A stretch of DNA of 64,000 nt from Longimicrobium sp. (GTDB lineage Bacteria > Gemmatimonadota > Gemmatimonadetes > Longimicrobiales > Longimicrobiaceae): positions 1 to 64,000 of the forward strand of contig NZ_DATIND010000149.1 of NCBI RefSeq assembly GCF_035474595.1, written 5' to 3'. The notes beneath the pieces are model-generated. The model worked only from the letters and a program-made list of their open reading frames with translations, was not told where the DNA came from and ran no database searches. How positions within the stretch are numbered: the first letter of the stretch is position 1; every line of letters begins with the position of its first letter. This document shows positions 1-64,000 of this stretch, in pieces. Both the position numbers and the translations under genes were made by a program.

Positions 1-39
1 TGCGGAAGTGCGTTCGGCTTTCGCGCGGGGGAGGCGTTC

Positions 40-1062
40 GTGCGCGTCCGCACCTGCGCACTCCCGCACTTCCGCACTTCCGCACTTCTGTTGTTGTCCG
101 CCTGCCAGGGCACGCCGAACCAGTCCGCGCTGAACCCGGCCGGGCCGCAGGCCGCGCGGCTCTTCGGGCTGTGGAGCTACCTGTGGATCACCGCGGCGGT
201 CGTCTTTCTCGCCGTGATGGTGGCGCTGGCGATGGCGCTGCTGCGCTCGCGGCGGCGGGTGGACGCGGACGTGAGCGAGGCGGGGGAGGGGAGGGCGCGG
301 CGGACGGTGATCCTGGCCGTGGCGGGGACGGGGATCATTCTCGTGGCCACGGTGGTGGTCAGCTTCCTCGTCGGCCGCGCGTACGCCGTCACCCCCGATG
401 CCGGGCGCCCGCTGCAGATCACGCTCATCGGGCACCAGTGGTGGTGGGAGGTGCAGTACTCGGACTCGGTGAACAGCCGCAGCCTGACCACCGCCAACGA
501 GATCCACGTTCCCGTGGGCCGCACGGTGGTGGTGAAGATGACCAGCCAGGACGTGATCCACTCCTTCTGGGTCCCCAACCTGGCGGGGAAGAAGGACCTG
601 GTGCCGGGCTATTCGACCACCACGTCGTTCCGCGCCGACCGGGCGGGCGTCTACCGCGGGCAGTGCGCCGAGTTCTGCGGCCACCAGCACGCCAACATGT
701 CGCTGCTGGTCGTCGCCGATCCGCCCGCGCAGTTCGCCCGCTGGTACGAGAACCAGCTCGCCGACAACATGCCGCCGACGGACACCCTCCAGAGCACGGG
801 AAAGAACGTGTTCATGAGCCACGGCTGCGTCCTCTGCCACACCATCCGCGGCACCGACGCGGGTGGTCGCGTGGGGCCTGACCTCACCCACCTGGCCACG
901 CGCCACACGCTGGCGGCGGCCATGGTCCCCAACAACCGCGGCTGGCTGGGGGGATGGGTGATGGACCCGCAGGGGATCAAGCCCGGCGCCAAGATGCCGC
1001 CCAACGACATGCGCCCCGACGAGCTCCAGGCGCTGCTCACCTACCTCCAGAGCCTCCGGTAG
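40..1062 (+). CDS. ctaC: Cytochrome c oxidase subunit II with fused cytochrome c (caa3 type)
   Basis: This subunit takes electrons through the CuA centre and passes them to subunit I; the fused C-terminal cytochrome c makes it a caa3-type subunit. After a lipobox-like stretch (LLLSAC, Cys21) come two membrane helices at about residues 45-68 and 89-115. The CuA ligands are visible as H174, C209, E211, C213, H217 and M220. A c-type heme site C263-x2-C266-H267 follows, with M319 as likely distal ligand. It opens the operon, with ctaD starting 4 bp after its stop. The GTG start is uncertain because the first 20 codons overlap a dispersed CGCACTTC repeat; 340 residues is normal for this fusion. 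Confidence 0.95.
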   Translation: MRVRTCALPHFRTSALLLLSACQGTPNQSALNPAGPQAARLFGLWSYLWITAAVVFLAVMVALAMALLRSRRRVDADVSEAGEGRARRTVILAVAGTGIILVATVVVSFLVGRAYAVTPDAGRPLQITLIGHQWWWEVQYSDSVNSRSLTTANEIHVPVGRTVVVKMTSQDVIHSFWVPNLAGKKDLVPGYSTTTSFRADRAGVYRGQCAEFCGHQHANMSLLVVADPPAQFARWYENQLADNMPPTDTLQSTGKNVFMSHGCVLCHTIRGTDAGGRVGPDLTHLATRHTLAAAMVPNNRGWLGGWVMDPQGIKPGAKMPPNDMRPDELQALLTYLQSLR

Positions 1063-1065
1063 ACC

Positions 1066-2994
1066 ATGGCGAGCGTCGAACGGGACGTGGTCGGGGGGCC
1101 GGGCGAGGCCGCGGAGCTGGCCGCCTTGGAGCGCTCGTGGCACGAGCCGCGGGGGCTGTGGGGATGGCTCATCACCGTCGACCACAAGCGCATCGGCAAG
1201 CGCTACATCATCACCGCCATGAGCTTCTTCCTCCTGGCGGGGCTCGAGGCGCTGGCCATGCGCATCCAGCTGGCCCGGCCGCAGAACGGGTTCCTGGGTC
1301 CCGACAAGTACAACCAGTTCTTCACCATGCACGGCACCACGATGATGTTCCTGTTCGCGGTGCCGGTGATGCTCGCGTGGGGGCTGTACCTCGTTCCGCA
1401 GCAGATCGGCACGCGCAACCTGGCCTTCCCGCGGCTGAACGCGTACGGCTACTGGGTCTACCTCATCGGCGCGCTCTTCATCTACGTGCAGTTCGTGCTG
1501 AACACGGGCACCGACGTGGGCTGGTTCGCCTACGTCCCCCTGTCGGGGCCGCAGTACTCGCCGGGGAAGCGGGTGGACACGTGGGCGCAGATGGTCACCT
1601 TCACCGAGATCGCGGCGCTCATCGCCGCGGTGCAGCTGATCGTGACCATCTTCAAGCAGCGCGCGCCGGGGATGTCGCTCAACCGCCTGCCGCTGTACGT
1701 GTGGTCGATGCTGGTGGTGGCGTTCATGGTCATCTTCGCCATGCCCGCGGTCGCCGTGGCCAGCACCTTCCTGCTGGCGATGGACCGGCTGGTGGGCACG
1801 CAGTTCTTCAACCCCGCCGAGGGGGGCGACCCGCTCCTCTGGCAGCACATGTTCTGGTTCTTCGGGCACCCCGAGGTCTACATCATCTTCATCCCCGGCC
1901 TGGGGTTCGTCTCGTCCATCATCACCACCTTCACCCGCCGCCCCGTGTTCGGCTACGTGGCGATGGTGCTGTCGCCCATCGCCACCGGCTTCATCGCCTT
2001 CGGGCTGTGGGTGCACCACATGTTCGCCACCCCCATCCCGCAGCTGGGCGAGAGCTTCTTCACCGCGGCCAGCATGCTCATCGCCATTCCCAGCGGGGTG
2101 CAGATCTTCTGCTGGATCGCCACGCTCTGGCTGGGGAAGCCGGTGTTCAGGACGCCGCTGCTGTACGCGCTGGGCTTCATCGTCATCTTCGTCATCGGCG
2201 GGCTGACCGGGGTGATGATCGCCTCGGTGCCCTTCGACCTGCAGGCGCACGACACCTTCTTCATCGTGGCCCACTTCCACTACGTGCTGATCGGCGGCGG
2301 CGTGTTCCCGCTGCTGGGGGCCATCACCTACTGGTTCCCCAAGGTCACGGGGAGGATGGCCAGCGAGCGGCTGGGGAGGCTGGGCTTCTGGCTCATCTTC
2401 ACCGGCGTGAACGTCACCTTCTTCCCCATGCACTTCCTGGGGCTGATGGGGATGACGCGGCGGGTGTACACCTATCTGCCGGGCACGGGATGGGGATGGC
2501 TGAACCTGCTATCGACGGTCGGCTCGTTCGTCATCGCCGCGGGGGTGATCGTCTTCCTCTTCAACATCGCCAGCAGCTGGCGCTTCGGGGCGCCCGCGGG
2601 GCCCGATCCCTGGCTGGCCGACACGCTGGAGTGGGCCATTCCCTCGCCGCCACCGCCGTACAACCACGCGCGCATCCCCATCGTGCAGGGGCGCGCCGCG
2701 CTCTGGGCGATGACGCCCGACCGCCCCGTGGTGACCGGGCTGGACGAGACGCACCGCGAGGTGCTGGTGACCACGGTGATGGACGCCGACCCCGACAACC
2801 GGCAGGAGTCGCCCGGCCCCACGCCCGTGCCCTTCCTGGCCGCGGTGGCCACGGGGTTCCTGCTGGTCCTGCTGGTCTTCACCTTCCAGGCGCTCTGGAT
2901 CGGGGCGATCCCGCTGGGGCTGGCGCTGTTCGCCTGGGCGTGGCCGCGCCACCCCGAGAAGGCGTGGAAGCTGGACGCGGGAGGGGTGCGATGA
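1066..2994 (+). CDS. ctaD: Cytochrome c oxidase subunit I
   Basis: This is the catalytic heme-copper subunit that reduces O2 and pumps protons in the cytoplasmic membrane. Heme and copper ligands are all present: H89 and H405 for low-spin heme, H403 for heme a3, and H268, H317 and H318 for CuB. Y272 sits in the HPEVY motif as expected of A-family oxidases. At 642 residues it is longer than a minimal subunit I; the C-terminal extension (about residues 585-640) carries extra hydrophobic segments, as often seen in caa3 oxidases. It overlaps the next gene by ATGA, indicating translational coupling. Confidence 0.97.
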   Translation: MASVERDVVGGPGEAAELAALERSWHEPRGLWGWLITVDHKRIGKRYIITAMSFFLLAGLEALAMRIQLARPQNGFLGPDKYNQFFTMHGTTMMFLFAVPVMLAWGLYLVPQQIGTRNLAFPRLNAYGYWVYLIGALFIYVQFVLNTGTDVGWFAYVPLSGPQYSPGKRVDTWAQMVTFTEIAALIAAVQLIVTIFKQRAPGMSLNRLPLYVWSMLVVAFMVIFAMPAVAVASTFLLAMDRLVGTQFFNPAEGGDPLLWQHMFWFFGHPEVYIIFIPGLGFVSSIITTFTRRPVFGYVAMVLSPIATGFIAFGLWVHHMFATPIPQLGESFFTAASMLIAIPSGVQIFCWIATLWLGKPVFRTPLLYALGFIVIFVIGGLTGVMIASVPFDLQAHDTFFIVAHFHYVLIGGGVFPLLGAITYWFPKVTGRMASERLGRLGFWLIFTGVNVTFFPMHFLGLMGMTRRVYTYLPGTGWGWLNLLSTVGSFVIAAGVIVFLFNIASSWRFGAPAGPDPWLADTLEWAIPSPPPPYNHARIPIVQGRAALWAMTPDRPVVTGLDETHREVLVTTVMDADPDNRQESPGPTPVPFLAAVATGFLLVLLVFTFQALWIGAIPLGLALFAWAWPRHPEKAWKLDAGGVR

Positions 2995-3605
2995 GCACGC
3001 GGCGCCCCCCGTCGGCCGTCGACGTATCCGGGCTCCCGGACATCACCTACGGCTACCGCAACCTGGTGTGGTGGGGAACGGTGGCGTTCATGGCCATCGA
3101 GGGCACCACGCTGGCCATGTGCGCGGGGACGTACCTCTATCTCCGCCGCAACTTCGCCTCGCTGCCGCCGGCGCGGGTGGCCGTTCCGGGGCTGACGCTG
3201 GCCACGATCGAAGTCGTGCTGATGCTGGTCAGCTTCGTCCCCATCGCCCTGCTGAGCCGTGCGGCGCACCGCAAGGACCTTCCCGCCGTCCGCCTCCTGC
3301 TGCTCGTGGCCATCGCCTTCAACGCGGCGTTCGCGGCGCTGCGCTGGTTCGAGCTGGCGCAGCTGCACGTGCGGTGGGACGAGAACGCCTACGGGTCGTC
3401 CGCCTGGCTGGTGATGCTCGTGCACGGCACCCTGCTGCTGGCCGAGGTGGGCGAGCTGGCGGTGTTCGCCCTGATCGCGTTCACCGGCCGTTGGGAGGAG
3501 AAGCACTTCCCCGACACCGCCGACCTGGCGATGTACTGGTACTTCATGTGCCTGTCGTGGCTTCCGCTCTACGCCATGGTCTTCCTCCTGCCGCGGGTGA
3601 TGTGA
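2991..3605 (+). CDS. ctaE: Cytochrome c oxidase subunit III
   Basis: This 204-residue membrane protein has the spacing of hydrophobic helices and the terminal signature of the subunit III family (a helix ending WYFMCLSWLPLYAMVFLLP near the C-terminus). It stabilises the oxidase core and its proton uptake. The start is the ATG inside the ATGA overlap with ctaD, which decides between this and longer upstream reading in the same frame. It is shorter than the seven-helix mitochondrial form, as in many bacterial caa3 operons that have five helices. The next gene begins 2 bp after its stop. Confidence 0.92.
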   Translation: MSTRRPPSAVDVSGLPDITYGYRNLVWWGTVAFMAIEGTTLAMCAGTYLYLRRNFASLPPARVAVPGLTLATIEVVLMLVSFVPIALLSRAAHRKDLPAVRLLLLVAIAFNAAFAALRWFELAQLHVRWDENAYGSSAWLVMLVHGTLLLAEVGELAVFALIAFTGRWEEKHFPDTADLAMYWYFMCLSWLPLYAMVFLLPRVM

Positions 3606-3607
3606 CC

Positions 3608-3988
3608 ATGCCCGTGCAGACCGCCGAACAGTCCGCGCCGCCCAGCGGCGCCACGGTGCAGCTCTGGCTGGGGCTGCTCTCCGGCCCGGTGATCGTGCTG
3701 CTGGGCCAGTGGGTGGCGTACGCGCTGGTCCCCGATGCCTGCGCGCGGCAGAGCAGCCTCTTCGTGCACATGGTGCACGCGGTCGCCCTGCTGCTGATCG
3801 CCGGCGCGTTCCTGCTCTGCCGCCGCGAGTGGGCGCGGCTGGGACGCAGCGAACCCGACGAGCGGCCCGGGCCGGAGCACCGGGCCCGGTTCATGGCCTT
3901 CTCGGGGATGGTCGCGAACCCGTTCTTCGCCGCGATCGTGCTGGCCATGTGGCTGGCCACCGCCCTCTTCAGCCCGTGCTCCGCATGA
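3608..3988 (+). CDS. Small membrane protein of the oxidase operon
   Basis: I do not recognise a named family. The 126-residue product has three hydrophobic stretches, at about residues 19-40, 47-65 and 95-121, separated by a charged loop rich in Arg and Glu. It sits between ctaE (2 bp upstream) and a cytochrome c gene with which it overlaps by ATGA, so it is surely co-translated with the oxidase. A role in assembly or as an accessory subunit is inferred from position only; no copper or heme ligand motif is visible. Confidence 0.8.
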   Translation: MPVQTAEQSAPPSGATVQLWLGLLSGPVIVLLGQWVAYALVPDACARQSSLFVHMVHAVALLLIAGAFLLCRREWARLGRSEPDERPGPEHRARFMAFSGMVANPFFAAIVLAMWLATALFSPCSA

Positions 3989-4374
3989 GCCCGCGCCTCC
4001 GCTCCGCCGCCGCCCTCGCCGCGCTCGCGCTGGCGTCCGCCTGCACGCAGGACCGCCTGAGCGACGCCCAGGCCATGCAGCTGACCCGCGGCGGCCGCGC
4101 GGAGCTGGGGCGGCAGTGGATGGAGAACTATGGCTGTGGCGGATGTCACGTCGTCCCGGGGATTCCCGGCGCGCGCGGGCGGGTGGGGCCGCCGCTGGAC
4201 AACGTGACGGCGCGGCTGTTCATCGGCGGTGTCACCGAGAACAAGCCCGACAACCTGATCGCCTGGATCCAGGACCCGCAGAGCATCGACTCCGCCACCG
4301 CCATGCCCCGCACCGGCGTCACCCAGCGCCAGGCCCGCGACATCGCCGCGTACCTCTACACCCTCGCCCACTGA
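3985..4374 (+). CDS. Cytochrome c lipoprotein of the oxidase operon
   Basis: This is a 129-residue lipoprotein with a single class I c-type heme. A signal peptide ends in a lipobox (ALASAC, Cys20). The heme site is C51-x2-C54-H55 and M107 is the likely axial ligand, followed by a C-terminal helix (DIAAYLYTL) typical of the family. The start is the ATG of an ATGA overlap with the preceding gene. It probably hands electrons from the bc/alternative complex to the fused cytochrome c of subunit II. The maturation operon at 19.3-25.2 kb would attach its heme. Confidence 0.93.
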   Translation: MSPRLRSAAALAALALASACTQDRLSDAQAMQLTRGGRAELGRQWMENYGCGGCHVVPGIPGARGRVGPPLDNVTARLFIGGVTENKPDNLIAWIQDPQSIDSATAMPRTGVTQRQARDIAAYLYTLAH

Positions 4375-4491
4375 CCGCCCGCGGAACATCGGCATCCCCG
4401 CATCTCCCCGCCGACTTCATCCTGAGTCGTCCCCGCGCTGCGCGCGCCCAGGGAAGATGAAGGCGAGCCGTAGCCGCTGACGAGCCGAACA

Positions 4492-4547
4492 GCCTCGCGC
4501 AGTTTGCGAGGCTTCCCGTAGTTGTTGCTGCGGCTTCAGCCGCCGGT
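4492..4547 (+). repeat. Two-hairpin repeat, type A, copy 1
   Basis: The first hairpin is GCCTCGC/GCGAGGC around a GCAGTTT loop. A linker containing GTTGTTGCTGC follows, then a second hairpin GCGGCT-TC-AGCCGC. Similar copies lie at 12018, 14844, 25255, 38221 and 50160. About 25 bp upstream (GAGCCG...GAACA) is also shared with the 50160 copy. Confidence 0.85.
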
Positions 4548-5068
4548 GAGGGGGCCAGCGTCCGCGCCGTCTCAACCCATCCAGACCGATTCGATCAGGG
4601 GCGATGGCGATGAGGACACGATCGCGCGCCGCCGATGTGTGTCTCACGAAAAAATCCGCGATACTCATCGCATGCCGAACCCTCCACGGCTCGCCGTCCC
4701 CATCCATGCGAGGATGCGGTGATCCACTCTCGCGCGAACGCGGCAGCCGAGCATTGGCCTCGAAAATCCAGCGGGAACGTTGGGGAAGGCTCAGGGTGCG
4801 ATGAGTTATCGCGGAATCTTCGGGGGGATGATGATTGAATCGTGCGACGCAGCTGCGGCGTGCTGTGTTCCTGATGACGCAGTTAGGAATGCATGGCGAA
4901 CGCGATGCATGCTGCCGGTGACGCGAGCGGAGCGGGATACCCGATGATTGTTGGATCGGGCTGGATCAAAACTGCCGCGACGGGAGCACCGGTGGCAAGA
5001 TCTGGACGGGATTGACGACTGGTGACCGTTCGGGTATTCTCTAATCACGCACTCACACAGGTGGAATC
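4548..5068. other. Intergenic stretch without recognisable gene
   Basis: Short open frames here have no GC-skewed third codon positions and no recognisable domains. I see no strong hairpin. The last 100 bp presumably hold the promoter of the following small gene, but no clear -35/-10 pair stands out. Confidence 0.5.
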
Positions 5069-5356
5069 GTGAGGAAACGCCGCGTGACCACGGTCAAACG
5101 AACCAAGCCCCAGCTCCGGCTCCGGCGCATCCCGCGGCTGCGGAGCGTGCATCCGTACGATCCGTCCGAGCGAACCTCCGACTTCGCGCGGCGGATGAGG
5201 GAATCGTACGACCGCCTGCGCGCCGATCCAGTCGCGTGGAACGAGTGGATGGAGGAGTGCGCTTCGATCGATCCTCTGCTCGTCTCGCACGATTACTGGG
5301 AGGCACGGGAGAAGACGCGCGCCGCCGCGCCGCGTCCGTCCGACACTGCTTTGTGA
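5069..5356 (+). CDS. Small basic hypothetical protein upstream of MazF-like toxin
   Basis: The 95-residue product starts at a GTG preceded by an AGGTGG ribosome binding site. It begins with a very basic segment (residues 1-27, mostly Arg, Lys and Thr) and continues with a probably helical acidic half containing several Trp and Glu residues. It matches no antitoxin family I know. Because it lies 142 bp upstream of a MazF/PemK-type gene on the same strand, an unorthodox antitoxin role is possible, but this is inference from position alone. Confidence 0.6.
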   Translation: MRKRRVTTVKRTKPQLRLRRIPRLRSVHPYDPSERTSDFARRMRESYDRLRADPVAWNEWMEECASIDPLLVSHDYWEAREKTRAAAPRPSDTAL

Positions 5357-5498
5357 CGTCCGCTTCATAGCTCGCCGCATCCGGCCATGCAGGCGAGCCG
5401 CTCGCTCCATCTCTTCACCGAAATCCTGAACTCATCGTTCGCCCGGCTCTCCGCCCGGGCGAAGCAGCCGCGTCGTGTCCCCTTTCCACGGAGGGTGT

Positions 5499-5879
5499 GT
5501 GCGCCCGTTGCCGGGTGAACTCTGGTATGCCGACCTGAGCCCCGTCCGCAGCCACGAGCAGGACGGCGTGCGGCCGGTGCTGGTGATGACGAGCCGCGAC
5601 GAAGTGCCCTATCCGGTCGTGATCGCCATCCCCACCACCACGCGGTTCCGCGGGGTGCCGTCGCACGTGCCCGTCTATCCGCCGGAGGGCGGCCTTCGCT
5701 CGCCGAGCGTCTTCCTCTGCGAGCACATGCGCTCCGTCGCGCTCGACCGCTTCCAGCGGCGCGTGGGCGAGGTCAGCCGGGCGACGCTGGACCGCATCAG
5801 CGAAGTGCTTCACGAGCTGATGCGGCTCCGCTGCCCGCCGCCCGAGGGAGCCCCTGAGTCGCGGTGGATCCGGAGCTAG
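5499..5879 (+). CDS. MazF/PemK-family endoribonuclease toxin
   Basis: The product has the core of the MazF family: the N-terminal strand PGELWYADLSP, the R-P-V-L-V-M strand that follows a QDGVRP turn, a central IAIPTTTRFRGVPSHVPV segment, and a hydrophobic C-terminal helix (ISEVLHELMRL). MazF toxins cleave single-stranded mRNA and are neutralised by a small partner. I choose the GTG at 5499 (126 residues), just after a GGAGG, over the in-frame GTG at 5475. No classical MazE-like gene lies next to it; the only candidate partner is the basic 95-residue protein upstream. Confidence 0.85.
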   Translation: MRPLPGELWYADLSPVRSHEQDGVRPVLVMTSRDEVPYPVVIAIPTTTRFRGVPSHVPVYPPEGGLRSPSVFLCEHMRSVALDRFQRRVGEVSRATLDRISEVLHELMRLRCPPPEGAPESRWIRS

Positions 5880-6155
5880 ACGCCACATCCCAATCAGTCT
5901 CAAGGCTATTCCGCTATCGGACGTCCACTCGCGATACAAAGCCCGCGGCGCGGTCCGTGCGGGCCGGCGGGCGTCAGACGCGGCGGGGGCGGCGCGTTCC
6001 CGTTCCGGAGCGCGGGCGCGGATCTTCCACCCGCGTTCCGGGGTAAGTTCGCCGACCCCTTCACCGGCCCAACCCCGCGGCCGGACGGGCGATGGAACGC
6101 TCGTCCGAACGGACGAGCCTTGCGCCGCGGACTGGCGGCGCCCACGGATGGATTC

Positions 6156-7796
<1,641 letters not shown>

Positions 7797-7809
7797 GCGG
7801 ATGCCGGAC

Positions 7810-7843
7810 GAGCACCCTTTCCCCATGCCGGGAGAGGGTGCTC
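7810..7843 (+). terminator. Terminator-like hairpin after ctpA
   Basis: GAGCACCCT pairs perfectly with AGGGTGCTC across a 16-nt loop, 13 bp past the ctpA stop. There is no T-run. Confidence 0.6.
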
Positions 7844-7891
7844 ATGCCATGTCTTAGCCGACGACGCTCCGGCGCCTCCGGAGCCGCCGGG

Positions 7892-7953
7892 ATGCCGGGG
7901 CCGCAGTCCCGCAGGGACTTTGTGCGGTTGTTGCCCGCGAATTCATTCGCCGG
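7892..7953 (+). repeat. Two-hairpin repeat, type B, copy 1
   Basis: The first hairpin is GTCCCGCAGGGAC. The linker TTTGTGCGGTTGTTGCCC follows, then the second hairpin CGCGAATTCATTCGC. Related copies lie at 28567, 48984, 52965, 57824, 59290 and 62390. Confidence 0.85.
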
Positions 7954-8036
7954 GTGAGCCGCAGGATCCACCCGTACCACACGGCAGCGGCGGACGCGCC
8001 GTTTCCGTCCTTTCACCCGAACGAAATCCACCGATC

Positions 8037-9782
8037 GTGAGAACGCACGTACGCTCCACCGGCGCGCTGGCCGCCGTGCTCGCGCTGGCCGCCGCCGTGC
8101 CCGCGCTGGCGCAGGCGCCGCAGCAGCCGCTGAAGCACACGCCGCAGCCCACCACCCCCGCCATCACCGCCGCCGACGCCATGACGCGGCTGTACGTGCT
8201 GGCCGACGACAGCATGATGGGGCGCGAAGCGGGAACGGCCGGGAACGTGAAGGGCACCGACTACATCGCCCGCGAGGCGCGCCGCATCGGGCTGGAGCCG
8301 GCGGGCGAGAACGGCACCTTCTTCCAGACCATCCCGCTCCGCCGCAAGGGGATGGACCCGGCGTCGTCGCTCACGGTGGGCGGCGCCACGATGAAGCCGG
8401 GGACGGACTTCGTCCTCCTCCCCTCCATCGAGGGCGCCTTCTCCTTCCGCGACACCCTGCTCGCCAGCAACGTTCCCGTGGTGTACGGCGGCCGGCTGGG
8501 AACGATGAACCTGATCGACCCCGCGCAGGCGGCCGGCAAGCTGGTGGTGTTCGACGGGGCCATGGTGAACGGCACGCGCAGCTGGCGCTTCTGGACCGGC
8601 GGCTCGTTCGACCGCTACGCCGCGGCGGCGGGGGTGGCCTTCGCGGTGCTGGACTACGTGCCCGAGGGGCTGCGCGGCTACCTGGCCGAGCCGCAGGAGG
8701 CGCTGGTGGACCCGTCCGAGCCGCACGCCCGCGTGGCCTCGCCCGCCGGCCTGCTGGTGAGCGTGGCCGCGGCCGAGCGGCTGTTCGGGCGCCCGCTGGA
8801 CGGGCTGCAGACGGGCGCCGCGGGGCAGACGGTGAACGGGCGGGTGGCCTTCTACGACCAGCCGTCGGCCTTCCCGGCGCGCAACGTGGTGGGCATCCTG
8901 CGCGGCACCGACCCGGCGCTGCGCGGGCAGTTCGTGGCCATCGGCGCGCACAACGACCACGTGGGGACCACGCACGAGGCGGTGGACCACGACTCGCTGC
9001 GCGCCTTCAACCTGGTGCTGCGCCGCGGCGGGCTGGAGGGCGAGGCCGAGACGCCCACCCCCGCGCAGTCGGCCCGCATCCGCGCGCTCACCGACTCGCT
9101 GCACCGCGCGCACCCGGCGCGGCGCGACTCGGTCTTCAACGGCGCGGACGACGACGGTTCGGGGACCACCGGCGTGCTGGAGATCGCCGAGTACATGGCG
9201 GCGCACCGGCCGAAGCGCTCCGTGCTCTTCGTCTGGCACACGGGCGAGGAGAAGGGGCTGCTGGGCTCGTCGTGGTTCACCGAGCACCCCACCACGGCGG
9301 TCAGCCGCGACTCGATCGTGGCGCAGCTGAACATGGACATGATCGGGCGCGGCGCGGCGAGCGACGAGACGGGGATGACCAAGGACAGCGTGGTGCTGCA
9401 CGGCGGGCCCAACTACCTGCAGCTGGTGGGCTCGCGCCGCCTGTCCACGCAGCTGGGCGACCTGATCGAGGAGGTGAACCGCACGGGGAACCACGGGCTG
9501 GCGTTCGACTACTCGATCGACGCGAACAACCACCCGGCCAACATCTACTGCCGCAGCGACCACTACAGCTACGCGCGGTGGGGGATTCCCATCACCTTCT
9601 TCACCACCGGCGGGCATGCGGATTACCACATGCTGACCGACGAGCCGGAGTACATCGACTACACCAAGCTGGCGCGCGTGGCCAGCCTGGTGGCCGACGT
9701 GGCCGAGCACGTGGCGAACCGCCCGGACCGGCTGGTGGTCGACAAGCCGAAGCCGGATCCCCACGGGGAGTGCAAGCAGTAG
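8037..9782 (+). CDS. Secreted M28 family zinc aminopeptidase-like protein
   Basis: The 581-residue product starts at GTG 8037 with a clear signal peptide ending ALAQA at about residue 27. A protease-associated-like insert (about 100-260) precedes the M28 catalytic core. Metal ligands are visible: H305 in AHNDH, bridging D372 in GADDDGSG, the E404-E405 pair in HTGEEKG, an Asp in NMDMIGR and a His in GGHADYH. Such enzymes remove N-terminal residues in the periplasm or outside the cell. The reading frame extends upstream into repeat sequence; the signal peptide decides the start. Confidence 0.93.
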   Translation: MRTHVRSTGALAAVLALAAAVPALAQAPQQPLKHTPQPTTPAITAADAMTRLYVLADDSMMGREAGTAGNVKGTDYIAREARRIGLEPAGENGTFFQTIPLRRKGMDPASSLTVGGATMKPGTDFVLLPSIEGAFSFRDTLLASNVPVVYGGRLGTMNLIDPAQAAGKLVVFDGAMVNGTRSWRFWTGGSFDRYAAAAGVAFAVLDYVPEGLRGYLAEPQEALVDPSEPHARVASPAGLLVSVAAAERLFGRPLDGLQTGAAGQTVNGRVAFYDQPSAFPARNVVGILRGTDPALRGQFVAIGAHNDHVGTTHEAVDHDSLRAFNLVLRRGGLEGEAETPTPAQSARIRALTDSLHRAHPARRDSVFNGADDDGSGTTGVLEIAEYMAAHRPKRSVLFVWHTGEEKGLLGSSWFTEHPTTAVSRDSIVAQLNMDMIGRGAASDETGMTKDSVVLHGGPNYLQLVGSRRLSTQLGDLIEEVNRTGNHGLAFDYSIDANNHPANIYCRSDHYSYARWGIPITFFTTGGHADYHMLTDEPEYIDYTKLARVASLVADVAEHVANRPDRLVVDKPKPDPHGECKQ

Positions 9783-9905
9783 GGGACAGGGACAGGGAAA
9801 GCCTCGACCTGTCGCCGTCCCTGACGATCACGACGCGCCCCGCCCGCCGAGCTTCGGTGGGCGGGGTGCCTGCTTTTCTGCGGCTCCCAAGCTCAGCTGG
9901 ACCTA

Positions 9906-9969
9906 ACGCGGAGACGCGGAGACGCGGAGGTGGCTCGGCATGCGCCTCCGCGTCTCCGCGTCTCCGCGT
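9906..9969. terminator. Perfect 25-bp inverted repeat between M28 and dtd
   Basis: Three tandem ACGCGGAG units pair with CTCCGCGT units without mismatch around a 14-nt loop. It probably terminates transcription of the M28 gene. The right arm (TCTCCGCGTGAGATC) recurs in hairpins ending near 14750 and 51780. Confidence 0.65.
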
Positions 9970-10078
9970 GAGATCCCGCGATGTTTTGGCTACGCCGCGG
10001 TTTCGGGGTCCCGGGCGCGGCTGCGAGCGTTGATGCGGCCATTGCGCCCCATCTCCATCCCCCTTCTCTTCTCCCTCC

Positions 10079-10516
10079 ATGCGAATCGTGCTGCAGCGCG
10101 TGTCGCGCGCGAAGGTGACGGTGGACGGGCGCGTGACCGGCGAGATCGGGCGCGGACTCCTGCTCCTCGCCGGCTTCACCGATGGCGATACGGACGGCGC
10201 GCTGGCGTGGATGGTGAAGAAGGTGGTGCAGCTCCGCGTCTTTCCCGACGACGAGGGGAAGATGAACCGCTCGGTGGAGGAGGCGGACGGCGCCATCCTG
10301 GTCGTCAGCCAGTTCACCCTCTACGGCGACGCGCGCAAGGGGAACCGCCCCAGCTTCATCGACGCCGCGCGGCCGGAGGTGGCGATCCCGCTGTACGAGC
10401 GCTTCGTCGCCCTCCTGCGCCAGACCGGCCGCCCGGTGGCGACCGGCGAGTTCGGGGCGATGATGGACGTGGAGCTGGTGAACGACGGCCCGGTGACGCT
10501 GATCCTGGAGAGATAG
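10079..10516 (+). CDS. dtd: D-aminoacyl-tRNA deacylase
   Basis: Dtd hydrolyses D-amino acids (and Gly) mischarged on tRNA. The 145-residue length, the N-terminal [13 protein letters not shown], the S77-QFTLYGD segment and the Gly137-Pro138 dipeptide in NDGPVT are the hallmarks of the family; the Gly-cisPro motif excludes L-amino acids. The stop is followed after 2 bp by the next start, so it is probably co-transcribed with the downstream membrane protein gene. Confidence 0.96.
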
Positions 10517-10518
10517 CC

Positions 10519-11334
10519 ATGCCGCCGACGATCTCCGCAGAGCGCGCGGACGCCGCGTCTCCCACCGATGCCGTGGCGCCGGGAGATGCGGACGTGCCGC
10601 CGCCGCAGCGTGCTTCGCGCGTCCACGTCCTCGCCGAGCACCGGGGGTGGCGCGCGGCGCTGCGCGAGTTCGCGGTGATCGTGGCCGGCGTGATGTGCGC
10701 GCTGGTGGCGCAGGCGTGGTGGCAGGGGCGCGAGGACCGCGGCCGCGAGCGCGACTACCTGCGCCAGCTCCTGGCCGACACGCGCGAGAACGAGCGCCGC
10801 CTGGACGACGCCATCCGCACCGACAGCATCGCCGCGGTGGTGACGGGGCGCGCGGTGGACGCGCTCACCGGCCCCGCCGGCCGCCTCGCCGCGCCGGATT
10901 CGATGGTGGCGTGGGTGACGGGCGCGGGCGCCGCCAGCAGCTACCAGCCGCTGGACGGCAACTACCGCGCGCTGGTCGGCACCGGCGACCTGCGGCTGGT
11001 GCGCAACGACTCGCTCCGCGCGCTGCTCGCGTCGTACGCCTCGTCGCTGGAGAGCGAGGGCGCGCGCCAGGGGCAGCTCCGCGAGACGATCACGGCGCAG
11101 GCAGGGCCGATGACGCTCGCCTTCCCGTTCATGCGCCGCGTGTTCCTGCACGACGTCAGCGCGGCGGGGGTGGACGTCGCCCGCCTGCGCGCCGACCCGC
11201 GGGCGGTGGAGGTGCTCTTCAGCCTGCAGGCGGCGGCGTCGAACCGCCTCTCCGGGCTGCACGGCCTGCGCGACCAGACGCGCCGCCTCCGCCGCGCGCT
11301 GGAGGCCGAGCCCGCGGCGCGCGGCGGCCGCTGA
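10519..11334 (+). CDS. Single-pass membrane protein with coiled-coil-like region (DUF6090-like)
   Basis: The 271-residue product has a Pro- and Ala-rich start and one membrane helix at about residues 51-68 (EFAVIVAGVMCALVAQAWW). A long charged helical region follows, starting REDRGRERDYLRQLL. The pattern of a helix ending in Trp residues followed by a helical soluble part resembles DUF6090-type proteins; that family assignment is tentative and the function unknown. It begins 2 bp after dtd. Confidence 0.75.
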   Translation: MPPTISAERADAASPTDAVAPGDADVPPPQRASRVHVLAEHRGWRAALREFAVIVAGVMCALVAQAWWQGREDRGRERDYLRQLLADTRENERRLDDAIRTDSIAAVVTGRAVDALTGPAGRLAAPDSMVAWVTGAGAASSYQPLDGNYRALVGTGDLRLVRNDSLRALLASYASSLESEGARQGQLRETITAQAGPMTLAFPFMRRVFLHDVSAAGVDVARLRADPRAVEVLFSLQAAASNRLSGLHGLRDQTRRLRRALEAEPAARGGR

Positions 11335-11363
11335 CCGCAAACCACGCTTCTTCCGACGAATCG

Positions 11364-11972
11364 ATGACGGATACGGATACGCCGCCGCCCATCGTGCTGG
11401 CCTCGCAGTCTCCCCGGCGCGCCGAGCTGATCGGGCGGCTGGGGCTGGAGTTCGAGGTCTTCCCCGCCGACATCGACGAGAGCTACCGCGACGGCGAGAT
11501 GCCCCCCGAGCACGCCGAGCGCCTGGCGCGCGAGAAGGCGGAGACCATCGCCGCCACGCACCCGCACGCGCTGGTGGTGGGCTCCGACACCATCGTGGTG
11601 ATCGACGGCGCGGTGCTGGGCAAGCCGCGCGACCGCGAACAGGCGGTGGACATGCTGATGCGCCTCTCCGGCCGCGACCACGAGGTGTGCACCGGCGTCG
11701 CCATCGCCATGGACGGCCGCGTGGAGAGTGGGCTGGAGCGGGTGCGCGTCCGCTTCCGCACGCTCGACCGCGAGGCATGCGAGGCGTACGTGGCCACCGG
11801 CGAGCCGATGGACAAGGCCGGCGCCTACGGCATCCAGGGCTTCGGCAGCGCCATCGTCGAAGGCATCGAGGGCGACTACTTCGCGGTGATGGGCCTCCCC
11901 GTCGTGCGCATGCTGGCGCTGATCGAGCGCTTCGGATGGCGGTACGGCTTCGGGCGGCTGGTGCGGGGGTGA
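11364..11972 (+). CDS. maf: Maf family nucleoside triphosphate pyrophosphatase
   Basis: Maf proteins hydrolyse dTTP/UTP or modified nucleotides to monophosphates. The 202-residue protein has the N-terminal signature LASQSPRRAELI, the DIDES segment, the GSDTIVV active-site motif and the KAGAYGIQGFG loop of the Maf/Ham1 superfamily. The KAGAYGIQG form with a YhdE-like loop suggests a dTTP/UTP type, though this cannot be settled from motifs alone. It starts 29 bp after the preceding gene and is followed by a repeat. Confidence 0.93.
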   Translation: MTDTDTPPPIVLASQSPRRAELIGRLGLEFEVFPADIDESYRDGEMPPEHAERLAREKAETIAATHPHALVVGSDTIVVIDGAVLGKPRDREQAVDMLMRLSGRDHEVCTGVAIAMDGRVESGLERVRVRFRTLDREACEAYVATGEPMDKAGAYGIQGFGSAIVEGIEGDYFAVMGLPVVRMLALIERFGWRYGFGRLVRG

Positions 11973-12017
11973 CACTTGGCGAGAGACGGAGAAATCGGAG
12001 AGGACTGCTCCGCGAAA

Positions 12018-12074
12018 GGCGGCTGAAGCCGCGGCAACAACGACGGAAAGCCTCGCAAACTGCGCGAGGCTTCA
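12018..12074 (-). repeat. Two-hairpin repeat, type A, copy 2
   Basis: Reverse orientation. GCGGCTGAAGCCGC is followed by a GGCAACAAC linker and the GCCTCGC/GCGAGGC hairpin. Confidence 0.85.
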
Positions 12075-12184
12075 ACTGCGATGGGCAGGTGCGGGCCGAG
12101 GGTGGTCTCGCACCGATGCCGCAGGTCGGGAATCCGCCATATCATCTAACCGGCTCGAACTGCAGAGGAACGCGAGGCACCGCG

Positions 12185-12418
12185 ATGACGCAGCCCTACG
12201 AAGGCTACACGGCTACGGTGGAATTCGACTCCGACGAGATGGTGCTCCACGGCCGTCTCGAAAATATCCGGGATGTCGTCACGTTTCACGCTTCCTCCGT
12301 CGACGAGGTTCAGCCGGCGTTCGTCGAAGCCGTGGACGATTACCTGGCGCTGTGCGAGGAACGAGGTGAAGAGCCGGACGTGCCCTCGCGCTGGTCGGAC
12401 GGAGGAGACGGCCGATGA
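12185..12418 (+). CDS. HicB-family antitoxin-like protein without HicA
   Basis: The 77-residue protein has the compact HicB fold signature: YEGYTATVEFDSDE, then HGRLENIRDVVTFHA and the helix VDEVQPAFVEAVDDYLALC. HicB normally binds and blocks the mRNA interferase HicA. The upstream 210 bp contain only a repeat and no HicA-sized frame with a double-stranded-RNA-binding-like motif, so this is a solitary HicB. Its stop overlaps the glpK start (ATGA), which couples their translation. A regulatory rather than antitoxin role is possible. Confidence 0.82.
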   Translation: MTQPYEGYTATVEFDSDEMVLHGRLENIRDVVTFHASSVDEVQPAFVEAVDDYLALCEERGEEPDVPSRWSDGGDGR

Positions 12419-13905
12419 TCCTCGCCATCGACCAGGGTACCACGGGCACCACGTGCCTGGTGATCGACCGCGACGGGCGGGTGCGCGGGCGGGCGTACAG
12501 CGAGTTCACCCAGCACTTCCCCCGCCCCGGCTGGGTGGAGCACGACGCGGCCGAGATCTGGGAGGTGACGAAGCGCGTCGCGCGCGTGGCCGCCGCGCAC
12601 GCGGGGACGACCGTCGATGCGCTCGCGGGGATCGGCATCACCAACCAGCGCGAGACGGTGGTGCTGTGGGACCGCGCGACCGGCGAGCCGCTGCACCACG
12701 CGCTGGTCTGGCAGGACGGCCGCACCGCGGAGCTCTGCAGGAAGATGAAGGAGGACGGGCGCGAGGACGACGTCCGCACGCGCACCGGGCTGGTCATCGA
12801 CCCGTACTTCAGCGCGACCAAGCTGGCCTGGCTGCTGGACCACGTCCCCGGCGCGCGGGCACGCGCGGAGGCCGGGGAGCTCGCGGCGGGGACCATCGAC
12901 ACGTGGCTCGTCTGGAAGATGACGGGCGGCCGCCTCCACCTGACCGACCGCACCAACGCCAGCCGCACCCTCCTCTACTCGCTGGACGACGACGCGTGGG
13001 ACCCCGCGCTGCTGGATCTCTTCGGCATCCCCGCCGCCGTTCTGCCGGAGATCCGCTCGTCGTCCGAGGTGTACGGCGCCACCGACGGCGCCGCGTTCGA
13101 GGGCGAGGCGCCGGTGGCCGGGATCGCGGGCGACCAGCAGGCGGCGCTGTATGGCCACGGCTGCTGGACGCCGGGGGAAGGGAAGAACACCTACGGAACC
13201 GGCGCCTTCCTCCTGGTCCACACGGGCGACAAGCGCGTCCCCAGCCGCCACGGGATGCTGACCACGGCGGCGTGCGGCCCGCGCGGGGAGCGGGCGTACG
13301 CGCTGGAGGGCTCCATCTTCATCGCCGGCGCGGCGGTCCAGTGGCTGCGTGACGGCCTCGGCATCCTGCACGACGCGGCCGAGACCGAGGCGCTGGCGCG
13401 GTCGCTGGAATCCAACGACGGCGTCTACCTGGTCCCCGCCTTCACCGGGCTGGGGGCGCCGCACTGGGAGCCGCGCGCGCGGGGAACGCTCTTCGGGCTC
13501 ACGCGCGGCACCGGGCGGGCGCACCTGGCCCGCGCCGCGCTCGAGGCGATGGCCTTTTCCACCCACGACGTGGTGCAGGCGATGGAGGGCGACGCCGGCG
13601 TGCGCATGCCGGAGCTGCGCGTGGACGGCGGCGCGGCGGCCAACGACTGGCTGATGCAGTTCCAGGCCGACGTGCTGGGCATCCCCGTGCGCCGGCCGCG
13701 GCTGGTGGAGATGACGGCGCGCGGCGCGGCGGGGCTCGCCGGCGTGGCCACGGGGTTCTGGGCGAGTCCCGAGGAGTTCGACGCGGCGCGGCCGGAGGAG
13801 TCGGCGTTCGAGCCGGGGATGGAGGACGGTGCGCGGGCGGAGGTGCTCGCGGGGTGGCAGCGCGCGGTGGATGCCGCGTGCGCCTGGGCAAACGGAGGGG
13901 GATGA
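12415..13905 (+). CDS. glpK: Glycerol kinase
   Basis: GlpK phosphorylates glycerol to sn-glycerol 3-phosphate, committing it to glycolysis or lipid synthesis. The 496-residue protein has the family length, the N-terminal phosphate-binding loop AIDQGTTGTTC, the substrate-binding ITNQRE segment, the GDQQAALYG motif and the C-terminal FGGY-type signature around DGGAAANDWLMQFQAD. No facilitator or dehydrogenase gene lies nearby. It is unusual in being translationally coupled to a solitary hicB upstream and to a small YfiM-like gene downstream. Confidence 0.96.
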   Translation: MILAIDQGTTGTTCLVIDRDGRVRGRAYSEFTQHFPRPGWVEHDAAEIWEVTKRVARVAAAHAGTTVDALAGIGITNQRETVVLWDRATGEPLHHALVWQDGRTAELCRKMKEDGREDDVRTRTGLVIDPYFSATKLAWLLDHVPGARARAEAGELAAGTIDTWLVWKMTGGRLHLTDRTNASRTLLYSLDDDAWDPALLDLFGIPAAVLPEIRSSSEVYGATDGAAFEGEAPVAGIAGDQQAALYGHGCWTPGEGKNTYGTGAFLLVHTGDKRVPSRHGMLTTAACGPRGERAYALEGSIFIAGAAVQWLRDGLGILHDAAETEALARSLESNDGVYLVPAFTGLGAPHWEPRARGTLFGLTRGTGRAHLARAALEAMAFSTHDVVQAMEGDAGVRMPELRVDGGAAANDWLMQFQADVLGIPVRRPRLVEMTARGAAGLAGVATGFWASPEEFDAARPEESAFEPGMEDGARAEVLAGWQRAVDAACAWANGGG

Positions 13906-14240
13906 CGATGGACAAGCTGCTGCTCTGCCTGTGCTTCTCGCTGGGCGGCCAACACGGCGCCGCCGCCCGCCAACCCGGCGACCGCCTGTTCGGCGAGGAC
14001 AAGCTCCAGCACTTCTTCGCCTCGTTCCTGGTGACGAGCCTGGCGGGCGCGGGCGCGCGGCTGGCGGGCGCGGACCACCGCACCAGCCTGATCGTGGGCG
14101 CGGGGACCGGCGCGGCGGCCGGCGTGGCCAAGGAGCTGCTCGATACGCGCGATCCACGTGACACGGCCTCGGTTCTGGACCTCGCGTGGGACCTGGGCGG
14201 TGTCGGCTTTGCCACCGTCGTTTCCGCACAGGCGAAGTAG
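13902..14240 (+). CDS. YfiM/DUF2279-like small protein
   Basis: The product has up to 112 residues, starting at the ATG in the ATGA overlap with glpK (a second in-frame ATG lies 6 bp later). The segment DKLQHFFASFLVTSLAGAGA followed by GAGTGAAAGVAKELLDTR and a conserved DLAWDLGG resembles the YfiM/DUF2279 lipoprotein family, with two amphipathic to hydrophobic helices. The usual N-terminal lipobox is not clear here. Function is unknown; coupling to glpK suggests only co-expression. Confidence 0.7.
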   Translation: MTMDKLLLCLCFSLGGQHGAAARQPGDRLFGEDKLQHFFASFLVTSLAGAGARLAGADHRTSLIVGAGTGAAAGVAKELLDTRDPRDTASVLDLAWDLGGVGFATVVSAQAK

Positions 14241-14273
14241 GTTCGGGCGGTCCACACGAGACGGTGACGGCGG

Positions 14274-14678
14274 ATGGAGCAGAGCGAGCTGCAGGCGATA
14301 CCCGAGGTGCCCGCGCGGCTGGTGTTCATGGGCGGGCAGGCGAGCGAGGCGAGGGCCAGGGTGCTGGAGCGGAGCGGCCACTGGCGCCGCGCGCAGATGC
14401 TGAAGGACCTGGCGCTGCTCCTCCTCATCCCCATCGTGATCTGGATTCCCCCGCACTTTCCCTGGCCGATCGTGGTCGCGGCGGTGGCGGCGTTCCGCGC
14501 GTTCAACCACATGCGCGAGTACCGCACGCTGCTGTCGCTCCACGGACCGTGCCCCAAGTGCGGCACCGTGCAGGACTTCACCGAGCTGGGGCGGATGGGG
14601 AACCCGCACAAGGTGACCTGCGCCAGCTGCCGCTGGGACCTGTACGTCGAGGTCGCCCGCGCGAGCGAAGCCACGTAG
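14274..14678 (+). CDS. Membrane protein with C-terminal zinc ribbon
   Basis: The 134-residue product has a helical N-terminal third and a hydrophobic hairpin at about residues 45-76 (LALLLLIPIVIWIPPHF, then IVVAAVAAF). A cytoplasmic-type zinc ribbon with CPKCG and CASC pairs near residues 93 and 116 follows. No family name is recognised. It may be an anchored zinc-binding adaptor. It is separated from the YfiM-like gene by 33 bp and closed by a hairpin. Confidence 0.75.
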   Translation: MEQSELQAIPEVPARLVFMGGQASEARARVLERSGHWRRAQMLKDLALLLLIPIVIWIPPHFPWPIVVAAVAAFRAFNHMREYRTLLSLHGPCPKCGTVQDFTELGRMGNPHKVTCASCRWDLYVEVARASEAT

Positions 14679-14702
14679 TCCCCAAAGCGCTGCCGGATCG
14701 CA

Positions 14703-14753
14703 CGCAGAGAAGCGGAGCGGCGGAGGGAACTCCTCCGTGCTCCGCTTCTCCGC
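14703..14753 (+). terminator. Terminator-like inverted repeat
   Basis: AGAAGCGGAGC pairs with GCTCCGCTTCT, with further pairing towards the loop. It resembles the hairpins at 9906 and 51721 in sequence. Confidence 0.55.
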
Positions 14754-14843
14754 GTGATCCTGCTGTCCTGTCTTCCCAACCATACCGGTTGAGGATGAAA
14801 GGAGATCGGTGGTGAGCGCCGATGCCGCGGAGTGAGCGGATCA

Positions 14844-14900
14844 GCCTCGCGCAGTTTGCGAGGCTTCCCGTGGTTGTTGCTGCGATTTCAGTCGCCGGTG
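14844..14900 (+). repeat. Two-hairpin repeat, type A, copy 3
   Basis: It carries GCCTCGC/GCGAGGC, the GTTGTTGCTGC linker and a second hairpin GCGATTTCAGTCGC. A fragment of the 70-bp repeat (GGCCGGCCACAC ... GCAGGCCGAAGGA) follows at about 14930-14990. Confidence 0.85.
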
Positions 14901-15055
14901 GCCGGCCGCGCGCGGAACTTTCCTTTCAGGCCGGCCACACCATCGTTGCCCGCGCACGAGCGGCAGCAGGCCGAAGGACCTACAGGCGAGATCGCCCGTG
15001 CACTGCCGGATTGCGTGATCCCCGGATTCGGCATCGAAACACATCTTTCAGAATA

Positions 15056-15099
15056 TGTCAAAGAAAACGTTGACAAACTGTGGTAAGGCAGCGTAGGCT
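15056..15099 (+). promoter_or_regulatory. Promoter with operator-like inverted repeat
   Basis: TTGACA (15070-15075) and TAGGCT (15094-15099) with 18-bp spacing form a plausible sigma-70-type promoter. TGTCAA at 15056-15061 mirrors the -35 TTGACA across 8 bp, which could be a regulator site. This is one of the few AT-rich spots in the region. Confidence 0.5.
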
Positions 15100-15129
15100 T
15101 ATCTCCACACCACAACGCGGAGGCGCTGG

Positions 15130-16716
15130 ATGGGCGGCGAGAAGCAGGAGCTGGAAGGCCCGGACCTGATGCAGGGCGTGCCGCTGGACGACATCGGCGA
15201 CGGCGGGATCCTCACCGGGCACGCGAACGGGGAGCCGGTCGTGGTCGTCCGCACGGGCGGCGAGGTGTTCGCGCTGGACGCCAATTGCACGCACTACGGC
15301 GTGCCGCTGGGCGGCGGGGTCGTGGTGGACGGGACCATCCGCTGCCCCGCGCACCACTCGCGCTTCGACCTGCGCACCGGCGAGGCCGTAGCCGCGCCGG
15401 CGCTGCGCCCGGCCGGGTGCTGGAACGCCGAGGTGCGCGAGGGCCGCGTCTTCGTCACCGGCAGGCGCGACGCGCAGCCGAAGGCGCCGGCGGTCGACGC
15501 GCCGGCCGAGATGCCGCGCTCCATCGTCATCGTCGGCGCGGGGGCGGCGGGAAGCGCGTGCGCGGAGATGCTGCGCCGCGAGGGCTTCGCCGGCGCGGTG
15601 ACGATGATCGACGCGACGGCGGACGGGCCCGTCGACCGGCCGAATCTTTCCAAGGACTACCTGGCCGGGAACGCGCCGGAGGAGTGGATCCCCCTCTTCC
15701 CGCCCGAGTGGTACGCCGAGAACCGCATCGACCTGGTCCTCGGCACCCGCGTGGTGGGGATCGATGCGGCGGAGCGGCGCGTGAAGCTGATGAACGGCCG
15801 CACCTGCGGCTACGACGCGCTGCTGATCGCCACGGGCTCGGAGCCGGTGCGCCTTCCCGTTTCGCAGCGCGAGGTGCCGCACCTGTTCTACCTGCGCTCG
15901 CTGGCCGACAGCCGCGCCATCATCCGCGCCGCGGAATCGGCTAAGAAAGCGGTGGTGGTCGGCAGCAGCTTCATCGGGCTGGAGGTGGCGGCGTCGCTCC
16001 GCGCGCGGGGGCTGGAGGTGAACGTGGTCAGCCACGAGCCGCTGCCGCTGGGCAACATCCTTGGGCCCGAGCTGGGTTGGAACATCCAGCGGCTGCACCA
16101 GGACCACGGGGTGAAGTTCCACCTGAAGGACGGCGTGCAGGCGATCGACGGGAAGACGGTGACGCTGAAGAGCGGCCCGTCGCTCGAGGCCGACCTGGTG
16201 GTGGTGGGAATCGGCGTGCGGCCGGGGATCGCGCTGGGGCAGTGGGCCGGGCTGAAGGTGGAGGGCGGGATCGTGGTCGACGAGTTCCTGCGCACCAGCG
16301 CGCCGGGGATCTGGGCGGCGGGCGACGTGTGCCGCTGGCCGGACGCGTGGACCGGGCAGAACATCCGCTCCGAGCACTGGGTGGTGGGCCAGCGGCAGGG
16401 GCAGACCGCCGCGCGCAACATGCTGGGCCGCCGCGAGGCCTTCCGTGCCGCGCCGTTCTTCTGGAGCACGCACTACGACGTAACCATCAGCTACGTGGGC
16501 CACGCGGAGAAGTGGGACGCCATCGAGATCGACGGCGACCCCCGCGCGAACGACTGCACGGCCGTCTACCGCAAGGGCGGAAAGCCGCTCGCCATCGCCA
16601 CCATCGCCCGCGACCGCACCAGTCTGTGCGCCGAGGCGGGGATCGAGGCCGCCGACCTCGCCGCCGTCGAGGCCGCGATCCGCGGGGACGCGCGCGCGGC
16701 GGCGGGCGTCGGGTGA
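15130..16716 (+). CDS. Rieske [2Fe-2S] FAD/NAD(P)-dependent oxidoreductase (AIFM3-like)
   Basis: The 528-residue protein fuses an N-terminal Rieske domain to a pyridine nucleotide-disulfide-type flavoprotein reductase. Rieske ligands are C53-x-H55 and C72-x2-H75. The FAD-binding GAGAAG lies at about 136-141, an NAD(P)-binding VVVGSSFIGLE near 284 and the second FAD motif GIWAAGDVC near 398. The C-terminal domain resembles that of ferredoxin reductases that lack the redox dithiol. This architecture matches human AIFM3-like reductases and bacterial homologues. The electron acceptor is unknown; it stands alone behind its own promoter. Confidence 0.9.
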   Translation: MGGEKQELEGPDLMQGVPLDDIGDGGILTGHANGEPVVVVRTGGEVFALDANCTHYGVPLGGGVVVDGTIRCPAHHSRFDLRTGEAVAAPALRPAGCWNAEVREGRVFVTGRRDAQPKAPAVDAPAEMPRSIVIVGAGAAGSACAEMLRREGFAGAVTMIDATADGPVDRPNLSKDYLAGNAPEEWIPLFPPEWYAENRIDLVLGTRVVGIDAAERRVKLMNGRTCGYDALLIATGSEPVRLPVSQREVPHLFYLRSLADSRAIIRAAESAKKAVVVGSSFIGLEVAASLRARGLEVNVVSHEPLPLGNILGPELGWNIQRLHQDHGVKFHLKDGVQAIDGKTVTLKSGPSLEADLVVVGIGVRPGIALGQWAGLKVEGGIVVDEFLRTSAPGIWAAGDVCRWPDAWTGQNIRSEHWVVGQRQGQTAARNMLGRREAFRAAPFFWSTHYDVTISYVGHAEKWDAIEIDGDPRANDCTAVYRKGGKPLAIATIARDRTSLCAEAGIEAADLAAVEAAIRGDARAAAGVG

Positions 16717-17106
16717 ACATCGGCGATGACGAGAGGGATCGGGGATCGGGATCGGGGGATGGCGATGGTGCGCGTCCGCGGCATCGCGCCCTCTCCGGCC
16801 GGCTTAGGCCGTCCACCTCTCCCGTACCGGGAGAGGTAGCTTCCACGCCTCTCCGGCACTCCGAAGCGTCGGCGTGAGGATAGGTTGCAGGCTGCGCCGA
16901 TGGCGTGGCAGCCCCCCTCGCCCGGTACGGGAGAGGGCGAGCGCTCCAAGGCGCGGGGAGAGGGCGGCGCGAGAGCCGCGGAAACCCTCCATCGCCCCGA
17001 TTGCGCTGAGTTTCCAGGCCCGGTGATCGACATCGACCAGACACGCCGGGGCTCGAATCCGGATCTGTATTCGTTCCAACGACTTTCAACCGAAAGAGGG
17101 ATGGGA
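16717..17106. other. Intergenic region with palindromic CTCTCCCGTACCGGGAGAG elements
   Basis: The hairpin CTCTCCCG-TAC-CGGGAGAG lies at about 16817-16835. A related one (TCGCCC GGTAC GGGAGAGGGCGA) lies at about 16919-16941. No gene is seen; the last bases carry an AAGAGGG ribosome binding site for folE. Confidence 0.5.
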
Positions 17107-17754
17107 ATGGCGATCGGCACATCCGCGGCGGCGCGGCTGGAGGGGACGGACGACCTGCGCGCGCGGCGCATCTTCGACGTGGACGCGGCGCGGGAGGAGA
17201 TGGCGGACCTCGTGCGGCGCCAGCTGGAGCTGGTCGGCGAGGACCCGGAGCGCGACGGGCTGCTGCGCACGCCCGAGCGCGTGGCCAGGTCGCTGGCCGC
17301 GCTCACCAGCGGCTACGCGATGGACGTGCGCGACGTGGTGGGGCAGGGCGTGTTCGAGGAGTCGCACGACGCCATGGTGATGGTGCGCGACATCGAGATG
17401 TACTCGCTGTGCGAGCACCACCTGCTCCCCTTCTTCGGCAAGGTGCACGTGGCCTACGTGCCCGACGGCAAGATCATCGGCCTCAGCAAGCTGCCGCGCA
17501 TCGTGGAGGTGTTCGCGCGCCGGCTGCAGGTGCAGGAGCGGCTGACGCAGCAGATCGCCGACGCCATCCAGGAGGTGCTGCAGCCGCGCGGCGTGGGTGT
17601 GGTGGTGGAGGCCGCGCACCTGTGCATGATGATGCGCGGCGTGGAGAAGCAGAACTCGTCGACCATCACCAGCGCGCTGCGCGGCGTGTTCCGCGACGAC
17701 GGCCGCACGCGCGACGAGTTCCTGCGCCTGGCGCACGCGCCGCCGGGGCGCTGA
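17107..17754 (+). CDS. folE: GTP cyclohydrolase I
   Basis: FolE converts GTP to 7,8-dihydroneopterin triphosphate, the first step to folate and related pterins. Zinc ligands C102, H105 (in [10 protein letters not shown]) and C173 (in AHLCMMMRG) are intact, as is [20 protein letters not shown] choose ATG 17107 (215 residues) because the AAGAGGG ribosome binding site abuts the earlier in-frame ATG at 17101 and is well spaced for 17107. It is monocistronic in appearance: 78 bp separate it from the next gene. Confidence 0.96.
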
Positions 17755-17832
17755 GGGGGAGGAGGACAGCGGCCGCCGCCGCGGGCGCAGAGGGGCGCGC
17801 GCGGCGGCCGGCCCGGAACCAGGGAGGACGCC

Positions 17833-19005
17833 ATGCAGGGCCGCACCGTCCGTTCGCCGCACCGAAGGGCCATTCTGTTTTCGATTGCCGCGCTCACGCT
17901 GCTGGGGGCGTGCAGCGACGGGCCCGACGCTCCGTCTGAGGAGACGCTCGCCCGCGGGCGCGACGTGTTCCGCAACAACACCTTCGGCAACGAGAGGTTC
18001 TGGACCGACACGCTGCACATGAACCAGGTGATCGAGTCCGCCGTGGACCCGGTCACCGCGCTGGCCGTGGGGCTGAAGGTGGACGCCGACAAGCTGCCGC
18101 CGGGGATCCTGGGGCAGGTGGACCTGCACAGCCCCGCGACCACGGTGGCGTTGCTGAAGCTGGACGCCGTGGTGGGCGTGAAGGCGCAGGTCGACGCGAA
18201 CAACCACATCACGCGCATGGGGGTGACCTGCGCGCTCTGCCACTCGAACGTGGACAACTCGGTGGCGCCGGGGATCGGGCGGCGGATGGACGGGTGGGCG
18301 AACCACGACCTGGACCCGGGGAAGATCCTCTCCCTGTCGCCCGCGCTGAAGGACCCGGCGGTGCAGGCGGTGCTGCTCTCGTGGGGGCCCGGGCGCTACG
18401 ACGCGCGCTGGAACATCGACGGTCGCAACGGGCCGGTGGTGATCCCGCCCGCGTACGGCCTGCACGACGTGGCGCTGGAGACGTACACCGGCGAGGGGCC
18501 CATCTCCTACTGGAACCGCTACGTGGCCGTCACGCAGATGCACGGGCAGGGCTCGTTCCGCGACGAACGCCTGCACCTGGACATCCAGCAGTCGCCCGAC
18601 CTGGTGGACCCCGTGCTGGCGGTGCTGCGCGACTACCAGCACAGCCTGCAGGCGCCCGCGCCGCCGGCGGGGAGCTTCGACGCGGGGGCCGCGGCGCGCG
18701 GCAGGGTGGTGTTCGAGGGGAAGGGACGCTGCTCCGGCTGCCATTCGGGGAGCGCCCTCACCGACGCGGGCGCGCGGCTGCACGCCCCGGCCGAGACGGG
18801 GATGGAGCCCACGTGGGCCGAGCGCGGCACCACGGGGAAGTACCGCACCACGCCGCTGCGTGCCCTGTGGCAGCACGCGCCCTACTTCCACGACGGGAGC
18901 GCGCCCACCCTGGCCGACGTGGTGGGGCACTACGACACCGTCCTGGGGCTGAACCTGACCGCGCAGGAGCGGGCGGAGCTGGTCGAGTACCTGAAGTCGC
19001 TGTAG
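17833..19005 (+). CDS. Di-heme cytochrome c peroxidase-like lipoprotein
   Basis: The 390-residue protein has a lipobox (LLGAC, Cys27) and two c-heme sites, C133-x2-C136-H137 and C300-x2-C303-H304. The arrangement and the C-terminal KYRTTPLRALW...YFHDGS segment are those of the bacterial di-heme cytochrome c peroxidase/MauG superfamily. Spacing between hemes is larger than usual and the N-terminal heme domain is unusual, so peroxidase activity is not assured. It lies just upstream of the maturation operon that would supply its hemes. Confidence 0.85.
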   Translation: MQGRTVRSPHRRAILFSIAALTLLGACSDGPDAPSEETLARGRDVFRNNTFGNERFWTDTLHMNQVIESAVDPVTALAVGLKVDADKLPPGILGQVDLHSPATTVALLKLDAVVGVKAQVDANNHITRMGVTCALCHSNVDNSVAPGIGRRMDGWANHDLDPGKILSLSPALKDPAVQAVLLSWGPGRYDARWNIDGRNGPVVIPPAYGLHDVALETYTGEGPISYWNRYVAVTQMHGQGSFRDERLHLDIQQSPDLVDPVLAVLRDYQHSLQAPAPPAGSFDAGAAARGRVVFEGKGRCSGCHSGSALTDAGARLHAPAETGMEPTWAERGTTGKYRTTPLRALWQHAPYFHDGSAPTLADVVGHYDTVLGLNLTAQERAELVEYLKSL

Positions 19006-19234
19006 CGGGGCCGGCGGCAGAGCGCCCCGGAGGCGGGACGGCGGTGGAAGCGCGCGGAGCGCTCCACCGCGCGTTTCCGGCGCAACCCGCTCGCCGCGCG
19101 CGATTTGTCCACCGGCACCGGGGCGACCTCGCGTGCACGCCCGCGCGCCGTTGCGCACCTGGCGCGCGGGCGGCTCACCGTCCGCTAATCTCCGCGACCG
19201 CGCGGAAAGCCTTTCTGCACAGCTTTTTCGGGTG

Positions 19235-19240
19235 TATATT
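19235..19240 (+). promoter_or_regulatory. Possible -10 element of the ccm operon
   Basis: TATATT preceded by TG lies 41 bp before the ccmE start in an AT-richer patch. The -35 candidate (TTTCTG, 17 bp upstream) is poor. Confidence 0.35.
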
Positions 19241-19280
19241 GCCGCACTCCGGAGCGTACATTCTCGCGGGAGAGATTCCT

Positions 19281-19715
19281 GTGAAAAAGCAGAGCAGATT
19301 TGTCGCGGGCGGCGTGCTGCTGGCCGGCGTGGTGGGTTATCTCATGGTCACCGGGATGAAGGACTCGATGACCTACTACCTGACGCCCGCCGAGCTCTCG
19401 GCGCGCCTCGTGGCCAACCCCACCTTCGCCGAAGACGCGGGGGTGCGGGTGGGCGGCCGCGTGGTGCCCGGAAGCGTGAGCTTCGACCAGAAGACGCTGG
19501 ACCTGCGCTTCACCATGGTCGACATCGCCACCGGGCGCGAGACCTTTCCCGTCCACTACAACGGCCCGCTCCCCGACACCTTCAAGGAGGGGCGCGACGT
19601 GGTGGTCGAGGGGCGCTACCGCAAGGGCGGGACGTTCGAGGCCGCGCAGGTGCTGACCAAGTGCGGCTCGCGCTACGAGGCCGCCGAATCCGACTTCAAG
19701 GGCAAGCAGTCGTGA
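19281..19715 (+). CDS. ccmE: Cytochrome c maturation heme chaperone CcmE, CxxxY variant
   Basis: CcmE carries heme on the outer side of the membrane and hands it to CcmF. The 144-residue protein has a signal anchor at about 8-25 and the beta-barrel segments VRVGGRVVPGS and FPVHYNGPLPDTF. In place of the usual heme-binding HxxxY it has C128-G-S-R-Y132, so the covalent heme ligand would be Cys. Such CxxxY CcmEs are known from Desulfovibrio-type and archaeal systems. The GTG start follows an AGAGAT site, and the stop overlaps ccmF by GTGA. Confidence 0.92.
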   Translation: MKKQSRFVAGGVLLAGVVGYLMVTGMKDSMTYYLTPAELSARLVANPTFAEDAGVRVGGRVVPGSVSFDQKTLDLRFTMVDIATGRETFPVHYNGPLPDTFKEGRDVVVEGRYRKGGTFEAAQVLTKCGSRYEAAESDFKGKQS

Positions 19716-21763
19716 CGCAGATCGGCGAAGTCGCTCTCTGGCTGGCGCTGCTGGTGGCCGGCTGGGGGGCCACGCTGGGCTTCTACGGCGGACGCAAGGG
19801 CCGCGGCGACCTGGTGCTGAGCGCCGAGCGCTCGGTGTACGCCGTGTTCGGGCTGCTGGTGACGGCATCCATCGCCATCATCGCGGCCTTCCTGCGCAGC
19901 GAGTTCCGCTACAAGTACGTGGCGGGGTATTCCAACCGCGAGCTCGGCCTCTTCTACAAGATCACGGGGCTGTGGGCGGGGCAGACGGGGTCGCTGGTGT
20001 TCTGGGCGCTCCTGCTCTCGTTCTTCGGCTCCATCGTGATGCTGCAGAACCGCCGCCGCAACCGCGAGTTCATGCCGTACGTGGCGGGCACGGTGCTCAC
20101 CGTGCTGGCCTTCTTCATGGTGGTGGTGGTCTTCGCCAGCAACCCGTTCCAGCTGATGGACTTCGTCCCGCCCGACGGGCGCGGGCTGAACCCGCAGCTG
20201 CAGAACTACTGGATGACCATCCATCCGCCCACGCTGTACCTGGGCTTCACCTGCTTCACCATCCCCTTCGCCTTCGCCGTTTCCGCGCTGCTCAGCGGAC
20301 GGCTGGACACGCGCTGGATCACCACGACGCGGCGGTGGACGCTGCTCGCGTGGTTCTTCCTCACCTGCGGCATCATCTTCGGAATGATGTGGGCGTACGT
20401 GGAGCTGGGGTGGGGGGGATACTGGTTCTGGGACCCGGTGGAGAACGCGTCGCTCCTCCCCTGGCTCACGGGGACGGCGTTCCTGCACTCGGTGATGATC
20501 CAGGAGAAGCGGGGGATGCTGAAGATGTGGAACGTCCTGCTGGTGATCGGGACCTTCCTCCTCTCCATCTTCGCGACGTTCCTGACGCGCAGCGGGCTCA
20601 TCGAGAGCGTGCACTCGTTCGCCGAGAACACCACGATCGCCTACATCTTCCTGGGCTTCCTGGGCTCCCTGATCCTGGCCAGCGCGGCGCTGGTCTGGTG
20701 GCGCCGCCACGCCTTCGCGCCCGAGAACCGGCTGGAGAGCTTCCTGTCGCGCGAGGCGGCGTTCCTGGTGAACAACCTGGCGTTCGTCTCGGTGATGTTC
20801 GCGGTGCTGTGGGGGACCACGTTCCCGCTCATCAGCGAGGGGATCTTCGGGCAGAAGATCAACGTGGGGCCGCCCTTCTACAACCGGGTGAACGTCCCGC
20901 TGGGCCTCATCCTCCTCTTCCTGCTGGGCGTGGGGCCGGTCATCGCCTGGCGCAAGGCCACGCCGCGCAACCTGAAGCGCAATTTCACCCTTCCGCTGGC
21001 CGCCGGCCTGGGCGTCACCGGGCTGATGTGGACCACGGGGGTGTCGCATCCCTACGCGCTGGCCACGTTCGGCCTCGCCGCGTTCAGCATGACCACGATC
21101 GTGGTGGAGTTCTGGAAGGGAACGCGGGCGCGGGCGAAGATCGAGGGCGAGAACCCCTTCACCGCCTTCGTGCACCTCTTCGAGCGCAACCGGCGCCGCT
21201 ACGGCGGCTACGTGGTGCACGCCGGCTTCATCGTCTGCTTCTGCGGCTTCGCGGGAAAGGCGTTCAACGCCGAGAAGCAGGTGGCGCTGAAGCCGGGCGA
21301 GGCGGTGTCCATCCGCTCGCCTTTCGGGCACACGTACACGCTGACGTACCAGGCCATGAGCTGGTACCCGGCGCAGAACATGACCAAGATCGTCGCCTCC
21401 GTCGACGTGAAGAAGGACGGCCGCCCCGCCGGGCTGATGGCGCCCGAGAAGCGCGCCTACAAGCAGCGCGACGAGGTCACCTCCGAGGTCGGCATCCGGC
21501 GCGTGTGGAACGAGGACCTGTACCTGATCCTGGCCGGGGTCGACAATGCCGAGGGCCTCATGCAGGGGACGAACCCCCGCCCCGTGGCCACCTTCAAGGT
21601 GCTGGTGAACCCGCTGGTGCCCTGGATCTGGCTGGGCGGGTTCATCATGGCGATGGGCACGCTGGTGGCGCTCTGGCCCGCCCCGGAAGTCGTCCGGGCG
21701 ACGGTGCCCGCGCGGAAGCCGCAGCGCGCGCCGGCCGCCGAGCCCGAGCTGATGGGGATCTGA
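19712..21763 (+). CDS. ccmF: Heme lyase CcmF
   Basis: CcmF is the polytopic membrane protein that attaches heme to apocytochromes. The 683-residue product has many membrane helices and the tryptophan-rich WWD signature GGYWFWDPVENASLLPWL at about residues 235-252, flanked by conserved His residues (IHPPTLYLG upstream, FLHSVM downstream). It starts at the GTG of a GTGA overlap with ccmE. The large periplasmic domain after about residue 530 is typical of the family. Confidence 0.95.
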   Translation: MTQIGEVALWLALLVAGWGATLGFYGGRKGRGDLVLSAERSVYAVFGLLVTASIAIIAAFLRSEFRYKYVAGYSNRELGLFYKITGLWAGQTGSLVFWALLLSFFGSIVMLQNRRRNREFMPYVAGTVLTVLAFFMVVVVFASNPFQLMDFVPPDGRGLNPQLQNYWMTIHPPTLYLGFTCFTIPFAFAVSALLSGRLDTRWITTTRRWTLLAWFFLTCGIIFGMMWAYVELGWGGYWFWDPVENASLLPWLTGTAFLHSVMIQEKRGMLKMWNVLLVIGTFLLSIFATFLTRSGLIESVHSFAENTTIAYIFLGFLGSLILASAALVWWRRHAFAPENRLESFLSREAAFLVNNLAFVSVMFAVLWGTTFPLISEGIFGQKINVGPPFYNRVNVPLGLILLFLLGVGPVIAWRKATPRNLKRNFTLPLAAGLGVTGLMWTTGVSHPYALATFGLAAFSMTTIVVEFWKGTRARAKIEGENPFTAFVHLFERNRRRYGGYVVHAGFIVCFCGFAGKAFNAEKQVALKPGEAVSIRSPFGHTYTLTYQAMSWYPAQNMTKIVASVDVKKDGRPAGLMAPEKRAYKQRDEVTSEVGIRRVWNEDLYLILAGVDNAEGLMQGTNPRPVATFKVLVNPLVPWIWLGGFIMAMGTLVALWPAPEVVRATVPARKPQRAPAAEPELMGI

Positions 21764-21765
21764 CG

Positions 21766-22251
21766 ATGCGTGGGAGACTGATGGTCCTCGCCATCGCCGC
21801 CGCCGCGCTCCGGGCGGCGGCGCCCGTTTCGGCCCAGGACCCCGCGGCCGTGGCCACCGCGCGCGCGGCCGAGGAGCAGCTGCGCTCGCCGGTGACGCCC
21901 TCGCACACGCTGGACATGTGCCCCAGCCCCGAGGCCTCGGCCCTCCGCGACACGGTGATGGCCGAGGCGCTGGCCGGGCGCTCCGTCTCGCAGATCGTGG
22001 AGGGCGTCATCGCCCGCCGCGGCGAGCAGATGCGCATCCTGCCGAAGGAGAGCGGCGTCGGGCTCTGGGCCTGGATCCTCCCGCCGTCCATCCTGGTCAT
22101 CGGCGCGGGGGTGGTGGCGATGCGGCTGGCGCAGCTGAAGCGCGGACGGCGCGGGATCGTTCCCATCGCCCCCGCCACGCTGAGCGACGGCGACCGCGCG
22201 CAGGTGGAGGCCGCGCTCCGCCGCTTCGAGCGCGGGGAGGCGGCGGGATGA
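21766..22251 (+). CDS. CcmH-like protein lacking the CxxC motif
   Basis: Position and architecture are those of CcmH: signal peptide (cleavage near residue 23), a small helical domain (VMAEALAGRSVSQIVEGVIARRG), the family-like segment LPKESGVGLWAWILPP and a membrane helix at about 100-120. Canonical CcmH reduces apocytochrome cysteines with an LRCxxC motif. Here the equivalent stretch reads LRSPVT and the only cysteine in the protein is C52 (DMCPSP). Thiol-disulfide chemistry by the usual mechanism is therefore impossible. It overlaps the next gene by ATGA. Confidence 0.75.
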   Translation: MRGRLMVLAIAAAALRAAAPVSAQDPAAVATARAAEEQLRSPVTPSHTLDMCPSPEASALRDTVMAEALAGRSVSQIVEGVIARRGEQMRILPKESGVGLWAWILPPSILVIGAGVVAMRLAQLKRGRRGIVPIAPATLSDGDRAQVEAALRRFERGEAAG

Positions 22252-22646
22252 CGCTGGTTCTCCTCTCCGCCCTGCTGGCGACGGTCGTCGGAGTCCTGGT
22301 CGTCCGCCCCGTGGTCGCGCGGCGGACGGCGATCCTGGCGGACGCGGCGCCGGGGTCGCTGCTGGACGCCGAGGCGCGGCGCCGGTCCACGCTGGCCGCG
22401 CTGAAGGACCTGGAGTACGACTTCCTGGGCGGAAAGCTGGACCAGGCCGACTACCTGGCCCAGCGCGACCGGCTGAGCTACGAGGCGCTGGCCGCCATCC
22501 GCGCGGCCGAGGCGGCGCAGGCCGCGGCCGGCGTGGGGGTGGTGGACGGGATCGTGGTCGCGGGCGAGAGCATCACCCACGCCTGCGGCTTCGTGAACCC
22601 GCCCGCCAGCCGCTTCTGCGCGGGCTGCGGAAAGCGCCTGCGGTGA
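22248..22646 (+). CDS. CcmI-like N-terminal domain fused to a zinc ribbon
   Basis: The 132-residue protein has one membrane helix (residues 2-22). An acidic helical segment LAALKDLEYDFLGGKLDQADYLAQR follows in the manner of the CcmI/CycH N-terminus, then a C-terminal zinc ribbon with C-x10-C-x2-C residues ending AGCGKRLR. CcmI normally continues with TPR repeats that hold apocytochrome; these are absent. It sits inside the ccm operon with ATGA and GTGA overlaps on both sides, so a role in cytochrome maturation is likely. Confidence 0.7.
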   Translation: MTLVLLSALLATVVGVLVVRPVVARRTAILADAAPGSLLDAEARRRSTLAALKDLEYDFLGGKLDQADYLAQRDRLSYEALAAIRAAEAAQAAAGVGVVDGIVVAGESITHACGFVNPPASRFCAGCGKRLR

Positions 22647-23353
22647 CGGCGCCCGCGCTGGAGGCACGCGCGCTGGAGAAGTGGTACGGGCCGCTCCCCG
22701 CCGTCCGCGGGATCGAGTTCACGCTGGCCCGCGGCGAGTTCCTGGTCGTCTTCGGCCCCAACGGGGCGGGGAAGACCACGCTCCTGCGCATGCTCTGCGG
22801 CGCGGTGCGGCCCACCCGCGGCTCCGTCCTCGTCGCCGGGGGGGACGTGGGCGACGAGGCGGCGCGGCGCCGGATCGGCCTCCTCTCGCACCAGACCTTT
22901 CTCTACCCGGGGCTGACGGCGGCCGAGAACCTGGACTTCTACGGCCGGCTCTACGGGTTGAAGGGGCGGCGCGAGGTCGTGGACGCGGCGCTGGACTCCG
23001 TCGGATTGCGCGAGCGGCGGGACGACCGGGTGCGCACCTTCTCGCGCGGGATGCAGCAGCGGCTGGCGCTCGCGCGGACGCTCCTGCACAGCCCCGAGGT
23101 GGTGCTGCTGGACGAGCCGTACACCGGCCTGGACCCCCACGCCGCCGCCATGCTGAGCGCCGCGCTCGAGCGCCTGCGCGACGGCCGGACCACGGTGGTG
23201 CTGGTGACGCACAACCTGTCGCAGGGGCTGGAGCAGGCGGACCGCGTGGCCGTGCAGGTGGGCGGCCGCTGGGTGAGCGACGAGCCGCGCGCCGCGGTGG
23301 ACGCCGCCGCCTTCGAGCGCCTGTACACCGCCCGCGTCGCGGCGGCGGTGTGA
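22643..23353 (+). CDS. ccmA: Heme exporter ATP-binding protein CcmA
   Basis: CcmA is the ATPase of the CcmABC complex, which releases holo-CcmE from CcmC. The 236-residue protein has Walker A GPNGAGKTT, the signature FSRGMQQR, Walker B VVLLDEPYTGLD and the switch His in LVTHN. It starts at the GTG in the GTGA overlap with the zinc-ribbon gene. Gene order with ccmB and ccmC following supports the assignment over other ABC ATPases. Confidence 0.93.
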   Translation: MTAPALEARALEKWYGPLPAVRGIEFTLARGEFLVVFGPNGAGKTTLLRMLCGAVRPTRGSVLVAGGDVGDEAARRRIGLLSHQTFLYPGLTAAENLDFYGRLYGLKGRREVVDAALDSVGLRERRDDRVRTFSRGMQQRLALARTLLHSPEVVLLDEPYTGLDPHAAAMLSAALERLRDGRTTVVLVTHNLSQGLEQADRVAVQVGGRWVSDEPRAAVDAAAFERLYTARVAAAV

Positions 23354-23369
23354 TGCGCGCGCCGATGAG

Positions 23370-24140
23370 ATGCCGCGGCCGGGGGGGCTCGTGACGGAGA
23401 TGGCCGTCGCGGAGCGCGCCGAGCCCCGGGTGGCGGACGATACGGCATCTTCCGAACCCGCCGGCGCCTCGTTCCTGGCGCAGGTGTGGGCGGTGGCGCG
23501 GAAGGACCTGCTGCTGGAGGCACGCTCGCGCGAGCGGGTGCTGTCGATGGGGACCTTCGCCGTGCTCGTGGCCGTGGTCTTCAGCTTCGCGGTGGACCCC
23601 AGCATCCGCGCGCGCTCCATCGCCGGGGCCATGATCTGGGTGACGGTGCTGTTCGCGGGAACGCTGGGGCTGGGGCGCTCGTTCGCGCTGGAGAAGGAGG
23701 CCGACGCGCTGACCGGCGTCCTCCTCTCCCCCGTGGACCGCGGCGCGCTCTTCCTGGGGAAGTGGCTGGCGAACATGGCCATCGTGCTGGCCGTGGAGGC
23801 GCTGATCTTTCCCGTGTTCGCGCTCTTCTTCACCCTGAGCTTCCAGGGCTCGCTCCCGGCGCTCGCGGCGGTGGTGGTTCTGGCGACGGCGGGGTTCATG
23901 GCGCTGGGCACCCTTTTCGGCGCGGTGGCGGCGCACACGCGGCTGGGCGAGACGCTCATCCCCATCCTGCTGCTGCCCTTGCTGACGCCGGTGGTGATCT
24001 TCGCCTGCGCGGCCACGCAGCGCCTGCTGGTGGGCCGCCCGGTGAGCGACGTGGTGAGCCAGTTGAAGATGCTGGGCGCCTTCGCGCTGATCTTTTTGTT
24101 CGTGTGCACGGCCCTTTTCGGCGCCGTTGTGGAGGAGTAG
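23370..24140 (+). CDS. ccmB: Heme exporter membrane protein CcmB
   Basis: This polytopic membrane protein of the CcmABC complex has six hydrophobic segments after a hydrophilic N-terminus and the family motif ARKDLLLEARSRE near residue 43. The length of 256 residues exceeds the usual 220 because of the N-terminal extension; in-frame starts at 23391 (GTG) and 23400 (ATG) are alternatives and would shorten it. ccmC starts immediately after the stop. Confidence 0.92.
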   Translation: MPRPGGLVTEMAVAERAEPRVADDTASSEPAGASFLAQVWAVARKDLLLEARSRERVLSMGTFAVLVAVVFSFAVDPSIRARSIAGAMIWVTVLFAGTLGLGRSFALEKEADALTGVLLSPVDRGALFLGKWLANMAIVLAVEALIFPVFALFFTLSFQGSLPALAAVVVLATAGFMALGTLFGAVAAHTRLGETLIPILLLPLLTPVVIFACAATQRLLVGRPVSDVVSQLKMLGAFALIFLFVCTALFGAVVEE

Positions 24141-24893
24141 ATGGAGACGACGACTCGGCCGGAATCGCCCGCGCTCGCCCGCCTTGGCCCGGCGGGGATG
24201 GACGATTCGCTCGCCGGAACGCGCCGCTGGGCGGCGGGGTTCGGCGTGGTGGGGATGGGGCTGCTGCTGTGGGGGCTGTGGATGGTGTTCTTCTACGCCC
24301 CCACCGAGGCGGAGATGGGCATCGTGCAGCGCATCTTCTACGTGCACGTGCCCAGCGCGTGGACCATGTTCCTGGCCTTCGGGCTGGTGGCGCTCTGCTC
24401 GGCCGGCTACCTGTGGCTGCGCGACCCCAAGCTCGACGCCATCGCCGTTTCGGCGGCGGAGATCGGGCTGCTGTTCGCCACGCTGGTGCTGCTCACCGGG
24501 CCGCTGTGGGCGCGGGTGGCGTGGGGCGCGTGGTGGGTGTGGGAGCCGCGGCTCACGCTCACGCTGCTGCTCTGGTTCATGGGCGTCGCCTACTTCATGC
24601 TCCGCGGCGCGGCCGAGAACCCCGAGCGCGGCAGGCGTTTCTCCGCGATCCTGGGGATCGTGGCGGCGGTCGACATCCCGCTGATCCACCTGAGCGTGCA
24701 GTGGTGGCGCTCGCAGCACCCCAAGCCGGTGGTGATGCGCCCCGAGGGCGCGCAGGCCGATCCGGCCATCCTGCAGACGCTTTTCGTCTGCCTGTTCGCC
24801 TTCACCTTCCTGTTCCTTTCGCTCCTGCTGATCCGCTACGGGATGGAGCGCCTGCAGCAGCGCGTGCACGCCCTGCGCGCCGCGCCCCGCTGA
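24141..24893 (+). CDS. ccmC: Heme transport protein CcmC
   Basis: CcmC loads heme onto CcmE. The 250-residue protein has six membrane helices and the WWD signature WGAWWVWEPRLT at about residues 128-139. It also has the two flanking heme-binding His in FYVHVPSAW and IHLSVQWW. A GGAG element lies 7 bp before the start, inside the end of ccmB. The protein ends in a basic tail. Its presence with CcmA, B, E and F makes this a functional System I core. Confidence 0.95.
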   Translation: METTTRPESPALARLGPAGMDDSLAGTRRWAAGFGVVGMGLLLWGLWMVFFYAPTEAEMGIVQRIFYVHVPSAWTMFLAFGLVALCSAGYLWLRDPKLDAIAVSAAEIGLLFATLVLLTGPLWARVAWGAWWVWEPRLTLTLLLWFMGVAYFMLRGAAENPERGRRFSAILGIVAAVDIPLIHLSVQWWRSQHPKPVVMRPEGAQADPAILQTLFVCLFAFTFLFLSLLLIRYGMERLQQRVHALRAAPR

Positions 24894-24922
24894 CGCCTCC
24901 GTTTCCGGGAGAAATCCGACCG

Positions 24923-25234
24923 ATGCGCCCGATCCGATTCGCCCGCGCGGCGCTCGCCGCCGCCCTGCTCGCGCTCTCGCCCGCGCCGCGCCTGGCCGCG
25001 CAGGACGCGCCACCGGCCGCCGCTTCGACGCAGGCGCCCGCCCCCGCGGAGCAGCCGCTGGGCGGCCCCGCGCTCTCCGCCGAGGCGGGGCCGCCGCGGA
25101 CGCTGCGCGCCTACTGGCACGTGTTCATCGCCTTCGCGCTGGCGTGGCTGCTGGTGTTCGGCTACGCCATTTCTCTGGGCCGCCGCTTCCGCGCGATCGA
25201 GCGCGAGGTCGACGCCCTGCGCGGCGCGTCGTGA
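24923..25234 (+). CDS. CcmD-like small membrane protein
   Basis: CcmD is a small membrane protein that helps release CcmE from CcmABC. This 103-residue product has a signal-peptide-like start ending LAAQDA, a Pro/Ala linker, and a C-terminal membrane helix YWHVFIAFALAWLLVFGYAI followed by a basic, coiled-coil-like tail (RRFRAIEREVDAL). That helix-plus-tail is CcmD-like; the extra N-terminal secreted part is not typical. It closes the ccm operon 29 bp after ccmC. Confidence 0.75.
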   Translation: MRPIRFARAALAAALLALSPAPRLAAQDAPPAAASTQAPAPAEQPLGGPALSAEAGPPRTLRAYWHVFIAFALAWLLVFGYAISLGRRFRAIEREVDALRGAS

Positions 25235-25254
25235 CCGTAGAGATCGATCGTTCA

Positions 25255-25310
25255 GCCTCGCGCAGTTTGCGAGGCTTCCCGTAGTTGTTGCTGCGACTTC
25301 AGTCGCCGGT
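25255..25310 (+). repeat. Two-hairpin repeat, type A, copy 4
   Basis: It has the same layout as the copy at 4492, with GCGACTTCAGTCGC as second hairpin. It lies 20 bp past the ccm operon and may act as its terminator. Confidence 0.85.
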
Positions 25311-25359
25311 GATTGGCTGCGGCGAAATAAATGCTCGCCGATTGCGCCCGACCCTGACC

Positions 25360-25428
25360 TGACGTCATCCTGAGGCCGGCCACACTGCAAGCTGATTCGC
25401 GCAAGCGCCTGCAGGCCGAAGGATCCAT
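25360..25428 (+). repeat. 70-bp repeat family C, copy 1
   Basis: It begins GACGTCATCCTGAGGCCGGCC and ends GCAGGCCGAAGGATCCAT. The ends are imperfect inverted repeats and the middle is variable. Copies lie at 40513, 51436, 51611 and 55251. Confidence 0.8.
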
Positions 25429-25668
25429 AACCGAGGCCGCACGTCAGCCGGCAGTCCGCGCTGAATCGCTTGGCGGCTTCGGGTTTACGGACGGGAGATG
25501 AAGATGCGGGGGCGCTCCGGCCATCGGAGCGCTCCGCTTTTCGTGGAAATCGGCCGATGCGATCCGTCGAATTCCCGAGCCGCGGTGATGTCTTGCGAAG
25601 CCACCGCGCGGGAAAGATGTTGATCGTCATCCCACCGTCCGTTTCCACCTCCAGCCCATGGAGCTCCG

Positions 25669-26688
25669 ATGCTGATCCCCCGCTACTGGCACCGCGCGGA
25701 CTCCCAGGCGGTGAAGCCCGACGGCCAGCCGGTGCGCTTCCACGTCTGGCGCGGCTCGCGCGGCAGCCCCGCCGACGCGCAGGTGCTCGCGGAGCAGGCG
25801 GTGGTGCGCGTGGCCGAGCGCATCCAGAGCGGGATGGGCTTCCCCGAGAAGTACACCTACGGCGACCGCCCGCTGCGCGAGGAGGTGGTGCGCGAGATCC
25901 AGGGCTCCGGCGGCCCCGACGCGCCCGACGCGGCGATCACGCGCAACATCTATGGCGCGCTGGTGCTGAACGCCGCGCACGCGTTCTTCATCGACGTCGA
26001 CGTGGCCGGTTCGGAGCCGGGCGCGAGTTCCGGCTCCAGCGGTGAGCACCCGCCCCAGAACCCGGCGCAGGCCATCGGCGACGCGGCACAGTCGCTCTGG
26101 AACGCGGTGGACTCGCTCCCGCTCCCGGGTGGGCTGAAATCGTTCCTGGGCGCGTTCCGCCCGTCCTCGCCCGCGCCGTCCGCGCCGCCCCCGCCCACTC
26201 CCGCCCCCGCGCCGGCTCCCGCGGACGCGGCGACCGGGCCCGCGCTGGACCGCCTGCGCCGGTTCGTGGCCGCGCGCCCCGAGTGGCGGGTGCGCGTGTA
26301 CCGTACCTACGCGGGGCTGCGCTACCTGGTCACGCATGCGCCGTTCGAGCCCACCGGCGCGGACGCGCAGGCGGCGCTCGCCGCGATGGGCGCCGACCCG
26401 CACTACGTCCGCCTGTGCCAGGTGCAGAAGAGCTTCCGCGCGCGCCTCACGCCCAAGCCGTGGCGCATCGGGATGCCGACGCCGCCGGTGCGCTTCCCCT
26501 TCGACGGCCCCGGCGACGAGCGCGCCATGCGCGACTGGGAGTCGCGCTACGAGCAGGCCTCCGCCGGCCGCGCCACCTGCCGCTTCGTCGAGGAGATCGG
26601 CACCGGCGCCGAGCACCCCGACATCGCCCCCCTCCGCGCGCTCCACGACGAGCAGACCCGCGCTACCTCGGGGCTGCCGCTGGCGTAG
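25669..26688 (+). CDS. Conserved hypothetical protein with FIDVDV motif
   Basis: The 339-residue protein has two conserved-looking blocks separated by a Pro/Ala-rich linker (about residues 165-185). Block one contains a basic start (MLIPRYWHRAD), EKYTYGDRPLREE and ITRNIYGALVLN...FFIDVDV. Block two contains the segment VRVYRTYAGLRYLVTHAPFE, PHYVRLCQVQKSFRARLTPKPWR and ends near CRFVEE. I recall similar uncharacterised bacterial proteins, but no function. The DVDV pair and basic residues would suit a nucleotidyltransferase- or primase-like metal site; that is speculation. Confidence 0.8.
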   Translation: MLIPRYWHRADSQAVKPDGQPVRFHVWRGSRGSPADAQVLAEQAVVRVAERIQSGMGFPEKYTYGDRPLREEVVREIQGSGGPDAPDAAITRNIYGALVLNAAHAFFIDVDVAGSEPGASSGSSGEHPPQNPAQAIGDAAQSLWNAVDSLPLPGGLKSFLGAFRPSSPAPSAPPPPTPAPAPAPADAATGPALDRLRRFVAARPEWRVRVYRTYAGLRYLVTHAPFEPTGADAQAALAAMGADPHYVRLCQVQKSFRARLTPKPWRIGMPTPPVRFPFDGPGDERAMRDWESRYEQASAGRATCRFVEEIGTGAEHPDIAPLRALHDEQTRATSGLPLA

Positions 26689-26719
26689 CGCGTCGCCGTC
26701 GCGTGACCGGACACAACAA

Positions 26720-26754
26720 GGAAGCCGCGCCCGGTCCGACCGGGCGCGGCTTCC
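26720..26754 (+). terminator. Strong terminator-like hairpin
   Basis: A perfect 16-bp stem GGAAGCCGCGCCCGGT / ACCGGGCGCGGCTTCC with a 3-nt loop lies 31 bp after the hypothetical gene. Confidence 0.8.
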
Positions 26755-26774
26755 CGCTGACGTGGTGTCGCTGG

Positions 26775-26918
26775 CTACGCTCGCCGCCGCTCGGCTGATT
26801 CGCGCGGCGTCATGCCGATCGTGAGCCGCTGCCCCAGCGCGTTCGCGATGCGTTGCAGCATCGCCATCGAGTGGCCCTCGTAATCGGCATCCTCCAGGCG
26901 GCTGATGACGGATTGCGT
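26775..26918 (-). pseudogene. Remnant of an XRE-type helix-turn-helix regulator
   Basis: Read on the minus strand, this stretch encodes QSVISRLEDADYEGHSMAML followed by QRIANALGQRLTIGM. It matches the recognition-helix half of XRE/HigA-type antitoxin DNA-binding domains. The N-terminal half is missing: the frame runs straight into a GTCCCCT tandem repeat and then into the 5' region of sdaAB on the other strand. I therefore call it a decayed fragment, not a gene. Confidence 0.6.
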
Positions 26919-26958
26919 CCCCTGTCCCCTGTCCCCTGTCCCCTTTATTTTCCGCAAC

Positions 26959-27624
26959 ATGGTATCGCTCTTCGACATCCTAGGCCCGACGATGGTGGGT
27001 CCCAGCTCATCGCACACCGCGGGCGCCTGCCGCCTGGGGCAGATGGCGCGCTCCGTGGCCGGCGGCATGCCCGAGCGCGCGCACATCCGGCTGCACGGCT
27101 CGTTCGCCGCCACCGGCGAGGGGCACGGGACGCACCGCGCCATCGTGGGCGGCCTGATCGGCCTGCCGCCCGACGACCTGCGCCTGCGCAACGCTTACGA
27201 CGAGGCCGAGGCCGCGGGGCTGGCCTGGGACTTCGAGGACGTGGAGCTGGGCGACGACGCGCACCCCAACACCGCCATCATCACCACCTGGCTGAACGGC
27301 GAGGAGACCACGCTGCGCGGCGCGTCGCTGGGCGGCGGGCGCATCGAGGTGACGGAGCTGGACGGCTTCCCCGTGGAGCTGGGCGGCGACTACCACACGC
27401 TGGTGATCCAGGCGCACGACGAGCCGGGCACGATCGCTGCCGTGGCCACGGTGCTGGCCGGACACCGCGTGAACCTCGCGACCATGCGCGTGGACCGCAC
27501 CGGCCGCCACCAGGACGCGCTGATGACCATCGAGGCCGACGAGCCCATCGCCGACGCCGCGTTCGACGCGATCCGCGGGTTCCCGTGGGTGCGGTGGGCC
27601 CGCATGGTTCCCAAGATCGCCTGA
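26959..27624 (+). CDS. sdaAB: L-serine dehydratase, beta subunit
   Basis: This subunit forms, with the following gene product, an iron-sulfur L-serine deaminase producing pyruvate and ammonia. The 221-residue protein has the beta-domain signature MVSLFDILGPTMVGPSSSHT and a C-terminal ACT domain (about 148-220, HDEPGTIAAVATVLAGHRVN) that may sense serine. The ATG at 26959 is chosen because conservation starts there. Just upstream is a (GTCCCCT)n array. The alpha-subunit gene begins 3 bp after the stop. Confidence 0.94.
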   Translation: MVSLFDILGPTMVGPSSSHTAGACRLGQMARSVAGGMPERAHIRLHGSFAATGEGHGTHRAIVGGLIGLPPDDLRLRNAYDEAEAAGLAWDFEDVELGDDAHPNTAIITTWLNGEETTLRGASLGGGRIEVTELDGFPVELGGDYHTLVIQAHDEPGTIAAVATVLAGHRVNLATMRVDRTGRHQDALMTIEADEPIADAAFDAIRGFPWVRWARMVPKIA

Positions 27625-27627
27625 CCG

Positions 27628-28512
27628 ATGCACAAGTCCATCGAGTCGCTGATCCGCGACGCGGAGGAAAGCGGCCGCCCGCTCCCGCAGGTCGTCCTGG
27701 CCACCGAGTCCGCCGAGCGCGGCGTGCCCGAGGCCGACATCCGCGCGCGCATCGCCCGCACGCTGCAGGTGATGCGCGGCGCGATCGACGAGGGGCTGAA
27801 GGGCGAGGTGCGCTCGGCCAGCGGCCTGACCGGCGGCCGCGCGCGGCGGCTGTGGGAGAACGGCCCGCGGCTCCTGGGCCAGCGCGTGACCGAGACGCTG
27901 GCGCGCGCCATCGCCACGCTGGAGGTGAACGCGGCGATGGGGTTGATCGTCGCCGCGCCGACCGCCGGCGCGGCGGGCGTCCTTCCCGCGGTCCTGGTCA
28001 GCATCGACGAGTTCCAGCACCTGGGCGAGGAGAAGCTGGTCGACGCCATGCTGGTGGCCGGCGGCGTGGGCGGCGTGATCGCCCAGCGCGCCTCGCTGGC
28101 CGGCGCGGAGGGCGGCTGCCAGGCCGAGACGGGAACGGCGGCGGCGATGGGATCGGCGGCGGTGGCGTGGCTGAGCGGCGGGTCGCACGAGCAGATCGCC
28201 ACCGCGGTCGCGCTGACGCTGCAGGGGATGCTGGGATTGATCTGCGACCCCATCGGCGGGCTGGTGGAGATCCCCTGCATCTACCGCAACGCCTCGGCGG
28301 CCATGCAGGCGATCGCGGGGGCGGAGATGGCGCTCGCGGGGCTCGACTTCCCGGTGACCGCCGACGAGGTGATCGACGTGATGGGCGAGGTGGGCCGCCG
28401 CATGCCGAGCGCCTACCGCGAGACCGCGATGGGCGGCCTGGCCGCGACCCCCAGCGCCCGGCGGCTGGTGCAGATCCGCCCGACCTCGCGGCCGAGCGGG
28501 ATCAGCCGGTAG
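27628..28512 (+). CDS. sdaAA: L-serine dehydratase, alpha subunit
   Basis: This is the catalytic iron-sulfur subunit of serine dehydratase. The 294-residue protein shows the family's cluster cysteines C164 (AEGGCQAE), C206 (LICDPIGG) and C217 (EIPCIYRN). It also has the AAPTAGAAGVLPAVL glycine-rich segment and the GLTGG loop near residue 67. It directly follows the beta subunit, the split arrangement found in Bacillus-type enzymes, in contrast to single-chain enterobacterial SdaA. Confidence 0.95.
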   Translation: MHKSIESLIRDAEESGRPLPQVVLATESAERGVPEADIRARIARTLQVMRGAIDEGLKGEVRSASGLTGGRARRLWENGPRLLGQRVTETLARAIATLEVNAAMGLIVAAPTAGAAGVLPAVLVSIDEFQHLGEEKLVDAMLVAGGVGGVIAQRASLAGAEGGCQAETGTAAAMGSAAVAWLSGGSHEQIATAVALTLQGMLGLICDPIGGLVEIPCIYRNASAAMQAIAGAEMALAGLDFPVTADEVIDVMGEVGRRMPSAYRETAMGGLAATPSARRLVQIRPTSRPSGISR

Positions 28513-28566
28513 GGCGTCGGCTGGTAGGCGGGAGGACGGGCTTCCCGGCGTCGCGCCGGCATCCTC

Positions 28567-28631
28567 CCGGCGAATGAATTCGCGGCAACAACGGCCCGAA
28601 GTCCGCCTTCGCGGACTCGCGGTCCCGGCAT
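28567..28631 (-). repeat. Two-hairpin repeat, type B, copy 2
   Basis: It carries GCGAATGAATTCGC, the GGCAACAAC linker and a hairpin AAGTCCGC-CTTC-GCGGACT in place of GTCCCGCAGGGAC. Confidence 0.8.
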
Positions 28632-28797
28632 TTCCGCGGCGCGCCGGGATCGAGCGGATGCAGGGAGATTGTGCCGGCTTCCCGATCGTCTCCCAGCATG
28701 ATCGGGGATGTGCAGGAGGGGGATCCGGGGATGGACAGCGCGCCCGCCGGATGAAACTTTGAGCGTTCCGGGCGCGTAGCCTTCACCCGAACGACCG

Positions 28798-29088
28798 ATG
28801 TGGGAACTGATCCTCATCCTCTTCGTCGTCGCCTACCTGACGCGCTGGACCGCGTCGGGGTGGCTGGCGCGCGGCGGCGGCAGCCAGCAGCTCGAGGCGC
28901 AGCACACCGCCGAGCTGGCGCGGCTCCGCGAAGAGGTGGACACGCTCACCGCCCAGGTGGTGCGCATGCAGGACGAGCAGTCGTTCATGATGCGCCTCCT
29001 CACGGACGGCAGCCGCGGCGATGCAGCCGCGCTCCCGGCCGCCGAGGAGGACCCCGATGTCCCGACCGACGAACCCGAGAAGGGCTGA
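28798..29088 (+). CDS. PspB-like small membrane protein
   Basis: The 96-residue product has an N-terminal membrane helix (residues 2-18) and a leucine-zipper-like coiled coil (about 32-65, AELARLREEVDTLTAQVVRM), then an acidic tail. This is the plan of PspB, the membrane partner of the phage-shock response. It begins a run of three genes ending in pspA, with 3 bp to the next gene. The assignment rests on architecture and context, not on clear sequence identity. Confidence 0.7.
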   Translation: MWELILILFVVAYLTRWTASGWLARGGGSQQLEAQHTAELARLREEVDTLTAQVVRMQDEQSFMMRLLTDGSRGDAAALPAAEEDPDVPTDEPEKG

Positions 29089-29091
29089 CCC

Positions 29092-29496
29092 ATGGTCACA
29101 CGTGACGACGTGGAGAGCTACCTGCTGCGCGCAGGGCTCGACCACGAAGAGATCAGCGAGGGGATGTGGCTGGTGCGCGCCGGAGCGGCCGACGCCGGCG
29201 TGGTCATCCACCTGTCGCCGCCGCTGCTGGTGTTCCGCATGAAGGTGATGGACCTGCCCGCCGAGGAGCCGCGCTGCGCCGCGCTCTTCCGCCGCCTGCT
29301 GGAGCTGAACGCCACCGACCTGGTGCACGCGGCCTACGCGCTCGAGGTGGGCGACGTGATCCTCACCGAGTCGCTGGAGGTGGAGAACCTGGACTTCAAC
29401 GAGTTCCAGGCCACGATCGACTCGTTCCAGATGGCGCTCGCCTCGCACCTGGAGGCGCTGTCGGGCTTCCGCGACTGCGCCCCGGCCCAGGCCTGA
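29092..29496 (+). CDS. YbjN domain protein
   Basis: The 134-residue protein has the YbjN/type III chaperone-like fold signature: an N-terminal helix (DDVESYLLRAGLDHEEI) and strands GMWLVRAG and VVIHLSPPLLVFRMKVM. The helix LFRRLLELNATDLVHAAYAL and a closing segment around ENLDFNEFQATIDSFQ follow. YbjN proteins modulate stress responses in enterobacteria, mechanism unclear. Its place between a PspB-like gene and pspA suggests a chaperone-like role in the envelope stress module. Confidence 0.85.
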   Translation: MVTRDDVESYLLRAGLDHEEISEGMWLVRAGAADAGVVIHLSPPLLVFRMKVMDLPAEEPRCAALFRRLLELNATDLVHAAYALEVGDVILTESLEVENLDFNEFQATIDSFQMALASHLEALSGFRDCAPAQA

Positions 29497-29514
29497 ACCC
29501 CCGGAAGGATCCAC

Positions 29515-30420
29515 ATGGGAATCTTCGATCGTTTCTCCACCATGTTCAGGTCGAACATCAACGACCTGATCGCCCGGGCCGAGAACCCGGAAAAGATGCT
29601 CAACCAGGTCATCGAGGACATGCGGGGCCAGCTGGCCAAGGCCCGGCAGGAAGTCGCGGTGGCCATCGCCGACGCGGCCAAGCTCAAGAAGCAGGCCGAC
29701 GACGAGCAGAAGCAGGCGCAGGACTGGGAGCAGCGCGCCATGCTGGCGGTGCGCCAGGGGCGCGACGACCTGGCCCGCCAGGCGCTGATCCGCCACCAGG
29801 AGCACGCCGTGCGCGCGCAGGAGCTGTTCGGCACCTGGCAGCGCCACCAGGAAGACACCGACCGCCTGCGCGACGCGCTGCGCCAGCTGAACGAGAAGAT
29901 CCAGGAGGCGCAGCGGAAGAAGAACCTGCTGATCGCCAAGCAGCGGCGCGCGCAGGCCCAGCGGCGCATCCACGAGACCATGTCGGGGCTCAGCGACTCG
30001 TCGGCGTTCGAGGCGTTCGACCGCATGGCCGAGCGCATCGAGCAGAACGAGCGGATGGCGCTGGCCGCCGCCTCGGTGAGCGAGGAGCTGCACGGCGACC
30101 AGCTGGAGCGCGACTTCAAGCAGCTGGAAAAGGGCGACGGCACCGACGTGGACTACCGGCTGCTGGAGATGAAGCAGAAGATGGGGATGCTTCCCGCCGC
30201 CGCGCCCGCCGAGCAGCGCGCGCTGGGCGCCGGCGAGCAGGCCCCGGCGGAGCCCGCCCCCGCGGCGGCCGCGTCCGCCCCCGCGCCGCCCGCGGCGGGG
30301 AACGGCGCCCCCGCCACGCAGCAGCCCATCGCGCAGCCCGCCGGCGGCCCGCCCATCCACGAGGCCGAGCTGCTGGAGGAGTTCGAGGCGCTGGAGGAAG
30401 AGGAGCGCGGCCGCGCCTGA
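29515..30420 (+). CDS. pspA: PspA/IM30 family membrane-stress protein
   Basis: PspA oligomerises on damaged membranes and limits proton leakage. The 301-residue protein begins MGIFDRFSTMFRSNINDLIA, the amphipathic membrane-binding helix, followed by AENPEKMLNQVIEDM and long coiled coils up to about residue 220. A Pro/Ala-rich linker (about 235-280) and an acidic C-terminal helix (EAELLEEFEALEEEERGRA) extend it beyond the usual 220-250 residues. It ends an apparent three-gene operon and is followed by an excellent terminator. Its 3' end and terminator are duplicated 1 kb downstream. Confidence 0.94.
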   Translation: MGIFDRFSTMFRSNINDLIARAENPEKMLNQVIEDMRGQLAKARQEVAVAIADAAKLKKQADDEQKQAQDWEQRAMLAVRQGRDDLARQALIRHQEHAVRAQELFGTWQRHQEDTDRLRDALRQLNEKIQEAQRKKNLLIAKQRRAQAQRRIHETMSGLSDSSAFEAFDRMAERIEQNERMALAAASVSEELHGDQLERDFKQLEKGDGTDVDYRLLEMKQKMGMLPAAAPAEQRALGAGEQAPAEPAPAAAASAPAPPAAGNGAPATQQPIAQPAGGPPIHEAELLEEFEALEEEERGRA

Positions 30421-30456
30421 GCCGCACCCGCGCCAGCATCTCCCGAAGCACGAAGC

Positions 30457-30491
30457 CCCTCGCCCGCATCTTCGCGGGCGAGGGGTTTTTT
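30457..30491 (+). terminator. Rho-independent terminator of pspA
   Basis: CCCCTCGCCCGC pairs perfectly with GCGGGCGAGGGG around ATCTTC-type loop bases and is followed by six T residues. Confidence 0.93.
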
Positions 30492-30511
30492 CGTCGGCGG
30501 GCGAGGTCACC

Positions 30512-30715
30512 TCATTCGCCGAATCTTCGCTTGCCGAAGAGCGCGTACAGCTCGTCCATCGTGAACTCGTGCGTCCGTTCGGCGAGCGAGTCTTCGATTG
30601 CGCGGTGGAGACGCGCGGCGTTTTCCGGGCTGCTGAAGAGGTACTGCGAGTCACCGCGCGGCCGCAGCCTGCGCAGGGCGTAATCGACGACCCATCTCCC
30701 GTGACGCTCCGGCAT
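30512..30715 (-). CDS. Small antitoxin-like protein downstream of YoeB
   Basis: The 67-residue protein contains QYLFSSPENAARLHRAIEDS followed by a TMDELYALFGKRR tail. The YLxSSPxNAxRL pattern is also seen in the C-terminal toxin-binding part of YefM/Phd-type antitoxins, and in the antitoxin encoded upstream of the toxin here (YLMSSPANRAW). It starts 1 bp after the toxin stop, so it is in the same operon. A second or decoy antitoxin is possible; no DNA-binding domain is evident. Confidence 0.6.
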   Translation of the reverse strand: MPERHGRWVVDYALRRLRPRGDSQYLFSSPENAARLHRAIEDSLAERTHEFTMDELYALFGKRRFGE

Positions 30716-30716
30716 G

Positions 30717-31028
30717 TCACTCGTAGTGGAATCGGGCGGAGATGAACTCGACCGCCTCGTCGTCGACCCGGTACAGCAGCCGATGTGTCTTGTCGATGCG
30801 TCGCGACCGGTTGCCCGATCGGTCGTGCTTCAGCAGTTCCGGCTTTCCGATCCCTTCCCGCGGATTCCGCGCGATGTCGAGGATGATCCGCAGTATGCGC
30901 AGCGCCGTCCTCGGATCGACTGCCACCCAGTGCTGGAGGTCGTGCAGAAATCGTATTGCCACGACCAGCGTGTGAGGCCTGCGGGCGGAACCGCGTTCTT
31001 TCGCGTCAGCGCGCCTCTTCATGGCCAT
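30717..31028 (-). CDS. Txe/YoeB family toxin
   Basis: YoeB-type toxins are ribosome-dependent mRNA interferases. The 103-residue protein shows the family core: FLHDLQHWVAVDPRTALRIL, ARNPREGIGKPELLKHD, SRRIDKTHRLLYRVDD and the terminal SARFHY with the catalytic-type His-Tyr. An N-terminal basic extension of about 20 residues precedes the core; an ATG two codons in is an alternative start. The gene overlaps the upstream antitoxin gene by 23 bp, the common order antitoxin then toxin. A decayed paralogue lies split at 31544-31648 and 35206-35415. Confidence 0.9.
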   Translation of the reverse strand: MAMKRRADAKERGSARRPHTLVVAIRFLHDLQHWVAVDPRTALRILRIILDIARNPREGIGKPELLKHDRSGNRSRRIDKTHRLLYRVDDEAVEFISARFHYE

Positions 31029-31257
31029 CGCGCGCAGGGAACGGCCGGGCGCCGCGCGCTTCCCTCCAGCGGTCGAGCTCCGCGATTGATTCCTCGATCC
31101 AGGCCCGGTTCGCGGGTGAGCTCATCAGATATTCCCAGTCGCTCCGCCAGCGCTTTCGCAGGCGCGGGCGCCGCAGGCCGAGGTCGTGCCCGCCCGGGGG
31201 CGTTCTCCGGCACCCCGGTTGAATCGTTCCCGTCCGCATCCGCTTCCTCCTCGCCAT
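31006..31257 (-). CDS. Antitoxin-like protein paired with YoeB
   Basis: The 83-residue product begins MARRKRMRTG, a basic segment, and continues GLRRPRLRKRWRSDWEYLMSS and ANRAWIEESIAELDRWREARG. The C-terminal part resembles the toxin-wrapping tail of YefM/Phd antitoxins. The N-terminal Phd DNA-binding domain is replaced by a short Arg-rich sequence, so repression of the operon by the usual fold is doubtful. It lies directly upstream of the toxin and overlaps it. A homologous remnant exists at 35416-35644. Confidence 0.65.
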   Translation of the reverse strand: MARRKRMRTGTIQPGCRRTPPGGHDLGLRRPRLRKRWRSDWEYLMSSPANRAWIEESIAELDRWREARGARPFPARDGHEEAR

Positions 31258-31394
31258 GGTCGATTCGCTTGCCGGAAGTGGACGGTAAGGCTGTGGTTCG
31301 CTGGCGTCAAGTACTAATCTGATCGATAGATAAAGCGGTTCCACCGGTGGCGCAATGGGGATTCCGGACGGGTGGAATGCGCCAGCGGGGGGAC
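31255..31394 (-). repeat. 140-bp direct repeat, left copy (toxin-antitoxin promoter region)
   Basis: Nearly identical to 35641-35782 in the same orientation, with only a few mismatches. Starting at the antitoxin start codon, it covers the upstream, presumably promoter, sequence, including TACTAATCTGATCGATAGAT. Confidence 0.93.
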
Positions 31395-31421
31395 GCCTGA
31401 TCACCAGGGTCGTGCGGTCCT

Positions 31422-31526
31422 GCGCTGGAAGAGGAGGAGCGCGGCCGCGCCTGATCCGGCGCCGGCCCGATCGGCATCTCCCCACGCAGGAAGCCCCTCG
31501 CCCGCATCTTCGCGGTCGAGGGGCTT
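31422..31526 (+). repeat. Duplicated pspA 3' end and terminator
   Basis: The stretch GAGGAGCGCGGCCGCGCCTGA, which encodes the last codons and stop of pspA, recurs here. It is followed by the same hairpin (CCCCTCGCCCGC ... GAGGGG) with one stem mismatch. The source is 30388-30491. This marks the boundary of a tandem duplication. Confidence 0.88.
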
Positions 31527-31543
31527 CTTCTCGTTCCATCATC

Positions 31544-31648
31544 TCACGTGTACTGATCGCGCGCCCGGGCGAACTCGATCCGGTGGTTGCGCATCCGGTA
31601 GACGAGCCGGTGCTCGTCCGTGATGCGCCGCGACCATTAGCCGCCCAA
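31544..31648 (-). pseudogene. C-terminal half of a YoeB toxin gene, separated by the cassette
   Basis: The minus strand reads WSRRITDEHRLVYRMRNHRI followed by EFARARDQYT and a stop. This is the C-terminal third of a YoeB toxin, preceded by L-G-G-stop codons that join the cassette boundary at 31648/31649. Its N-terminal half is at 35218-35415. Joining the halves restores frame except for one TAA where family members have Tyr (GYWSRR). Confidence 0.85.
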
Positions 31649-31741
31649 CGCCCCAAGGGTCAGGGGTGCGGGGCGGGCGCGAAAACCTGTCGTCAGCGAA
31701 ATCATAGATGGCCCCGCATCCCCTGCAGCCGATTGTTAGGC
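31643..31741 (-). repeat. attC-like recombination site at the 3' end of the cassette
   Basis: On the minus strand it runs from GCCTAAC (R'' box, RYYYAAC) to GTTGGGC (GTTRRRY), 99 bp. Internally GCAGGGGATGCGGGGC pairs with GCCCCGCACCCCTG, with one extrahelical base, as in attC hairpins. The recombination point would be G|TT at 31649/31648. The cassette's first bases (TTAGGC at 35217-35212) complete a GTTAGGC box exactly complementary to GCCTAAC. Confidence 0.85.
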
Positions 31742-31890
31742 CGTGTTCGGCGAAGCTAAGGCACTATACGCCCAGCGAACCGCCGCGAGCCTCGCGAAAG
31801 TGCTTGCCATTTTCCGAAACTACAGAAACTACGCACACACACATCCTGCCTTTAGGTCAACAAATCCTCTGCGCGAAGACCTGATGATTG

Positions 31891-33429
31891 TCAAGACCCT
31901 GAACGTCGAGTGTATTCGGCAACTTTCCTTCGTAACGTAAACAAATGCGCACCGATTACACTGCTTGGAACGCCAGATTTCGTAACCAGAGTATCACGAA
32001 GACTTTCGCGCGATCCAATATTCGTAGCATCTAACGCCGACGCGGTACGAGAGTTCACCGCTCGAGAATGCCAGAGTGCGAAATCCAACAGGTGTAGCTC
32101 TAGGGTGGTTAAACGAGCACCATGGGCGAAACGCTGTAGCCGTTCCGCAGATTCCCCTCGCCCGACTGTCCCACCAACAGCGTCAATCCGAAACTCACCC
32201 GGGAGAGATCGGATTAGCTTTCGAAAATAGAGTTCGATATCCAAATGTGTTATATCAAGCACGCTGCGAATGTGGTGCTTGCGTCGTGAGGTTGATGGAA
32301 GCCACTGCAGCCATGGTCCACCACCCCAGATAGTTTCTGCAGCGACGGCTGATGGAGATCCAAGCGGTACCAAGGAAATATCTGTGCACGACTGATTCAC
32401 AACGGCGTCCCAACTTGATCGCAGCATGGGTGGAAGGGAAAAGCGCAAGAACGGAGTATCCGTAGCAAGAAGTTGTAAAGCACGCACGTCAGGATGATCG
32501 TGAAATTGAGAGATTGTAGCGTTGTTCACTAACGCGTACTGATGATCTGATAGGGCGTGGAGGAATAGGGCGAGCATCGGTGAACGACGAGCGGTATCGT
32601 CGAGTTCTCCGATCCTATCAATGGCTGGAAGCTTCTCCCCGTTTAGCAACCGTTGGCGTGCGACTTCTGTCCACCGGACTTCTCGCGACTCCAAGGAAAC
32701 GCGTGCTCCCAGCTCGACATACGAAATAGCGACGTTCTCCGGAATCGCCCCGACCATTTGGGCTCCCACCGAACTCATTAGGTATGTAACCGAGGATTGC
32801 CATCCATTCTGGATAAATAGAGGTTGGTCCACTTGGTGACCATTCTGCTGCGTCCAACGTAGGAAATAATATCCCGGATTAAGGCTGGTGGAAGCGCCGC
32901 TCCAGCCCTCCGTTCCCCAACGCGTACCGGCTCCATCTAGCAGAAGGTGATCGACGAGGGAGCCATCTGGTCTCAATAGGCTCGCGTTCGGTGGGGAAAG
33001 AGTAGGATTGACTTCTCCCTGCTGTCTGATGAATATTACCAATTCGCCACCATGGCCCAGAGACTTTCCTGGAACTCTGGCGAGATCCGTCAGCCGCTGT
33101 GCTTGTTGCGCGCTCATCGAGTGGCGGTCCAGCGGAAAAGGCGAGAATATCTCCATATATGGCCCCGAAACGGGATAGGAATCCATTTCAGGCGAAAGGT
33201 ACACAAGTTCATCTTGTACTGATGAGCCGATTCGAAATCGTAACTTGTATGGGCCTGGGTTGAGTCCGATCGCGATTTTGCCAATGGCACGTGACAAGAG
33301 CGTGAAGCTCCCATCAAACACCGAAATCTCTGTCAGAGGTGTATCCGCCGTAACCGTAAGCTGGACCTGATTATCGGCTGGCGCCCCCCGAATTGTGGGC
33401 GTGTAAGGAGGCGGTTCAGAAATCGACAT
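31891..33429 (-). CDS. Caspase-partner protein of unknown family with beta-domain repeats
   Basis: I do not recognise this 512-residue protein. Residues 20-80 and 125-218 each look like beta-sandwich modules and contain LNPGPYKLR (56-64) and LNPGYYFLR (183-191). The same LxPGxYxLR pattern occurs at the C-terminus of the caspase encoded upstream (LTPGLYVLR, 317-325). The rest (about 250-505) is probably mostly helical, with no membrane segment or signal peptide. A GGAGGAG ribosome binding site precedes the ATG, and the gene overlaps the caspase by 14 bp. It could be caspase substrate, effector or sensor. Confidence 0.88.
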   Translation of the reverse strand: MSISEPPPYTPTIRGAPADNQVQLTVTADTPLTEISVFDGSFTLLSRAIGKIAIGLNPGPYKLRFRIGSSVQDELVYLSPEMDSYPVSGPYMEIFSPFPLDRHSMSAQQAQRLTDLARVPGKSLGHGGELVIFIRQQGEVNPTLSPPNASLLRPDGSLVDHLLLDGAGTRWGTEGWSGASTSLNPGYYFLRWTQQNGHQVDQPLFIQNGWQSSVTYLMSSVGAQMVGAIPENVAISYVELGARVSLESREVRWTEVARQRLLNGEKLPAIDRIGELDDTARRSPMLALFLHALSDHQYALVNNATISQFHDHPDVRALQLLATDTPFLRFSLPPMLRSSWDAVVNQSCTDISLVPLGSPSAVAAETIWGGGPWLQWLPSTSRRKHHIRSVLDITHLDIELYFRKLIRSLPGEFRIDAVGGTVGRGESAERLQRFAHGARLTTLELHLLDFALWHSRAVNSRTASALDATNIGSRESLRDTLVTKSGVPSSVIGAHLFTLRRKVAEYTRRSGS

Positions 33430-34456
33430 TTTGCTCCTCCGTTCCCGTCACTTGAATGACCTTATCTGGTTTCCGATCGCATCGAAGGACGTACAATCCT
33501 GGCGTAAGCTCCTGTTCCCACACATTCGCTTCTGTCCTAGATGGATAAAGATCAATCAACATATTCCGATGGTCGTATAACTCAATAGCCCAACAATCGG
33601 TGTGAACCCGTGTTAACGACCGGGGGGTCTCAGATTCGACCAAGATGATATCATTCCGACGGTCGTATTCAAACCTCGGTTCGATATACTCAGAAGGTGC
33701 GCAAAGCTCCGGCATGTACTGATGCACAAACGTGTCCAGCCGCTCTGTCGTGATAGAACTCGACGTTGTTGCTGCAGCTCCACTGAGGCCTTCCAAAAGC
33801 GCAACCGTGAAAATGCCGCGGATCTCACTGAACCGGGCGATAAACTTCTCTCGGCTTTCCATGGACCACCGCGTCGCGAATGCAAAAGCATACCTAACCG
33901 AGGTTCCACGTCTATCTACCTTAGGTTCCCAAGGAACCGGGCGGGCCGGTGCAGTGATATAAGATTCCCGGCAGCAATCCATAATGAGAACAATCTCTTG
34001 AAAATAGCCCGACGCACGAAACCAATTAGCGTAATCGCGCGCTGGGATGTGAAATCCGGTGCTACGAGGCCGCGCTTCTGCGGTAAGAAGCGATGCATCT
34101 TCATATGTCCTTGCGAAGCCGTGGCCCGCGAAGAACATGTAAAGTCGACGACCCCCAAAACCCAATTCCTCAGATCGCTCGATGATATTATCAAAAACCA
34201 TGTCGATTTCTGAAACCATCGGCCGAGCATCCTGAGGCTTGAGTGGTTGAGGAAATTGTGAAGATAGAATCATCTTCACGTTCTCGGCAGGAACGCGAGC
34301 GCTCTGGCGAATCCAATTCTCGAATGCTCGGGCGTCATTTTCAGCCCCCTGTAGATCCCGGAGGCCGGGGTACCTATTGATCCCTACGATTACAGCATGA
34401 TCATCCCAGTTCATTTGAGTTCTCTGGAGAACATGGTTCGTGCCGACAACACCCAC
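33416..34456 (-). CDS. Caspase family (C14) cysteine protease
   Basis: The N-terminal 240 residues are a caspase p20-like domain: HAVIVGINRYPGLRDLQGAENDA-type first strand, catalytic H112 in MFFAGHGF, and catalytic C162 in VLIMDCCRES. Bacterial caspases usually act in conflict or cell-suicide systems. A C-terminal beta domain (about 285-340) carries the LTPGLYVLR motif shared with the downstream protein. The GTG start overlaps the stop of the upstream gene (TAGTG); an in-frame ATG at 34414, giving 332 residues, is an alternative. Codon usage is AT-richer than the surrounding genes. Confidence 0.93.
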   Translation of the reverse strand: MGVVGTNHVLQRTQMNWDDHAVIVGINRYPGLRDLQGAENDARAFENWIRQSARVPAENVKMILSSQFPQPLKPQDARPMVSEIDMVFDNIIERSEELGFGGRRLYMFFAGHGFARTYEDASLLTAEARPRSTGFHIPARDYANWFRASGYFQEIVLIMDCCRESYITAPARPVPWEPKVDRRGTSVRYAFAFATRWSMESREKFIARFSEIRGIFTVALLEGLSGAAATTSSSITTERLDTFVHQYMPELCAPSEYIEPRFEYDRRNDIILVESETPRSLTRVHTDCWAIELYDHRNMLIDLYPSRTEANVWEQELTPGLYVLRCDRKPDKVIQVTGTEEQNVDF

Positions 34457-34791
34457 TATTTTCTCTCGTTCCGCCGAAACAACAGCTTGACACCACCTGC
34501 AAGTTCTGTCGATGCAGATCCAATCAACCTGATCTCACCTTTGGCAGTCACTTCGATTTGTAGTTCAACTTGGTCTAGAATGAAGTTGGACCCGAAATCT
34601 TCGATCCTCGTTAATACTGCTCCAATACTGCCGCAGAACGCAACAAGATTCTGTGCGAGAACGTCAGGAGACGCTATCCCGATCGTAGTCGCCAGCCGCT
34701 GCGCTTGAGAGAGTACACCACGCGTGTCGGAGCCCGTATGTAGCTCCTGTGCAGACGTGATGATCATGATCCGGGCAAGTTCGTTGCTCAT
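34456..34791 (-). CDS. Pepco/Trypco-like small protein of conflict systems
   Basis: The 111-residue protein has a helical N-terminal half, then VLAQNLVAFCGSIGAVLTRI, a strand pair LDQVELQIEVTAKGEIRLIG and a small-residue run ending GGVKLLFRR. This helix, strand EVTAKGE-x-LIG, and terminal FxLxRR-type strand resemble the peptidase-co-occurring (Pepco) domains that accompany caspases and trypsins in predicted bacterial conflict systems. It is the first gene of the operon, behind a good promoter, and overlaps the caspase start by one base. Family membership is by eye. Confidence 0.72.
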   Translation of the reverse strand: MSNELARIMIITSAQELHTGSDTRGVLSQAQRLATTIGIASPDVLAQNLVAFCGSIGAVLTRIEDFGSNFILDQVELQIEVTAKGEIRLIGSASTELAGGVKLLFRRNERK

Positions 34792-34820
34792 GGCGATCTC
34801 ACTGGAAGTAACCCAATTCG

Positions 34821-34849
34821 ATTGTAGTCGCGGATTGCTTTACAGGCAA
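34821..34849 (-). promoter_or_regulatory. Promoter of the caspase operon
   Basis: On the minus strand TTGCCT (34849-34844) and TACAAT (34826-34821) are spaced by exactly 17 bp, about 30 bp before the first start codon. Confidence 0.68.
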
Positions 34850-34871
34850 TCTTTGCGATTCTCCAAGCTAT

Positions 34872-35084
34872 CTACGAGCCTTCAAGTTCCATCGCAAGTG
34901 CCTCGGCAGCATCCGCCCGCTCGCGGCTTGCTTTCGCCCCAGCACGCGCCATCTCTGCCAGCGTCTGCTCCCAGCCAGGGCGCGGCCGATGACGGCCGCC
35001 TTCCGCCCGCCACCGTCGGGCGAGGTTGAGGCTCACTCCAAATGCGGCCGCAACGTCGTCCATGGAGTATCCCGTCAGCGGCAA
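34872..35084 (-). CDS. Small helix-turn-helix protein in the cassette
   Basis: The 70-residue product begins MPLTGYSMDDVAAAFGVSLN followed by LARRWRAEG, a compact helix-turn-helix, then an Ala/Glu-rich helix. It is encoded upstream of the caspase operon promoter, same strand. It could regulate the operon. Its GC content is nearer to the host than to the caspase genes, and no ribosome binding site stands out, so expression is uncertain. Confidence 0.5.
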   Translation of the reverse strand: MPLTGYSMDDVAAAFGVSLNLARRWRAEGGRHRPRPGWEQTLAEMARAGAKASRERADAAEALAMELEGS

Positions 35085-35162
35085 TTCTTGGAGCGGGCTG
35101 CGGAAACTCGCCCCTGAAAGTCGACAAGACTTTTGCGCACCTACCTATTAGGATAGAACACA

Positions 35163-35196
35163 CGGCAGCCGCGGGACGCGCTCCCTGCGGCTGCCG
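35163..35196. terminator. Hairpin at the 5' end of the cassette
   Basis: CGGCAGCCGCGGGA pairs with TCCCTGCGGCTGCCG with one bulge, 20 bp inside the cassette. It could stop transcription entering from the interrupted toxin operon. Confidence 0.55.
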
Positions 35197-35205
35197 CGAT
35201 GTTTG

Positions 35206-35415
35206 TCAGCGGCCTAACGAGTGCTTCAGCGGCTTCGGCTTTCCGATCCCCTCCCGCGGATCGCGCGCGATCTCGAGCATGAGGTGGAGCACCTTCGCCG
35301 CGGTCCGCGGAGCCTCGGCGACCCACTTCGCCAGGTCCAGCAGGAACTGAGTAGATACGACCAGCGGCGTTTCCTCTTCCGGACCGTCGGTGCGCGGCCG
35401 GCCAGGCGGCGTCAT
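35206..35415 (-). pseudogene. N-terminal part of a YoeB toxin gene, cut by the cassette
   Basis: The minus strand encodes VVSTQFLLDLAKWVAEAPRT, then KVLHLMLEIARDPREGIGKP and KPLKHS, homologous to the intact toxin at 30717-31028. Sequence identity to a toxin stops at codon TCG (35218-35220). The last codons L-G-R-stop come from the cassette. The rest of the gene is at 31544-31648. Confidence 0.87.
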
Positions 35416-35644
35416 CGTGGCGATGCGCGGGAGGTGCATCGAGGATCGCCGCCCAGCGGTCCAGCTCCGCGATGGAATCCAGCAGCAGCTTCGCGCTCGC
35501 GGGATTCCGCAGCAGGTGGGCCGTCTCGTCCCGCCAGCGCCCGCGCAGGCGCGGCCTTCGCAGGCCAAGATCGCGCGTGCCCGGCGTGGATCCCCTCCAC
35601 CTCGATCGAACGGTTCCTATCCGCATCCGCTTCCTCCTCGCCAT
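35416..35644 (-). pseudogene. Antitoxin remnant of the second toxin-antitoxin unit
   Basis: It begins MARRKRMRIG and contains DLGLRRPRLRGRWRDETAHL and SIAELDRW, parallel to the antitoxin at 31006-31257. The reading frame has lost its stop and runs on into out-of-frame toxin sequence. Either a frameshift has broken it or the end has diverged. Confidence 0.65.
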
Positions 35645-35782
35645 GGTCGATTCGCTTGCCGGAAGTGGACGGTAAGGCTGTGGTTCGCTCGCGTCAAGTA
35701 CTAATCTGATCGATAGATAAAGCTGTTCCACCGGTGGCGCAATGGGGATTCCGGACGGGTGGAATGCGCCAGCGGGGGAACG
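35641..35782 (-). repeat. 140-bp direct repeat, right copy
   Basis: The partner of 31255-31394. It is the 5' region of the second toxin-antitoxin unit and borders the AI-2E transporter gene. Confidence 0.93.
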
Positions 35783-35906
35783 GCGTGGCGGCGGAGTTGC
35801 ACCGTGCTCAGGCACGCGCCCGAAATCCGGCCGCGGCTTCCGTGGCCGGGCGGGGTACGATAGCTTTCGCCAGCGCCAGCCCGGCTCCCCCACACGCCCA
35901 AGCCCA

Positions 35907-37073
35907 ATGCCCGCACGGCACCCGTCGGAATCGCCCTCGCCCTACAGCGTGCTGATCGCCACCATCTTCGCGGTCCTGCTGCTGCTGTTCGTGTACAGCG
36001 TGGCCGACGTGCTGCTGATGGTGTTCGTGGCCGCGCTCTTCTCGCTGTACCTGGGCGCCATCGCCGACTTCCTGCAGGCGCGGGCCAACATGCCGCGCGG
36101 GCTGGGGCTCGCCTGCGCCATGCTGCTGACCGTGCTGCTGGCCGCCGGCGTGGGCTGGCTGGTCATCCCCCCCGTGCTGAAGCAGACGCAGGAGCTGGTG
36201 GCCGCGCTTCCGCGCGAGATCACCGGGTGGACCGAGGGGCTGCGCACCATGGTGGGGCGCTACCCCATCCTGCAGTCGGTCATCCACCCCGACGAGGTGC
36301 AGCGGCAGCTTTCGGGGATGATGGCGAACGCCTCCAAGCTGGTGCCCGCGGTGCTGAACTTCATGCACGGGTTCATCGACCTCAGCGGCATCCTGGTGAT
36401 GGGGATCTACCTGGCGTCGCGCCCGGAGATGTACCGCGAGGGAATCATCGCGCTGTCGCCGCCGGTGCACCGCGAGCTGGTGCGCGACATCCTGGCCGAC
36501 CTGAAGCGCAGCCTGCGCGCGTGGATCGGCGGGCAGATGATGGCCATGTTCTTCCTGGGCGTGCTGACCTTCGCGGGACTGTCGATCCTGAAGGTGCCGT
36601 TCGCCCTGGCGTTCGGCGTGTTCACCGGCGTGGCCGTGCTGGTCCCCTTCTTCGGCTCGCTGCTGTCGACGCTCCTCCCGGCGATCCTGGTCGTCGGGCA
36701 GGGGGGGATCGTGCAGGCGCTGGGGGTGGTGGTGCTGGGCGTGGTGATCCACGTGATCGAGGGGAACATCATCCACCCGATCGTGATGGAGCGCCGGGTG
36801 CACCTGCCGCCGGTGCTCTCCATCACCAGCGTGCTGGTGATGGGCGAGCTGCTGGGCTTCATCGGCCTGCTGGTCGCCGTCCCCGTGCTGGCCACCACGA
36901 TGGTGATCGTGCGCCGCATCTACATCCACCGCCTGCTGGAGGGGAAGGGCTTCCGCCGCTTCGTCCGCGACGCGCCCACCGAGATCCGCCTCCCCGACGG
37001 GGTGCAGCGGGTTGACCCGGCGCTGGTGAGCATCCCCGCCATCCTCGAGGAAGCCGGCGCCGCGCCGCGCTGA
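35907..37073 (+). CDS. AI-2E family transporter
   Basis: The 388-residue membrane protein begins with a short hydrophilic stretch and two hydrophobic helices (VLIATIFAVLLLLFVYSV and onwards). It then has the family's periplasmic-type helical segment and a C-terminal cluster containing PFFGSLLSTLLPAILVV and EGNIIHPIVMERRVHLPPV. The PIVMxxxVxLxP segment is diagnostic. Members export signals or act as Na+/H+ exchangers, so the substrate is unknown. The ATG at 35907 is chosen because upstream sequence belongs to the direct repeat. Confidence 0.9.
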   Translation: MPARHPSESPSPYSVLIATIFAVLLLLFVYSVADVLLMVFVAALFSLYLGAIADFLQARANMPRGLGLACAMLLTVLLAAGVGWLVIPPVLKQTQELVAALPREITGWTEGLRTMVGRYPILQSVIHPDEVQRQLSGMMANASKLVPAVLNFMHGFIDLSGILVMGIYLASRPEMYREGIIALSPPVHRELVRDILADLKRSLRAWIGGQMMAMFFLGVLTFAGLSILKVPFALAFGVFTGVAVLVPFFGSLLSTLLPAILVVGQGGIVQALGVVVLGVVIHVIEGNIIHPIVMERRVHLPPVLSITSVLVMGELLGFIGLLVAVPVLATTMVIVRRIYIHRLLEGKGFRRFVRDAPTEIRLPDGVQRVDPALVSIPAILEEAGAAPR

Positions 37074-37104
37074 CGTCTCCATCGACCGAAACGACGACCG
37101 CCCG

Positions 37105-38211
37105 ATGCTCGACGCCAAGGACGCGCTGTCCGGCTACCGCTACCTGGTGCTGGCCGAGGGGATGTTCGGCCCGCAGACCAGCAAGACGGCCAACAGCGCG
37201 GTCCGCTACCTCCCGGGTCGCGTGCTGGCGGTGATCGACTCGCGCCACGCCGGGGAGAGCGTGGGGGACGTGCTCGGCTTCGGCGGGACGATTCCCGTGC
37301 TGGCGACGGTGGAGGAGGGGCTGGGGCGCGGCGCGACGGCGCTGCTGATCGGGATCGCGCCGCAGGGCGGGCAGCTGCCCGGGAGCTGGCGGCCGATGCT
37401 GAACGCGGCGATCGACGCGGGGCTCGACGTGGTCAGCGGGCTGCACTTCCACCTGTCGGACGACGCGGAGCTGCGCGAGCGGGCGGCCGCGCGCGGCGTG
37501 CGCATCCACGACCTGCGCAAGCCGCCGGCTCAACTCCCCGTCTCCACCGGCCGGGCGCGGCTGGTGGACGCGCTGGTGGTGCACACGGTGGGGACGGACT
37601 GCAACATCGGGAAGATGACGGCGGCGCTGCAGATCCGCGACGCGCTGGCCGCCCGCGGCACCCGCGTGGGCTTCGCCGCCACCGGGCAGACGGGGATCCT
37701 GATCGAGGGATGGGGGATCTCGGTGGATGCGGTGGTCGCCGATTTCGTGGGCGGCGCGGCGGAGCAGCTGGTGCTGCGCGCGGCGGAGGGGAACGACGTG
37801 GTGCTGGTGGAGGGGCAGGGCTCGCTGGTGCACCCGGGCTACTCGGGCGTCACGCTGGGGCTGCTGCACGGGTCGATGCCGGACGCGATGATCCTGTGCC
37901 ACCAGCCGTCGCGCCAGTGCCCGTGGAACGCCGCGCACCGCTACGACTGGATGCGCCTCCCGAGCGTGCCGGAGATGATCCGCATCTGCGAAAGCGCCAT
38001 CGCCCCGCTGCGCGAGTCGCGGGTGATCGGGATCGCGCTGAACACCTGGGATCTGACGGACGAGCAGGCCCGCGACGAGGCGCGCCGCCTGGAGGACGCC
38101 ACCGGCCTCCCGGCGACCGACCCGGTGCGCTTCGACCCGTCCCCGCTCGCCGGCGCGATCGTGGCCGCGGCGGAGCGGAAGCGGGCGGGCCGAGCGGGGA
38201 TGGGCGGGTGA
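37105..38211 (+). CDS. DUF1611 (DgcN-like) P-loop protein
   Basis: The 368-residue protein has an N-terminal Rossmann-like domain (YLVLAEGMFGPQTSKTANS, GFGGTIPV) and a C-terminal P-loop domain with HTVGTDCNIGKMTAAL at about 154-169 and VLVEGQGSLVHP near 234. This is the DUF1611 architecture; some members (DgcN) N-acetylate D-amino acids with DgcA partners. No racemase or peptidase partner gene is adjacent, so the substrate remains open. It begins 31 bp after the transporter gene. Confidence 0.88.
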   Translation: MLDAKDALSGYRYLVLAEGMFGPQTSKTANSAVRYLPGRVLAVIDSRHAGESVGDVLGFGGTIPVLATVEEGLGRGATALLIGIAPQGGQLPGSWRPMLNAAIDAGLDVVSGLHFHLSDDAELRERAAARGVRIHDLRKPPAQLPVSTGRARLVDALVVHTVGTDCNIGKMTAALQIRDALAARGTRVGFAATGQTGILIEGWGISVDAVVADFVGGAAEQLVLRAAEGNDVVLVEGQGSLVHPGYSGVTLGLLHGSMPDAMILCHQPSRQCPWNAAHRYDWMRLPSVPEMIRICESAIAPLRESRVIGIALNTWDLTDEQARDEARRLEDATGLPATDPVRFDPSPLAGAIVAAAERKRAGRAGMGG

Positions 38212-38220
38212 GGGACAGAA

Positions 38221-38285
38221 GGCGGCTGAAGCCGCGGGGCCGCGGCAACAACCAGGAAAGCCTCGCAAACCGCGCGAGGCTTCAA
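38221..38285 (-). repeat. Two-hairpin repeat, type A, copy 5
   Basis: Reverse orientation. The linker is extended by GGGCCGCG relative to other copies. Confidence 0.85.
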
Positions 38286-38321
38286 CAGCGGAAACGCCGA
38301 GTCGTTGCCATCACCAACACA

Positions 38322-38360
38322 GAACCGCCGCCCCTCCGATGTTCGGAGTGGCGGCGGTTC
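38322..38360. terminator. Bidirectional terminator hairpin
   Basis: GAACCGCCGCCCCTCCG pairs with CGGAGTGGCGGCGGTTC (one mismatch) between two convergent genes. Confidence 0.75.
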
Positions 38361-38391
38361 GCATCGGGAGCCGCTTCTTCCACCGCCGCCG

Positions 38392-39612
38392 TCAGATTAT
38401 CCGCCGCAGGGTGAGGACGACCTCGCGGATGGTGGTGCCGCGGCGGAGGGTCAGGCGCCGGTGCGCGCCGTCCGCGTTGAACATCGCCCGGATCTCGTCC
38501 AGCGACCCGGCGTCCGCGCGGCGGCCATCGATGGCGAGGAGGACGTCGCCGGGAGCGATTCCCGCATCCGCCGCGGGGCCCGCGGCGATGACGTACTCCA
38601 CGCTCACCGGCTGGTCCGGAGCCGCGGCGAGCCCCATTCCGCTCATGTCGGTGTCGTACGGCTCGGCGAAGGCGGGGCCAGCCTCGAAGATCACCCGCGA
38701 GCGCGCGTAGTCCAGCACCATGGTGGTGCGGCGGAAGACCGGCGCGCCCACGGTGCCGTCGGCCATCGTGCTGCCGAAGAAACCCTCGGCGCGCTCCGCC
38801 AGCCCCGCCGTGGGCGCCGCCACGCGCAGCCCGCCGATCTCCAGCGCGCCCAGCCGGGTGATGCGGCCGACGACCGTTCCGCCCACGCCCGTGCCGATGG
38901 GCGCCTCGTATCCCGCGGCGGAGAGCAGCCCGTGCGCGGCCACGAACGGCGCCGTCAGCCGCACCGCGAGCACGCTGGAGCCCAGGTCCAGGAGCAGCCG
39001 CGCGGAAACCGGCGCGCCGCCCGCCGGCGTGATCCGGGCCTGCACCATGGGGATGCGCAGCGCGAGCGACACCGGCACCTCCACGCCCGGCCCGCGGTAC
39101 TCGTAGCCGTCGGGGTCGTACAGCCGCAGCCGGCGCGCGGCGTAGTCGATCTCCACCACGTACCGGCTGATGAAGTCGTATCCCAGCGTGCCGCGGATGT
39201 CCGTGCCCCGCGAGCGCGAAACGGCCTCGAGCGGGACGAGCGCCACCGTCACGTCGCGCATCCGTACGGGTCCCACGGCGATCGAGTCCGCCTGCCCCAG
39301 GCTGATGCCGAAGGTGCCGGACCCCTGCACCTGCGCCCGCCCGGGAAGCACCCGCACGTGCGCCGCCGACGGAGCCCACGCCGCGTCGAGCGACGAGACG
39401 CTGGAGCCGGTGTCGAGCAGCAGCCAGCCGCGCACCCCGTTCACCGACGCGTCCAGCATGACGTGGTCGCCGCGCAGCACGAACGGGATCTCGGCCACCA
39501 GCGTGTTCGCGGCGGCCGCCGGTGCGGGTGAAGCGATCGTGGCGACGCTCATGGGAAGATGCGGGAGAATGGTGGCGGCCAGGAGAGCCGTGCAGAGAAG
39601 CGGTTGGAGCAT
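38392..39612 (-). CDS. Secreted retropepsin-like aspartyl protease with PDZ domain
   Basis: The 406-residue protein starts at ATG 39612 with a signal peptide ending near residue 35. Two retropepsin-like lobes follow: LLLDTGSS with catalytic D67 and, in the second lobe, LLLDLGSS around D209. A C-terminal PDZ domain (about 325-405) contains AAGPAADAGIAPGDVLLAID. Such proteins are periplasmic and of unknown substrate. The longer frame upstream of 39612 lacks a signal peptide and was not used. Confidence 0.88.
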   Translation of the reverse strand: MLQPLLCTALLAATILPHLPMSVATIASPAPAAAANTLVAEIPFVLRGDHVMLDASVNGVRGWLLLDTGSSVSSLDAAWAPSAAHVRVLPGRAQVQGSGTFGISLGQADSIAVGPVRMRDVTVALVPLEAVSRSRGTDIRGTLGYDFISRYVVEIDYAARRLRLYDPDGYEYRGPGVEVPVSLALRIPMVQARITPAGGAPVSARLLLDLGSSVLAVRLTAPFVAAHGLLSAAGYEAPIGTGVGGTVVGRITRLGALEIGGLRVAAPTAGLAERAEGFFGSTMADGTVGAPVFRRTTMVLDYARSRVIFEAGPAFAEPYDTDMSGMGLAAAPDQPVSVEYVIAAGPAADAGIAPGDVLLAIDGRRADAGSLDEIRAMFNADGAHRRLTLRRGTTIREVVLTLRRII

Positions 39613-39721
39613 CGGGGGTGTCTCCGGCGGGCGTGAGATGTGAATCAAGATTCGCAAATCGAATATGCGAACGTGAATTCACATCTGTCAAGCATCTCGT
39701 GCCCGATGCTGGCGACACACG

Positions 39722-39760
39722 AAAACCGCCGCCCCCGGTTGCTCCGGAGGCGGCGGTTCG
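39722..39760 (-). terminator. Terminator of the yggX-like gene
   Basis: On the minus strand AACCGCCGCC pairs with GGCGGCGGTT and is followed by TTT. It resembles the hairpin at 38322 in sequence. Confidence 0.75.
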
Positions 39761-39797
39761 TGGTCTGTCCCTGTCCCTGTTCCCTATCCCCTGCAGT

Positions 39798-40076
39798 TCA
39801 CCACTGCACCGTCCCCTGCTTGGACGTGTCGACCTTCTCGGTCTCGCCGGTGCCGAAGAAGAACTCGGTGGTCTGGTCCGTGAGGAACTTGCGGGACTCC
39901 GGGTCGCGCAGGTTCAGGCCGTAGTGGTTGATGAGCGCCGTCTGGCGCTGCAGCCACTGCGCCCAGCAGTCCTGGCACACCTCGGCCTGCAGCTTCTTCC
40001 CCAGGTCGTTGTTGAACGGGGGCCAGGCGAGCCCCGGCCTGGTCTGCCCGCAGCGCACGCACGTGACGTCGGCCAT
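39798..40076 (-). CDS. yggX: Fe(2+)-trafficking / oxidative damage protection protein YggX
   Basis: YggX proteins protect iron-sulfur clusters and may shuttle ferrous iron. The 92-residue protein has the family start VTCVRCGQTRPGLAWPPFNN (here with an extra Cys pair), the GKKLQAEVCQDCWAQWLQRQ helix and the conserved ending around NLRDPESRKFLTDQTTEFFF. The family normally has one N-terminal Cys; the CxxC plus CxxC pattern here could bind a metal more firmly. A terminator follows. Confidence 0.92.
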   Translation of the reverse strand: MADVTCVRCGQTRPGLAWPPFNNDLGKKLQAEVCQDCWAQWLQRQTALINHYGLNLRDPESRKFLTDQTTEFFFGTGETEKVDTSKQGTVQW

Positions 40077-40178
40077 CTTTCGTCTCTCGATCTTTCTCGT
40101 TCAGTTGCGCGCACGGTGCGCGGCGCCGGAATATACCGGCCCGCGCAAGTCGCGTCCAACCCGCACGCCGCAAGCCGC

Positions 40179-40379
40179 ATGGCCGAGCCCATCCCCGCGC
40201 GCCTGAGCGACGAAGGCCGCACCGCCACCTGGAACCCGGCGCTCACCCGCGCCGCGCACGTCCTCCTGCGCGTGCGCCGCGAGGACGGCAGCGTCGAGGA
40301 GCGCCGCTCCATGAACAGCGGCCGCGCCAAGGTCCGCGACGGCGAGTGCATCGAGCAGGTCGCCGCGGCGGAGGAGTAG
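40179..40379 (+). CDS. Small hypothetical protein divergent from yggX
   Basis: The 66-residue frame has strong G/C third-position bias, begins with ATG, and encodes a basic to mixed-charge protein without membrane segment (MAEPIPARLSDEGRTATWNP...). It shares the 100-bp upstream gap with yggX. I recognise no domain. The codon bias is the main support. Confidence 0.5.
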   Translation: MAEPIPARLSDEGRTATWNPALTRAAHVLLRVRREDGSVEERRSMNSGRAKVRDGECIEQVAAAEE

Positions 40380-40512
40380 GCGCGCGCGATCCTTTCTCGC
40401 ATCTCCCGGGTTTTTCAGCAGGGCTCTCACGAGGTCACCTCTTTGCCCCTTGCGATACCAGATCCGGGCGGAAGAATCAGTGCATCTCGCCGAGTCACGT
40501 GCTGCGGCGGCG

Positions 40513-40582
40513 ATAGATCCTTCGGCCTGCAAGCGCTTGCGCCGATTCTGGTCAGGGCGTGGCCGGCCTCAGGATGACGTCG
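40513..40582 (-). repeat. 70-bp repeat family C, copy 2
   Basis: GATAGATCCTTCGGCCTGC at one end and GGCCGGCCTCAGGATGACGTC at the other. Confidence 0.8.
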
Positions 40583-41092
40583 GGGTTGGCGCAGCGAGGA
40601 TGCACGAACTGAATCCCCGGATTTGGTGTGAGAGCTTGCGGTGTTCGGTGAGACGATGCATCGGCGGGGGATGGGGATCATCTGTCCCACGTGTACCAGA
40701 CTTGCCACGGAATTCGACTCTGCTACTCATCTCCCGATGTCTCCCGTTTCTTCGTAACTGGTTGCGGGAGATGGAGATGAAGCCACGGCACGGCGGCCGG
40801 TCTGGCGATTGCCCTATGGCTCGCCGACGCGGAACACTGCTTCCGCGGACCACGCCGCCGGTATCGGCCAGAGCGGTTCCCTTCGGCCTCCTTCCTCACC
40901 GGCGCACCCGCCTGCCCCCCGCCGGGCCCAAACCCGGTCCTCTTCCGCGGCGGTACCCGCGCCCGCACCGGCCCTGAGACGGCCGGAGCGAGCGGGCCGG
41001 GTGCCGATCCGCCCCTTCCACAGCGGCACGACATCCCCGCACGGCCCCGCCCGGCAACGGCAACGAGGCGCGCGTCCAGCATGGCACGACTC
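40583..41092. other. Intergenic region without recognisable gene
   Basis: About 500 bp whose open frames give proline/arginine-rich shadows with no domain. No clear promoter or ribosome binding site is seen. Confidence 0.5.
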
Positions 41093-41124
41093 GGCGCCCC
41101 GGCTCGGACATGAGCCGGGGCGCC
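41093..41124 (-). terminator. Terminator of the haloperoxidase gene
   Basis: Perfect 13-bp stem GGCGCCCCGGCTC / GAGCCGGGGCGCC with a 6-nt loop, 39 bp beyond the stop. Confidence 0.78.
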
Positions 41125-41162
41125 GCCTGTCACGCCGCGCCATTCTCGGCCGCGGCGCGGGG

Positions 41163-43079
41163 TCACAGCTCCGGGTCGCCTCCGCCAACGCCGGTGCAGA
41201 GGAACGACGTGCGCGTGCGCAGGCACGAGCCCGGCGGGTCGGTTCCGAGGTTCTCGGGGCAGATGCCGCCCGGCCGGATGCGGATGTACGTGCCGTCGTA
41301 GCGCCGGAGACGGATCTCGTACTCCTCGTTGTAGACGTTGCGCTGGTTGCACAGGATGCTGATGGCCACGTCCTCGCCCAGCCGGACGGCCTCCTGGTGG
41401 TCGGTGCGCCAGTGCACGCCCGCCCACAGGCGCGCGATCCCGACGTTGTCCACCAGCTTGTTGATCTCCCCCTCCAGCGTCAGCGCGGTGTCGCCGCTGG
41501 GGTCGAACTGCGTCAGCGCCAGCCCGTCGTCGGTGGGCACCACCGGGTTCAGGATCAGGTAGTCGCCGGGGAAGAACGCCTTCAGGATGGTTCCCAGCGC
41601 CCCCGCCACGGTGGAGTGCCCCGAGCCGTACGACGGGTGCAGCGGGCTCCCCTCGGCGAACGCCTGCGGGAGCAGGTAGGTGCCGCCCTCGGGGAAGCGC
41701 CGCAGGTTGGCGTTCTGCTGCAGGTTGTGCGGGAAGATCCGCGGCGTCAGCACGTTGGCGTCGAGCCGCGCGAAGTTGGCGGCGTGGAAGGGGTACGCCG
41801 TGGCCCCCACCTTCTGGTTGTGGATGCGCCCGCCGAACTCCTCGGGGCGCAGCCGCCGGTGCACCGCCCACTTCTGGTACCACACCGCCTTCAGCGCCCG
41901 GTTCATCGTCTCCACCAGCAGCGAGATCAGGTGCGGCTTGCCGAAGGTGGAGAAGCCCTCCTGGGTGACCGACTTCCCCGGGAACTGCTGCTGGAACGCC
42001 GTGGCGGAGTTCACGTACGGCAGGCAGCGCGCGTACTCCACCCCGCGCCCCGCCGCCTCCTCGCACCGCCGCAGCGGCTCGGCGGGCGAGCAGAGCTGCA
42101 GCGCGGCGTTCAGGAACGCGTTGAAGGTCGAGTCCACGTGCACGAACGCCGTGAGGTCGCGCCCGTTGCGGATCCAGCGCCGCGTGTCGTCGCACGCCGT
42201 CTGGTCGCGGTCGCACCCGTCCTGCACCGCCAGCCACTCGTTGTAGGCGGTCAGGTAGTCGATCCCCGGCTGCACCGTGCGGATGCGCCCGGGGATGCGC
42301 TGCGCGCCGTACGGCGTGTCCATGTAGAAGAACTGCGAGACGTACGGCCCCACCTGGCTTCCCGGCGTGATGCCGCGGAAGAGCACGTCGTTGCTGGCGG
42401 TGGGGGCGAAGATGCAGGCGTAGCCGGCCAGGTCGGTGCGGGCGGCGGTGATCAGCGGGTCGGTGGCGTACTGGGTGAAGGCCACGTCACGCGCCAGCGC
42501 CTGCCAGTACAGCTCCGCGATCTCGGAGATCTCCTCGGCGCTGCTGAACTTGGGCGCCGGGGGAAGGCAGAGGGCGTGCGAGTCGAAGCCCTCCAGGTCG
42601 AACGCGAACGCCGACTGCGGGTCCACCAGCAGCCGCCGGCGTGCCATGCACTCCAGCTGCGGCGGCACCCCCGACGGGATGGCGGGCATGCAGTCGGGGC
42701 AGCACCCCAGGTTGATTCCCTCGAACAGGTTGGGGTTCCGGGTGGCGATGGCCTGCAGCAGCTTGCAGTACTCGTTGCTGTCGACCTCGCCCAGGTTGTT
42801 GTGCGGCAGCCCCTTGCTGTAGCTGGCGATGAAGCGGTTGGGGAACGAGGCCTGGAACTCGATCTCGTCGCAGTTGCAGGGGTGGCTGCGCGGCGAGTTG
42901 GCCTCGTTGGCCGCCTGCAGCTTCACGGCCCGGCTGAGGTCCTGCCGTTCCTCCGGGCTGCACGGACCGATCTCGCACCCCACGTTGCAGATGGCCGCTG
43001 GGGTCGGCGGGTCGGTGGTGCAGGGTGCGGGCGGTACGCAGCCCGCGGGGAGGTTTCGTGGGGGGCACGGGAACGCCAT
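41163..43079 (-). CDS. Vanadium-dependent haloperoxidase-like protein
   Basis: The 638-residue protein has the vanadate-binding residues of the vanadium haloperoxidase/PAP2 superfamily. These are K403 and R411 in KWAVHRRLRPEEF, S486-G487-H488 in HPSYGSGHS (H488 as acid-base), R550, and H556 as the metal ligand in ARLWAGVHWRTD. A Cys-rich N-terminal region (14 or so Cys before residue 150) is unusual. No signal peptide is obvious. The enzyme would oxidise halides with H2O2. I start at ATG 43079, where the compositionally normal sequence begins; a 59-residue Arg/Pro-rich upstream extension is open. Confidence 0.9.
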   Translation of the reverse strand: MAFPCPPRNLPAGCVPPAPCTTDPPTPAAICNVGCEIGPCSPEERQDLSRAVKLQAANEANSPRSHPCNCDEIEFQASFPNRFIASYSKGLPHNNLGEVDSNEYCKLLQAIATRNPNLFEGINLGCCPDCMPAIPSGVPPQLECMARRRLLVDPQSAFAFDLEGFDSHALCLPPAPKFSSAEEISEIAELYWQALARDVAFTQYATDPLITAARTDLAGYACIFAPTASNDVLFRGITPGSQVGPYVSQFFYMDTPYGAQRIPGRIRTVQPGIDYLTAYNEWLAVQDGCDRDQTACDDTRRWIRNGRDLTAFVHVDSTFNAFLNAALQLCSPAEPLRRCEEAAGRGVEYARCLPYVNSATAFQQQFPGKSVTQEGFSTFGKPHLISLLVETMNRALKAVWYQKWAVHRRLRPEEFGGRIHNQKVGATAYPFHAANFARLDANVLTPRIFPHNLQQNANLRRFPEGGTYLLPQAFAEGSPLHPSYGSGHSTVAGALGTILKAFFPGDYLILNPVVPTDDGLALTQFDPSGDTALTLEGEINKLVDNVGIARLWAGVHWRTDHQEAVRLGEDVAISILCNQRNVYNEEYEIRLRRYDGTYIRIRPGGICPENLGTDPPGSCLRTRTSFLCTGVGGGDPEL

Positions 43080-43254
43080 GGAGCACCTGCCTTGTGAAGT
43101 GGGGGCAGGACGCGCCGGCGAGAGTCGCCGGCAGCGGAAGGGGGACGGGCAGGGCGGAGGGAGGTGGAGGCGCGGAACAGGCGTTTTCACGTCCCGGCGT
43201 AATGCGAGCGCCCTTCGTTGAGCAGTACTCCCGGCGAGTGGGGTTGTTTCGGAC

Positions 43255-43400
43255 AATAGATTAGAAAAACGTTAAGTAAGTTAAAACTGTGTCAACATCA
43301 AACACACCACTCGCTAAAACAGTAACAAAAACAGCCTTTTGTTGATCACATAGATCACACTACTCACAGCACCTGTAACAGGATGACCTGTAAGAGGGGG
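43255..43400 (-). promoter_or_regulatory. AT-rich upstream region of the haloperoxidase gene with inverted repeat
   Basis: A sharp AT-rich patch in a GC-rich window. TGATC (43343-43347) and GATCA (43353-43357) form an inverted repeat around ACATA, CRP/FNR-site-like. On the minus strand TTGACA occurs at about 43293, but no matching -10 is clear. Confidence 0.5.
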
Positions 43401-43404
43401 CTCT

Positions 43405-43751
43405 GTGGTGCGGCCGGCCTCTCGCCGAAGTGCTGTTGCCGGTCGGTCAAAACCCTTCTCTCAGCGGCAGGAACCTAGACCCGCGCAAGAACGTGGGGGA
43501 CGCTGCTCGGGGCGTTCGGGAGGCGGTTTTGGAGGAGGGGTGGAGGTCCTTCAGGCGGTGCTTCGCGGGCCCTCGCTGGCGCGCGGCAGAGTTCGACTGG
43601 GCCGTCACCGCGGCCCGCACTGTGGGAAGTCTACGGGCGCGCGATCGGCTCGGCTGATTCCCGGAAGATGCTCTTCGCGAAGTCGTCGAGGGCGGAAGTA
43701 CTGTCCGGCTCGAAGGAGTTCCAGGGCGTCTTCCACGGTGCTGCCGTTCAA
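43405..43751. other. Intergenic region without supported gene
   Basis: A 75-codon plus-strand frame (about 43430-43657) is open but shows weak codon bias and no domain. I see nothing else. Confidence 0.45.
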
Positions 43752-45068
43752 TCACCCCGCGTCGCCCGCGGCGCGTCCACGTGCTCCGCCGAGGATTCCG
43801 TGCATCGCCTCGACGAACCGGTCGATCTCGTCCAGCGTGGTGTAGACGTTGGGGGTTACGCGGATGCCCTCGACGCCGGCCCATTTCGTGGGGCTGGTGA
43901 TGATGCGGTGCTTCGTCCACAGCTCGTCGTAGATCCGCCCGGGCTCGATCCCCTCCACCTGCACCAGCGCGATGGCGTACGCGTGGCCGGGGCGGAGACT
44001 CGTATGCAGCCGCACGCGCGGATGCGCCGCGAGCGCGGTGGCCCAGCGGTCGCGCAGGTAGGCCAGCCGCGCGGCCTTGTTCGCGACGCCGATCGCGTGG
44101 GTGAACGCCATCGCCTCGGCGACGGCGAGCGCGTTGGCGGCAGGGTGCGTGCCGACGTCCTCAAACTTGCGGATGTCGGCGCGCTTCGCCTCGTCGCTCG
44201 CCTGCAGCGGCCAGATCTCCGGGATCTTCTCCCGCCGCACGAACAGCATCCCCGTTCCGTGCGGCGCGTACATCCACTTGTGCAGGCTTGCCGCGTAGAA
44301 GTCGCACTCCAGGTCGGCGTGGCGGAAGGGGAAGTGCGCGAACGCGTGGGCGCCGTCCACGATCACGGGGATGCCGCGGCCGCGCGCCATCCGCACCACG
44401 GCGCGCACCGGAAGCACCTGTCCGTTCACGAAGCTCATGTGGCTCATGTGGACGAGCTTCGTCCGCGGGGTGATGGCGGATTCGTATCTCCGCACCACCT
44501 CCGCCGGGTCGTCGATGGGGATGGGGAGATCCACCGTCCGCAGCACGACACGATCGCGGCGCTCGCGCTGGCGCCACGTCTCGATCATGTGCGGATAGTC
44601 CTGCGTGGAGATGACCACCTCGTCGCCCGCCCGCAGGTCGAAGCCCATCTGCAGGATCTGCAGCGCCTCGGTGGCGTTGCGGGTGATGGCGATCTCCTCC
44701 GCCTCACATCCGAACATTCGCGCCAGACCGGCGCGCACGGTCTCGCGCTGCGGCTCCAGCACGCGCCACATGGTTTGCACCGGCGCCTCGTTGCTGTAGT
44801 CGAGGTACCGCTTCATCGCATCCTGCACCAGCCGCGGCGAGGGACTGACGCCGGCGTTGTTCAGGTTGATGATGCTGCGGTCGACCGTGAACGCCTGCTG
44901 CACCGGCACCCAGAACCGCTCGTCGCGCGCGATCTCGTCCGGCCCGCCGCCGAAGCGCGCCAGCTCGTACGCGATGTCGCGCAGCTCGTCGCGCCCGCCG
45001 GTGGCGAGCCACGTGGCCGGCGCGGTGCGGCTGAGAGTCGAGAGGAAATCGCGACGCGAGAAAGTCAT
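43752..45068 (-). CDS. Tat-exported class V aminotransferase (isopenicillin N epimerase-like)
   Basis: The 438-residue protein starts with a twin-arginine motif SRRDFLSTL (residues 4-12). It has the class V PLP fold: INLNNAGVSPSP near 67, D238 in IPVIVDGAHAF, and the Schiff-base K264 in ASLHKWMYAPHG. It resembles isopenicillin N epimerase/cysteine desulfurase-like enzymes that are exported in some bacteria; the substrate is unknown. ATG 45068 is chosen over a longer frame because the Tat motif directly follows. It stands alone. Confidence 0.88.
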   Translation of the reverse strand: MTFSRRDFLSTLSRTAPATWLATGGRDELRDIAYELARFGGGPDEIARDERFWVPVQQAFTVDRSIINLNNAGVSPSPRLVQDAMKRYLDYSNEAPVQTMWRVLEPQRETVRAGLARMFGCEAEEIAITRNATEALQILQMGFDLRAGDEVVISTQDYPHMIETWRQRERRDRVVLRTVDLPIPIDDPAEVVRRYESAITPRTKLVHMSHMSFVNGQVLPVRAVVRMARGRGIPVIVDGAHAFAHFPFRHADLECDFYAASLHKWMYAPHGTGMLFVRREKIPEIWPLQASDEAKRADIRKFEDVGTHPAANALAVAEAMAFTHAIGVANKAARLAYLRDRWATALAAHPRVRLHTSLRPGHAYAIALVQVEGIEPGRIYDELWTKHRIITSPTKWAGVEGIRVTPNVYTTLDEIDRFVEAMHGILGGARGRAAGDAG

Positions 45069-45288
45069 CGTCGAAGGCGCGGTTGTCGTGCAGAGAGGAG
45101 AGCCGTTACCAACTATGCCGGGAGCGCGAAACGGGCGCCAGAGCACCCCGTCTCCGCCCCGTTGCAGGCCACGCGCATGCCCGAGGACGAGCGGCACGAC
45201 TGCGGCGGCTGGATCGTGCGGACCGGTGCCGAGTACTCCATCGTGCTGTGGCCCACGGCGCGGGTACTGAACGTCCAGAGAGAAGGCA

Positions 45289-45750
45289 ATGAAGTGCAAT
45301 CCGTTGATTCACATAGCCTGTGGGATGCTGACCGTACTCGCGCTGGCGCTGCCTGCGAGAGCCTCGGCGCAGTCCGCGTGTCCGCCCGACAACTCCGAGG
45401 CGCGGGACGTGGCCGGCATGTTCCTGGTGGACCCGGCATTCCAGGAAGAGCGCCAGACTTCCGGCACCACTCTCGTCGACCCGTCGCACCTGCGCGTGCT
45501 GAACGACGCGCAGGACGCAGCCGTGTGCAGCCGGCTCTGGTCCGGGATCACCGTCGCTGAGTACCGGTCGGCGCCCTGGCTTCCGGTGTTCTACACGGCA
45601 GACGGGTTCTACTTCATCGCCGTGGTGAAGGGCCCGATCGAGCAGACCCGGTTGCGCGTGGAGAACGGCGCCATCAAGGGCGAGATGTACCTGGTTCCCT
45701 TCAGCGTGCTCGATCAGGCCTTCACCGTTCGGCTGGACACCGCCCTGTAG
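45289..45750 (+). CDS. Secreted hypothetical protein
   Basis: The 153-residue product has a signal peptide (about residues 1-27, ending ARASAQ). A soluble domain follows, with alternating strands such as LPVFYTADGFYFIAVVKGP and LRVENGAIKGEMYLVPFS. Two Cys in the mature part could form a disulfide. No family is recognised. A perfect terminator follows 33 bp after the stop. Confidence 0.75.
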   Translation: MKCNPLIHIACGMLTVLALALPARASAQSACPPDNSEARDVAGMFLVDPAFQEERQTSGTTLVDPSHLRVLNDAQDAAVCSRLWSGITVAEYRSAPWLPVFYTADGFYFIAVVKGPIEQTRLRVENGAIKGEMYLVPFSVLDQAFTVRLDTAL

Positions 45751-45783
45751 CGCAATCCTGGTCGGCTGTGGCCGCGGTGGAAC

Positions 45784-45820
45784 CGAAGCCCCGGGGCGAT
45801 TCGCTCGCCCCGGGGCTTCG
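45784..45820 (+). terminator. Terminator-like hairpin
   Basis: Perfect 16-bp stem CGAAGCCCCGGGGCGA / TCGCCCCGGGGCTTCG with loop TTCGC. Confidence 0.8.
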
Positions 45821-46057
45821 TAGGGACGGGATGCTTCGCCCCTGGTGCGCGCTCTGCCAGCGGCGGTGCACTACCGGCTCGCCGGAGGGCTACAGCCCCT
45901 CGTCTTCGACGGACCCGCTTCATGGTGAAGGTCACCCGGTCGGGCCGATTACGCCGTTCTTGTTCCCCCGCTGTCACCCGACGAATATTGCAGCTGCCCA
46001 CCATCGCTGCCGACCGGGGGCAGCGGTTTTCATCCACATCCGGAATGCGAGGAGATC

Positions 46058-46393
46058 ATGAGAAAGCTCACGCTCAACCTGAACGCGCTGGCGGTGCAGT
46101 CGTTCGCGACCGACGCCGCGAGGCCGGGGTTCGGCACGGTGCAGGGGCGGCAGAAGGGGAACACCGGACTGCAGGACACGGACTGCTCGGCGGTGGACGC
46201 GTGCCCGTCGGCGCGCGGCTGCAGCGAGCTGGACGAGTGCCGCCGCACGCAGGGCGACAACTGCCCGTCGGCCGCGCTGGACTGCCCGACCTCTCGCGGG
46301 TGCAGCAAGGGCCCGGACTGCGACCCGTCCGCCGTGGACGCGTGCATCTCCGAGCGCGGCTGCACGGAGATCGGCTGCCCCGTCGAAGCCTGA
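46058..46393 (+). CDS. Pinensin-like RiPP precursor candidate with Cys-rich repeats
   Basis: The 111-residue peptide begins MRKLTLNLNALAVQSFATDA and then FGTVQG. That resembles the leader of pinensin-type lanthipeptide precursors (LxLNLxxLxVxSFxT ... GTVxG). The C-terminal part holds 11 cysteines in three related units: C43-x5-C49-x5-C55-x5-C61, C69-x6-C76-x5-C82-x5-C88, and C96-x5-C102-x4-C107, each around SAxDxC-x5-GC. There is no modification enzyme gene in this window. It could equally be a disulfide-rich secreted-type protein. A strong terminator follows. Confidence 0.8.
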   Translation: MRKLTLNLNALAVQSFATDAARPGFGTVQGRQKGNTGLQDTDCSAVDACPSARGCSELDECRRTQGDNCPSAALDCPTSRGCSKGPDCDPSAVDACISERGCTEIGCPVEA

Positions 46394-46439
46394 GCCATCC
46401 CCCCGGCTCGAGGGCGAACCCGCTGCCGGGAACGTGACG

Positions 46440-46479
46440 AGCCCCGTCCGGTGACGCGCCAGCGTCATCGGACGGGGCT
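46440..46479 (+). terminator. Terminator of the RiPP-like gene
   Basis: AGCCCCGTCCGGTGACG pairs with CGTCATCGGACGGGGCT (one G-T-type mismatch) around a 6-nt loop. Confidence 0.78.
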
Positions 46480-46480
46480 T

Positions 46481-46579
46481 CAGCACTCAGCACTCAGCAC
46501 TCAGCACTCAGCACTCAGCACTCAGCACTCAGCACTCAGCACTCAGCACTCAGCACTCAGCACTCAGCACTCAGCACTC
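46481..46579. repeat. Tandem heptamer array (CAGCACT)n
   Basis: About 14 uninterrupted copies. The reverse complement of this unit (AGTGCTG) makes the array at 60779-60960. Confidence 0.95.
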
Positions 46580-46584
46580 TCATC

Positions 46585-47136
46585 TCACCGGCGCACGAGC
46601 GGCCGCCCCACGCTCACGAACGACAGCCCCTGCGTTCCCGCGACGGACACCATCACCGCCTCGATCACGGGCTCGGTGACCTTCTGCGTGGCCGTCCATT
46701 CGACCATGAAGTTCGCTCCGGACCCGGCGCTCTCGCCTTCCGGAAGCACGTACTCGGCGGTGGCCAGGGGCGCCAGCCGCAGCGGCGCGCGCAGGTACTC
46801 GCGCAGGAACTTCCCGTCCGTCGCATACAGCTGCACGGCCGTCACCACCAGCGGATGGTCGGGATCGGTGTTGCGCACGCTCAGCATGGCGGTGAGCGCG
46901 AAGCGGCGCTGCGCGTCGGCGGCGTAGACGTGCGTGTACACCGGCACGTACACCACCTGCCGCACGGTGGCCGCCGCCGAATCGGCGAAGTCCGAGCGAT
47001 GGGGAATGCGGACCGCCCGCGGCGGTGCCGGGGGCGCGCCGCCGTCCTGCCGCGGCCGCTCCCGCTCGCCGCCGCAGCCGGTCAGGAGCAGCGCCAGCGC
47101 CGCCGCCGGCAGCGCCCGGAAGGGGAACGCGAGCAT
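46585..47136 (-). CDS. DUF3124 lipoprotein
   Basis: The 183-residue protein has a lipoprotein signal (ALLLTGC, Cys at about 21) and the DUF3124 core: VVYVPVYTHVYAADAQRRF, LSVRNTDPDHPLVVTAVQLY and GSGANFMVEW. DUF3124 proteins are envelope proteins of unknown function. The gene ends only 6 bp from the heptamer array. Confidence 0.85.
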   Translation of the reverse strand: MLAFPFRALPAAALALLLTGCGGERERPRQDGGAPPAPPRAVRIPHRSDFADSAAATVRQVVYVPVYTHVYAADAQRRFALTAMLSVRNTDPDHPLVVTAVQLYATDGKFLREYLRAPLRLAPLATAEYVLPEGESAGSGANFMVEWTATQKVTEPVIEAVMVSVAGTQGLSFVSVGRPLVRR

Positions 47137-47338
47137 GAGCGATTCTCCGCCTGGGTGGGGAAGAGATGCGGTCCATCCCGTGGAAGCCGGTCGCCGCGGC
47201 CCGGCTCAGGCACAGTATGCCGCCGCTCAGGCCGGACCGCCATGCTCCGCGGCGCGCGCGGCCGATCCGGATCACCGGCGTGCCGTGCTGGTACGCTCCC
47301 TGCCACCGGCGGCGGCGTACCCACAGCCGGCGGAATCC

Positions 47339-48169
47339 GTGATCATCGACTGCCACACGCATCTCAACCGCTATACGCCCGACCTTCCGGCCACGCTGGC
47401 GGAGCGCCACGCGCAGCTCGGCGCGGCGATGGACGCGCACGGAATCGCCTATGCGCTGGTGCTGACCTCGTACGACGTGAACCCCGAGCGGCCGGACACC
47501 GCGGAGGTGCTGGCCGCCGTGGAGGGCGACGCGCGCCTGGGCGTGGTGGCGGGGGTGCGGCACGCGCACCTCACGCGCGACCTGCCGCACCTGCGCGACC
47601 TGCTGCGGGGCGGGCGGGTGAAGGGGCTGAAGCTGTATCCGGGTTACGAGCCCTTCCGCCTCTCCGCGCCGGAGATGCGACCCGTGTATGACCTGGCGGC
47701 CGAGTTCGGCGTTCCCGTGATGATCCACACGGGCGACACGTTCGACGCGAAGGCGAAGGTGCGCTTCGCCCACCCGCTGGAAGTAGACGACATCGCGGTC
47801 GATCACCGCGAGACGAGCTTCGTCATCTGCCACCTGGGGAACCCGTGGCTGCTCGACGCGGCCGAGGTCATCTACAAGAACCCCAACGTCTTCGGCGACC
47901 TCTCCGGCTTCACCGTGGGCGACTGGCAGTCGCGCTTCGAGCGGCTGATGGTACAGAAGGTCAACGAGGTCGTGGCCTACGTGAACGATCCGGACAAGCT
48001 GATGTTCGGCAGCGACTGGCCGATCTCGGACCTGGGCGGGTACCTGGCGTTCGTCTGGCGGCTGGACCTGACCGACGCCGAGCGCGACGGGATCCTGTGG
48101 CGCAACGCGGCGCGCGTGTTCCGCCTCGGGTTCGAGGTGCGCGTGGAGCAGGACGATGGCGGAGCCTGA
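47339..48169 (+). CDS. Amidohydrolase 2 family metal-dependent hydrolase
   Basis: The 276-residue protein begins at a GTG directly before the metal-binding IIDCHTHLN motif. It continues as a TIM barrel with GLKLYPGYEPF, VPVMIHTGDT, a His in VICHLGNPW and an Asp in MFGSDWPIS, the usual ligand set of amidohydrolase_2 (decarboxylase/lactonase-like) enzymes. Substrate unknown. It overlaps the next gene by 14 bp. An upstream extension of the frame lacks conserved sequence. Confidence 0.9.
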   Translation: MIIDCHTHLNRYTPDLPATLAERHAQLGAAMDAHGIAYALVLTSYDVNPERPDTAEVLAAVEGDARLGVVAGVRHAHLTRDLPHLRDLLRGGRVKGLKLYPGYEPFRLSAPEMRPVYDLAAEFGVPVMIHTGDTFDAKAKVRFAHPLEVDDIAVDHRETSFVICHLGNPWLLDAAEVIYKNPNVFGDLSGFTVGDWQSRFERLMVQKVNEVVAYVNDPDKLMFGSDWPISDLGGYLAFVWRLDLTDAERDGILWRNAARVFRLGFEVRVEQDDGGA

Positions 48170-48848
48170 GCCGCGCGTCGTCGAAGTCCGGGACGAGCGC
48201 ACGGAGCTCGCCCGGGCCGCGATCGACCTCATCCAGACGTCGATCGGCGACGTGCAGCCGGCGGCGGACCTTCTCTCGGAGATCGAGGAGAGCCGCCGCG
48301 CCCTTCCCTCGGGCGGCGACTACCACCTGATCGCGTCGGTGGATGGGGATGGCGAGCCGGTGGCGGCCGCGGCCGGGGTGTTCCTGGAGTCGGTGAACGC
48401 GGGGTTCATCACCTACCTGGCGGTGCGCGAGGAGGTGCGCGGCCAGCGCCTGGGCGGCGACCTGCGCGCGCGCCTGGTCGAGTGCTTTCGCGACGACGCG
48501 CGGCGCGCGCACGGCGGCCCGCCCGCGTGGACGGTGGGCGAGGTGCGCCGTGAGAGCGCGTGGCTGCGCACGCTGGTGCGCGGCGGCCGCGCGATCCCCT
48601 TCGACTTCGGCTACTTCCACCCGTGGATGCCGCTCCGCGCCGAGGGCCGGTACATCCTCTACCGCGAGCCGATCGCCGACGGGCGCCTGGAGGTGAGCGG
48701 GCACGAGGTGGCGCGGCTGCTGTTCGCCATCTGGCGGCGCGCGTACCGCATCCGCTACCCGCTGCAGAGCGAGACCTTCTGCTACATGCTCCGCAAGCTC
48801 GACGGGCGGGACACGGTCGGCGCGGACCCGGCGTTCGCGGAGGATTGA
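48156..48848 (+). CDS. GNAT family acetyltransferase-like protein
   Basis: The 230-residue protein has a GNAT core: a strand around HLIASVDGDGEPVAAAAGVF, the strand GFITYLAVREEVRGQRLGGD containing the acetyl-CoA-binding R-x-x-R-G-x-R pattern, and the following helix LRARLVECFRDDAR. The C-terminal third is lineage-specific. It is translationally coupled to the amidohydrolase gene, so both may act on one small molecule. Followed by a 20-bp-stem terminator. Confidence 0.8.
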   Translation: MAEPEPRVVEVRDERTELARAAIDLIQTSIGDVQPAADLLSEIEESRRALPSGGDYHLIASVDGDGEPVAAAAGVFLESVNAGFITYLAVREEVRGQRLGGDLRARLVECFRDDARRAHGGPPAWTVGEVRRESAWLRTLVRGGRAIPFDFGYFHPWMPLRAEGRYILYREPIADGRLEVSGHEVARLLFAIWRRAYRIRYPLQSETFCYMLRKLDGRDTVGADPAFAED

Positions 48849-48864
48849 ACCGCGGGCCCTCACC

Positions 48865-48918
48865 CGAAAAAATGAGAAGGGAGAGACAAAACTGCCGTCT
48901 CTCCCTTCTCATTTTTCG
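48865..48918. terminator. Strong bidirectional terminator
   Basis: AATGAGAAGGGAGAGAC pairs perfectly with GTCTCTCCCTTCTCATT, flanked by A- and T-runs on the two sides. A second hairpin (CCTCTCCC...GGGAGAGG) follows to 48943. Confidence 0.9.
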
Positions 48919-48983
48919 ACCTCTCCCAAACAGCTGGGAGAGGTGAACCGCAACGGCCGCAGAAGCTCGCGGAGCCCACGCGA

Positions 48984-49046
48984 ATGCCGCGGCCGCAGTC
49001 CCGCAGGGACTTTGTGCCGTTGTTGCCCCCGAATTCCATTCGGGGA
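48984..49046 (+). repeat. Two-hairpin repeat, type B, copy 3
   Basis: It carries GTCCCGCAGGGAC, TTTGTGCCGTTGTTGCC and CCCCGAATTCCATTCGGGG. Confidence 0.85.
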
Positions 49047-49064
49047 ACCTCAGCCTCAGGGCAA

Positions 49065-50081
49065 TCACCCCACGCCCAGCCAATCCTCGCCCACCGCATA
49101 CCCCATCTCCCCCAGCCGCGCGGAGATGAGGCCGCGGGCGCCGTGGTTGTTCACGTAGACGAGGACGAACGGGCGCGGATCGCGCTCCGCCAGCCACTCC
49201 GGCGCGTGCACGGGCAGGCCCCAGACGCGATGCCCGATCTTGTCGGGATCGATGTCGATCCACGCAGACGGGGCGACGCCGCGCTCCATCGCCAGGCGCG
49301 CACGGAGGCGGGAGCGGCGGCCGGCGCCCCAGACGACGACCTCGCGCCCGGCGTGCAGCCGCGGGTCGCGCGCGAGGTAGTCCGCGCGCAGGCGGTCGAA
49401 GGCGTCGCGGGCGTAGCGTGCGTCCGTGCGGCTGGTACGCGCACCGCGCTCGCGCCAGCGCAGGAGGACGCGCGGCACCTTGCCCATCCGGTGCCCGCCC
49501 GCGTGGAGGCGCAGCCAGAGCTCGTAATCCTCCGGGAACGGCCCGTCCGCGTAGCCGCCGGCCGCGCGCAGAACCTCCGTGCGCGCCATCACCGACGGAT
49601 GCGCGAACGGCGACTCGACGTAGAGGTTCGCGGCGATCTGCCCGGGCTCGACGCACTCGTTCTGCCAGCGTACGTATTCCAGGTAGCCGCCGCGCACCTC
49701 CTCCGGCGGAAACAGCTCCACCTGCGTGCCGCACAGCGCGGCGCCGGGGTGCGCGTCCATCCACTCGCGCTGCGCCCGCAGGCGATCGGGGAGCATCACG
49801 TCGTCCGCGTCCATCCGCGCTGCGAGCGGCGCCCGCGCCTCCGCGATCGCCAGGTTCAGCGCCGCGACGAGGCCGACGCGCCCGGGCCGCAGCAGCCGCA
49901 CGCGCGGATCATCATCTGCCCAACGCTCGACTATCGCCGCCGACTCGTCCGCCGACCCGTCGTCCACCGCGACCAGTTCCCAATCGCTCTCCGTCTGCGC
50001 GCGGATGGAGGCGAGGCACTCCGGCAGGAACGCCGCCTCGTCGCGGAAGGGGAGGAGGATGGAGATGGCGGGATCGGGCAC
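49065..50081 (-). CDS. Family 2 glycosyltransferase
   Basis: The GT-A fold is visible: AISILLPFRDEAAFLPECL, the nucleotide-binding VAVDDGSADES, the metal-binding MDADD (DxD-type) and the acceptor-side FPEDYELWLRL with its ED pair. A C-terminal domain of about 110 residues (VVVWGAGRRSR... VNNHGARG) may bind a second nucleotide-like ligand. The start is uncertain: the open frame extends to 50189 but enters a type A repeat, so I use GTG 50081, giving 338 residues. Confidence 0.88.
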   Translation of the reverse strand: MPDPAISILLPFRDEAAFLPECLASIRAQTESDWELVAVDDGSADESAAIVERWADDDPRVRLLRPGRVGLVAALNLAIAEARAPLAARMDADDVMLPDRLRAQREWMDAHPGAALCGTQVELFPPEEVRGGYLEYVRWQNECVEPGQIAANLYVESPFAHPSVMARTEVLRAAGGYADGPFPEDYELWLRLHAGGHRMGKVPRVLLRWRERGARTSRTDARYARDAFDRLRADYLARDPRLHAGREVVVWGAGRRSRLRARLAMERGVAPSAWIDIDPDKIGHRVWGLPVHAPEWLAERDPRPFVLVYVNNHGARGLISARLGEMGYAVGEDWLGVG

Positions 50082-50159
50082 GGGCTGCGGTGGTGGTGGC
50101 AGTGGATGATCAAGAAGATGCGGATCGAAGCTAACCTCGGGGATGGGAGCTGGCCTCCC

Positions 50160-50215
50160 ACCGGCGACTGAAGTCGCAGCAACAACCACGGGAAGCCTCG
50201 CAAACTGCGCGAGGC
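50160..50215 (-). repeat. Two-hairpin repeat, type A, copy 6
   Basis: Reverse orientation, with extra shared sequence (TTCGGCTC...GGCTACGGCTC) as in the 4492 copy. Confidence 0.85.
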
Positions 50216-50294
50216 TGTTCGGCTCGGCAGCCGGCTACGGCTCATGCCCCGCATGTGGCCCGGGCGTTGCGCGGGGGCGCGGCATTCGTTCTAA

Positions 50295-51386
<1,092 letters not shown>

Positions 51387-51435
51387 TATGATACCGAATC
51401 CGCAAGGAGAGCGGGCCTTCCGCGCCCGTCTCCCT

Positions 51436-51504
51436 GACGTCATCCTGAGGCCGGCCACGCCGCAACCAGTTTCCGCGCAGAACCTTGCAGGCCGAAGGAT
51501 CCAT
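51436..51504 (+). repeat. 70-bp repeat family C, copy 3
   Basis: It faces copy 4 at 51611 in the opposite orientation, so the pair could form a large hairpin. Confidence 0.8.
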
Positions 51505-51610
51505 ACCCGGTCCAGCACGTCAGCCGGGAGGCACATCGAGTCTTCGTCCGGATGCAGTGTGACGCGGGCAGGCGCAGGCGCGTCTCCCCGGCTCACGTGC
51601 TGTGCGGATG

Positions 51611-51679
51611 ATAGATCCTTCGGCCTGCAACCTGTTGCGTGGACACGGATTGCGTCGTCGTCGGCCTCAGGATGACGTC
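51611..51679 (-). repeat. 70-bp repeat family C, copy 4
   Basis: Inverted relative to copy 3. It ends GGCCTCAGGATGACGTC. Confidence 0.8.
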
Positions 51680-51720
51680 GGGTGGGACCACTGCCGAATC
51701 GCCTTCAGCGATTGCGGCCA

Positions 51721-51758
51721 GACGCGGAGAACTCATCGCATTCACCGAGTTCTCCGCG
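51721..51758 (-). terminator. Terminator-like hairpin after the DinB gene
   Basis: CGCGGAGAACT pairs with AGTTCTCCGCG. A second ACTCCGCGTCTCCGCGTGAGATC follows, shared with the hairpin at 9906. Confidence 0.6.
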
Positions 51759-51779
51759 ACTCCGCGTCTCCGCGTGAGA

Positions 51780-52268
51780 TCAGCTGGCTTTCTTCCACGC
51801 GCCCAGCATCCGGCGCACGGCCACGAGCTCGCCGATGTGGTACGCGGCGTGGTCGGCGGCGAGCAGGATCTCGCGGATGTACGTCTGCCCGGTGCCGTGC
51901 GGGATCTGCGCGAACAGGTCGATGGACGGGTCGCGCGCCATGGCCTGCAGCGCCGCGCGGTCGGCGCGGAACGCGGCCACGCTGCGGTCCCACGCCTCCG
52001 CGTCCGGCGGGGCGGGGGAGTCCGGCCAGTAGTCGTCGGGCCAGCGGATCTCGCGGTAGTCCGGGTTGCGCGAGAAGTCGAGGATGTCGTGCTGGGTGAT
52101 GCGCAGGTGCTCCAGCAGCTGCCAGGGCGAGTACGGCAGCCCGCCCGGCGTGCGCCCGCGCAGTTCGCGGGGAATGCCCTCCACCGCCGTGTCGAAATCC
52201 ACGTGCGCCTCGCCCCACTCCAGCACCTTCGCCAGCTGCTCGCGGAGCGCTGAATCCTGCGCGCTCAC
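51780..52268 (-). CDS. DinB family protein
   Basis: The 162-residue helical-bundle protein shows typical DinB/YfiT motifs: SPWQLLEHLRITQHDIL with the first metal-binding His, a Trp-Pro-rich middle, and ADHAAYHIGELVAVRRM with the His pair of the C-terminal helix. Many DinB proteins are metal-dependent thiol transferases; substrate not known. Its GTG start overlaps the stop of the upstream SDR gene (GTGA), so both are translated together. Confidence 0.87.
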   Translation of the reverse strand: MSAQDSALREQLAKVLEWGEAHVDFDTAVEGIPRELRGRTPGGLPYSPWQLLEHLRITQHDILDFSRNPDYREIRWPDDYWPDSPAPPDAEAWDRSVAAFRADRAALQAMARDPSIDLFAQIPHGTGQTYIREILLAADHAAYHIGELVAVRRMLGAWKKAS

Positions 52269-52870
52269 CGGAACGACCTCGCGTCGATCACCGCGCCGTT
52301 CTGCGTCCCTTCGACGGACGCCACGTAGGCGCGCGCCACCTCGGCCGCCGGCATCCCGCCGGAGGGGTCCATCCCCATGGCCTTCAGCGTCTCGCTCACC
52401 CACGGCGGGCTGACCACGTTCACGCGCACCCCGCGCGGCGCCTCGAGCGCGGCCGCGCGCACGAAGCCCTCCAGCCCCGCGTTCACCAGGCTGATCGCCG
52501 CGCTCCCCGGCATCGGGTCGTGCGCCAGCACGCCGCTGGTGACGGTGAACGAGCCGCCGTCGGCCACGGTCGCGAGCCCGCGGCGGACCAGGTTCACCTG
52601 TCCCATCAGCTTGTTGTGCAGGCTCGTCTCGAAGTCCTCGTCGGTGAGCTGCTCCAGCGGCTTCCACGCGCCCGAGCCCGCGCACGACACCAGCGTGTCG
52701 AAGCGCCCCACCGCGCGGAACAGCTCCTCGATGGACGCGGTGGAGGTGATGTCCACGCGCACGTCGCCGCTGCTGCGGGCGGCGCGAACGACCTCGTGCC
52801 CCTTCGCCACCAGCGCGTCCGCCACCGGGTCGCCGATGGTCCCCGTCCCGCCGATCACGATCACCTTCAT
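52265..52870 (-). CDS. Short-chain dehydrogenase-like protein lacking the catalytic Tyr-Lys pair
   Basis: The 201-residue protein has the NADP-binding GGTGTIG near the N-terminus, the VSCAGSG motif and the ending NVVSPPWVSETL of SDR enzymes. Where YxxxK should be it reads PGSAAISLVNAGLEGF, so the usual proton donor is missing. A subgroup of small SDR-like proteins shares this loss. It may be an NADP sensor or use another mechanism. It is the first gene of an operon with dinB. ATG 52870 fits the Rossmann start. Confidence 0.85.
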   Translation of the reverse strand: MKVIVIGGTGTIGDPVADALVAKGHEVVRAARSSGDVRVDITSTASIEELFRAVGRFDTLVSCAGSGAWKPLEQLTDEDFETSLHNKLMGQVNLVRRGLATVADGGSFTVTSGVLAHDPMPGSAAISLVNAGLEGFVRAAALEAPRGVRVNVVSPPWVSETLKAMGMDPSGGMPAAEVARAYVASVEGTQNGAVIDARSFR

Positions 52871-52964
52871 CCCCGTCCTCCTCCCGTTGCCTCGTTCGCC
52901 CACGACCGCGCTCCGGGTGACACTCGCTTACCGGCGGCGCGGATGCAAGCCCGGGCCATCGCAC

Positions 52965-53028
52965 CCGGCGAATGGAATTCGCGGGCAACAAGAGCACCAA
53001 GTCCCTGCGGGACTGCGGCCGCGGCATC
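52965..53028 (-). repeat. Two-hairpin repeat, type B, copy 4
   Basis: It carries CGAATGGAATTCG, the GGGCAACAAG linker and GTCCCTGCGGGAC. Confidence 0.85.
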
Positions 53029-53062
53029 CCGGCGGCTCGAAGGGGGCTGGCGAGGGGGCAGA

Positions 53063-53653
53063 TCAACGCGTGGCTTCGCGGAGGAGGGGATACGGGTTCA
53101 GGTCGCGGCCGTGCCACCAGCGGTTGGGGTCGGTGACGGTGTAGATGCCGAAGTGCAGGTGCGGGCTGCCGCCCTGCGCGTTCCCGGTCGTTCCCACGTA
53201 GCCGATGACGTCGCCCGCGCGCACCAGCTCGCCCTCGACGAGGCCCGCGCGGTAGCCCTGCAGGTGGGCGTAGAAGTAGAGGGTGCGCGTGTCCAAGTCG
53301 CGCTCGTAGATGGAGATGCCGCCCAGCGCGCTGGAGTCGCGCTTCACGATCACGCCGGGCGCGGCGGCCAGCACCGGCGTGCCGCGCGGCGCCATGATGT
53401 CGATCCCCAGGTGCTTGCGCCCGCCGGAGCGCCCCGCGCCGAAGCTGTCGCGCAGCTCCCCCGCGCGCACGCCCGCCACGGGGATCACCAGCCGCGGCGC
53501 CGCCTCCGCGCGCCGCAGCTCCTCGGGCCGCGCGAAGCGGACGACGAGCGCCTTCCCGGTGATCGCGAGGAACGTCACCACCCCAACCAGCAGCGCGCCC
53601 TCCACGAGCGCGACGGCGATGGCGGCGGTGCGGAACGACAGGCGGATGCGCAT
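53063..53653 (-). CDS. M23 (LytM) family metallopeptidase
   Basis: Membrane-anchored peptidoglycan-type endopeptidase. The 196-residue protein has a signal anchor (about 10-31) and zinc ligands H81 and D85 in HLGID, with H167 in the PHLHFGI motif (H165-x-H167). H130 in FYAHL is also conserved. All catalytic residues are intact, so it may be an active hydrolase and not a degenerate activator. No divisome gene lies nearby. Confidence 0.93.
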   Translation of the reverse strand: MRIRLSFRTAAIAVALVEGALLVGVVTFLAITGKALVVRFARPEELRRAEAAPRLVIPVAGVRAGELRDSFGAGRSGGRKHLGIDIMAPRGTPVLAAAPGVIVKRDSSALGGISIYERDLDTRTLYFYAHLQGYRAGLVEGELVRAGDVIGYVGTTGNAQGGSPHLHFGIYTVTDPNRWWHGRDLNPYPLLREATR

Positions 53654-53694
53654 GGAAGGACCGGCGGGCGCACGAAGCGAGCCGTCAAAAGAAA

Positions 53695-53786
53695 AGTCCT
53701 AAGTGCTAAGTCCTAAGTGCTAAGTTAACTACGACTTAGGACTTAGGACTTAGGACTTAGGACTTGGGACTTAGGACTTAGGACTT
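53695..53786. repeat. Inverted heptamer arrays (AAGTCCT/AGTGCTA and ACTTAGG)
   Basis: Left arm units AAGTCCT and AAGTGCT oppose right arm units ACTTAGG across TAACTACG, forming a long potential hairpin between two minus-strand genes. Confidence 0.9.
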
Positions 53787-53801
53787 CTTCTGCTTCTCGA
53801 C

Positions 53802-54938
53802 CTACCGCCGGTCGTACGTCACCTCCACGTCGTACGACTCGCCCGTCTTCCCCAGCACGCGCAGGGAGATCGCGGCGTTGCCGCGGTCCAGCGGCACGTC
53901 GTCGTTCACCTGGAACGGCGCGCGGAAGAGGTTGCCGAAGCGCGAGTCGAAGCCGGCTTCGCGCGGCACCACCTTCACCGGCGAGTGGCCGCTGTCCACC
54001 GTTCCGTCGACCTCGTACACCAGCACGCCCTCGCTCCCCGACGGCTGCAGCTTGTCGTCCACGCCGGGCTGCGCGACTTCGACGACCAGCACCTTCGACG
54101 GCGAGGCGGGGTCGTCCACCGGCAGCACCAGCATCTGCAGGCCGTCGCCGCCGGTGGCGGGGGCCAGGCGCACCACCTCGCGCGTGGGCTGGGAGACGTA
54201 GCGCATCTGCGAGGTGTCCAGCCAGCCGTTCTTGCGCCGGTCCCACGCCAGGAACCCGTTCGCGCGGAAGATGTCGGACATGATGGACCAGCAGCCGGCG
54301 TCGGACTGGTCGGCGGGCGCGGCGGCGCCGAACGGGTACTGGTCCGGCAGCCCGAACAGGTGCCCCACCTCGTGCACCAGGTTGATGAAACGGTTCTTGT
54401 AGCTGTCGCGCCCGAAGGTCACCGCGTGGCGGATGGTGCCGCTCGGCGTCTGCGCCGCGTGCCCCTTGTCGGCGATGAACGCGGGCGAGACGGAGAACTT
54501 CGCCTCGCGCGGCGACACGATCATCACCACCTGGAACTCGGAGAACTTCACCTCGGACTTCGCGAACAGCGCCGCCGCGTCGGAGATGTACTCGCGGTGC
54601 AGGTCGAAGCTGACGAAGTCCACGCCGCCGTTGACCAGCTTGCCGTACTGGTCCGACGGCTTCGCCAGCTGCCGCCATCCCAGCTCGGACTTCACTTCCA
54701 CCTGCAGCGCCAGCTTCCCCTGCGACTGGTTGAAGAACAGCCGCTGCGCCTGCCCGCCGCCCAGCAGGCGGTCGGCCACCTCGCCGGGATCGTCCTTGCC
54801 GGGCGCGTCGGGGTGGCCCACGAAGACCATCACCGCCTTGATGGTGCCGACCGGCTGCAGGTACATGCCGAAGTCGGTGGGCCCTTCGCCGAACACTCGC
54901 AGCCCCCGGGAGCTCAGGGGCGGAATCGCGTCTGCCAT
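53802..54938 (-). CDS. M6-like zinc metalloprotease
   Basis: The 378-residue protein contains the zincin motif H189-E190-V-G-H193-LFGLPD with a third ligand candidate D199, followed by a WSIMSD turn equivalent to the Met-turn, as in M6 (immune inhibitor A-like) peptidases. The N-terminal 150 residues include KAVMVFVGHPDAP, typical of the M6 entry strand. The C-terminal 110 residues look like a beta-sandwich. No signal peptide is visible, odd for this family. ATG 54938 follows a GAGGTA site. Confidence 0.85.
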   Translation of the reverse strand: MADAIPPLSSRGLRVFGEGPTDFGMYLQPVGTIKAVMVFVGHPDAPGKDDPGEVADRLLGGGQAQRLFFNQSQGKLALQVEVKSELGWRQLAKPSDQYGKLVNGGVDFVSFDLHREYISDAAALFAKSEVKFSEFQVVMIVSPREAKFSVSPAFIADKGHAAQTPSGTIRHAVTFGRDSYKNRFINLVHEVGHLFGLPDQYPFGAAAPADQSDAGCWSIMSDIFRANGFLAWDRRKNGWLDTSQMRYVSQPTREVVRLAPATGGDGLQMLVLPVDDPASPSKVLVVEVAQPGVDDKLQPSGSEGVLVYEVDGTVDSGHSPVKVVPREAGFDSRFGNLFRAPFQVNDDVPLDRGNAAISLRVLGKTGESYDVEVTYDRR

Positions 54939-55129
54939 GGAGATACCTCGCGCGGAAATAGGGGAGGGAAGCTGTGCCGCCGTGCGGAGATGGATGGCCG
55001 GAGCGCGGAAGATTTCCTGCGGTTCCGCGCACGAACGGCGGGGTGGGGCGGGGGCGCGGGTGGGGATTGCGTCGCGCCTGCCAAGGGATTGTAAACCACT
55101 CTCCCGCCGTCTACAAGTGCCGGAGCCGA

Positions 55130-55188
55130 AGTCCTGAGTCCCAAGTCCCAAGTCCCAAGTCCCAAGTGGAAATTCAGCTTAGGACTTG
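55130..55188. repeat. Heptamer array (AGTCCCA)n with inverted end
   Basis: AAGTCCTGAG and four AGTCCCA units, then AGCTTAGGACTT inverted at the end. Confidence 0.85.
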
Positions 55189-55250
55189 CGGTCGGCGCGG
55201 CGTTCGCAGACGGGATTCATGCGTGATCCACAGGCTGACGTGCGATCATG

Positions 55251-55320
55251 CGATAGATCCTTCGGCCTGCAGCATTCGGTGCGGCGAATGTTACAGTGTG
55301 GCCGGCCTCAGGATGACGTC
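55251..55320 (-). repeat. 70-bp repeat family C, copy 5
   Basis: GATAGATCCTTCGGCCTGCAG ... GGCCGGCCTCAGGATGACGTC. Confidence 0.8.
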
Positions 55321-55402
55321 TGGTGGTGGGACGATGATGTGTCTGTCGACCGCCCAACGCACTTCCGCATTCTCGCACTCTCGCACTTCTGTCCAAAGAA
55401 GG

Positions 55403-55428
55403 GAGGCCCGGGCACCTGCCCGGGCCTC
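55403..55428 (-). terminator. Terminator of the cold-shock gene
   Basis: Perfect stem GAGGCCCGGGCA / TGCCCGGGCCTC with a 2-nt loop, 22 bp after the stop. Confidence 0.8.
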
Positions 55429-55449
55429 TCTCCCGATGTGGAGCGCTGT

Positions 55450-55881
55450 TTACCAGCGGTCGCCGCCGCCGCCGTAGCCACGGTCGCCGCCGCCGCCACC
55501 GCCGTAGCCGCCGCGGCCACCCCCACCGCCGCCGTAGCCACCGCCGCCGCCGCCACGGCCGCCACCACCACCGCCGTAGCCGCCACCGCCGCCGCCACGG
55601 CCGCCACCACCGCCGCCGTAGCCACCGCCGCGGCTGCCGCCACCGCCGCTCTCGCCGCCGTCTGCGGGCGCGTCGAGACGCACCACGTTCTCGGCCGCGG
55701 GGCCCTTCGTGCCCTGCACCACCTCGAACTCGACCGGCTCACCCTCGTTCAGGGTCCTGAACCCCGAGCCCTGGATCGCGCTGTGGTGCACGAAGCAGTC
55801 CTTCTCGCCGTTCTCGCGGGTGATGAAGCCGAACCCCTTCTCGGGGTTGAACCACTTCACCGTCCCCTTTTCCCTCGCCAT
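55450..55881 (-). CDS. Cold-shock domain protein with glycine/arginine-rich tail
   Basis: Residues 1-70 are a canonical cold-shock domain: [15 protein letters not shown] with RNP1 KGFGFI and RNP2-like DCFVHHSAI, which binds single-stranded RNA and DNA. The tail (about 76-143) is almost pure Gly with regularly spaced Tyr and Arg: repeats of [12 protein letters not shown] type. Bacterial Csp proteins normally end after 70 residues; such RGG/YGG tails recall eukaryotic glycine-rich RNA-binding proteins and could promote condensation. The DNA of the tail is a near-perfect trinucleotide-like repeat, prone to length change. Confidence 0.95.
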
Positions 55882-56344
55882 AGCCGGTCACCCTCTGGAG
55901 TTGGTGTTTTGCAGCCGCCGCTGCCGGAGCAAGTGATTCCTGCCGCGCATTGCGTGCCAGAGCTCCACGACGGGCGAGATCGACGGGCGCGCCAGGGGAA
56001 CAACACGGGGAAGTTCGGTTGAAAACGGCCAGCCGTCAACCATGCAGTTGCGCGATTTTGCCGCCCCTGGCGTCCAAAATCGCGATTCTGGCGACTGTCC
56101 GGCCCGCACGGGCCCGAAACGGGCGGCGGCGTTCCATTCTCCTCCGCGCATGCGCCGCCGCAGCTTACACCCCGCCACGATGTGCCGCATGCACCGCGCC
56201 ACCGCGACAGCTTGTCCTCGTTTGTCCCCCCGGCGGCTTCTTTCACGCGGTCACAATCGCGTCCCGATCTGTGTCCTTTCGGTATCGATCTCCCGCACTT
56301 CCGCACTTCCGCACTTCCGCACTCACGCACTTCCGCACTCGTTG
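55882..56344. other. Leader region of the cold-shock gene and CGCACTTC array
   Basis: No gene is seen. It probably holds a long 5' leader, common in cold-shock genes. At about 56287-56342 an array of CGCACTTC units occurs, similar to those at 54-90 and about 55357-55390. Confidence 0.55.
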
Positions 56345-56887
56345 TCAGACGGGCTCCAGCGCGCGGTGCGGCTGCGGCGGCAGCTCCACGGCGATGGCGT
56401 CGCCCGGGCGGACCTCGCCGCCGGCCAGGACCACGGCCATGATGCCCGCCTTGCGCACCAGGCCGCCGTCCGCGTCGCGGTCCAGCACCGCCGCCATCAG
56501 GCCGGGCTGGAAGCGGTCCAGCTGCGCGCACGGGTTGCGGAGCCCCGTGACCTCCACGAGCGCCGCATCGCCCAGGCGCAGGCGCGTGCCGGCGGGGAGG
56601 GCGAGCAGGTCGACGCCGCGCGTGGTCACGTTCTCGCCCATGTCGCCGGCGGAGACGTGGAAGCCGGCGGCGCGCAGCTCGTCGTGCAGCTCGGCGTGGA
56701 TCAGGTGCACCTGGCGCAGGTTGGGCTGCGTGGGGTCGCGCGCCACGCGCGAGCGGTGCTTCACCGTCACCCCCGCATGCGCGTCGCCGTCCACGCCCAG
56801 GCCCGCGAGCAGGCGGATCGCATCCTCGTTCGCCTTGCTGAAGGCGTGCGCCGGGCCGCGGCTGACCGCCGTCACCGTTCCATCCAT
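56345..56887 (-). CDS. MOSC domain protein
   Basis: MOSC domains bind or transfer sulfur or molybdenum cofactor-related ligands. The protein starts MDGTVTAVSRGPAHAFSK and has GLGVDGDAHAG, the segment VSAGDMGENVTTRGVDL, and the conserved Cys in LRNPCAQLD. The length of 180 residues is normal for stand-alone bacterial MOSC proteins. In-frame ATGs at 56917 and 56902 lie upstream; I prefer 56887 because GGGAG is spaced 6 bp from it. It follows the VOC gene closely. Confidence 0.9.
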   Translation of the reverse strand: MDGTVTAVSRGPAHAFSKANEDAIRLLAGLGVDGDAHAGVTVKHRSRVARDPTQPNLRQVHLIHAELHDELRAAGFHVSAGDMGENVTTRGVDLLALPAGTRLRLGDAALVEVTGLRNPCAQLDRFQPGLMAAVLDRDADGGLVRKAGIMAVVLAGGEVRPGDAIAVELPPQPHRALEPV

Positions 56888-56917
56888 CCGAATCTCCCGC
56901 ATCTCCCGAATCTCCAT

Positions 56918-57298
56918 TCAGAACTGGGTGATGGAGAGGACGTTGCCGTCCGGATCGTGGAACCACGCGATCCGCGCGCCCGCGGGCGAGGTCCAGACGC
57001 CCAGCTCGTCCTGCTCCATCCCGCCGTAGCGCAGCGGCTCCGCGCCGCGCTCGCGCAGCTCGCGCACGGCGGCGTGCGCGTCGGCGACGTCCCACCCGAG
57101 GATGGTGAACGGCGCCGGCTCGAAGCCGGGGACGCCCGCGACGTTCACCACGCGCAGCATCGTTCCGCCGCAGTCGAACACCAGCGCGAACGCGTCCTCG
57201 CCCACCAGGCGAAGGCCCAGCACGCGCTGGTAGAACGCCCGCGCCCGCGCCGGATCGCGCGTGGGAACGAACGCCACCAGCTTCGCCGATCCCAGCAT
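56918..57298 (-). CDS. VOC family (glyoxalase-like) protein
   Basis: The 126-residue protein is a single glyoxalase/bleomycin-resistance fold: KLVAFVPTRDPARARAFYQR, LRLVGEDAFALVFDCGG, a central helix AHAAVRELRERGAEPL and the final IAWFHDPDGNVLSITQF. The last motif (DPDGN) is highly typical. Metal ligands are incomplete, so the activity cannot be named. It is directly followed by the MOSC gene and preceded by a DUF5990 gene 22 bp on the other side. Confidence 0.9.
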   Translation of the reverse strand: MLGSAKLVAFVPTRDPARARAFYQRVLGLRLVGEDAFALVFDCGGTMLRVVNVAGVPGFEPAPFTILGWDVADAHAAVRELRERGAEPLRYGGMEQDELGVWTSPAGARIAWFHDPDGNVLSITQF

Positions 57299-57320
57299 CG
57301 CGCCCTCCGCGGGTGATGGG

Positions 57321-57764
57321 TCAATCGCGACGCATCGTCCAACCGCCGTCGAGCAGCGGGACGGTGGCGCAGCACGGGCCGCCGTCGCGCGCGGTGCCCT
57401 CGATCCGCGCCTCGAGGACGGCGCCGGGGGTGGCCAGCGCCGCCTCGACGAGCGGCCAGTCGATTGCGGCCGTCTTCACCTTCGCGCGGCGCGTCCAGCA
57501 CGAGCCTGCCTGCCCGGCCGAGGTTCCCGAGCTCACGTAGACGAACCGGTCCGCCGGCGTTCCGTGCGCGAACGGCCCCAGCACGTTCACCGCGCCGCCG
57601 CGGTCCGCCACGCGGACGGTGAGGTCGAACACGATCTCCCCGGCCGACGCGCGGGTGGGCGGCAGCAGCGCGTCGCGCCCGCGCTGCACCGCGAACGCCA
57701 CCCCCATCGGCGGCCGCACGACGACGATGCGCAGCGGGAGATCACGATCGGTGGACGTAGTCAT
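57321..57764 (-). CDS. DUF5990 family protein
   Basis: The 147-residue protein shows the features I associate with DUF5990: LPLRIVVVRPPMGVAFAVQR near the start, FDLTVRV, NVLGPFAHGTPADRFVYVSS and SCWTRRAKVKTAAIDW. The function is unknown. ATG 57764 is used because the upstream frame enters a dispersed repeat. It heads a probable operon with the VOC and MOSC genes. Confidence 0.8.
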   Translation of the reverse strand: MTTSTDRDLPLRIVVVRPPMGVAFAVQRGRDALLPPTRASAGEIVFDLTVRVADRGGAVNVLGPFAHGTPADRFVYVSSGTSAGQAGSCWTRRAKVKTAAIDWPLVEAALATPGAVLEARIEGTARDGGPCCATVPLLDGGWTMRRD

Positions 57765-57823
57765 GAGGTGGTGCTGGAGATGGGGATCGGATCGCGCACA
57801 TTGCCAGCTGGACCAGGCTTGGG

Positions 57824-57973
57824 AAGGCGAATGAATTCGCGGCAACAACAGCACGAAGTCCCTGCGGGACTGCGGCCCCGGCACTCGCGCGATAGCCAGG
57901 ACCTTCACTGGAGAAGTCCGCGAAGGCGGACTGTGTGCCGTTGTAGCCGCGACTTCAGTCGCATTTTCGCGAT
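57824..57973 (-). repeat. Two-hairpin repeats, type B copy 5 plus adjoining type D copy
   Basis: Type B: GCGAATGAATTCGC, GGCAACAAC, GTCCCTGCGGGAC. Type D (57913-57973) in opposite orientation: AGTCCGCGAAGGCGGACT, GTGTGCCGTTGTAGCC, GCGACTTCAGTCGC. Confidence 0.85.
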
Positions 57974-58021
57974 TTCCGATCCGCGCCGTCGCCGGGATCT
58001 ACCGGGATCCATCCCGCGCCA

Positions 58022-58801
58022 TCACCCCGGCCGCTGCAGGTCGAAGATCACGTAGTACGGCACGCGCGCGGCGTCGGCCAGCTTCGGGTTGGCGCGGACC
58101 GCGTCGTCGGTGGGGCGCGGCTCGCGGACGGCGCGGAGGTGAAAGCCGGCGGCGACGATCCACTGGAACCAGTCCTCCAGCGGTACGTGCAGCATGGCGG
58201 TGGTGAACCCGCCCCAGCGCTCCCACTGGAACTCCACCGGCCCGCGCTCGAAATAGCGGTCGATGCAGAGCCAGCGCTTGCCGCCGGCCTCGTCGCGCTC
58301 CCAGCGGCGGAACGGCGTTTCGCTGCACGGATGGCTGATGGACGCCACGAACCGCCCGCCCGGCCGCAGCACGGAGAACACGCCGCGCAGCACCGCCGCG
58401 GGATCGGGCATGTCCTGCAGGGCGATGCACGACACCGCCAGGTCGAACGACTCCGCCGCGAAGAGCGACGCCACCTCGGCCGCGTCGCCGGCGTGGTAGG
58501 CGATGCCGAGCGGCGACCGCGCCTCGTGCCGGCGCGCGTGCTCGATCATCCGTGGCGAGATGTCGACGCCCTCGGCCCGCGCGCCGCGCGTCGCCATCTC
58601 CCGCGCCAGGTATCCGCTTCCGCACCCCACGTCCAGCACGCGCAGGCCGCGCACGTCACCGCAGGCGGCCACCTGCGCGGGGCCCAGGAACTCGTAGCGG
58701 TAGTAGTCGAGCCCCGCTTCCTGGCTGGCCGCGTACCCGTCCGCCGCGCGGTCCCACGCGGCACGCACCGAGTCCGCGTCGAAGCGCGCGGGCTCTGGCA
58801 C
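58022..58801 (-). CDS. Class I SAM-dependent methyltransferase
   Basis: The 259-residue protein has SAM-binding motif I VLDVGCGSGYLAREMA, an acidic residue after motif II (AEGVDISPRMIEHAR) and motif IV SFDLAVSCIALQDMPD, placing it in the UbiE/Methyltransf_11 group. The substrate is unknown; the C-terminal EDWFQWIVAAGFHLRAVREP is common to small-molecule methyltransferases of this kind. It starts at a GTG 2 bp after the upstream stop, so it is coupled to the small helical protein gene. Confidence 0.88.
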   Translation of the reverse strand: MPEPARFDADSVRAAWDRAADGYAASQEAGLDYYRYEFLGPAQVAACGDVRGLRVLDVGCGSGYLAREMATRGARAEGVDISPRMIEHARRHEARSPLGIAYHAGDAAEVASLFAAESFDLAVSCIALQDMPDPAAVLRGVFSVLRPGGRFVASISHPCSETPFRRWERDEAGGKRWLCIDRYFERGPVEFQWERWGGFTTAMLHVPLEDWFQWIVAAGFHLRAVREPRPTDDAVRANPKLADAARVPYYVIFDLQRPG

Positions 58802-58803
58802 GC

Positions 58804-59163
58804 TCAAGCCCGGATCACTTCCAGCGCGACCGCCGCCGCCTGGCGCAGGTGGTCGGTGTGGATGCGCCGCTGCATCGTGGTGGCGGTCGAGGCGAGCTGC
58901 TCGAACATGCTGCGGTGGTGGCGCTCCCCCGCCGACAGCGTCGACAGGCGGTGGTGCGGCTGGTTCGCGTCCATCCACTCCAGCTCCTCGCGGCTGAGCG
59001 CGGCCACGCGCCCGAGCGTTTCCATGTCGTCCAGCCTCTCGGCGGCGTGCGCGGCCGCCGCGAGCGCGTGGAACGCCACCTCGTGCTCGCCCAGCTGGAA
59101 CGAGGCGCCGTGCACCTGCAGCAGCTGCTGCAGGATGGGCTGAAGCTGGTCATGCTCGCTCAT
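58804..59163 (-). CDS. Small helical hypothetical protein
   Basis: The 119-residue protein appears all-helical, rich in His, Gln and Ala (MSEHDQLQPILQQLLQVHGA, EVAFHALAAAAHAAERLDD). It has several His-x-x-His-like pairs but no known motif. It begins at ATG 59163 and precedes the methyltransferase gene by 2 bp. I do not recognise it. Confidence 0.7.
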   Translation of the reverse strand: MSEHDQLQPILQQLLQVHGASFQLGEHEVAFHALAAAAHAAERLDDMETLGRVAALSREELEWMDANQPHHRLSTLSAGERHHRSMFEQLASTATTMQRRIHTDHLRQAAAVALEVIRA

Positions 59164-59289
59164 GGTCGGCTGCGCGGAAGGGTGGCCGTGGAAGAGCGGG
59201 AGATGCTGAAGAATAAGCCGCGCCGGCACCCCGGGGAACGGCGGCATCGTCCGGGCGGCGATTCAGCCAGAGCGAGCGCGGTCCGAGTA

Positions 59290-59449
59290 CCCCGAATGGA
59301 ATTCGGGGGCAACAACGGCACAAAGTCCCTTCGGGACTGCGGCCCCGGCATTCGCGCGGTTGGCCGGGCATTCACCGGGAGTCCACGCAGGCGCCGCGCA
59401 GGCGGACTGTGTGCCGTTGTAGCCGCGAGTTCACTCGCATTTTCGCGAT
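59290..59449 (-). repeat. Two-hairpin repeats, type B copy 6 plus adjoining type D copy
   Basis: Same arrangement as at 57824: CCCGAATGGAATTCGGG, GTCCCTTCGGGAC, then AGTCCACGCAGG...GGCGGACT, GTGTGCCGTTGTAGCC, GCGAGTTCACTCGC. Confidence 0.85.
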
Positions 59450-59548
59450 CGTAATCCGATCCCCATCGTCCATCGCCCCATCCCTGTCATCCCCCTCGCC
59501 TCATCTCCGTCATCCCCATCCCTCCGATCCCGTCAACCCACTCCGCTG

Positions 59549-60736
59549 TCACACCGCGGCGGGCTCGCGCGGCTCGAAGCGGATGGGGAGGCGCGTGGGG
59601 CCGTGCACGTGGAAGGCCTCGCGCGGCTCCCACGGTTCGACGCCCGCCAGCTCGATGTTGCCCAGCCGTTCGAGGAGATGCGCCAGCGCCACGCGTCCCT
59701 CCATCCGCGCCAGCGCCGCGCCGATGCAGAAGTGGATGCCGTGCCCGAACGCCACGTGCGGGTTCGGATCGCGGCCCACGTCGAAGCGCGCGGGCTGGTC
59801 GAAGTGCGCGGGGTCGCGGTTGGCAGCGCCGATCCACGCCAGCACCAGCTGCCCCGCGGGGATGGTGCGCCCGCGCATCTCCACCTCCTGCCGCGTGGCC
59901 CGGAACACCGCCTGGACGGGGGACCGGAAGCGCAGCACCTCCTCGATGGCGCCGGGAAGGATGCGCGGCGCGGCCTGGATGCGCGCGAGCTGGTCCGGGT
60001 GCTCGACCAGGGAGAGGACGGCGTTGGAGATGAGGTTCGCCGTGGTCTCGTGGCCGGCCAGCAGGAGGAGCTGGAAGAAGCCGAGGATGTCCTCCTCGGT
60101 CAGCCGCTCGCCCTCCACCTCGACCTCCACCAGCCGCGTCAGCAGGTCGTCTTGCGGCGCGCGGCGGCGGGCTTCCAGCAGGGCGGGGAGATACGCCGCC
60201 ATCTCGTCGTGCGCGGCGGCGAAGCTCTCCACCGCCCGTTGCGCCCGCGCGTCGTTGGCGACGGCGTGGCTCAGCGCGACGATGGCGTCGGTCCAGCGGC
60301 GGAAGCGCGGGCGGTCGGCCACGGGCGCGCCCAGCATCTCCGCGATCACCATCAGCGGCAGGGGGACGGCGTAGTCGGCGACCAGGTCCATCTCCCCGCG
60401 CTGCGCCGCGCCGTCCAGCAATTCGCGCGACAGCTCGCGGATGCGCGGCTCCAGCGCGGCCACCGCGCGCGGGGTGAAGGCGCGCATGATGAGCCCGCGC
60501 AGCTGCGTGTGCCGCGGCGGATCGGCGAAGATGAGCCACCGCGAAGTCCGCGGCGAGTTGGGGGAGACGACGGAGCTGAAGGTGGCCGCGTCGTTCAGCG
60601 CGCGCTTCACGCTGTCGTAGTCGAACAACATCCAGTGCCCGGACTGCGGCTCCTGGAACACGGGCGACGCCGCGCGCAGGTGGTCGTAGAGCGGATACGG
60701 GTTGCGGCGCGTGTCGTCGGAGAAGAGGCTCTGCAT
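59549..60736 (-). CDS. Cytochrome P450
   Basis: The 395-residue soluble bacterial P450 has the I-helix AGHETT (227-232), the K-helix E266-x-x-R269 and the heme-thiolate loop [10 protein letters not shown] with C337. Length and the motif [19 protein letters not shown] place it among CYP107/CYP102-unrelated bacterial class I enzymes that need ferredoxin partners. No ferredoxin gene is nearby. A TetR regulator gene lies 228 bp upstream, on the same strand, across a heptamer array. Substrate unknown. Confidence 0.95.
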
Positions 60737-60778
60737 GGGCGCGACCTCCGATCGCCTGGGGATCGGGTTGGGGGATCA

Positions 60779-60960
60779 GTCCTAAGTCCTAAGTCCTAAG
60801 TCCTAAGTGCTGAGTGCTGAGTGCTGAGTGCTGAGTGCTGAGTGCTGAGTGCTGAGTGCTGAGTGCTGAGTGCTGAGTGCTGAGTGCTGAGTGCTGAGTG
60901 CTGAGTGCTGAGTGCTGAGTGCCGAGTGCCGAGTGCCGAGTGCTGAGTGCTGAGTGCTGC
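60779..60960. repeat. Tandem heptamer array (AGTCCTA)n-(AGTGCTG)n
   Basis: About four AGTCCTA units, then more than 20 AGTGCTG/AGTGCCG units. It is the longest array in the window, between tetR and the P450 gene. Confidence 0.95.
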
Positions 60961-60963
60961 GCG

Positions 60964-61584
60964 TCATCCGCCGCCTTCGCGGGCGAAGGCGCGGAGGAGG
61001 ATGGAGACGATCTCGCGCGCGAGCGGCTCGTCTACCGGGCCGCCGGACATCAGGTAGCGGTAGAAGAGGGGCCCGCCGATGACGTCCGTGGCGAGGCGGA
61101 TGTCCAGCCCCGCGCGCAGCTCGCCGCGGGCGACGGCGCGCTCCAGCACCTGGCGCACGGCGGCGCGCCAGGTGGCGTCGAAGCCGGTGCGCACCGCGTG
61201 GGCGATGCGCTCGCTCCGCGCCATCGCCGCGACCAGGCCGGAGAGGAGCAGGCCGCTGGCGGGGTCGGCGTACATCCCCAGCGCGGCGCGCATCAGCGCC
61301 ATCAGGTCGCCCTCCGCGCCGCCGGTGTCGGGGATGGGGATGGCGGCCACGATCCGCCCGATCGCCTCGATCACCAGCGTCTCCTTCTCCTTCCAGCGCC
61401 GGTAGACCGTCGCCTTGCCGACGCCCGCCTTCGCCGCGATCCCCTCCATCGTCACCGCGTCGTAGCCCACCTCGCGGATCAGCGCGACCGCGGCGCCCAG
61501 GATGGCATCGTGCGCCTCCTCGCTCCGCGGCCGCCCCGGCGCGCGCGTCTCCACCGCCGGTGATTCGATACGCTCTCGTTTCAT
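60964..61584 (-). CDS. TetR/AcrR family transcriptional regulator
   Basis: The 206-residue protein has the TetR helix-turn-helix: AILGAAVALIREVGYDAVTM then AKAGVGKATVYRRWKEKETL (about 28-70). A helical ligand domain of the TetR_C group follows. I take ATG 61584; earlier in-frame starts would overlap the palindromic operator. It probably represses itself and perhaps the P450 gene downstream, although a long heptamer array separates them. Confidence 0.93.
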   Translation of the reverse strand: MKRERIESPAVETRAPGRPRSEEAHDAILGAAVALIREVGYDAVTMEGIAAKAGVGKATVYRRWKEKETLVIEAIGRIVAAIPIPDTGGAEGDLMALMRAALGMYADPASGLLLSGLVAAMARSERIAHAVRTGFDATWRAAVRQVLERAVARGELRAGLDIRLATDVIGGPLFYRYLMSGGPVDEPLAREIVSILLRAFAREGGG

Positions 61585-61605
61585 AATCACCAACATGCGA
61601 CGTAG

Positions 61606-61628
61606 CGATACGGAACGCAAGCGTATCG
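61606..61628. promoter_or_regulatory. Palindromic operator upstream of tetR
   Basis: CGATACG-N9-CGTATCG, a TetR-type operator, lies 22 bp before the tetR start. Another CGATACG half-site is at 61566 within the first codons. Confidence 0.7.
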
Positions 61629-61648
61629 TTAATGGAGATCGAAAGAAG

Positions 61649-61678
61649 AAGGGCCGGGGAGGCGATTCCCCGGCCCTT
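61649..61678 (-). terminator. Terminator of the Cys-rich gene
   Basis: Perfect stem AAGGGCCGGGGA / TCCCCGGCCCTT with a 6-nt loop, followed on the minus strand by CTTCTTTC. Confidence 0.82.
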
Positions 61679-61701
61679 CCGCGCCGCCGCCTAGGCGCTC
61701 C

Positions 61702-61947
61702 TCAGGTCGCGCAGAGGCAGCAGCCCTGGCGGCAGAATCCCGTTCCGCCGTTCTCCGGGAAGTAGGAGAGGCAGGTCTGCGAGCAGGCCGCCTGGGTGCT
61801 GCAGGCACCGACCTGTCCCGCCGCGGGATTGAACGGACAGGCGGCCGCCGCCTGCGGCGAAGCCATCAGCTGGCTCGCCCCGAACGCCAGCGCCGCCGCG
61901 ATGGCGACGCTGAACAATCCCCTGGATGCCGCTGCCGGTCTGATCAC
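61702..61947 (-). CDS. Secreted cysteine-rich small protein
   Basis: The 81-residue precursor starts at GTG 61947 after an AGGGAGG site. It has a signal peptide ending near residue 36 (SPQAAA). The mature part of about 45 residues contains eight Cys (CPF, GAC, AACSQTC, GFCRQGCCLC), Gly and Pro but few charges. This could be a disulfide-knotted peptide or a metal-binding or RiPP-like product. No family known to me. It has its own strong terminator. Confidence 0.75.
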   Translation of the reverse strand: MIRPAAASRGLFSVAIAAALAFGASQLMASPQAAAACPFNPAAGQVGACSTQAACSQTCLSYFPENGGTGFCRQGCCLCAT

Positions 61948-62056
61948 GGGTGCCCTCCCTGTAGGGTGATGGGAACCGCAGCCGGCCAAACCATCGTCGG
62001 CAGCTATAATCATGTTTCCGGAATTTTTCTGCGCAAGAAAGATGCGCGGCTGCACC

Positions 62057-62338
62057 TCAGGCGGGGTCGTTCGTGGGTGCGAACGCGGCCGCCGCGTCCG
62101 CGGAAGTGACGACGGGCACGACCTCGAAGTCGACCAGATCGCTCCACGCGGCGATCCATTCGTCCAGCAGGCGCCGGTCGTCGCACTCCATCACCTGGTA
62201 GCAGCGGCGCAGGTCGGCCGTCACCCAGCTGGCCACGTAGCGCAGCCCGTCCGGCGCCAGCCGCCCACGCTCGCGGAACCGCGCGTACACCGGCGCCGCA
62301 TCACCCCCGCGAAAGTGCTCGACCACCATGTAGAGCAT
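62057..62338 (-). CDS. DUF3303-like small protein
   Basis: The 93-residue protein begins MLYMVVEHFRGGDAAPVYAR and continues ERGRLAPDGLRYVASWVTAD and LRRCYQVMECDDRRLLDEW. This pattern of an antiparallel-strand, ferredoxin-like small domain is typical of DUF3303 and related dimeric alpha-beta barrel proteins. Function is unknown. It stands between a Cys-rich protein gene and a repeat. Confidence 0.8.
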   Translation of the reverse strand: MLYMVVEHFRGGDAAPVYARFRERGRLAPDGLRYVASWVTADLRRCYQVMECDDRRLLDEWIAAWSDLVDFEVVPVVTSADAAAAFAPTNDPA

Positions 62339-62389
62339 CGGCCGTTCAGGCTGGGAGTGAGATGGAGGTGGTCGGCCCAGGGTAACTGA

Positions 62390-62524
62390 AGGCGAATGAA
62401 TTCGCGGCAACAACAGCACAAAGTCCCTGCGGGACTGCTGCCTCGGCGCCTGCGCGTTCGCCAGGCATCGGGGAAGTCCGCGCGGGCGGACTGTGTGCCG
62501 TTGTAGCCGCGAGTTCACTCGCAT
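62390..62524 (-). repeat. Two-hairpin repeats, type B copy 7 plus adjoining type D copy
   Basis: Same arrangement as at 57824 and 59290, with GCGAATGAATTCGC, GTCCCTGCGGGAC, AGTCCGCGCGGGCGGACT and GCGAGTTCACTCGC. Confidence 0.85.
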
Positions 62525-62568
62525 CTTCCAAGCATTCAACGCCGTGGAGATGGAGCTTGCCGCGATTC

Positions 62569-63912
62569 CTACCTCGCCGCCGCCATGCCCGGCGCCGCGG
62601 TGACGCGCCAGATGGTGTTGCCGACGTCGTCCGCGACGAGGAGGGCGCCGCGGCGGTCGAGGGCCACGCCCACGGGGCGGCCGTACGCGTTGCCGGCGGG
62701 GTCCAGGAAGCCGGTGAGCACGTCCACGGGCTGGCCCCGCGGCGCGCCGCCGGCGAAGGGGACGAAGATGACCCGGTAGCCGCTGCGGGGCTCGCGGTTC
62801 CACGATCCGTGCTGGCCCACGAACATCCCGTGTGCGAAGGTGCCCGGCAGGCTCGTTCCCGCCGACCAGGCCAGCCCGATCGAGGCGGTGTGCGGCCCCA
62901 GCGCGTAGTCCGGCCGGATCGCGCGGGAGACCAGGTCGGCGCGCTGCGGCTTCACGCGGTCGTCCACCGTCTGCCCGTAGTAGCTGTACGGCCAGCCGTA
63001 GAACCCGCCGTCGCGCACCGAGGTGATGTAGTCCGGCACCAGGTCGCTGCCGATCTCGTCGCGCTCGTTCACCGCCGTCCACAGCGCGCCCGTCTCGGGC
63101 ACCCACGCCAGCCCGTTGGGGTTCCGCAGGCCGGTGGCGAACACGCGGTGCGCGCCGGTGCGCAGGTCCACCTCCCAGATCGCCGCGCGCCCCTCCTCGG
63201 CCGCCATCCCGTTCTCGCCCACGTTGCTGTTGGAGCCCACGGTCACGTACAGCTTCGTCCCGTCGCGCGAGGGCAGGATGTTCTTGGTCCAGTGGTGGTT
63301 GATGCGCCCCGCCGGCAGGTCCACCACGCGCGTGGAGCCGCCGCTGATGCGCGTGTCGCCCGGATTGTAGCGGAACCGGACAACCGCGTCGCTATTCGCG
63401 ACATACAGGTCGCTCCCGATCAGCGCCATCCCGAACGGCGAGTTCAGCGCCTCCAGGAAGGGTGTGCGCACCTCGGCCACCCCGTCGCCGTCGGCGTCGC
63501 GCAGCAGGGTGATGCGGTTGGCGCTCGGCACCCCCGCGCCCGCCTTCCCCTGCAGGCGCCGGAAGAACCATCCCTTGATCCCCCTGCCGTCGTCGGGCCG
63601 CACCGGCGCGTTGGTCTCGGCCACCAGCACGTCGCCGTTGGGGAGCACGTACAGCCAGCGCGGATGCTCCAGCCCCGTGGCGAACGCGCCCACGGCGGTG
63701 CCCGGCGCCGCCTGCGGCATCACCCCCCGGGGCCAGCCGCGCGCCGGGGCGATCAGCACGTTCGGGAGCAGCCCCACGCGCGGCGCGGGCAGCATCGGCG
63801 CGGGCCCCGTCCCCGCGGCCACGGACAGGCGCGCCGGGCTGCTGCACGCGGCCGCGGCCATCGCGGCGGCCACGAGCGCGAGCGAACGGCGCGGGAAGAT
63901 GGAGATGGTCAT
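62569..63912 (-). CDS. PQQ-dependent sugar/sorbosone dehydrogenase-like lipoprotein
   Basis: The 447-residue protein has a lipoprotein signal (MAAAACSS, Cys23) and a six-bladed beta-propeller as in soluble aldose/sorbosone dehydrogenases. Visible blades include the segments [55 protein letters not shown] and [20 protein letters not shown]. The conserved His and Arg residues that contact PQQ appear in INHHWTKN and GLRNPNG. The coenzyme could be PQQ but no PQQ synthesis gene is in view. Confidence 0.88.
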
Positions 63913-64000
63913 TCGGCCCTCCCCTGCGGAAACGCGGAAAGCGTCGCCAGCCCGGACGGCCCGGGTGGCGGCCGCCGATCAATGCAGATCGCGCACCGGA

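What the first reader, a model, noticed from the sequence alone, without database searches (positions are those of the whole stretch)
31643..31741. attC-like site with matching boxes and an extrahelical base
On the minus strand GCCTAAC opens the site, and the cassette's leading TTAGGC with a preceding G would give GTTAGGC, its perfect complement. Internal arms GCAGGGGATGCGGGGC and GCCCCGCACCCCTG pair with one unpaired base. Those are defining features of attC hairpins, found here outside any array.
Basis: partly seen in the sequence, partly recalled or inferred. Interest (0 to 1): 0.8.

Follow-up and report, generated by a model that had tools for sequence, protein, structure and literature searches.

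The report
Stray integron cassette splitting toxin gene
The site is a real attC recombination site ending a 3.6-kb integron gene cassette that carries a caspase-type (probably immune) operon and was pasted, outside any cassette array, into the middle of a toxin-antitoxin gene of a Gemmatimonadetes bacterium whose own integron integrase has since decayed.

Summary
The 99-bp site (31643-31741, minus) belongs to a family of about 100-bp sites: 17-18 confident matches in this genome, and matches in 16 of 21 genomes of its family but in none of 40 other genomes of the order. They form short arrays, one of them beside a decayed intI. One lone family site sits next to a canonical 59-bp class-1-type attC. 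The site ends a 3,569-bp cassette (31649-35217, 54% GC against 70% around it). The cassette starts TTAGGC plus a hairpin that, in every other held copy of its 14-nt motif, follows an attC or attC-like end. The cassette splits a yoeB gene: Pfam positions 4-48 lie on one side and 52-80 on the other. The target is G^TTGGGC, so the R' box in place is part target; the cassette's own TTAGGC restores the perfect R box in the excised circle. Cargo: a Pepco gene, a caspase and a 512-aa partner; the last two form a pair also found on rhizobial plasmids. Best explanation: off-target (attG-type) cassette insertion by an integron integrase, now frozen. The mechanism is known; the attC class, cargo and clean insertion are new instances. 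Folding energy alone would not have shown this.

The parts
31643..31741 (-). attC site, 99 bp; R'' GCCTAAC 31735-31741, R' GTTGGGC 31643-31649, L/stem arms 31661-31674 and 31711-31725, extrahelical T (plus strand) at 31719
   Evidence: sequence; family model R1 113.4 bits on the bottom strand against 19.8 on the top strand; family members
31649..35217 (-). complete gene cassette, 3,569 bp, from TTAGGC (35217) to the G of the R' box (31649); cuts fall between 31648/31649 and 35217/35218
   Evidence: GC 53.7% against 70% in flanks; similarity to other cassettes at both ends
35160..35202 (-). cassette-start hairpin (13-bp stem), shared with other cassettes of the family
   Evidence: in every other held locus the 14-nt motif follows an attC or attC-like R' end
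34872..35084 (-). possible small HTH protein (70 aa), weak
   Evidence: best Pfam match HTH_23 E 0.0015, below cut-off
34456..34791 (-). Pepco-domain protein, 111 aa
   Evidence: PF24393 E 4e-17
33416..34456 (-). caspase-like peptidase, 346 aa, with AGHG and DCC motifs
   Evidence: PF00656 E 2.6e-7; PADLOC 'caspase' E 4.7e-18; NF047832 42 bits, below its cut-off of 140
31891..33429 (-). 512-aa partner of the caspase, 14-nt gene overlap; no named family
   Evidence: no family hits; 23% identity to the gene directly after a caspase on a Mesorhizobium plasmid, with the same 14-nt overlap
35215..35349 (-). N-terminal part of the split yoeB gene (upstream flank of the insertion)
   Evidence: PF06769 positions 4-48 of 80
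31550..31636 (-). C-terminal part of the split yoeB gene (downstream flank)
   Evidence: PF06769 positions 52-80 of 80; an in-frame stop lies just before it
30717..31028 (-). intact tandem paralogue of the split yoeB gene
   Evidence: PF06769 E 4e-26; 286-nt upstream repeat 31110-31395 / 35497-35782, 85%

Best explanation
A single integron gene cassette was inserted by an integron integrase (IntI) at a non-attI genomic target (an attG-type or 'secondary' site), the core G^TTGGGC inside a yoeB toxin gene. The bottom strand of the excised cassette's attC (plus strand here) folds into a hairpin with an extrahelical T on its R''-L'' arm. IntI joins it to the double-stranded target at G^TT, which leaves TTAGGC... 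at the cassette start and G+TTGGGC at its end. The insertion sits in sense orientation behind the antitoxin-yoeB promoter region. The cassette carries a Pepco-caspase-partner operon, most likely an immune or cell-suicide module. The lineage's integrase has since decayed, so the event is frozen unless IntI is supplied from outside. Shown: attC anatomy, both junctions, split gene, cassette family, intI remnant. Inferred: catalysis by IntI, strand choice, expression from the TA promoter, immune function of the cargo.
For: (1) R/L/extrahelical-T anatomy on the expected arm, 3' of genes on the same strand, matching the published definition (PMC2727003). (2) 17-18 confident homologous sites in this genome, in short arrays on contigs C46, C119 and C146 and as singletons, the C46 array divergent from an intI remnant. 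(3) Present in 16 of 21 genomes of its family, 0 of 40 others of the order; an exact 21-nt arm occurs in GTDB contigs only in two Gemmatimonadetes MAGs. (4) Cassette start: in every other held locus the 14-nt motif ATCGCGGCAGCCGC directly follows an attC or attC-like R' end; here yoeB coding sequence precedes it. (5) yoeB split at Pfam 48/52. (6) GC 54% against 70%. (7) The lone family attC on C83 is followed by a cassette ending in a canonical 59-bp class-1-type attC, 58.9 bits. (8) Orthologous PspA-transporter intervals in five relatives whose interval was read lack the cassette.
Against: No intact IntI in this assembly (97% complete). No relative carries this exact yoeB copy without the cassette, so the empty site is inferred from the two halves. 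A 13-member class-1-type attC model does not score the site. Folding energy is not significant by itself. The cassette is large and multi-gene for an integron. The genome is a draft, so misassembly cannot be wholly excluded, though both junctions falling on att cores makes it unlikely.
Confidence: 0.93

Rival explanations
1. The locus is the remnant of a former larger array: several cassettes were once here and all but one were lost, rather than one cassette inserted alone.
For: The genome holds arrays of 4-6 such sites elsewhere, and CALINs are known to shrink (PMC12444791).
Against: The start junction abuts yoeB directly and the end junction continues the same gene, and the R' box carries target bases (TTGGGC). 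A shrunken array would leave the same footprint only if every loss was precise excision.
Confidence: 0.05
2. A chance palindrome or the repeat of another element (IS end, REP/BIME-like, terminator) that imitates attC.
For: Folding energy is not better than shuffles.
Against: Homologous sites separate different cassettes in arrays, lie beside intI remnants in several genomes, and end at a cassette start with conserved TTAGGC; a canonical 59-bp attC shares an array with one of them.
Confidence: 0.02

Closest known systems
Integron cassette insertion at attG / secondary sites (Loot et al. 2024 Nat Microbiol 9:228, as cited in PMC12901181 and PMC12444791; off-target activity in PMC10127599)
   Same: attC joined to a non-attI genomic site with a GTT core; lone cassette outside any array
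   Different: Natural, old event in a Gemmatimonadetes lineage with a dead integrase; target is a TA toxin gene; the primary paper is not held here and was not read
CALIN elements and integrons with decayed intI (Xanthomonas, PMC12444791; PMC8618304)
   Same: Homogeneous clade-specific attC sites, short arrays without intact intI, repeated loss of intI in a genus
   Different: Other phylum; dispersed short arrays and singletons; only a deleted intI remnant in this genome
Defence genes carried by integron cassettes (Xanthomonas survey, PMC12444791)
   Same: Immune-type cargo in a cassette
   Different: Cargo here is a Pepco-caspase-partner operon of 3.6 kb, not one of the systems listed there
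EACC1-caspase and related caspase conflict systems (PMC7159879)
   Same: Caspase peptidase in a small operon with a variable partner
   Different: 5' gene is Pepco, not EACC1; the caspase scores 42 bits against a cut-off of 140 for the EACC1-associated model

Membership tests
integron attC site | R''/R' boxes RYYYAAC ... GTTRRRY that pair with each other | tested here: met
   GCCTAAC / GTTGGGC, 7/7 with one G.T; perfect with the cassette's own TTAGGC
integron attC site | L stem with extrahelical bases on the R''-L'' arm, including a T | tested here: met
   single T31719 after a 6-bp helix on the L'' side of the bottom strand, as in aadA1-type sites
integron attC site | conserved extrahelical G in L'', 6-8 nt from the T | tested here: inconclusive
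   with the R boxes held paired, the fold leaves a C and a G unpaired on that arm, the G 8 nt from the T; not in the free fold
integron attC site | G directly after AAC of R' on the bottom strand | tested here: met
   GCCCAAC-G; in nearly all family members
integron attC site | scores with an attC covariance model | tested here: inconclusive
   own-family model 113 bits, but the window site is one of its 12 training sequences; a small class-1-type model misses it and finds nothing in 29 loci around integron integrases of the class and family
integron attC site | recombined by IntI in vivo, bottom strand preferred | not testable with these tools
   needs a recombination assay
integron gene cassette | gene(s) followed by attC, start TTRRRY complementary to R'' | tested here: met
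   31649-35217; start and end shared with cassettes in arrays
cassette inserted at a secondary (attG-type) site | junction at G^TT in non-integron DNA, interrupting the target | tested here: met
   yoeB split at Pfam positions 48/52, core G^TTGGGC
cassette inserted at a secondary (attG-type) site | uninterrupted site in a relative | tested here: inconclusive
   relatives lack the cassette at the syntenic place, but none keeps this yoeB copy; G119 has one YoeB-like module there
functional sedentary chromosomal integron | intact intI in the genome | tested here: not met
   only a deleted remnant, about residues 31-68 and 287-313, at C46:142390-142585
EACC1-caspase conflict system | EACC1 domain gene next to a caspase of the EACC1-associated type | tested here: not met
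   neighbour is Pepco; NF047832 at 42 bits against cut-off 140

The most novel reading that the evidence does not exclude
In this Gemmatimonadetes family the integron no longer works as a platform but as a disperser: cassettes with one clade-specific attC class, some with a shared start hairpin, have been seeded as singletons and mini-arrays at attG-type sites around the chromosome, including as sense insertions that put a caspase immune operon under a toxin-antitoxin promoter.
Probability: 0.25. Interest if true: 0.65.

Novelty: new member of a known kind. Interest (0 to 1): 0.42.

Why it matters
Off-target cassette insertion is, to my knowledge, documented mainly in laboratory assays. This is a natural case with both junctions, the split target gene and a source family of cassettes in the same genome, so it can be tested directly. 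It also adds a clade-specific attC class that a class-1-type model misses (cassettes in this phylum may be under-counted), and a caspase operon as cassette cargo.

Tried and rejected
Folding energy as proof (not significant). Covariation in the family alignment (uninformative). Rfam (no hits). A class-1-type attC model from 13 plasmid-borne sites (misses the site and the phylum's integron loci), though it found a canonical 59-bp attC at C83:124075-124133. A strict R-box scan of the DNA upstream of intI in genomes of the class (few candidates). DNA search of the cassette in plasmids (none). Relatives of the 512-aa protein in 394 class genomes and in GTDB contigs (none). PDB sequence searches (none). 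AlphaFold of the 512-aa protein from one sequence (pLDDT 35, unusable). DNA match to the yoeB flank in G010 and G029 (none).

Full report
The site. Window 31643-31741, minus strand, reads GCCTAAC-AATCGGCTG-CAGGGGATGCGGGGC ... GCCCCGCACCCCTG-ACCCTTGGGGC-GTTGGGC. R'' and R' pair over seven bases with one G.T wobble. The inner helix is 14 bp with one extrahelical T on the R''-L'' arm of the bottom strand, after a 6-bp helix, the same topology as aadA1-type attC sites extracted here from plasmids. Published attC definitions put the extrahelical bases on that arm (PMC2727003). Energy alone proves nothing in this GC-rich sequence: z = -0.57 and -1.29, and R-box pairs of this kind arise 0.42 times per shuffled 64 kb, most of them folding as well.

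A family of sites. The site has 78-89% identical full-length or near full-length copies in its own genome. A covariance model of 12 of them, the window site included, finds 17 sites at E below 1e-7 plus weaker ones: four on C46, six on C146, four or more on C119, and single ones on C83, C38 and C149, the window. Array members separate unrelated sequence. The model matches in 16 of 21 genomes of the same family and in none of 40 other genomes of the order. An exact 21-nt arm occurs among the GTDB contigs only in two Gemmatimonadetes MAGs, RYN_364 and 0707_bin15, which by contig coordinates correspond to G132 and G125. In the window the site scores 113.4 bits on the bottom strand and 19.8 on the top; the next best place scores 20.3.

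Integron context. The C46 array lies beside, and divergent from, an intI remnant that keeps about residues 31-68 (63% identity to the intact IntI of G134) and 287-313 (81%), directly adjacent. Broken or partial intI also lies beside family sites in G125, G119, G124 and G132. Intact or near-intact IntI is found only in other genera of the family, G134, G127 and G128. On C83 the lone family attC is followed by a 193-aa gene and then a canonical 59-bp attC (GGCTAACAATTCTTCCAAGCC...GTTAGGC; 58.9 bits with a class-1-type model). So family sites act as cassette ends in arrays that also hold textbook attC sites.

The cassette. The other boundary is at 35217/35218, where the minus strand reads ...AAGCACTCG^TTAGGCCGCTGACAAACATCGCGGCAGCCGC... 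In every other held locus the 14-nt motif ATCGCGGCAGCCGC directly follows an attC or attC-like R' end; in the window, yoeB coding sequence precedes it. The cassette is therefore 31649-35217, 3,569 bp, 53.7% GC in a 70% GC neighbourhood. The R' box at the downstream end reads GTTGGGC where most family members read GTTAGGC, as expected if TTGGGC comes from the target.

The target. The upstream flank matches YoeB Pfam positions 4-48 and the downstream flank 52-80, so the insertion falls at about positions 49-51 of the profile. The halves were searched apart and not joined. An in-frame stop now lies in the downstream part. An intact paralogue lies at 30717-31028 in a tandem duplication. The interval between the PspA gene and the transporter gene is a variable slot in relatives: nearly empty in G131 and G132, another gene in G126, one YoeB-like module in G119, and no match to the cassette in any of the five whose interval was compared. 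The cassette reads in the same direction as yoeB, so the TA promoter could drive it (inference).

The cargo. Three overlapping or abutting genes: Pepco (PF24393, 4e-17), caspase (PF00656, 2.6e-7; AGHG and DCC motifs present), and a 512-aa protein without a named family. The caspase and the 512-aa protein have homologues in the same order, with the same 14-nt overlap, on a Mesorhizobium huakuii plasmid (30% over 267 aa and 23% over 396 aa). In M. onobrychidis the homologue is part of a larger phospholipase-D-like protein followed by a trypsin-like peptidase gene. By analogy with caspase conflict systems (PMC7159879) this is most likely an immune or suicide module; that is inference. It is not an EACC1 system. 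The 512-aa protein was not found in 394 genomes of the class other than its own.

Mechanism and novelty. The simplest account is cassette integration by an integron integrase at an attG-type site, a known reaction (Loot et al. 2024, cited in PMC12901181 and PMC12444791; the paper itself is not held here). CALINs formed by off-target insertion or by loss of intI are also known (PMC8618304), and genus-wide intI decay is known in Xanthomonas (PMC12444791). New here are the attC class, the cargo and a clean natural insertion into a toxin gene.

Noticed in passing
window 35160-35202; also L045, L049, L057, L060, L076, L099: A GC-rich hairpin directly after TTAGGC is shared by the starts of several otherwise different cassettes of the family (48-70 nt, up to 96% identity). 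It may be an attenuator or insulator between cassettes, or a mark of common descent of cassette starts.
   Followed up: partly
G000:C83:121883-124981 (L047): Another stray cassette locus lies between two near-identical methyltransferase genes, as the window cassette lies between tandem yoeB modules; one cassette there ends in a canonical 59-bp class-1-type attC.
   Followed up: partly
window 30436-30496, 31474-31534, 31110-31395 / 35497-35782: Tandem duplication of the YoeB module with the upstream region of the transporter gene and a terminator-like repeat (GAAGCCCCTCGCCCGC...).
   Followed up: no
genomes G119, G124, G125, G132, G000: intI is broken in different ways in several members of the genus and family, while intact copies survive in other genera: repeated loss of the integrase with retention of attC sites.
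   Followed up: partly
PspA-transporter interval, L156, L157, L160, L161, L162: A variable slot: TA module(s), a DUF559-like endonuclease gene, or almost nothing, depending on the species.
   Followed up: partly

Follow-up and report, generated by a model that had tools for sequence, protein, structure and literature searches.

The question raised by this locus is how a small, cysteine-rich peptide gene comes to stand alone in a Longimicrobium genome, and which enzymes, if any, act on its product. The gene lies in a window of 64,000 nucleotides, the whole stretch of DNA analysed, on a 148-kb contig (C149) of a 6.57-Mb draft genome of 163 contigs (G000). An initial annotation, made from the sequence of the window, read it as an orphan pinensin-like precursor of a ribosomally synthesized, post-translationally modified peptide (RiPP). 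The features of the gene are as follows.

45960..45989, + strand: promoter-like pair, TTGTTC (45960-45965), 18-bp spacer and AATATT (45984-45989), recognized by conservation
46050..46054, + strand: ribosome binding site AGGAG, just 5′ of the ATG
46058..46393, + strand: precursor peptide gene, 111 aa, with ATG start, coding score, orthologues in two relatives and dN/dS <1
46439..46480, + strand: perfect 19-bp hairpin, terminator-like, without a T run (RNA fold −41.6 kcal/mol, z −9.4)

The open reading frame (ORF) is not a chance one, since it has a coding signal in its own frame, the AGGAG site, and full-length orthologues in two congeneric genomes (84% identity in G014 and 82% in G011) that keep 11 of the 11 cysteines, with dN below dS (dN/dS of the core 0.32-0.50). 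The neighbouring genes are unlike in all three genomes, yet DNA similarity starts ∼110 bp 5′ of the ATG in each, from which it appears that the gene and its own promoter form one unit that has moved, or whose surroundings have. TTGTTC and AATATT are unchanged upstream of all three orthologues despite the different flanking genes, and would serve as the promoter; both orthologues also have a hairpin-like sequence 3′ of the gene, as judged by eye. The best explanation is a stand-alone unit of promoter, gene and hairpin. Its position away from any cluster and its varying surroundings might instead mean that it is a copy of a cluster precursor that has decayed or is not expressed, but the gene is intact in three species, with the promoter block, every cysteine and the Ser/Thr of the predicted rings kept under dN < dS, and we consider decay very unlikely. 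Immediately 3′ of the hairpin lies a perfect TCAGCAC tandem array of 14.3 copies (46480-46579).

The encoded peptide consists of a leader, a short spacer and three cysteine-rich units.

46058..46147, + strand: leader, residues 1-30, MRKLTLNLNALAVQSFATDAARPGFGTVQG, without Cys (NF038180 17.3 bits; common leader pattern)
46184..46240, + strand: unit 1, residues 43-61, C-SAVDAC-PSARGC-SELDEC, from sequence and three-species alignment; predicted rings S44-C49, S51-C55 and S56-C61
46262..46321, + strand: unit 2, residues 69-88, C-PSAALDC-PTSRGC-SKGPDC, from sequence; predicted rings S71-C76, T78 (or S79)-C82 and S83-C88
46322..46378, + strand: unit 3, residues 89-107, DPSAVDAC-ISERGC-TEIGC, from sequence; predicted rings S91-C96, S98-C102 and T103-C107

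The leader follows the pattern MxKLxLxxDxLxVESFxT...GTVxG, common to 42 leaders of the genome. The name pinensin-like needs qualification: many paralogues pass the NF038180 model, while the window leader, at 17.3 bits, falls under the curated cut-off of 24 bits. The peptide has no match to the Nif11 family.

The three units, with 4, 4 and 3 cysteines (at 43, 49, 55, 61; 69, 76, 82, 88; and 96, 102, 107) in mostly x5 spacing, are as first described, and they are true repeats: self-alignment of the core scores 62 at best, and 300 shuffles reached no more than 49. The resemblance of the units can also be seen at the DNA level. The distance from Ser/Thr to the next Cys runs 5-4-5, 5-4-5 and 5-4-4, and each of the nine predicted Ser/Thr-Cys pairs keeps a Ser or Thr in three species. 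We therefore read the core as three copies of a putative three-ring module, approximately [ST]x4C-P-[ST]x3C-[ST]x3-4C, which would allow up to nine thioether rings and leave over Cys 43 and Cys 69. The ORF thus has the repeated core units of a multi-core precursor. No clear linker separates units 2 and 3 in the window peptide, so we lean towards a single predicted nine-ring product over separated modules.

Candidate cysteine-rich folds were sought for the peptide. It belongs to no Pfam family, and the sole hit of a PDB profile search was an OmpA chain, which matched in composition but had no passing stretch. The AlphaFold model was not of a confident fold (pLDDT 38.6, a weak test given the shallow alignment).

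Very high Cys content, and the cysteines left over in the ring scheme, are what one would expect if these were unmodified, disulfide-bonded secreted peptides whose leader serves ABC export only. We find this unlikely. The window peptide has no hydrophobic stretch resembling a signal peptide (best 12-residue mean 1.04), the weak fold test likewise gives it no support, and Ser/Thr stand at fixed offsets from Cys; the strict tie of these leaders to LanB across the family, described below, also argues against it. In non-redundant cores of the genome, Ser/Thr are enriched at −5 (z 10.8) and −1 (z 15.5) from Cys and depleted at −2, and the cores of relatives show the same placement. As direct proof of rings the −5 enrichment was dropped, since leaving out Cys that have another Cys four residues before lowers it to z 2.9; much of the family signal comes from an [ST]CxxxC motif that is absent in the window ORF. 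The signal thus supports a constrained Ser/Thr-Cys geometry and does not by itself prove rings.

LanB and LanC genes usually lie next to a class I precursor gene, though this is not strictly required. Here the orphan label holds locally and fails for the genome: neither LanB nor LanC is encoded on the 148-kb contig, and no radical-SAM enzyme was found among ten nearby proteins scanned, again in line with the initial annotation, but class I enzymes occur elsewhere. LanB (PF04738) is found on contigs C4 and C23, each copy cut by a contig end, and LanC-like domains on C23, C25, C136 and C87, the last three being parts of two LanM proteins and one LanKC. The absence of RiPP enzymes that would have told against a modified peptide is therefore not what the genome shows. 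A genome with LanB and LanC, and a core rich in Cys and Ser/Thr behind a Cys-free leader, are what a class I precursor calls for, and both are found here.

The cluster on C23 (L046) encodes, on one strand, the N part of LanB (its domain truncated by the contig end), the C part of LanB (PF14028), LanC (PF05147), six precursors, an ABC transporter, an HlyD protein and an S8 protease. The best NCBIfam match of this LanC is the cyclase end of LanM, so that the cluster pairs a split LanB with a LanM-like LanC, as in pinensin-type systems. LanC residues C313, C360 and H361, in the WCHG and LCHG motifs, are invariant; we take these to be the positions of the zinc ligands. G011 holds a corresponding cluster, on its contig C103, in the same arrangement.

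The C23 cluster also shares the core of the window peptide. The unit that is tripled in the window ORF stands once, as CSAVDACPSGRGCSVVSVC, at the end of one of its precursors, and another carries CSAIDRCPTRLC. The C23 peptide at 11237-11398 reads MPKQKLNLDTLAVESFDAAPAVAPMLDEALSGQRCSAVDACPSGRGCSVVSVC, with one copy of the window unit. The corresponding G011 cluster holds CSAIDACPSARGCTEISPC and a shorter variant, and a G017 peptide has two units, CTSEIDACPSARGCTFLENC and CTSEVDACPTGRGCSDVFVC. Read by eye, the Ser/Thr-to-next-Cys spacing in the C23, G011 and G017 units is 5, 4, 5. Peptides with one, two and three modules thus all exist, and their spacing, 5-4-5 except for the 5-4-4 of window unit 3, leads us to read the unit as a predicted three-ring module. 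Further repeated-core precursors are found on C119, in two genes that both have three units, and on C121, with two units.

These precursors belong to a large repertoire, which appeared when paralogues were sought and which the initial annotation had missed. NF038180 finds 99 sites in the genome, from weak to strong, of which 19, the window site not among them, reach the 24-bit cut-off. A first reading of the loci identified 111 precursors, spread over 39 contigs; they form 55 groups, of which 37 are single genes. We then used a leader profile (A4) built from the 42 leaders, the window leader being one row. It gives at least 150 leader matches in the genome, the weakest listed having an E-value of 2.9e-7. 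All 149 matches that were read end in a stop, with lengths of 47-124 aa and three or more Cys beyond the leader; 52 of them are new relative to the first set. Both sets together make at least 163 distinct precursors on 54 contigs, a lower bound. Their leaders are practically without Cys and their cores are 15% Cys. Ribosome binding site-like sequences stand before the first gene in 50 of 54 precursor groups, against 21% of random stretches, and no obvious common promoter was seen by eye among the upstream sequences of the 55 groups. The RiPP reading is now well supported by these paralogues and by the C23 LanBC cluster.

Tandem arrays of ∼6-8 precursors with related cores occur at L059 4787-6804 (C109) and L065 (C70:13127-14860), both in G000, and further such arrays at L052 5397-7707 (C97) and L055 5155-7285 (C80). 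Lying away from LanB and LanC, they look like recent local expansions.

Leader presence was scored with A4 (thresholds 0.01 and 1e-4) in 21 genomes of the family. Leaders were found in 10 (G000, G001, G004, G007, G009, G011, G013, G014, G015 and G017), and LanB in exactly these ten; the 11 genomes without LanB have no leaders. By simple counting the chance of such a match is 1 in 352,716 if genomes are independent, although they are related. Counts range from 1 in G013, 51 in G007, 79 in G001 and 86 in G017 to 149-150 or more in G014, G011 and G000. The sole precursor of G013, at L141 13000-13242 (C30), lies near LanB, and its core is a run of SC, GC and TC (GDCSSCTSCTSCSGCSGC...).

Three family genomes (G010, G012 and G016) have LanC-like genes without LanB, and no leaders were found there, which makes LanB a more likely partner than LanM. 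This bears on the possibility that the precursor family is as described but its leader is read by LanM, LanKC or YcaO instead of LanBC. The genome does encode LanM on C25 and C136 (the latter with two YcaO and TfuA) and LanKC on C87, and a pinensin-type precursor lies ∼4.6 kb away from LanM on C25, but the two do not share an operon. Against such a reader stand the six precursors inside the C23 LanBC cluster and the fact that the C136 and C87 systems own small precursor-like genes with unlike leaders, as well as the leaderless genomes just named; we regard it as quite unlikely. The C136 locus (L051, C136:1-8000 of G000) is a hybrid RiPP cluster in which LanM (DUF4135 plus LanC), two YcaO and TfuA accompany a pair of almost identical small precursors, their cores being FCCDGTKVCCC. 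At L058 2191-5412 (C87 of G000) lies a LanKC-type class III synthetase (RamC_N, kinase and LanC), and immediately 5′ of it is what may be a small precursor gene.

The window ORF is in our judgement probably a class I lanthipeptide precursor that stands alone and is modified in trans, its ring pattern and processing being predicted from sequence comparison. Its pinensin-type leader would be recognized by a LanB dehydratase and a LanC cyclase from another part of the genome. The C23 pair is the most likely one; the precursors within that cluster match the window peptide in both leader type and core. Ser/Thr would be dehydrated by LanB, and the Cys downstream of them added by LanC; the leader would then be removed by the C23 subtilase and the product exported by the C23 ABC/HlyD pair. 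With at least 163 dispersed precursors of common leader and differing cores, a few enzymes may serve a large peptide library.

Split LanB and LanM-like LanC have been described for pinensin-type systems (PMC7268733). Like the pinensins (NF038180; class I, split LanB, Bacteroidetes), the present system has the same leader pattern, a split LanB and a LanM-like LanC; it differs in a window precursor unlinked to its enzymes, a three-module core, >160 paralogues, occurrence in Gemmatimonadota and a leader under the NF038180 cut-off. The prochlorosins and synechococsins (ProcA/SyncA with ProcM/SyncM) likewise combine few enzymes with many dispersed precursors of constant leader and variable core, and the highest count of ProcA/SyncA in one Synechococcus genome is 83, dispersed and served by a class II enzyme (PMC10783134). 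They use class II LanM and Nif11-type leaders, whereas here, although LanM is present, the precursors are linked to class I LanB/LanC, have a leader of unrelated type and number at least 163. The system is best explained, by analogy, as the class I equivalent of the prochlorosins. Multi-core RiPPs such as the cyanobactins also place several similar cores behind one leader, with different chemistry, and the multi-core strategy has been stated to be unreported for lanthipeptides (PMC13343206, 2026).

For Longimicrobium and Gemmatimonadota we found only general cluster counts in the literature, subscription papers lying outside the search, so that novelty is provisional. On that footing, >160 such precursors are more than we found reported for any single genome. 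With moderate confidence we propose that this lineage runs the largest lanthipeptide repertoire found so far, in which one or two class I LanBC sets act in trans on >160 dispersed precursors in each genome, including true multi-module precursors (the window ORF, C119 and C121), a design unreported for lanthipeptides. One-enzyme, many-substrate promiscuity is known for class II lanthipeptides (ProcM/SyncM). If the proposal is true, these genomes offer a naturally broad LanB/LanC and hundreds of ring patterns in one library, and test the tolerance of a glutamyl-tRNA-dependent dehydratase for so many cores. The series of one, two and three modules would allow a direct test of multi-core lanthipeptide evolution and processing. 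Cluster-based mining, which searches near LanC genes only, misses most of these precursors.

Beyond the family the leader is rare: NF038180 at E ≤ 0.001 is found in only 6 of 298 genomes of the phylum, five of the six within the family. A related LanC, accompanied by similar leaders, occurs at a Melioribacteraceae locus (L195). The C23 LanC (L046 13082-15133), like others of its group, has a ∼240-residue C-terminal extension with only a weak DUF4777 match, and tblastn matches in the Acidobacteria (L194) and Melioribacteraceae (L195) loci also cover this extension.
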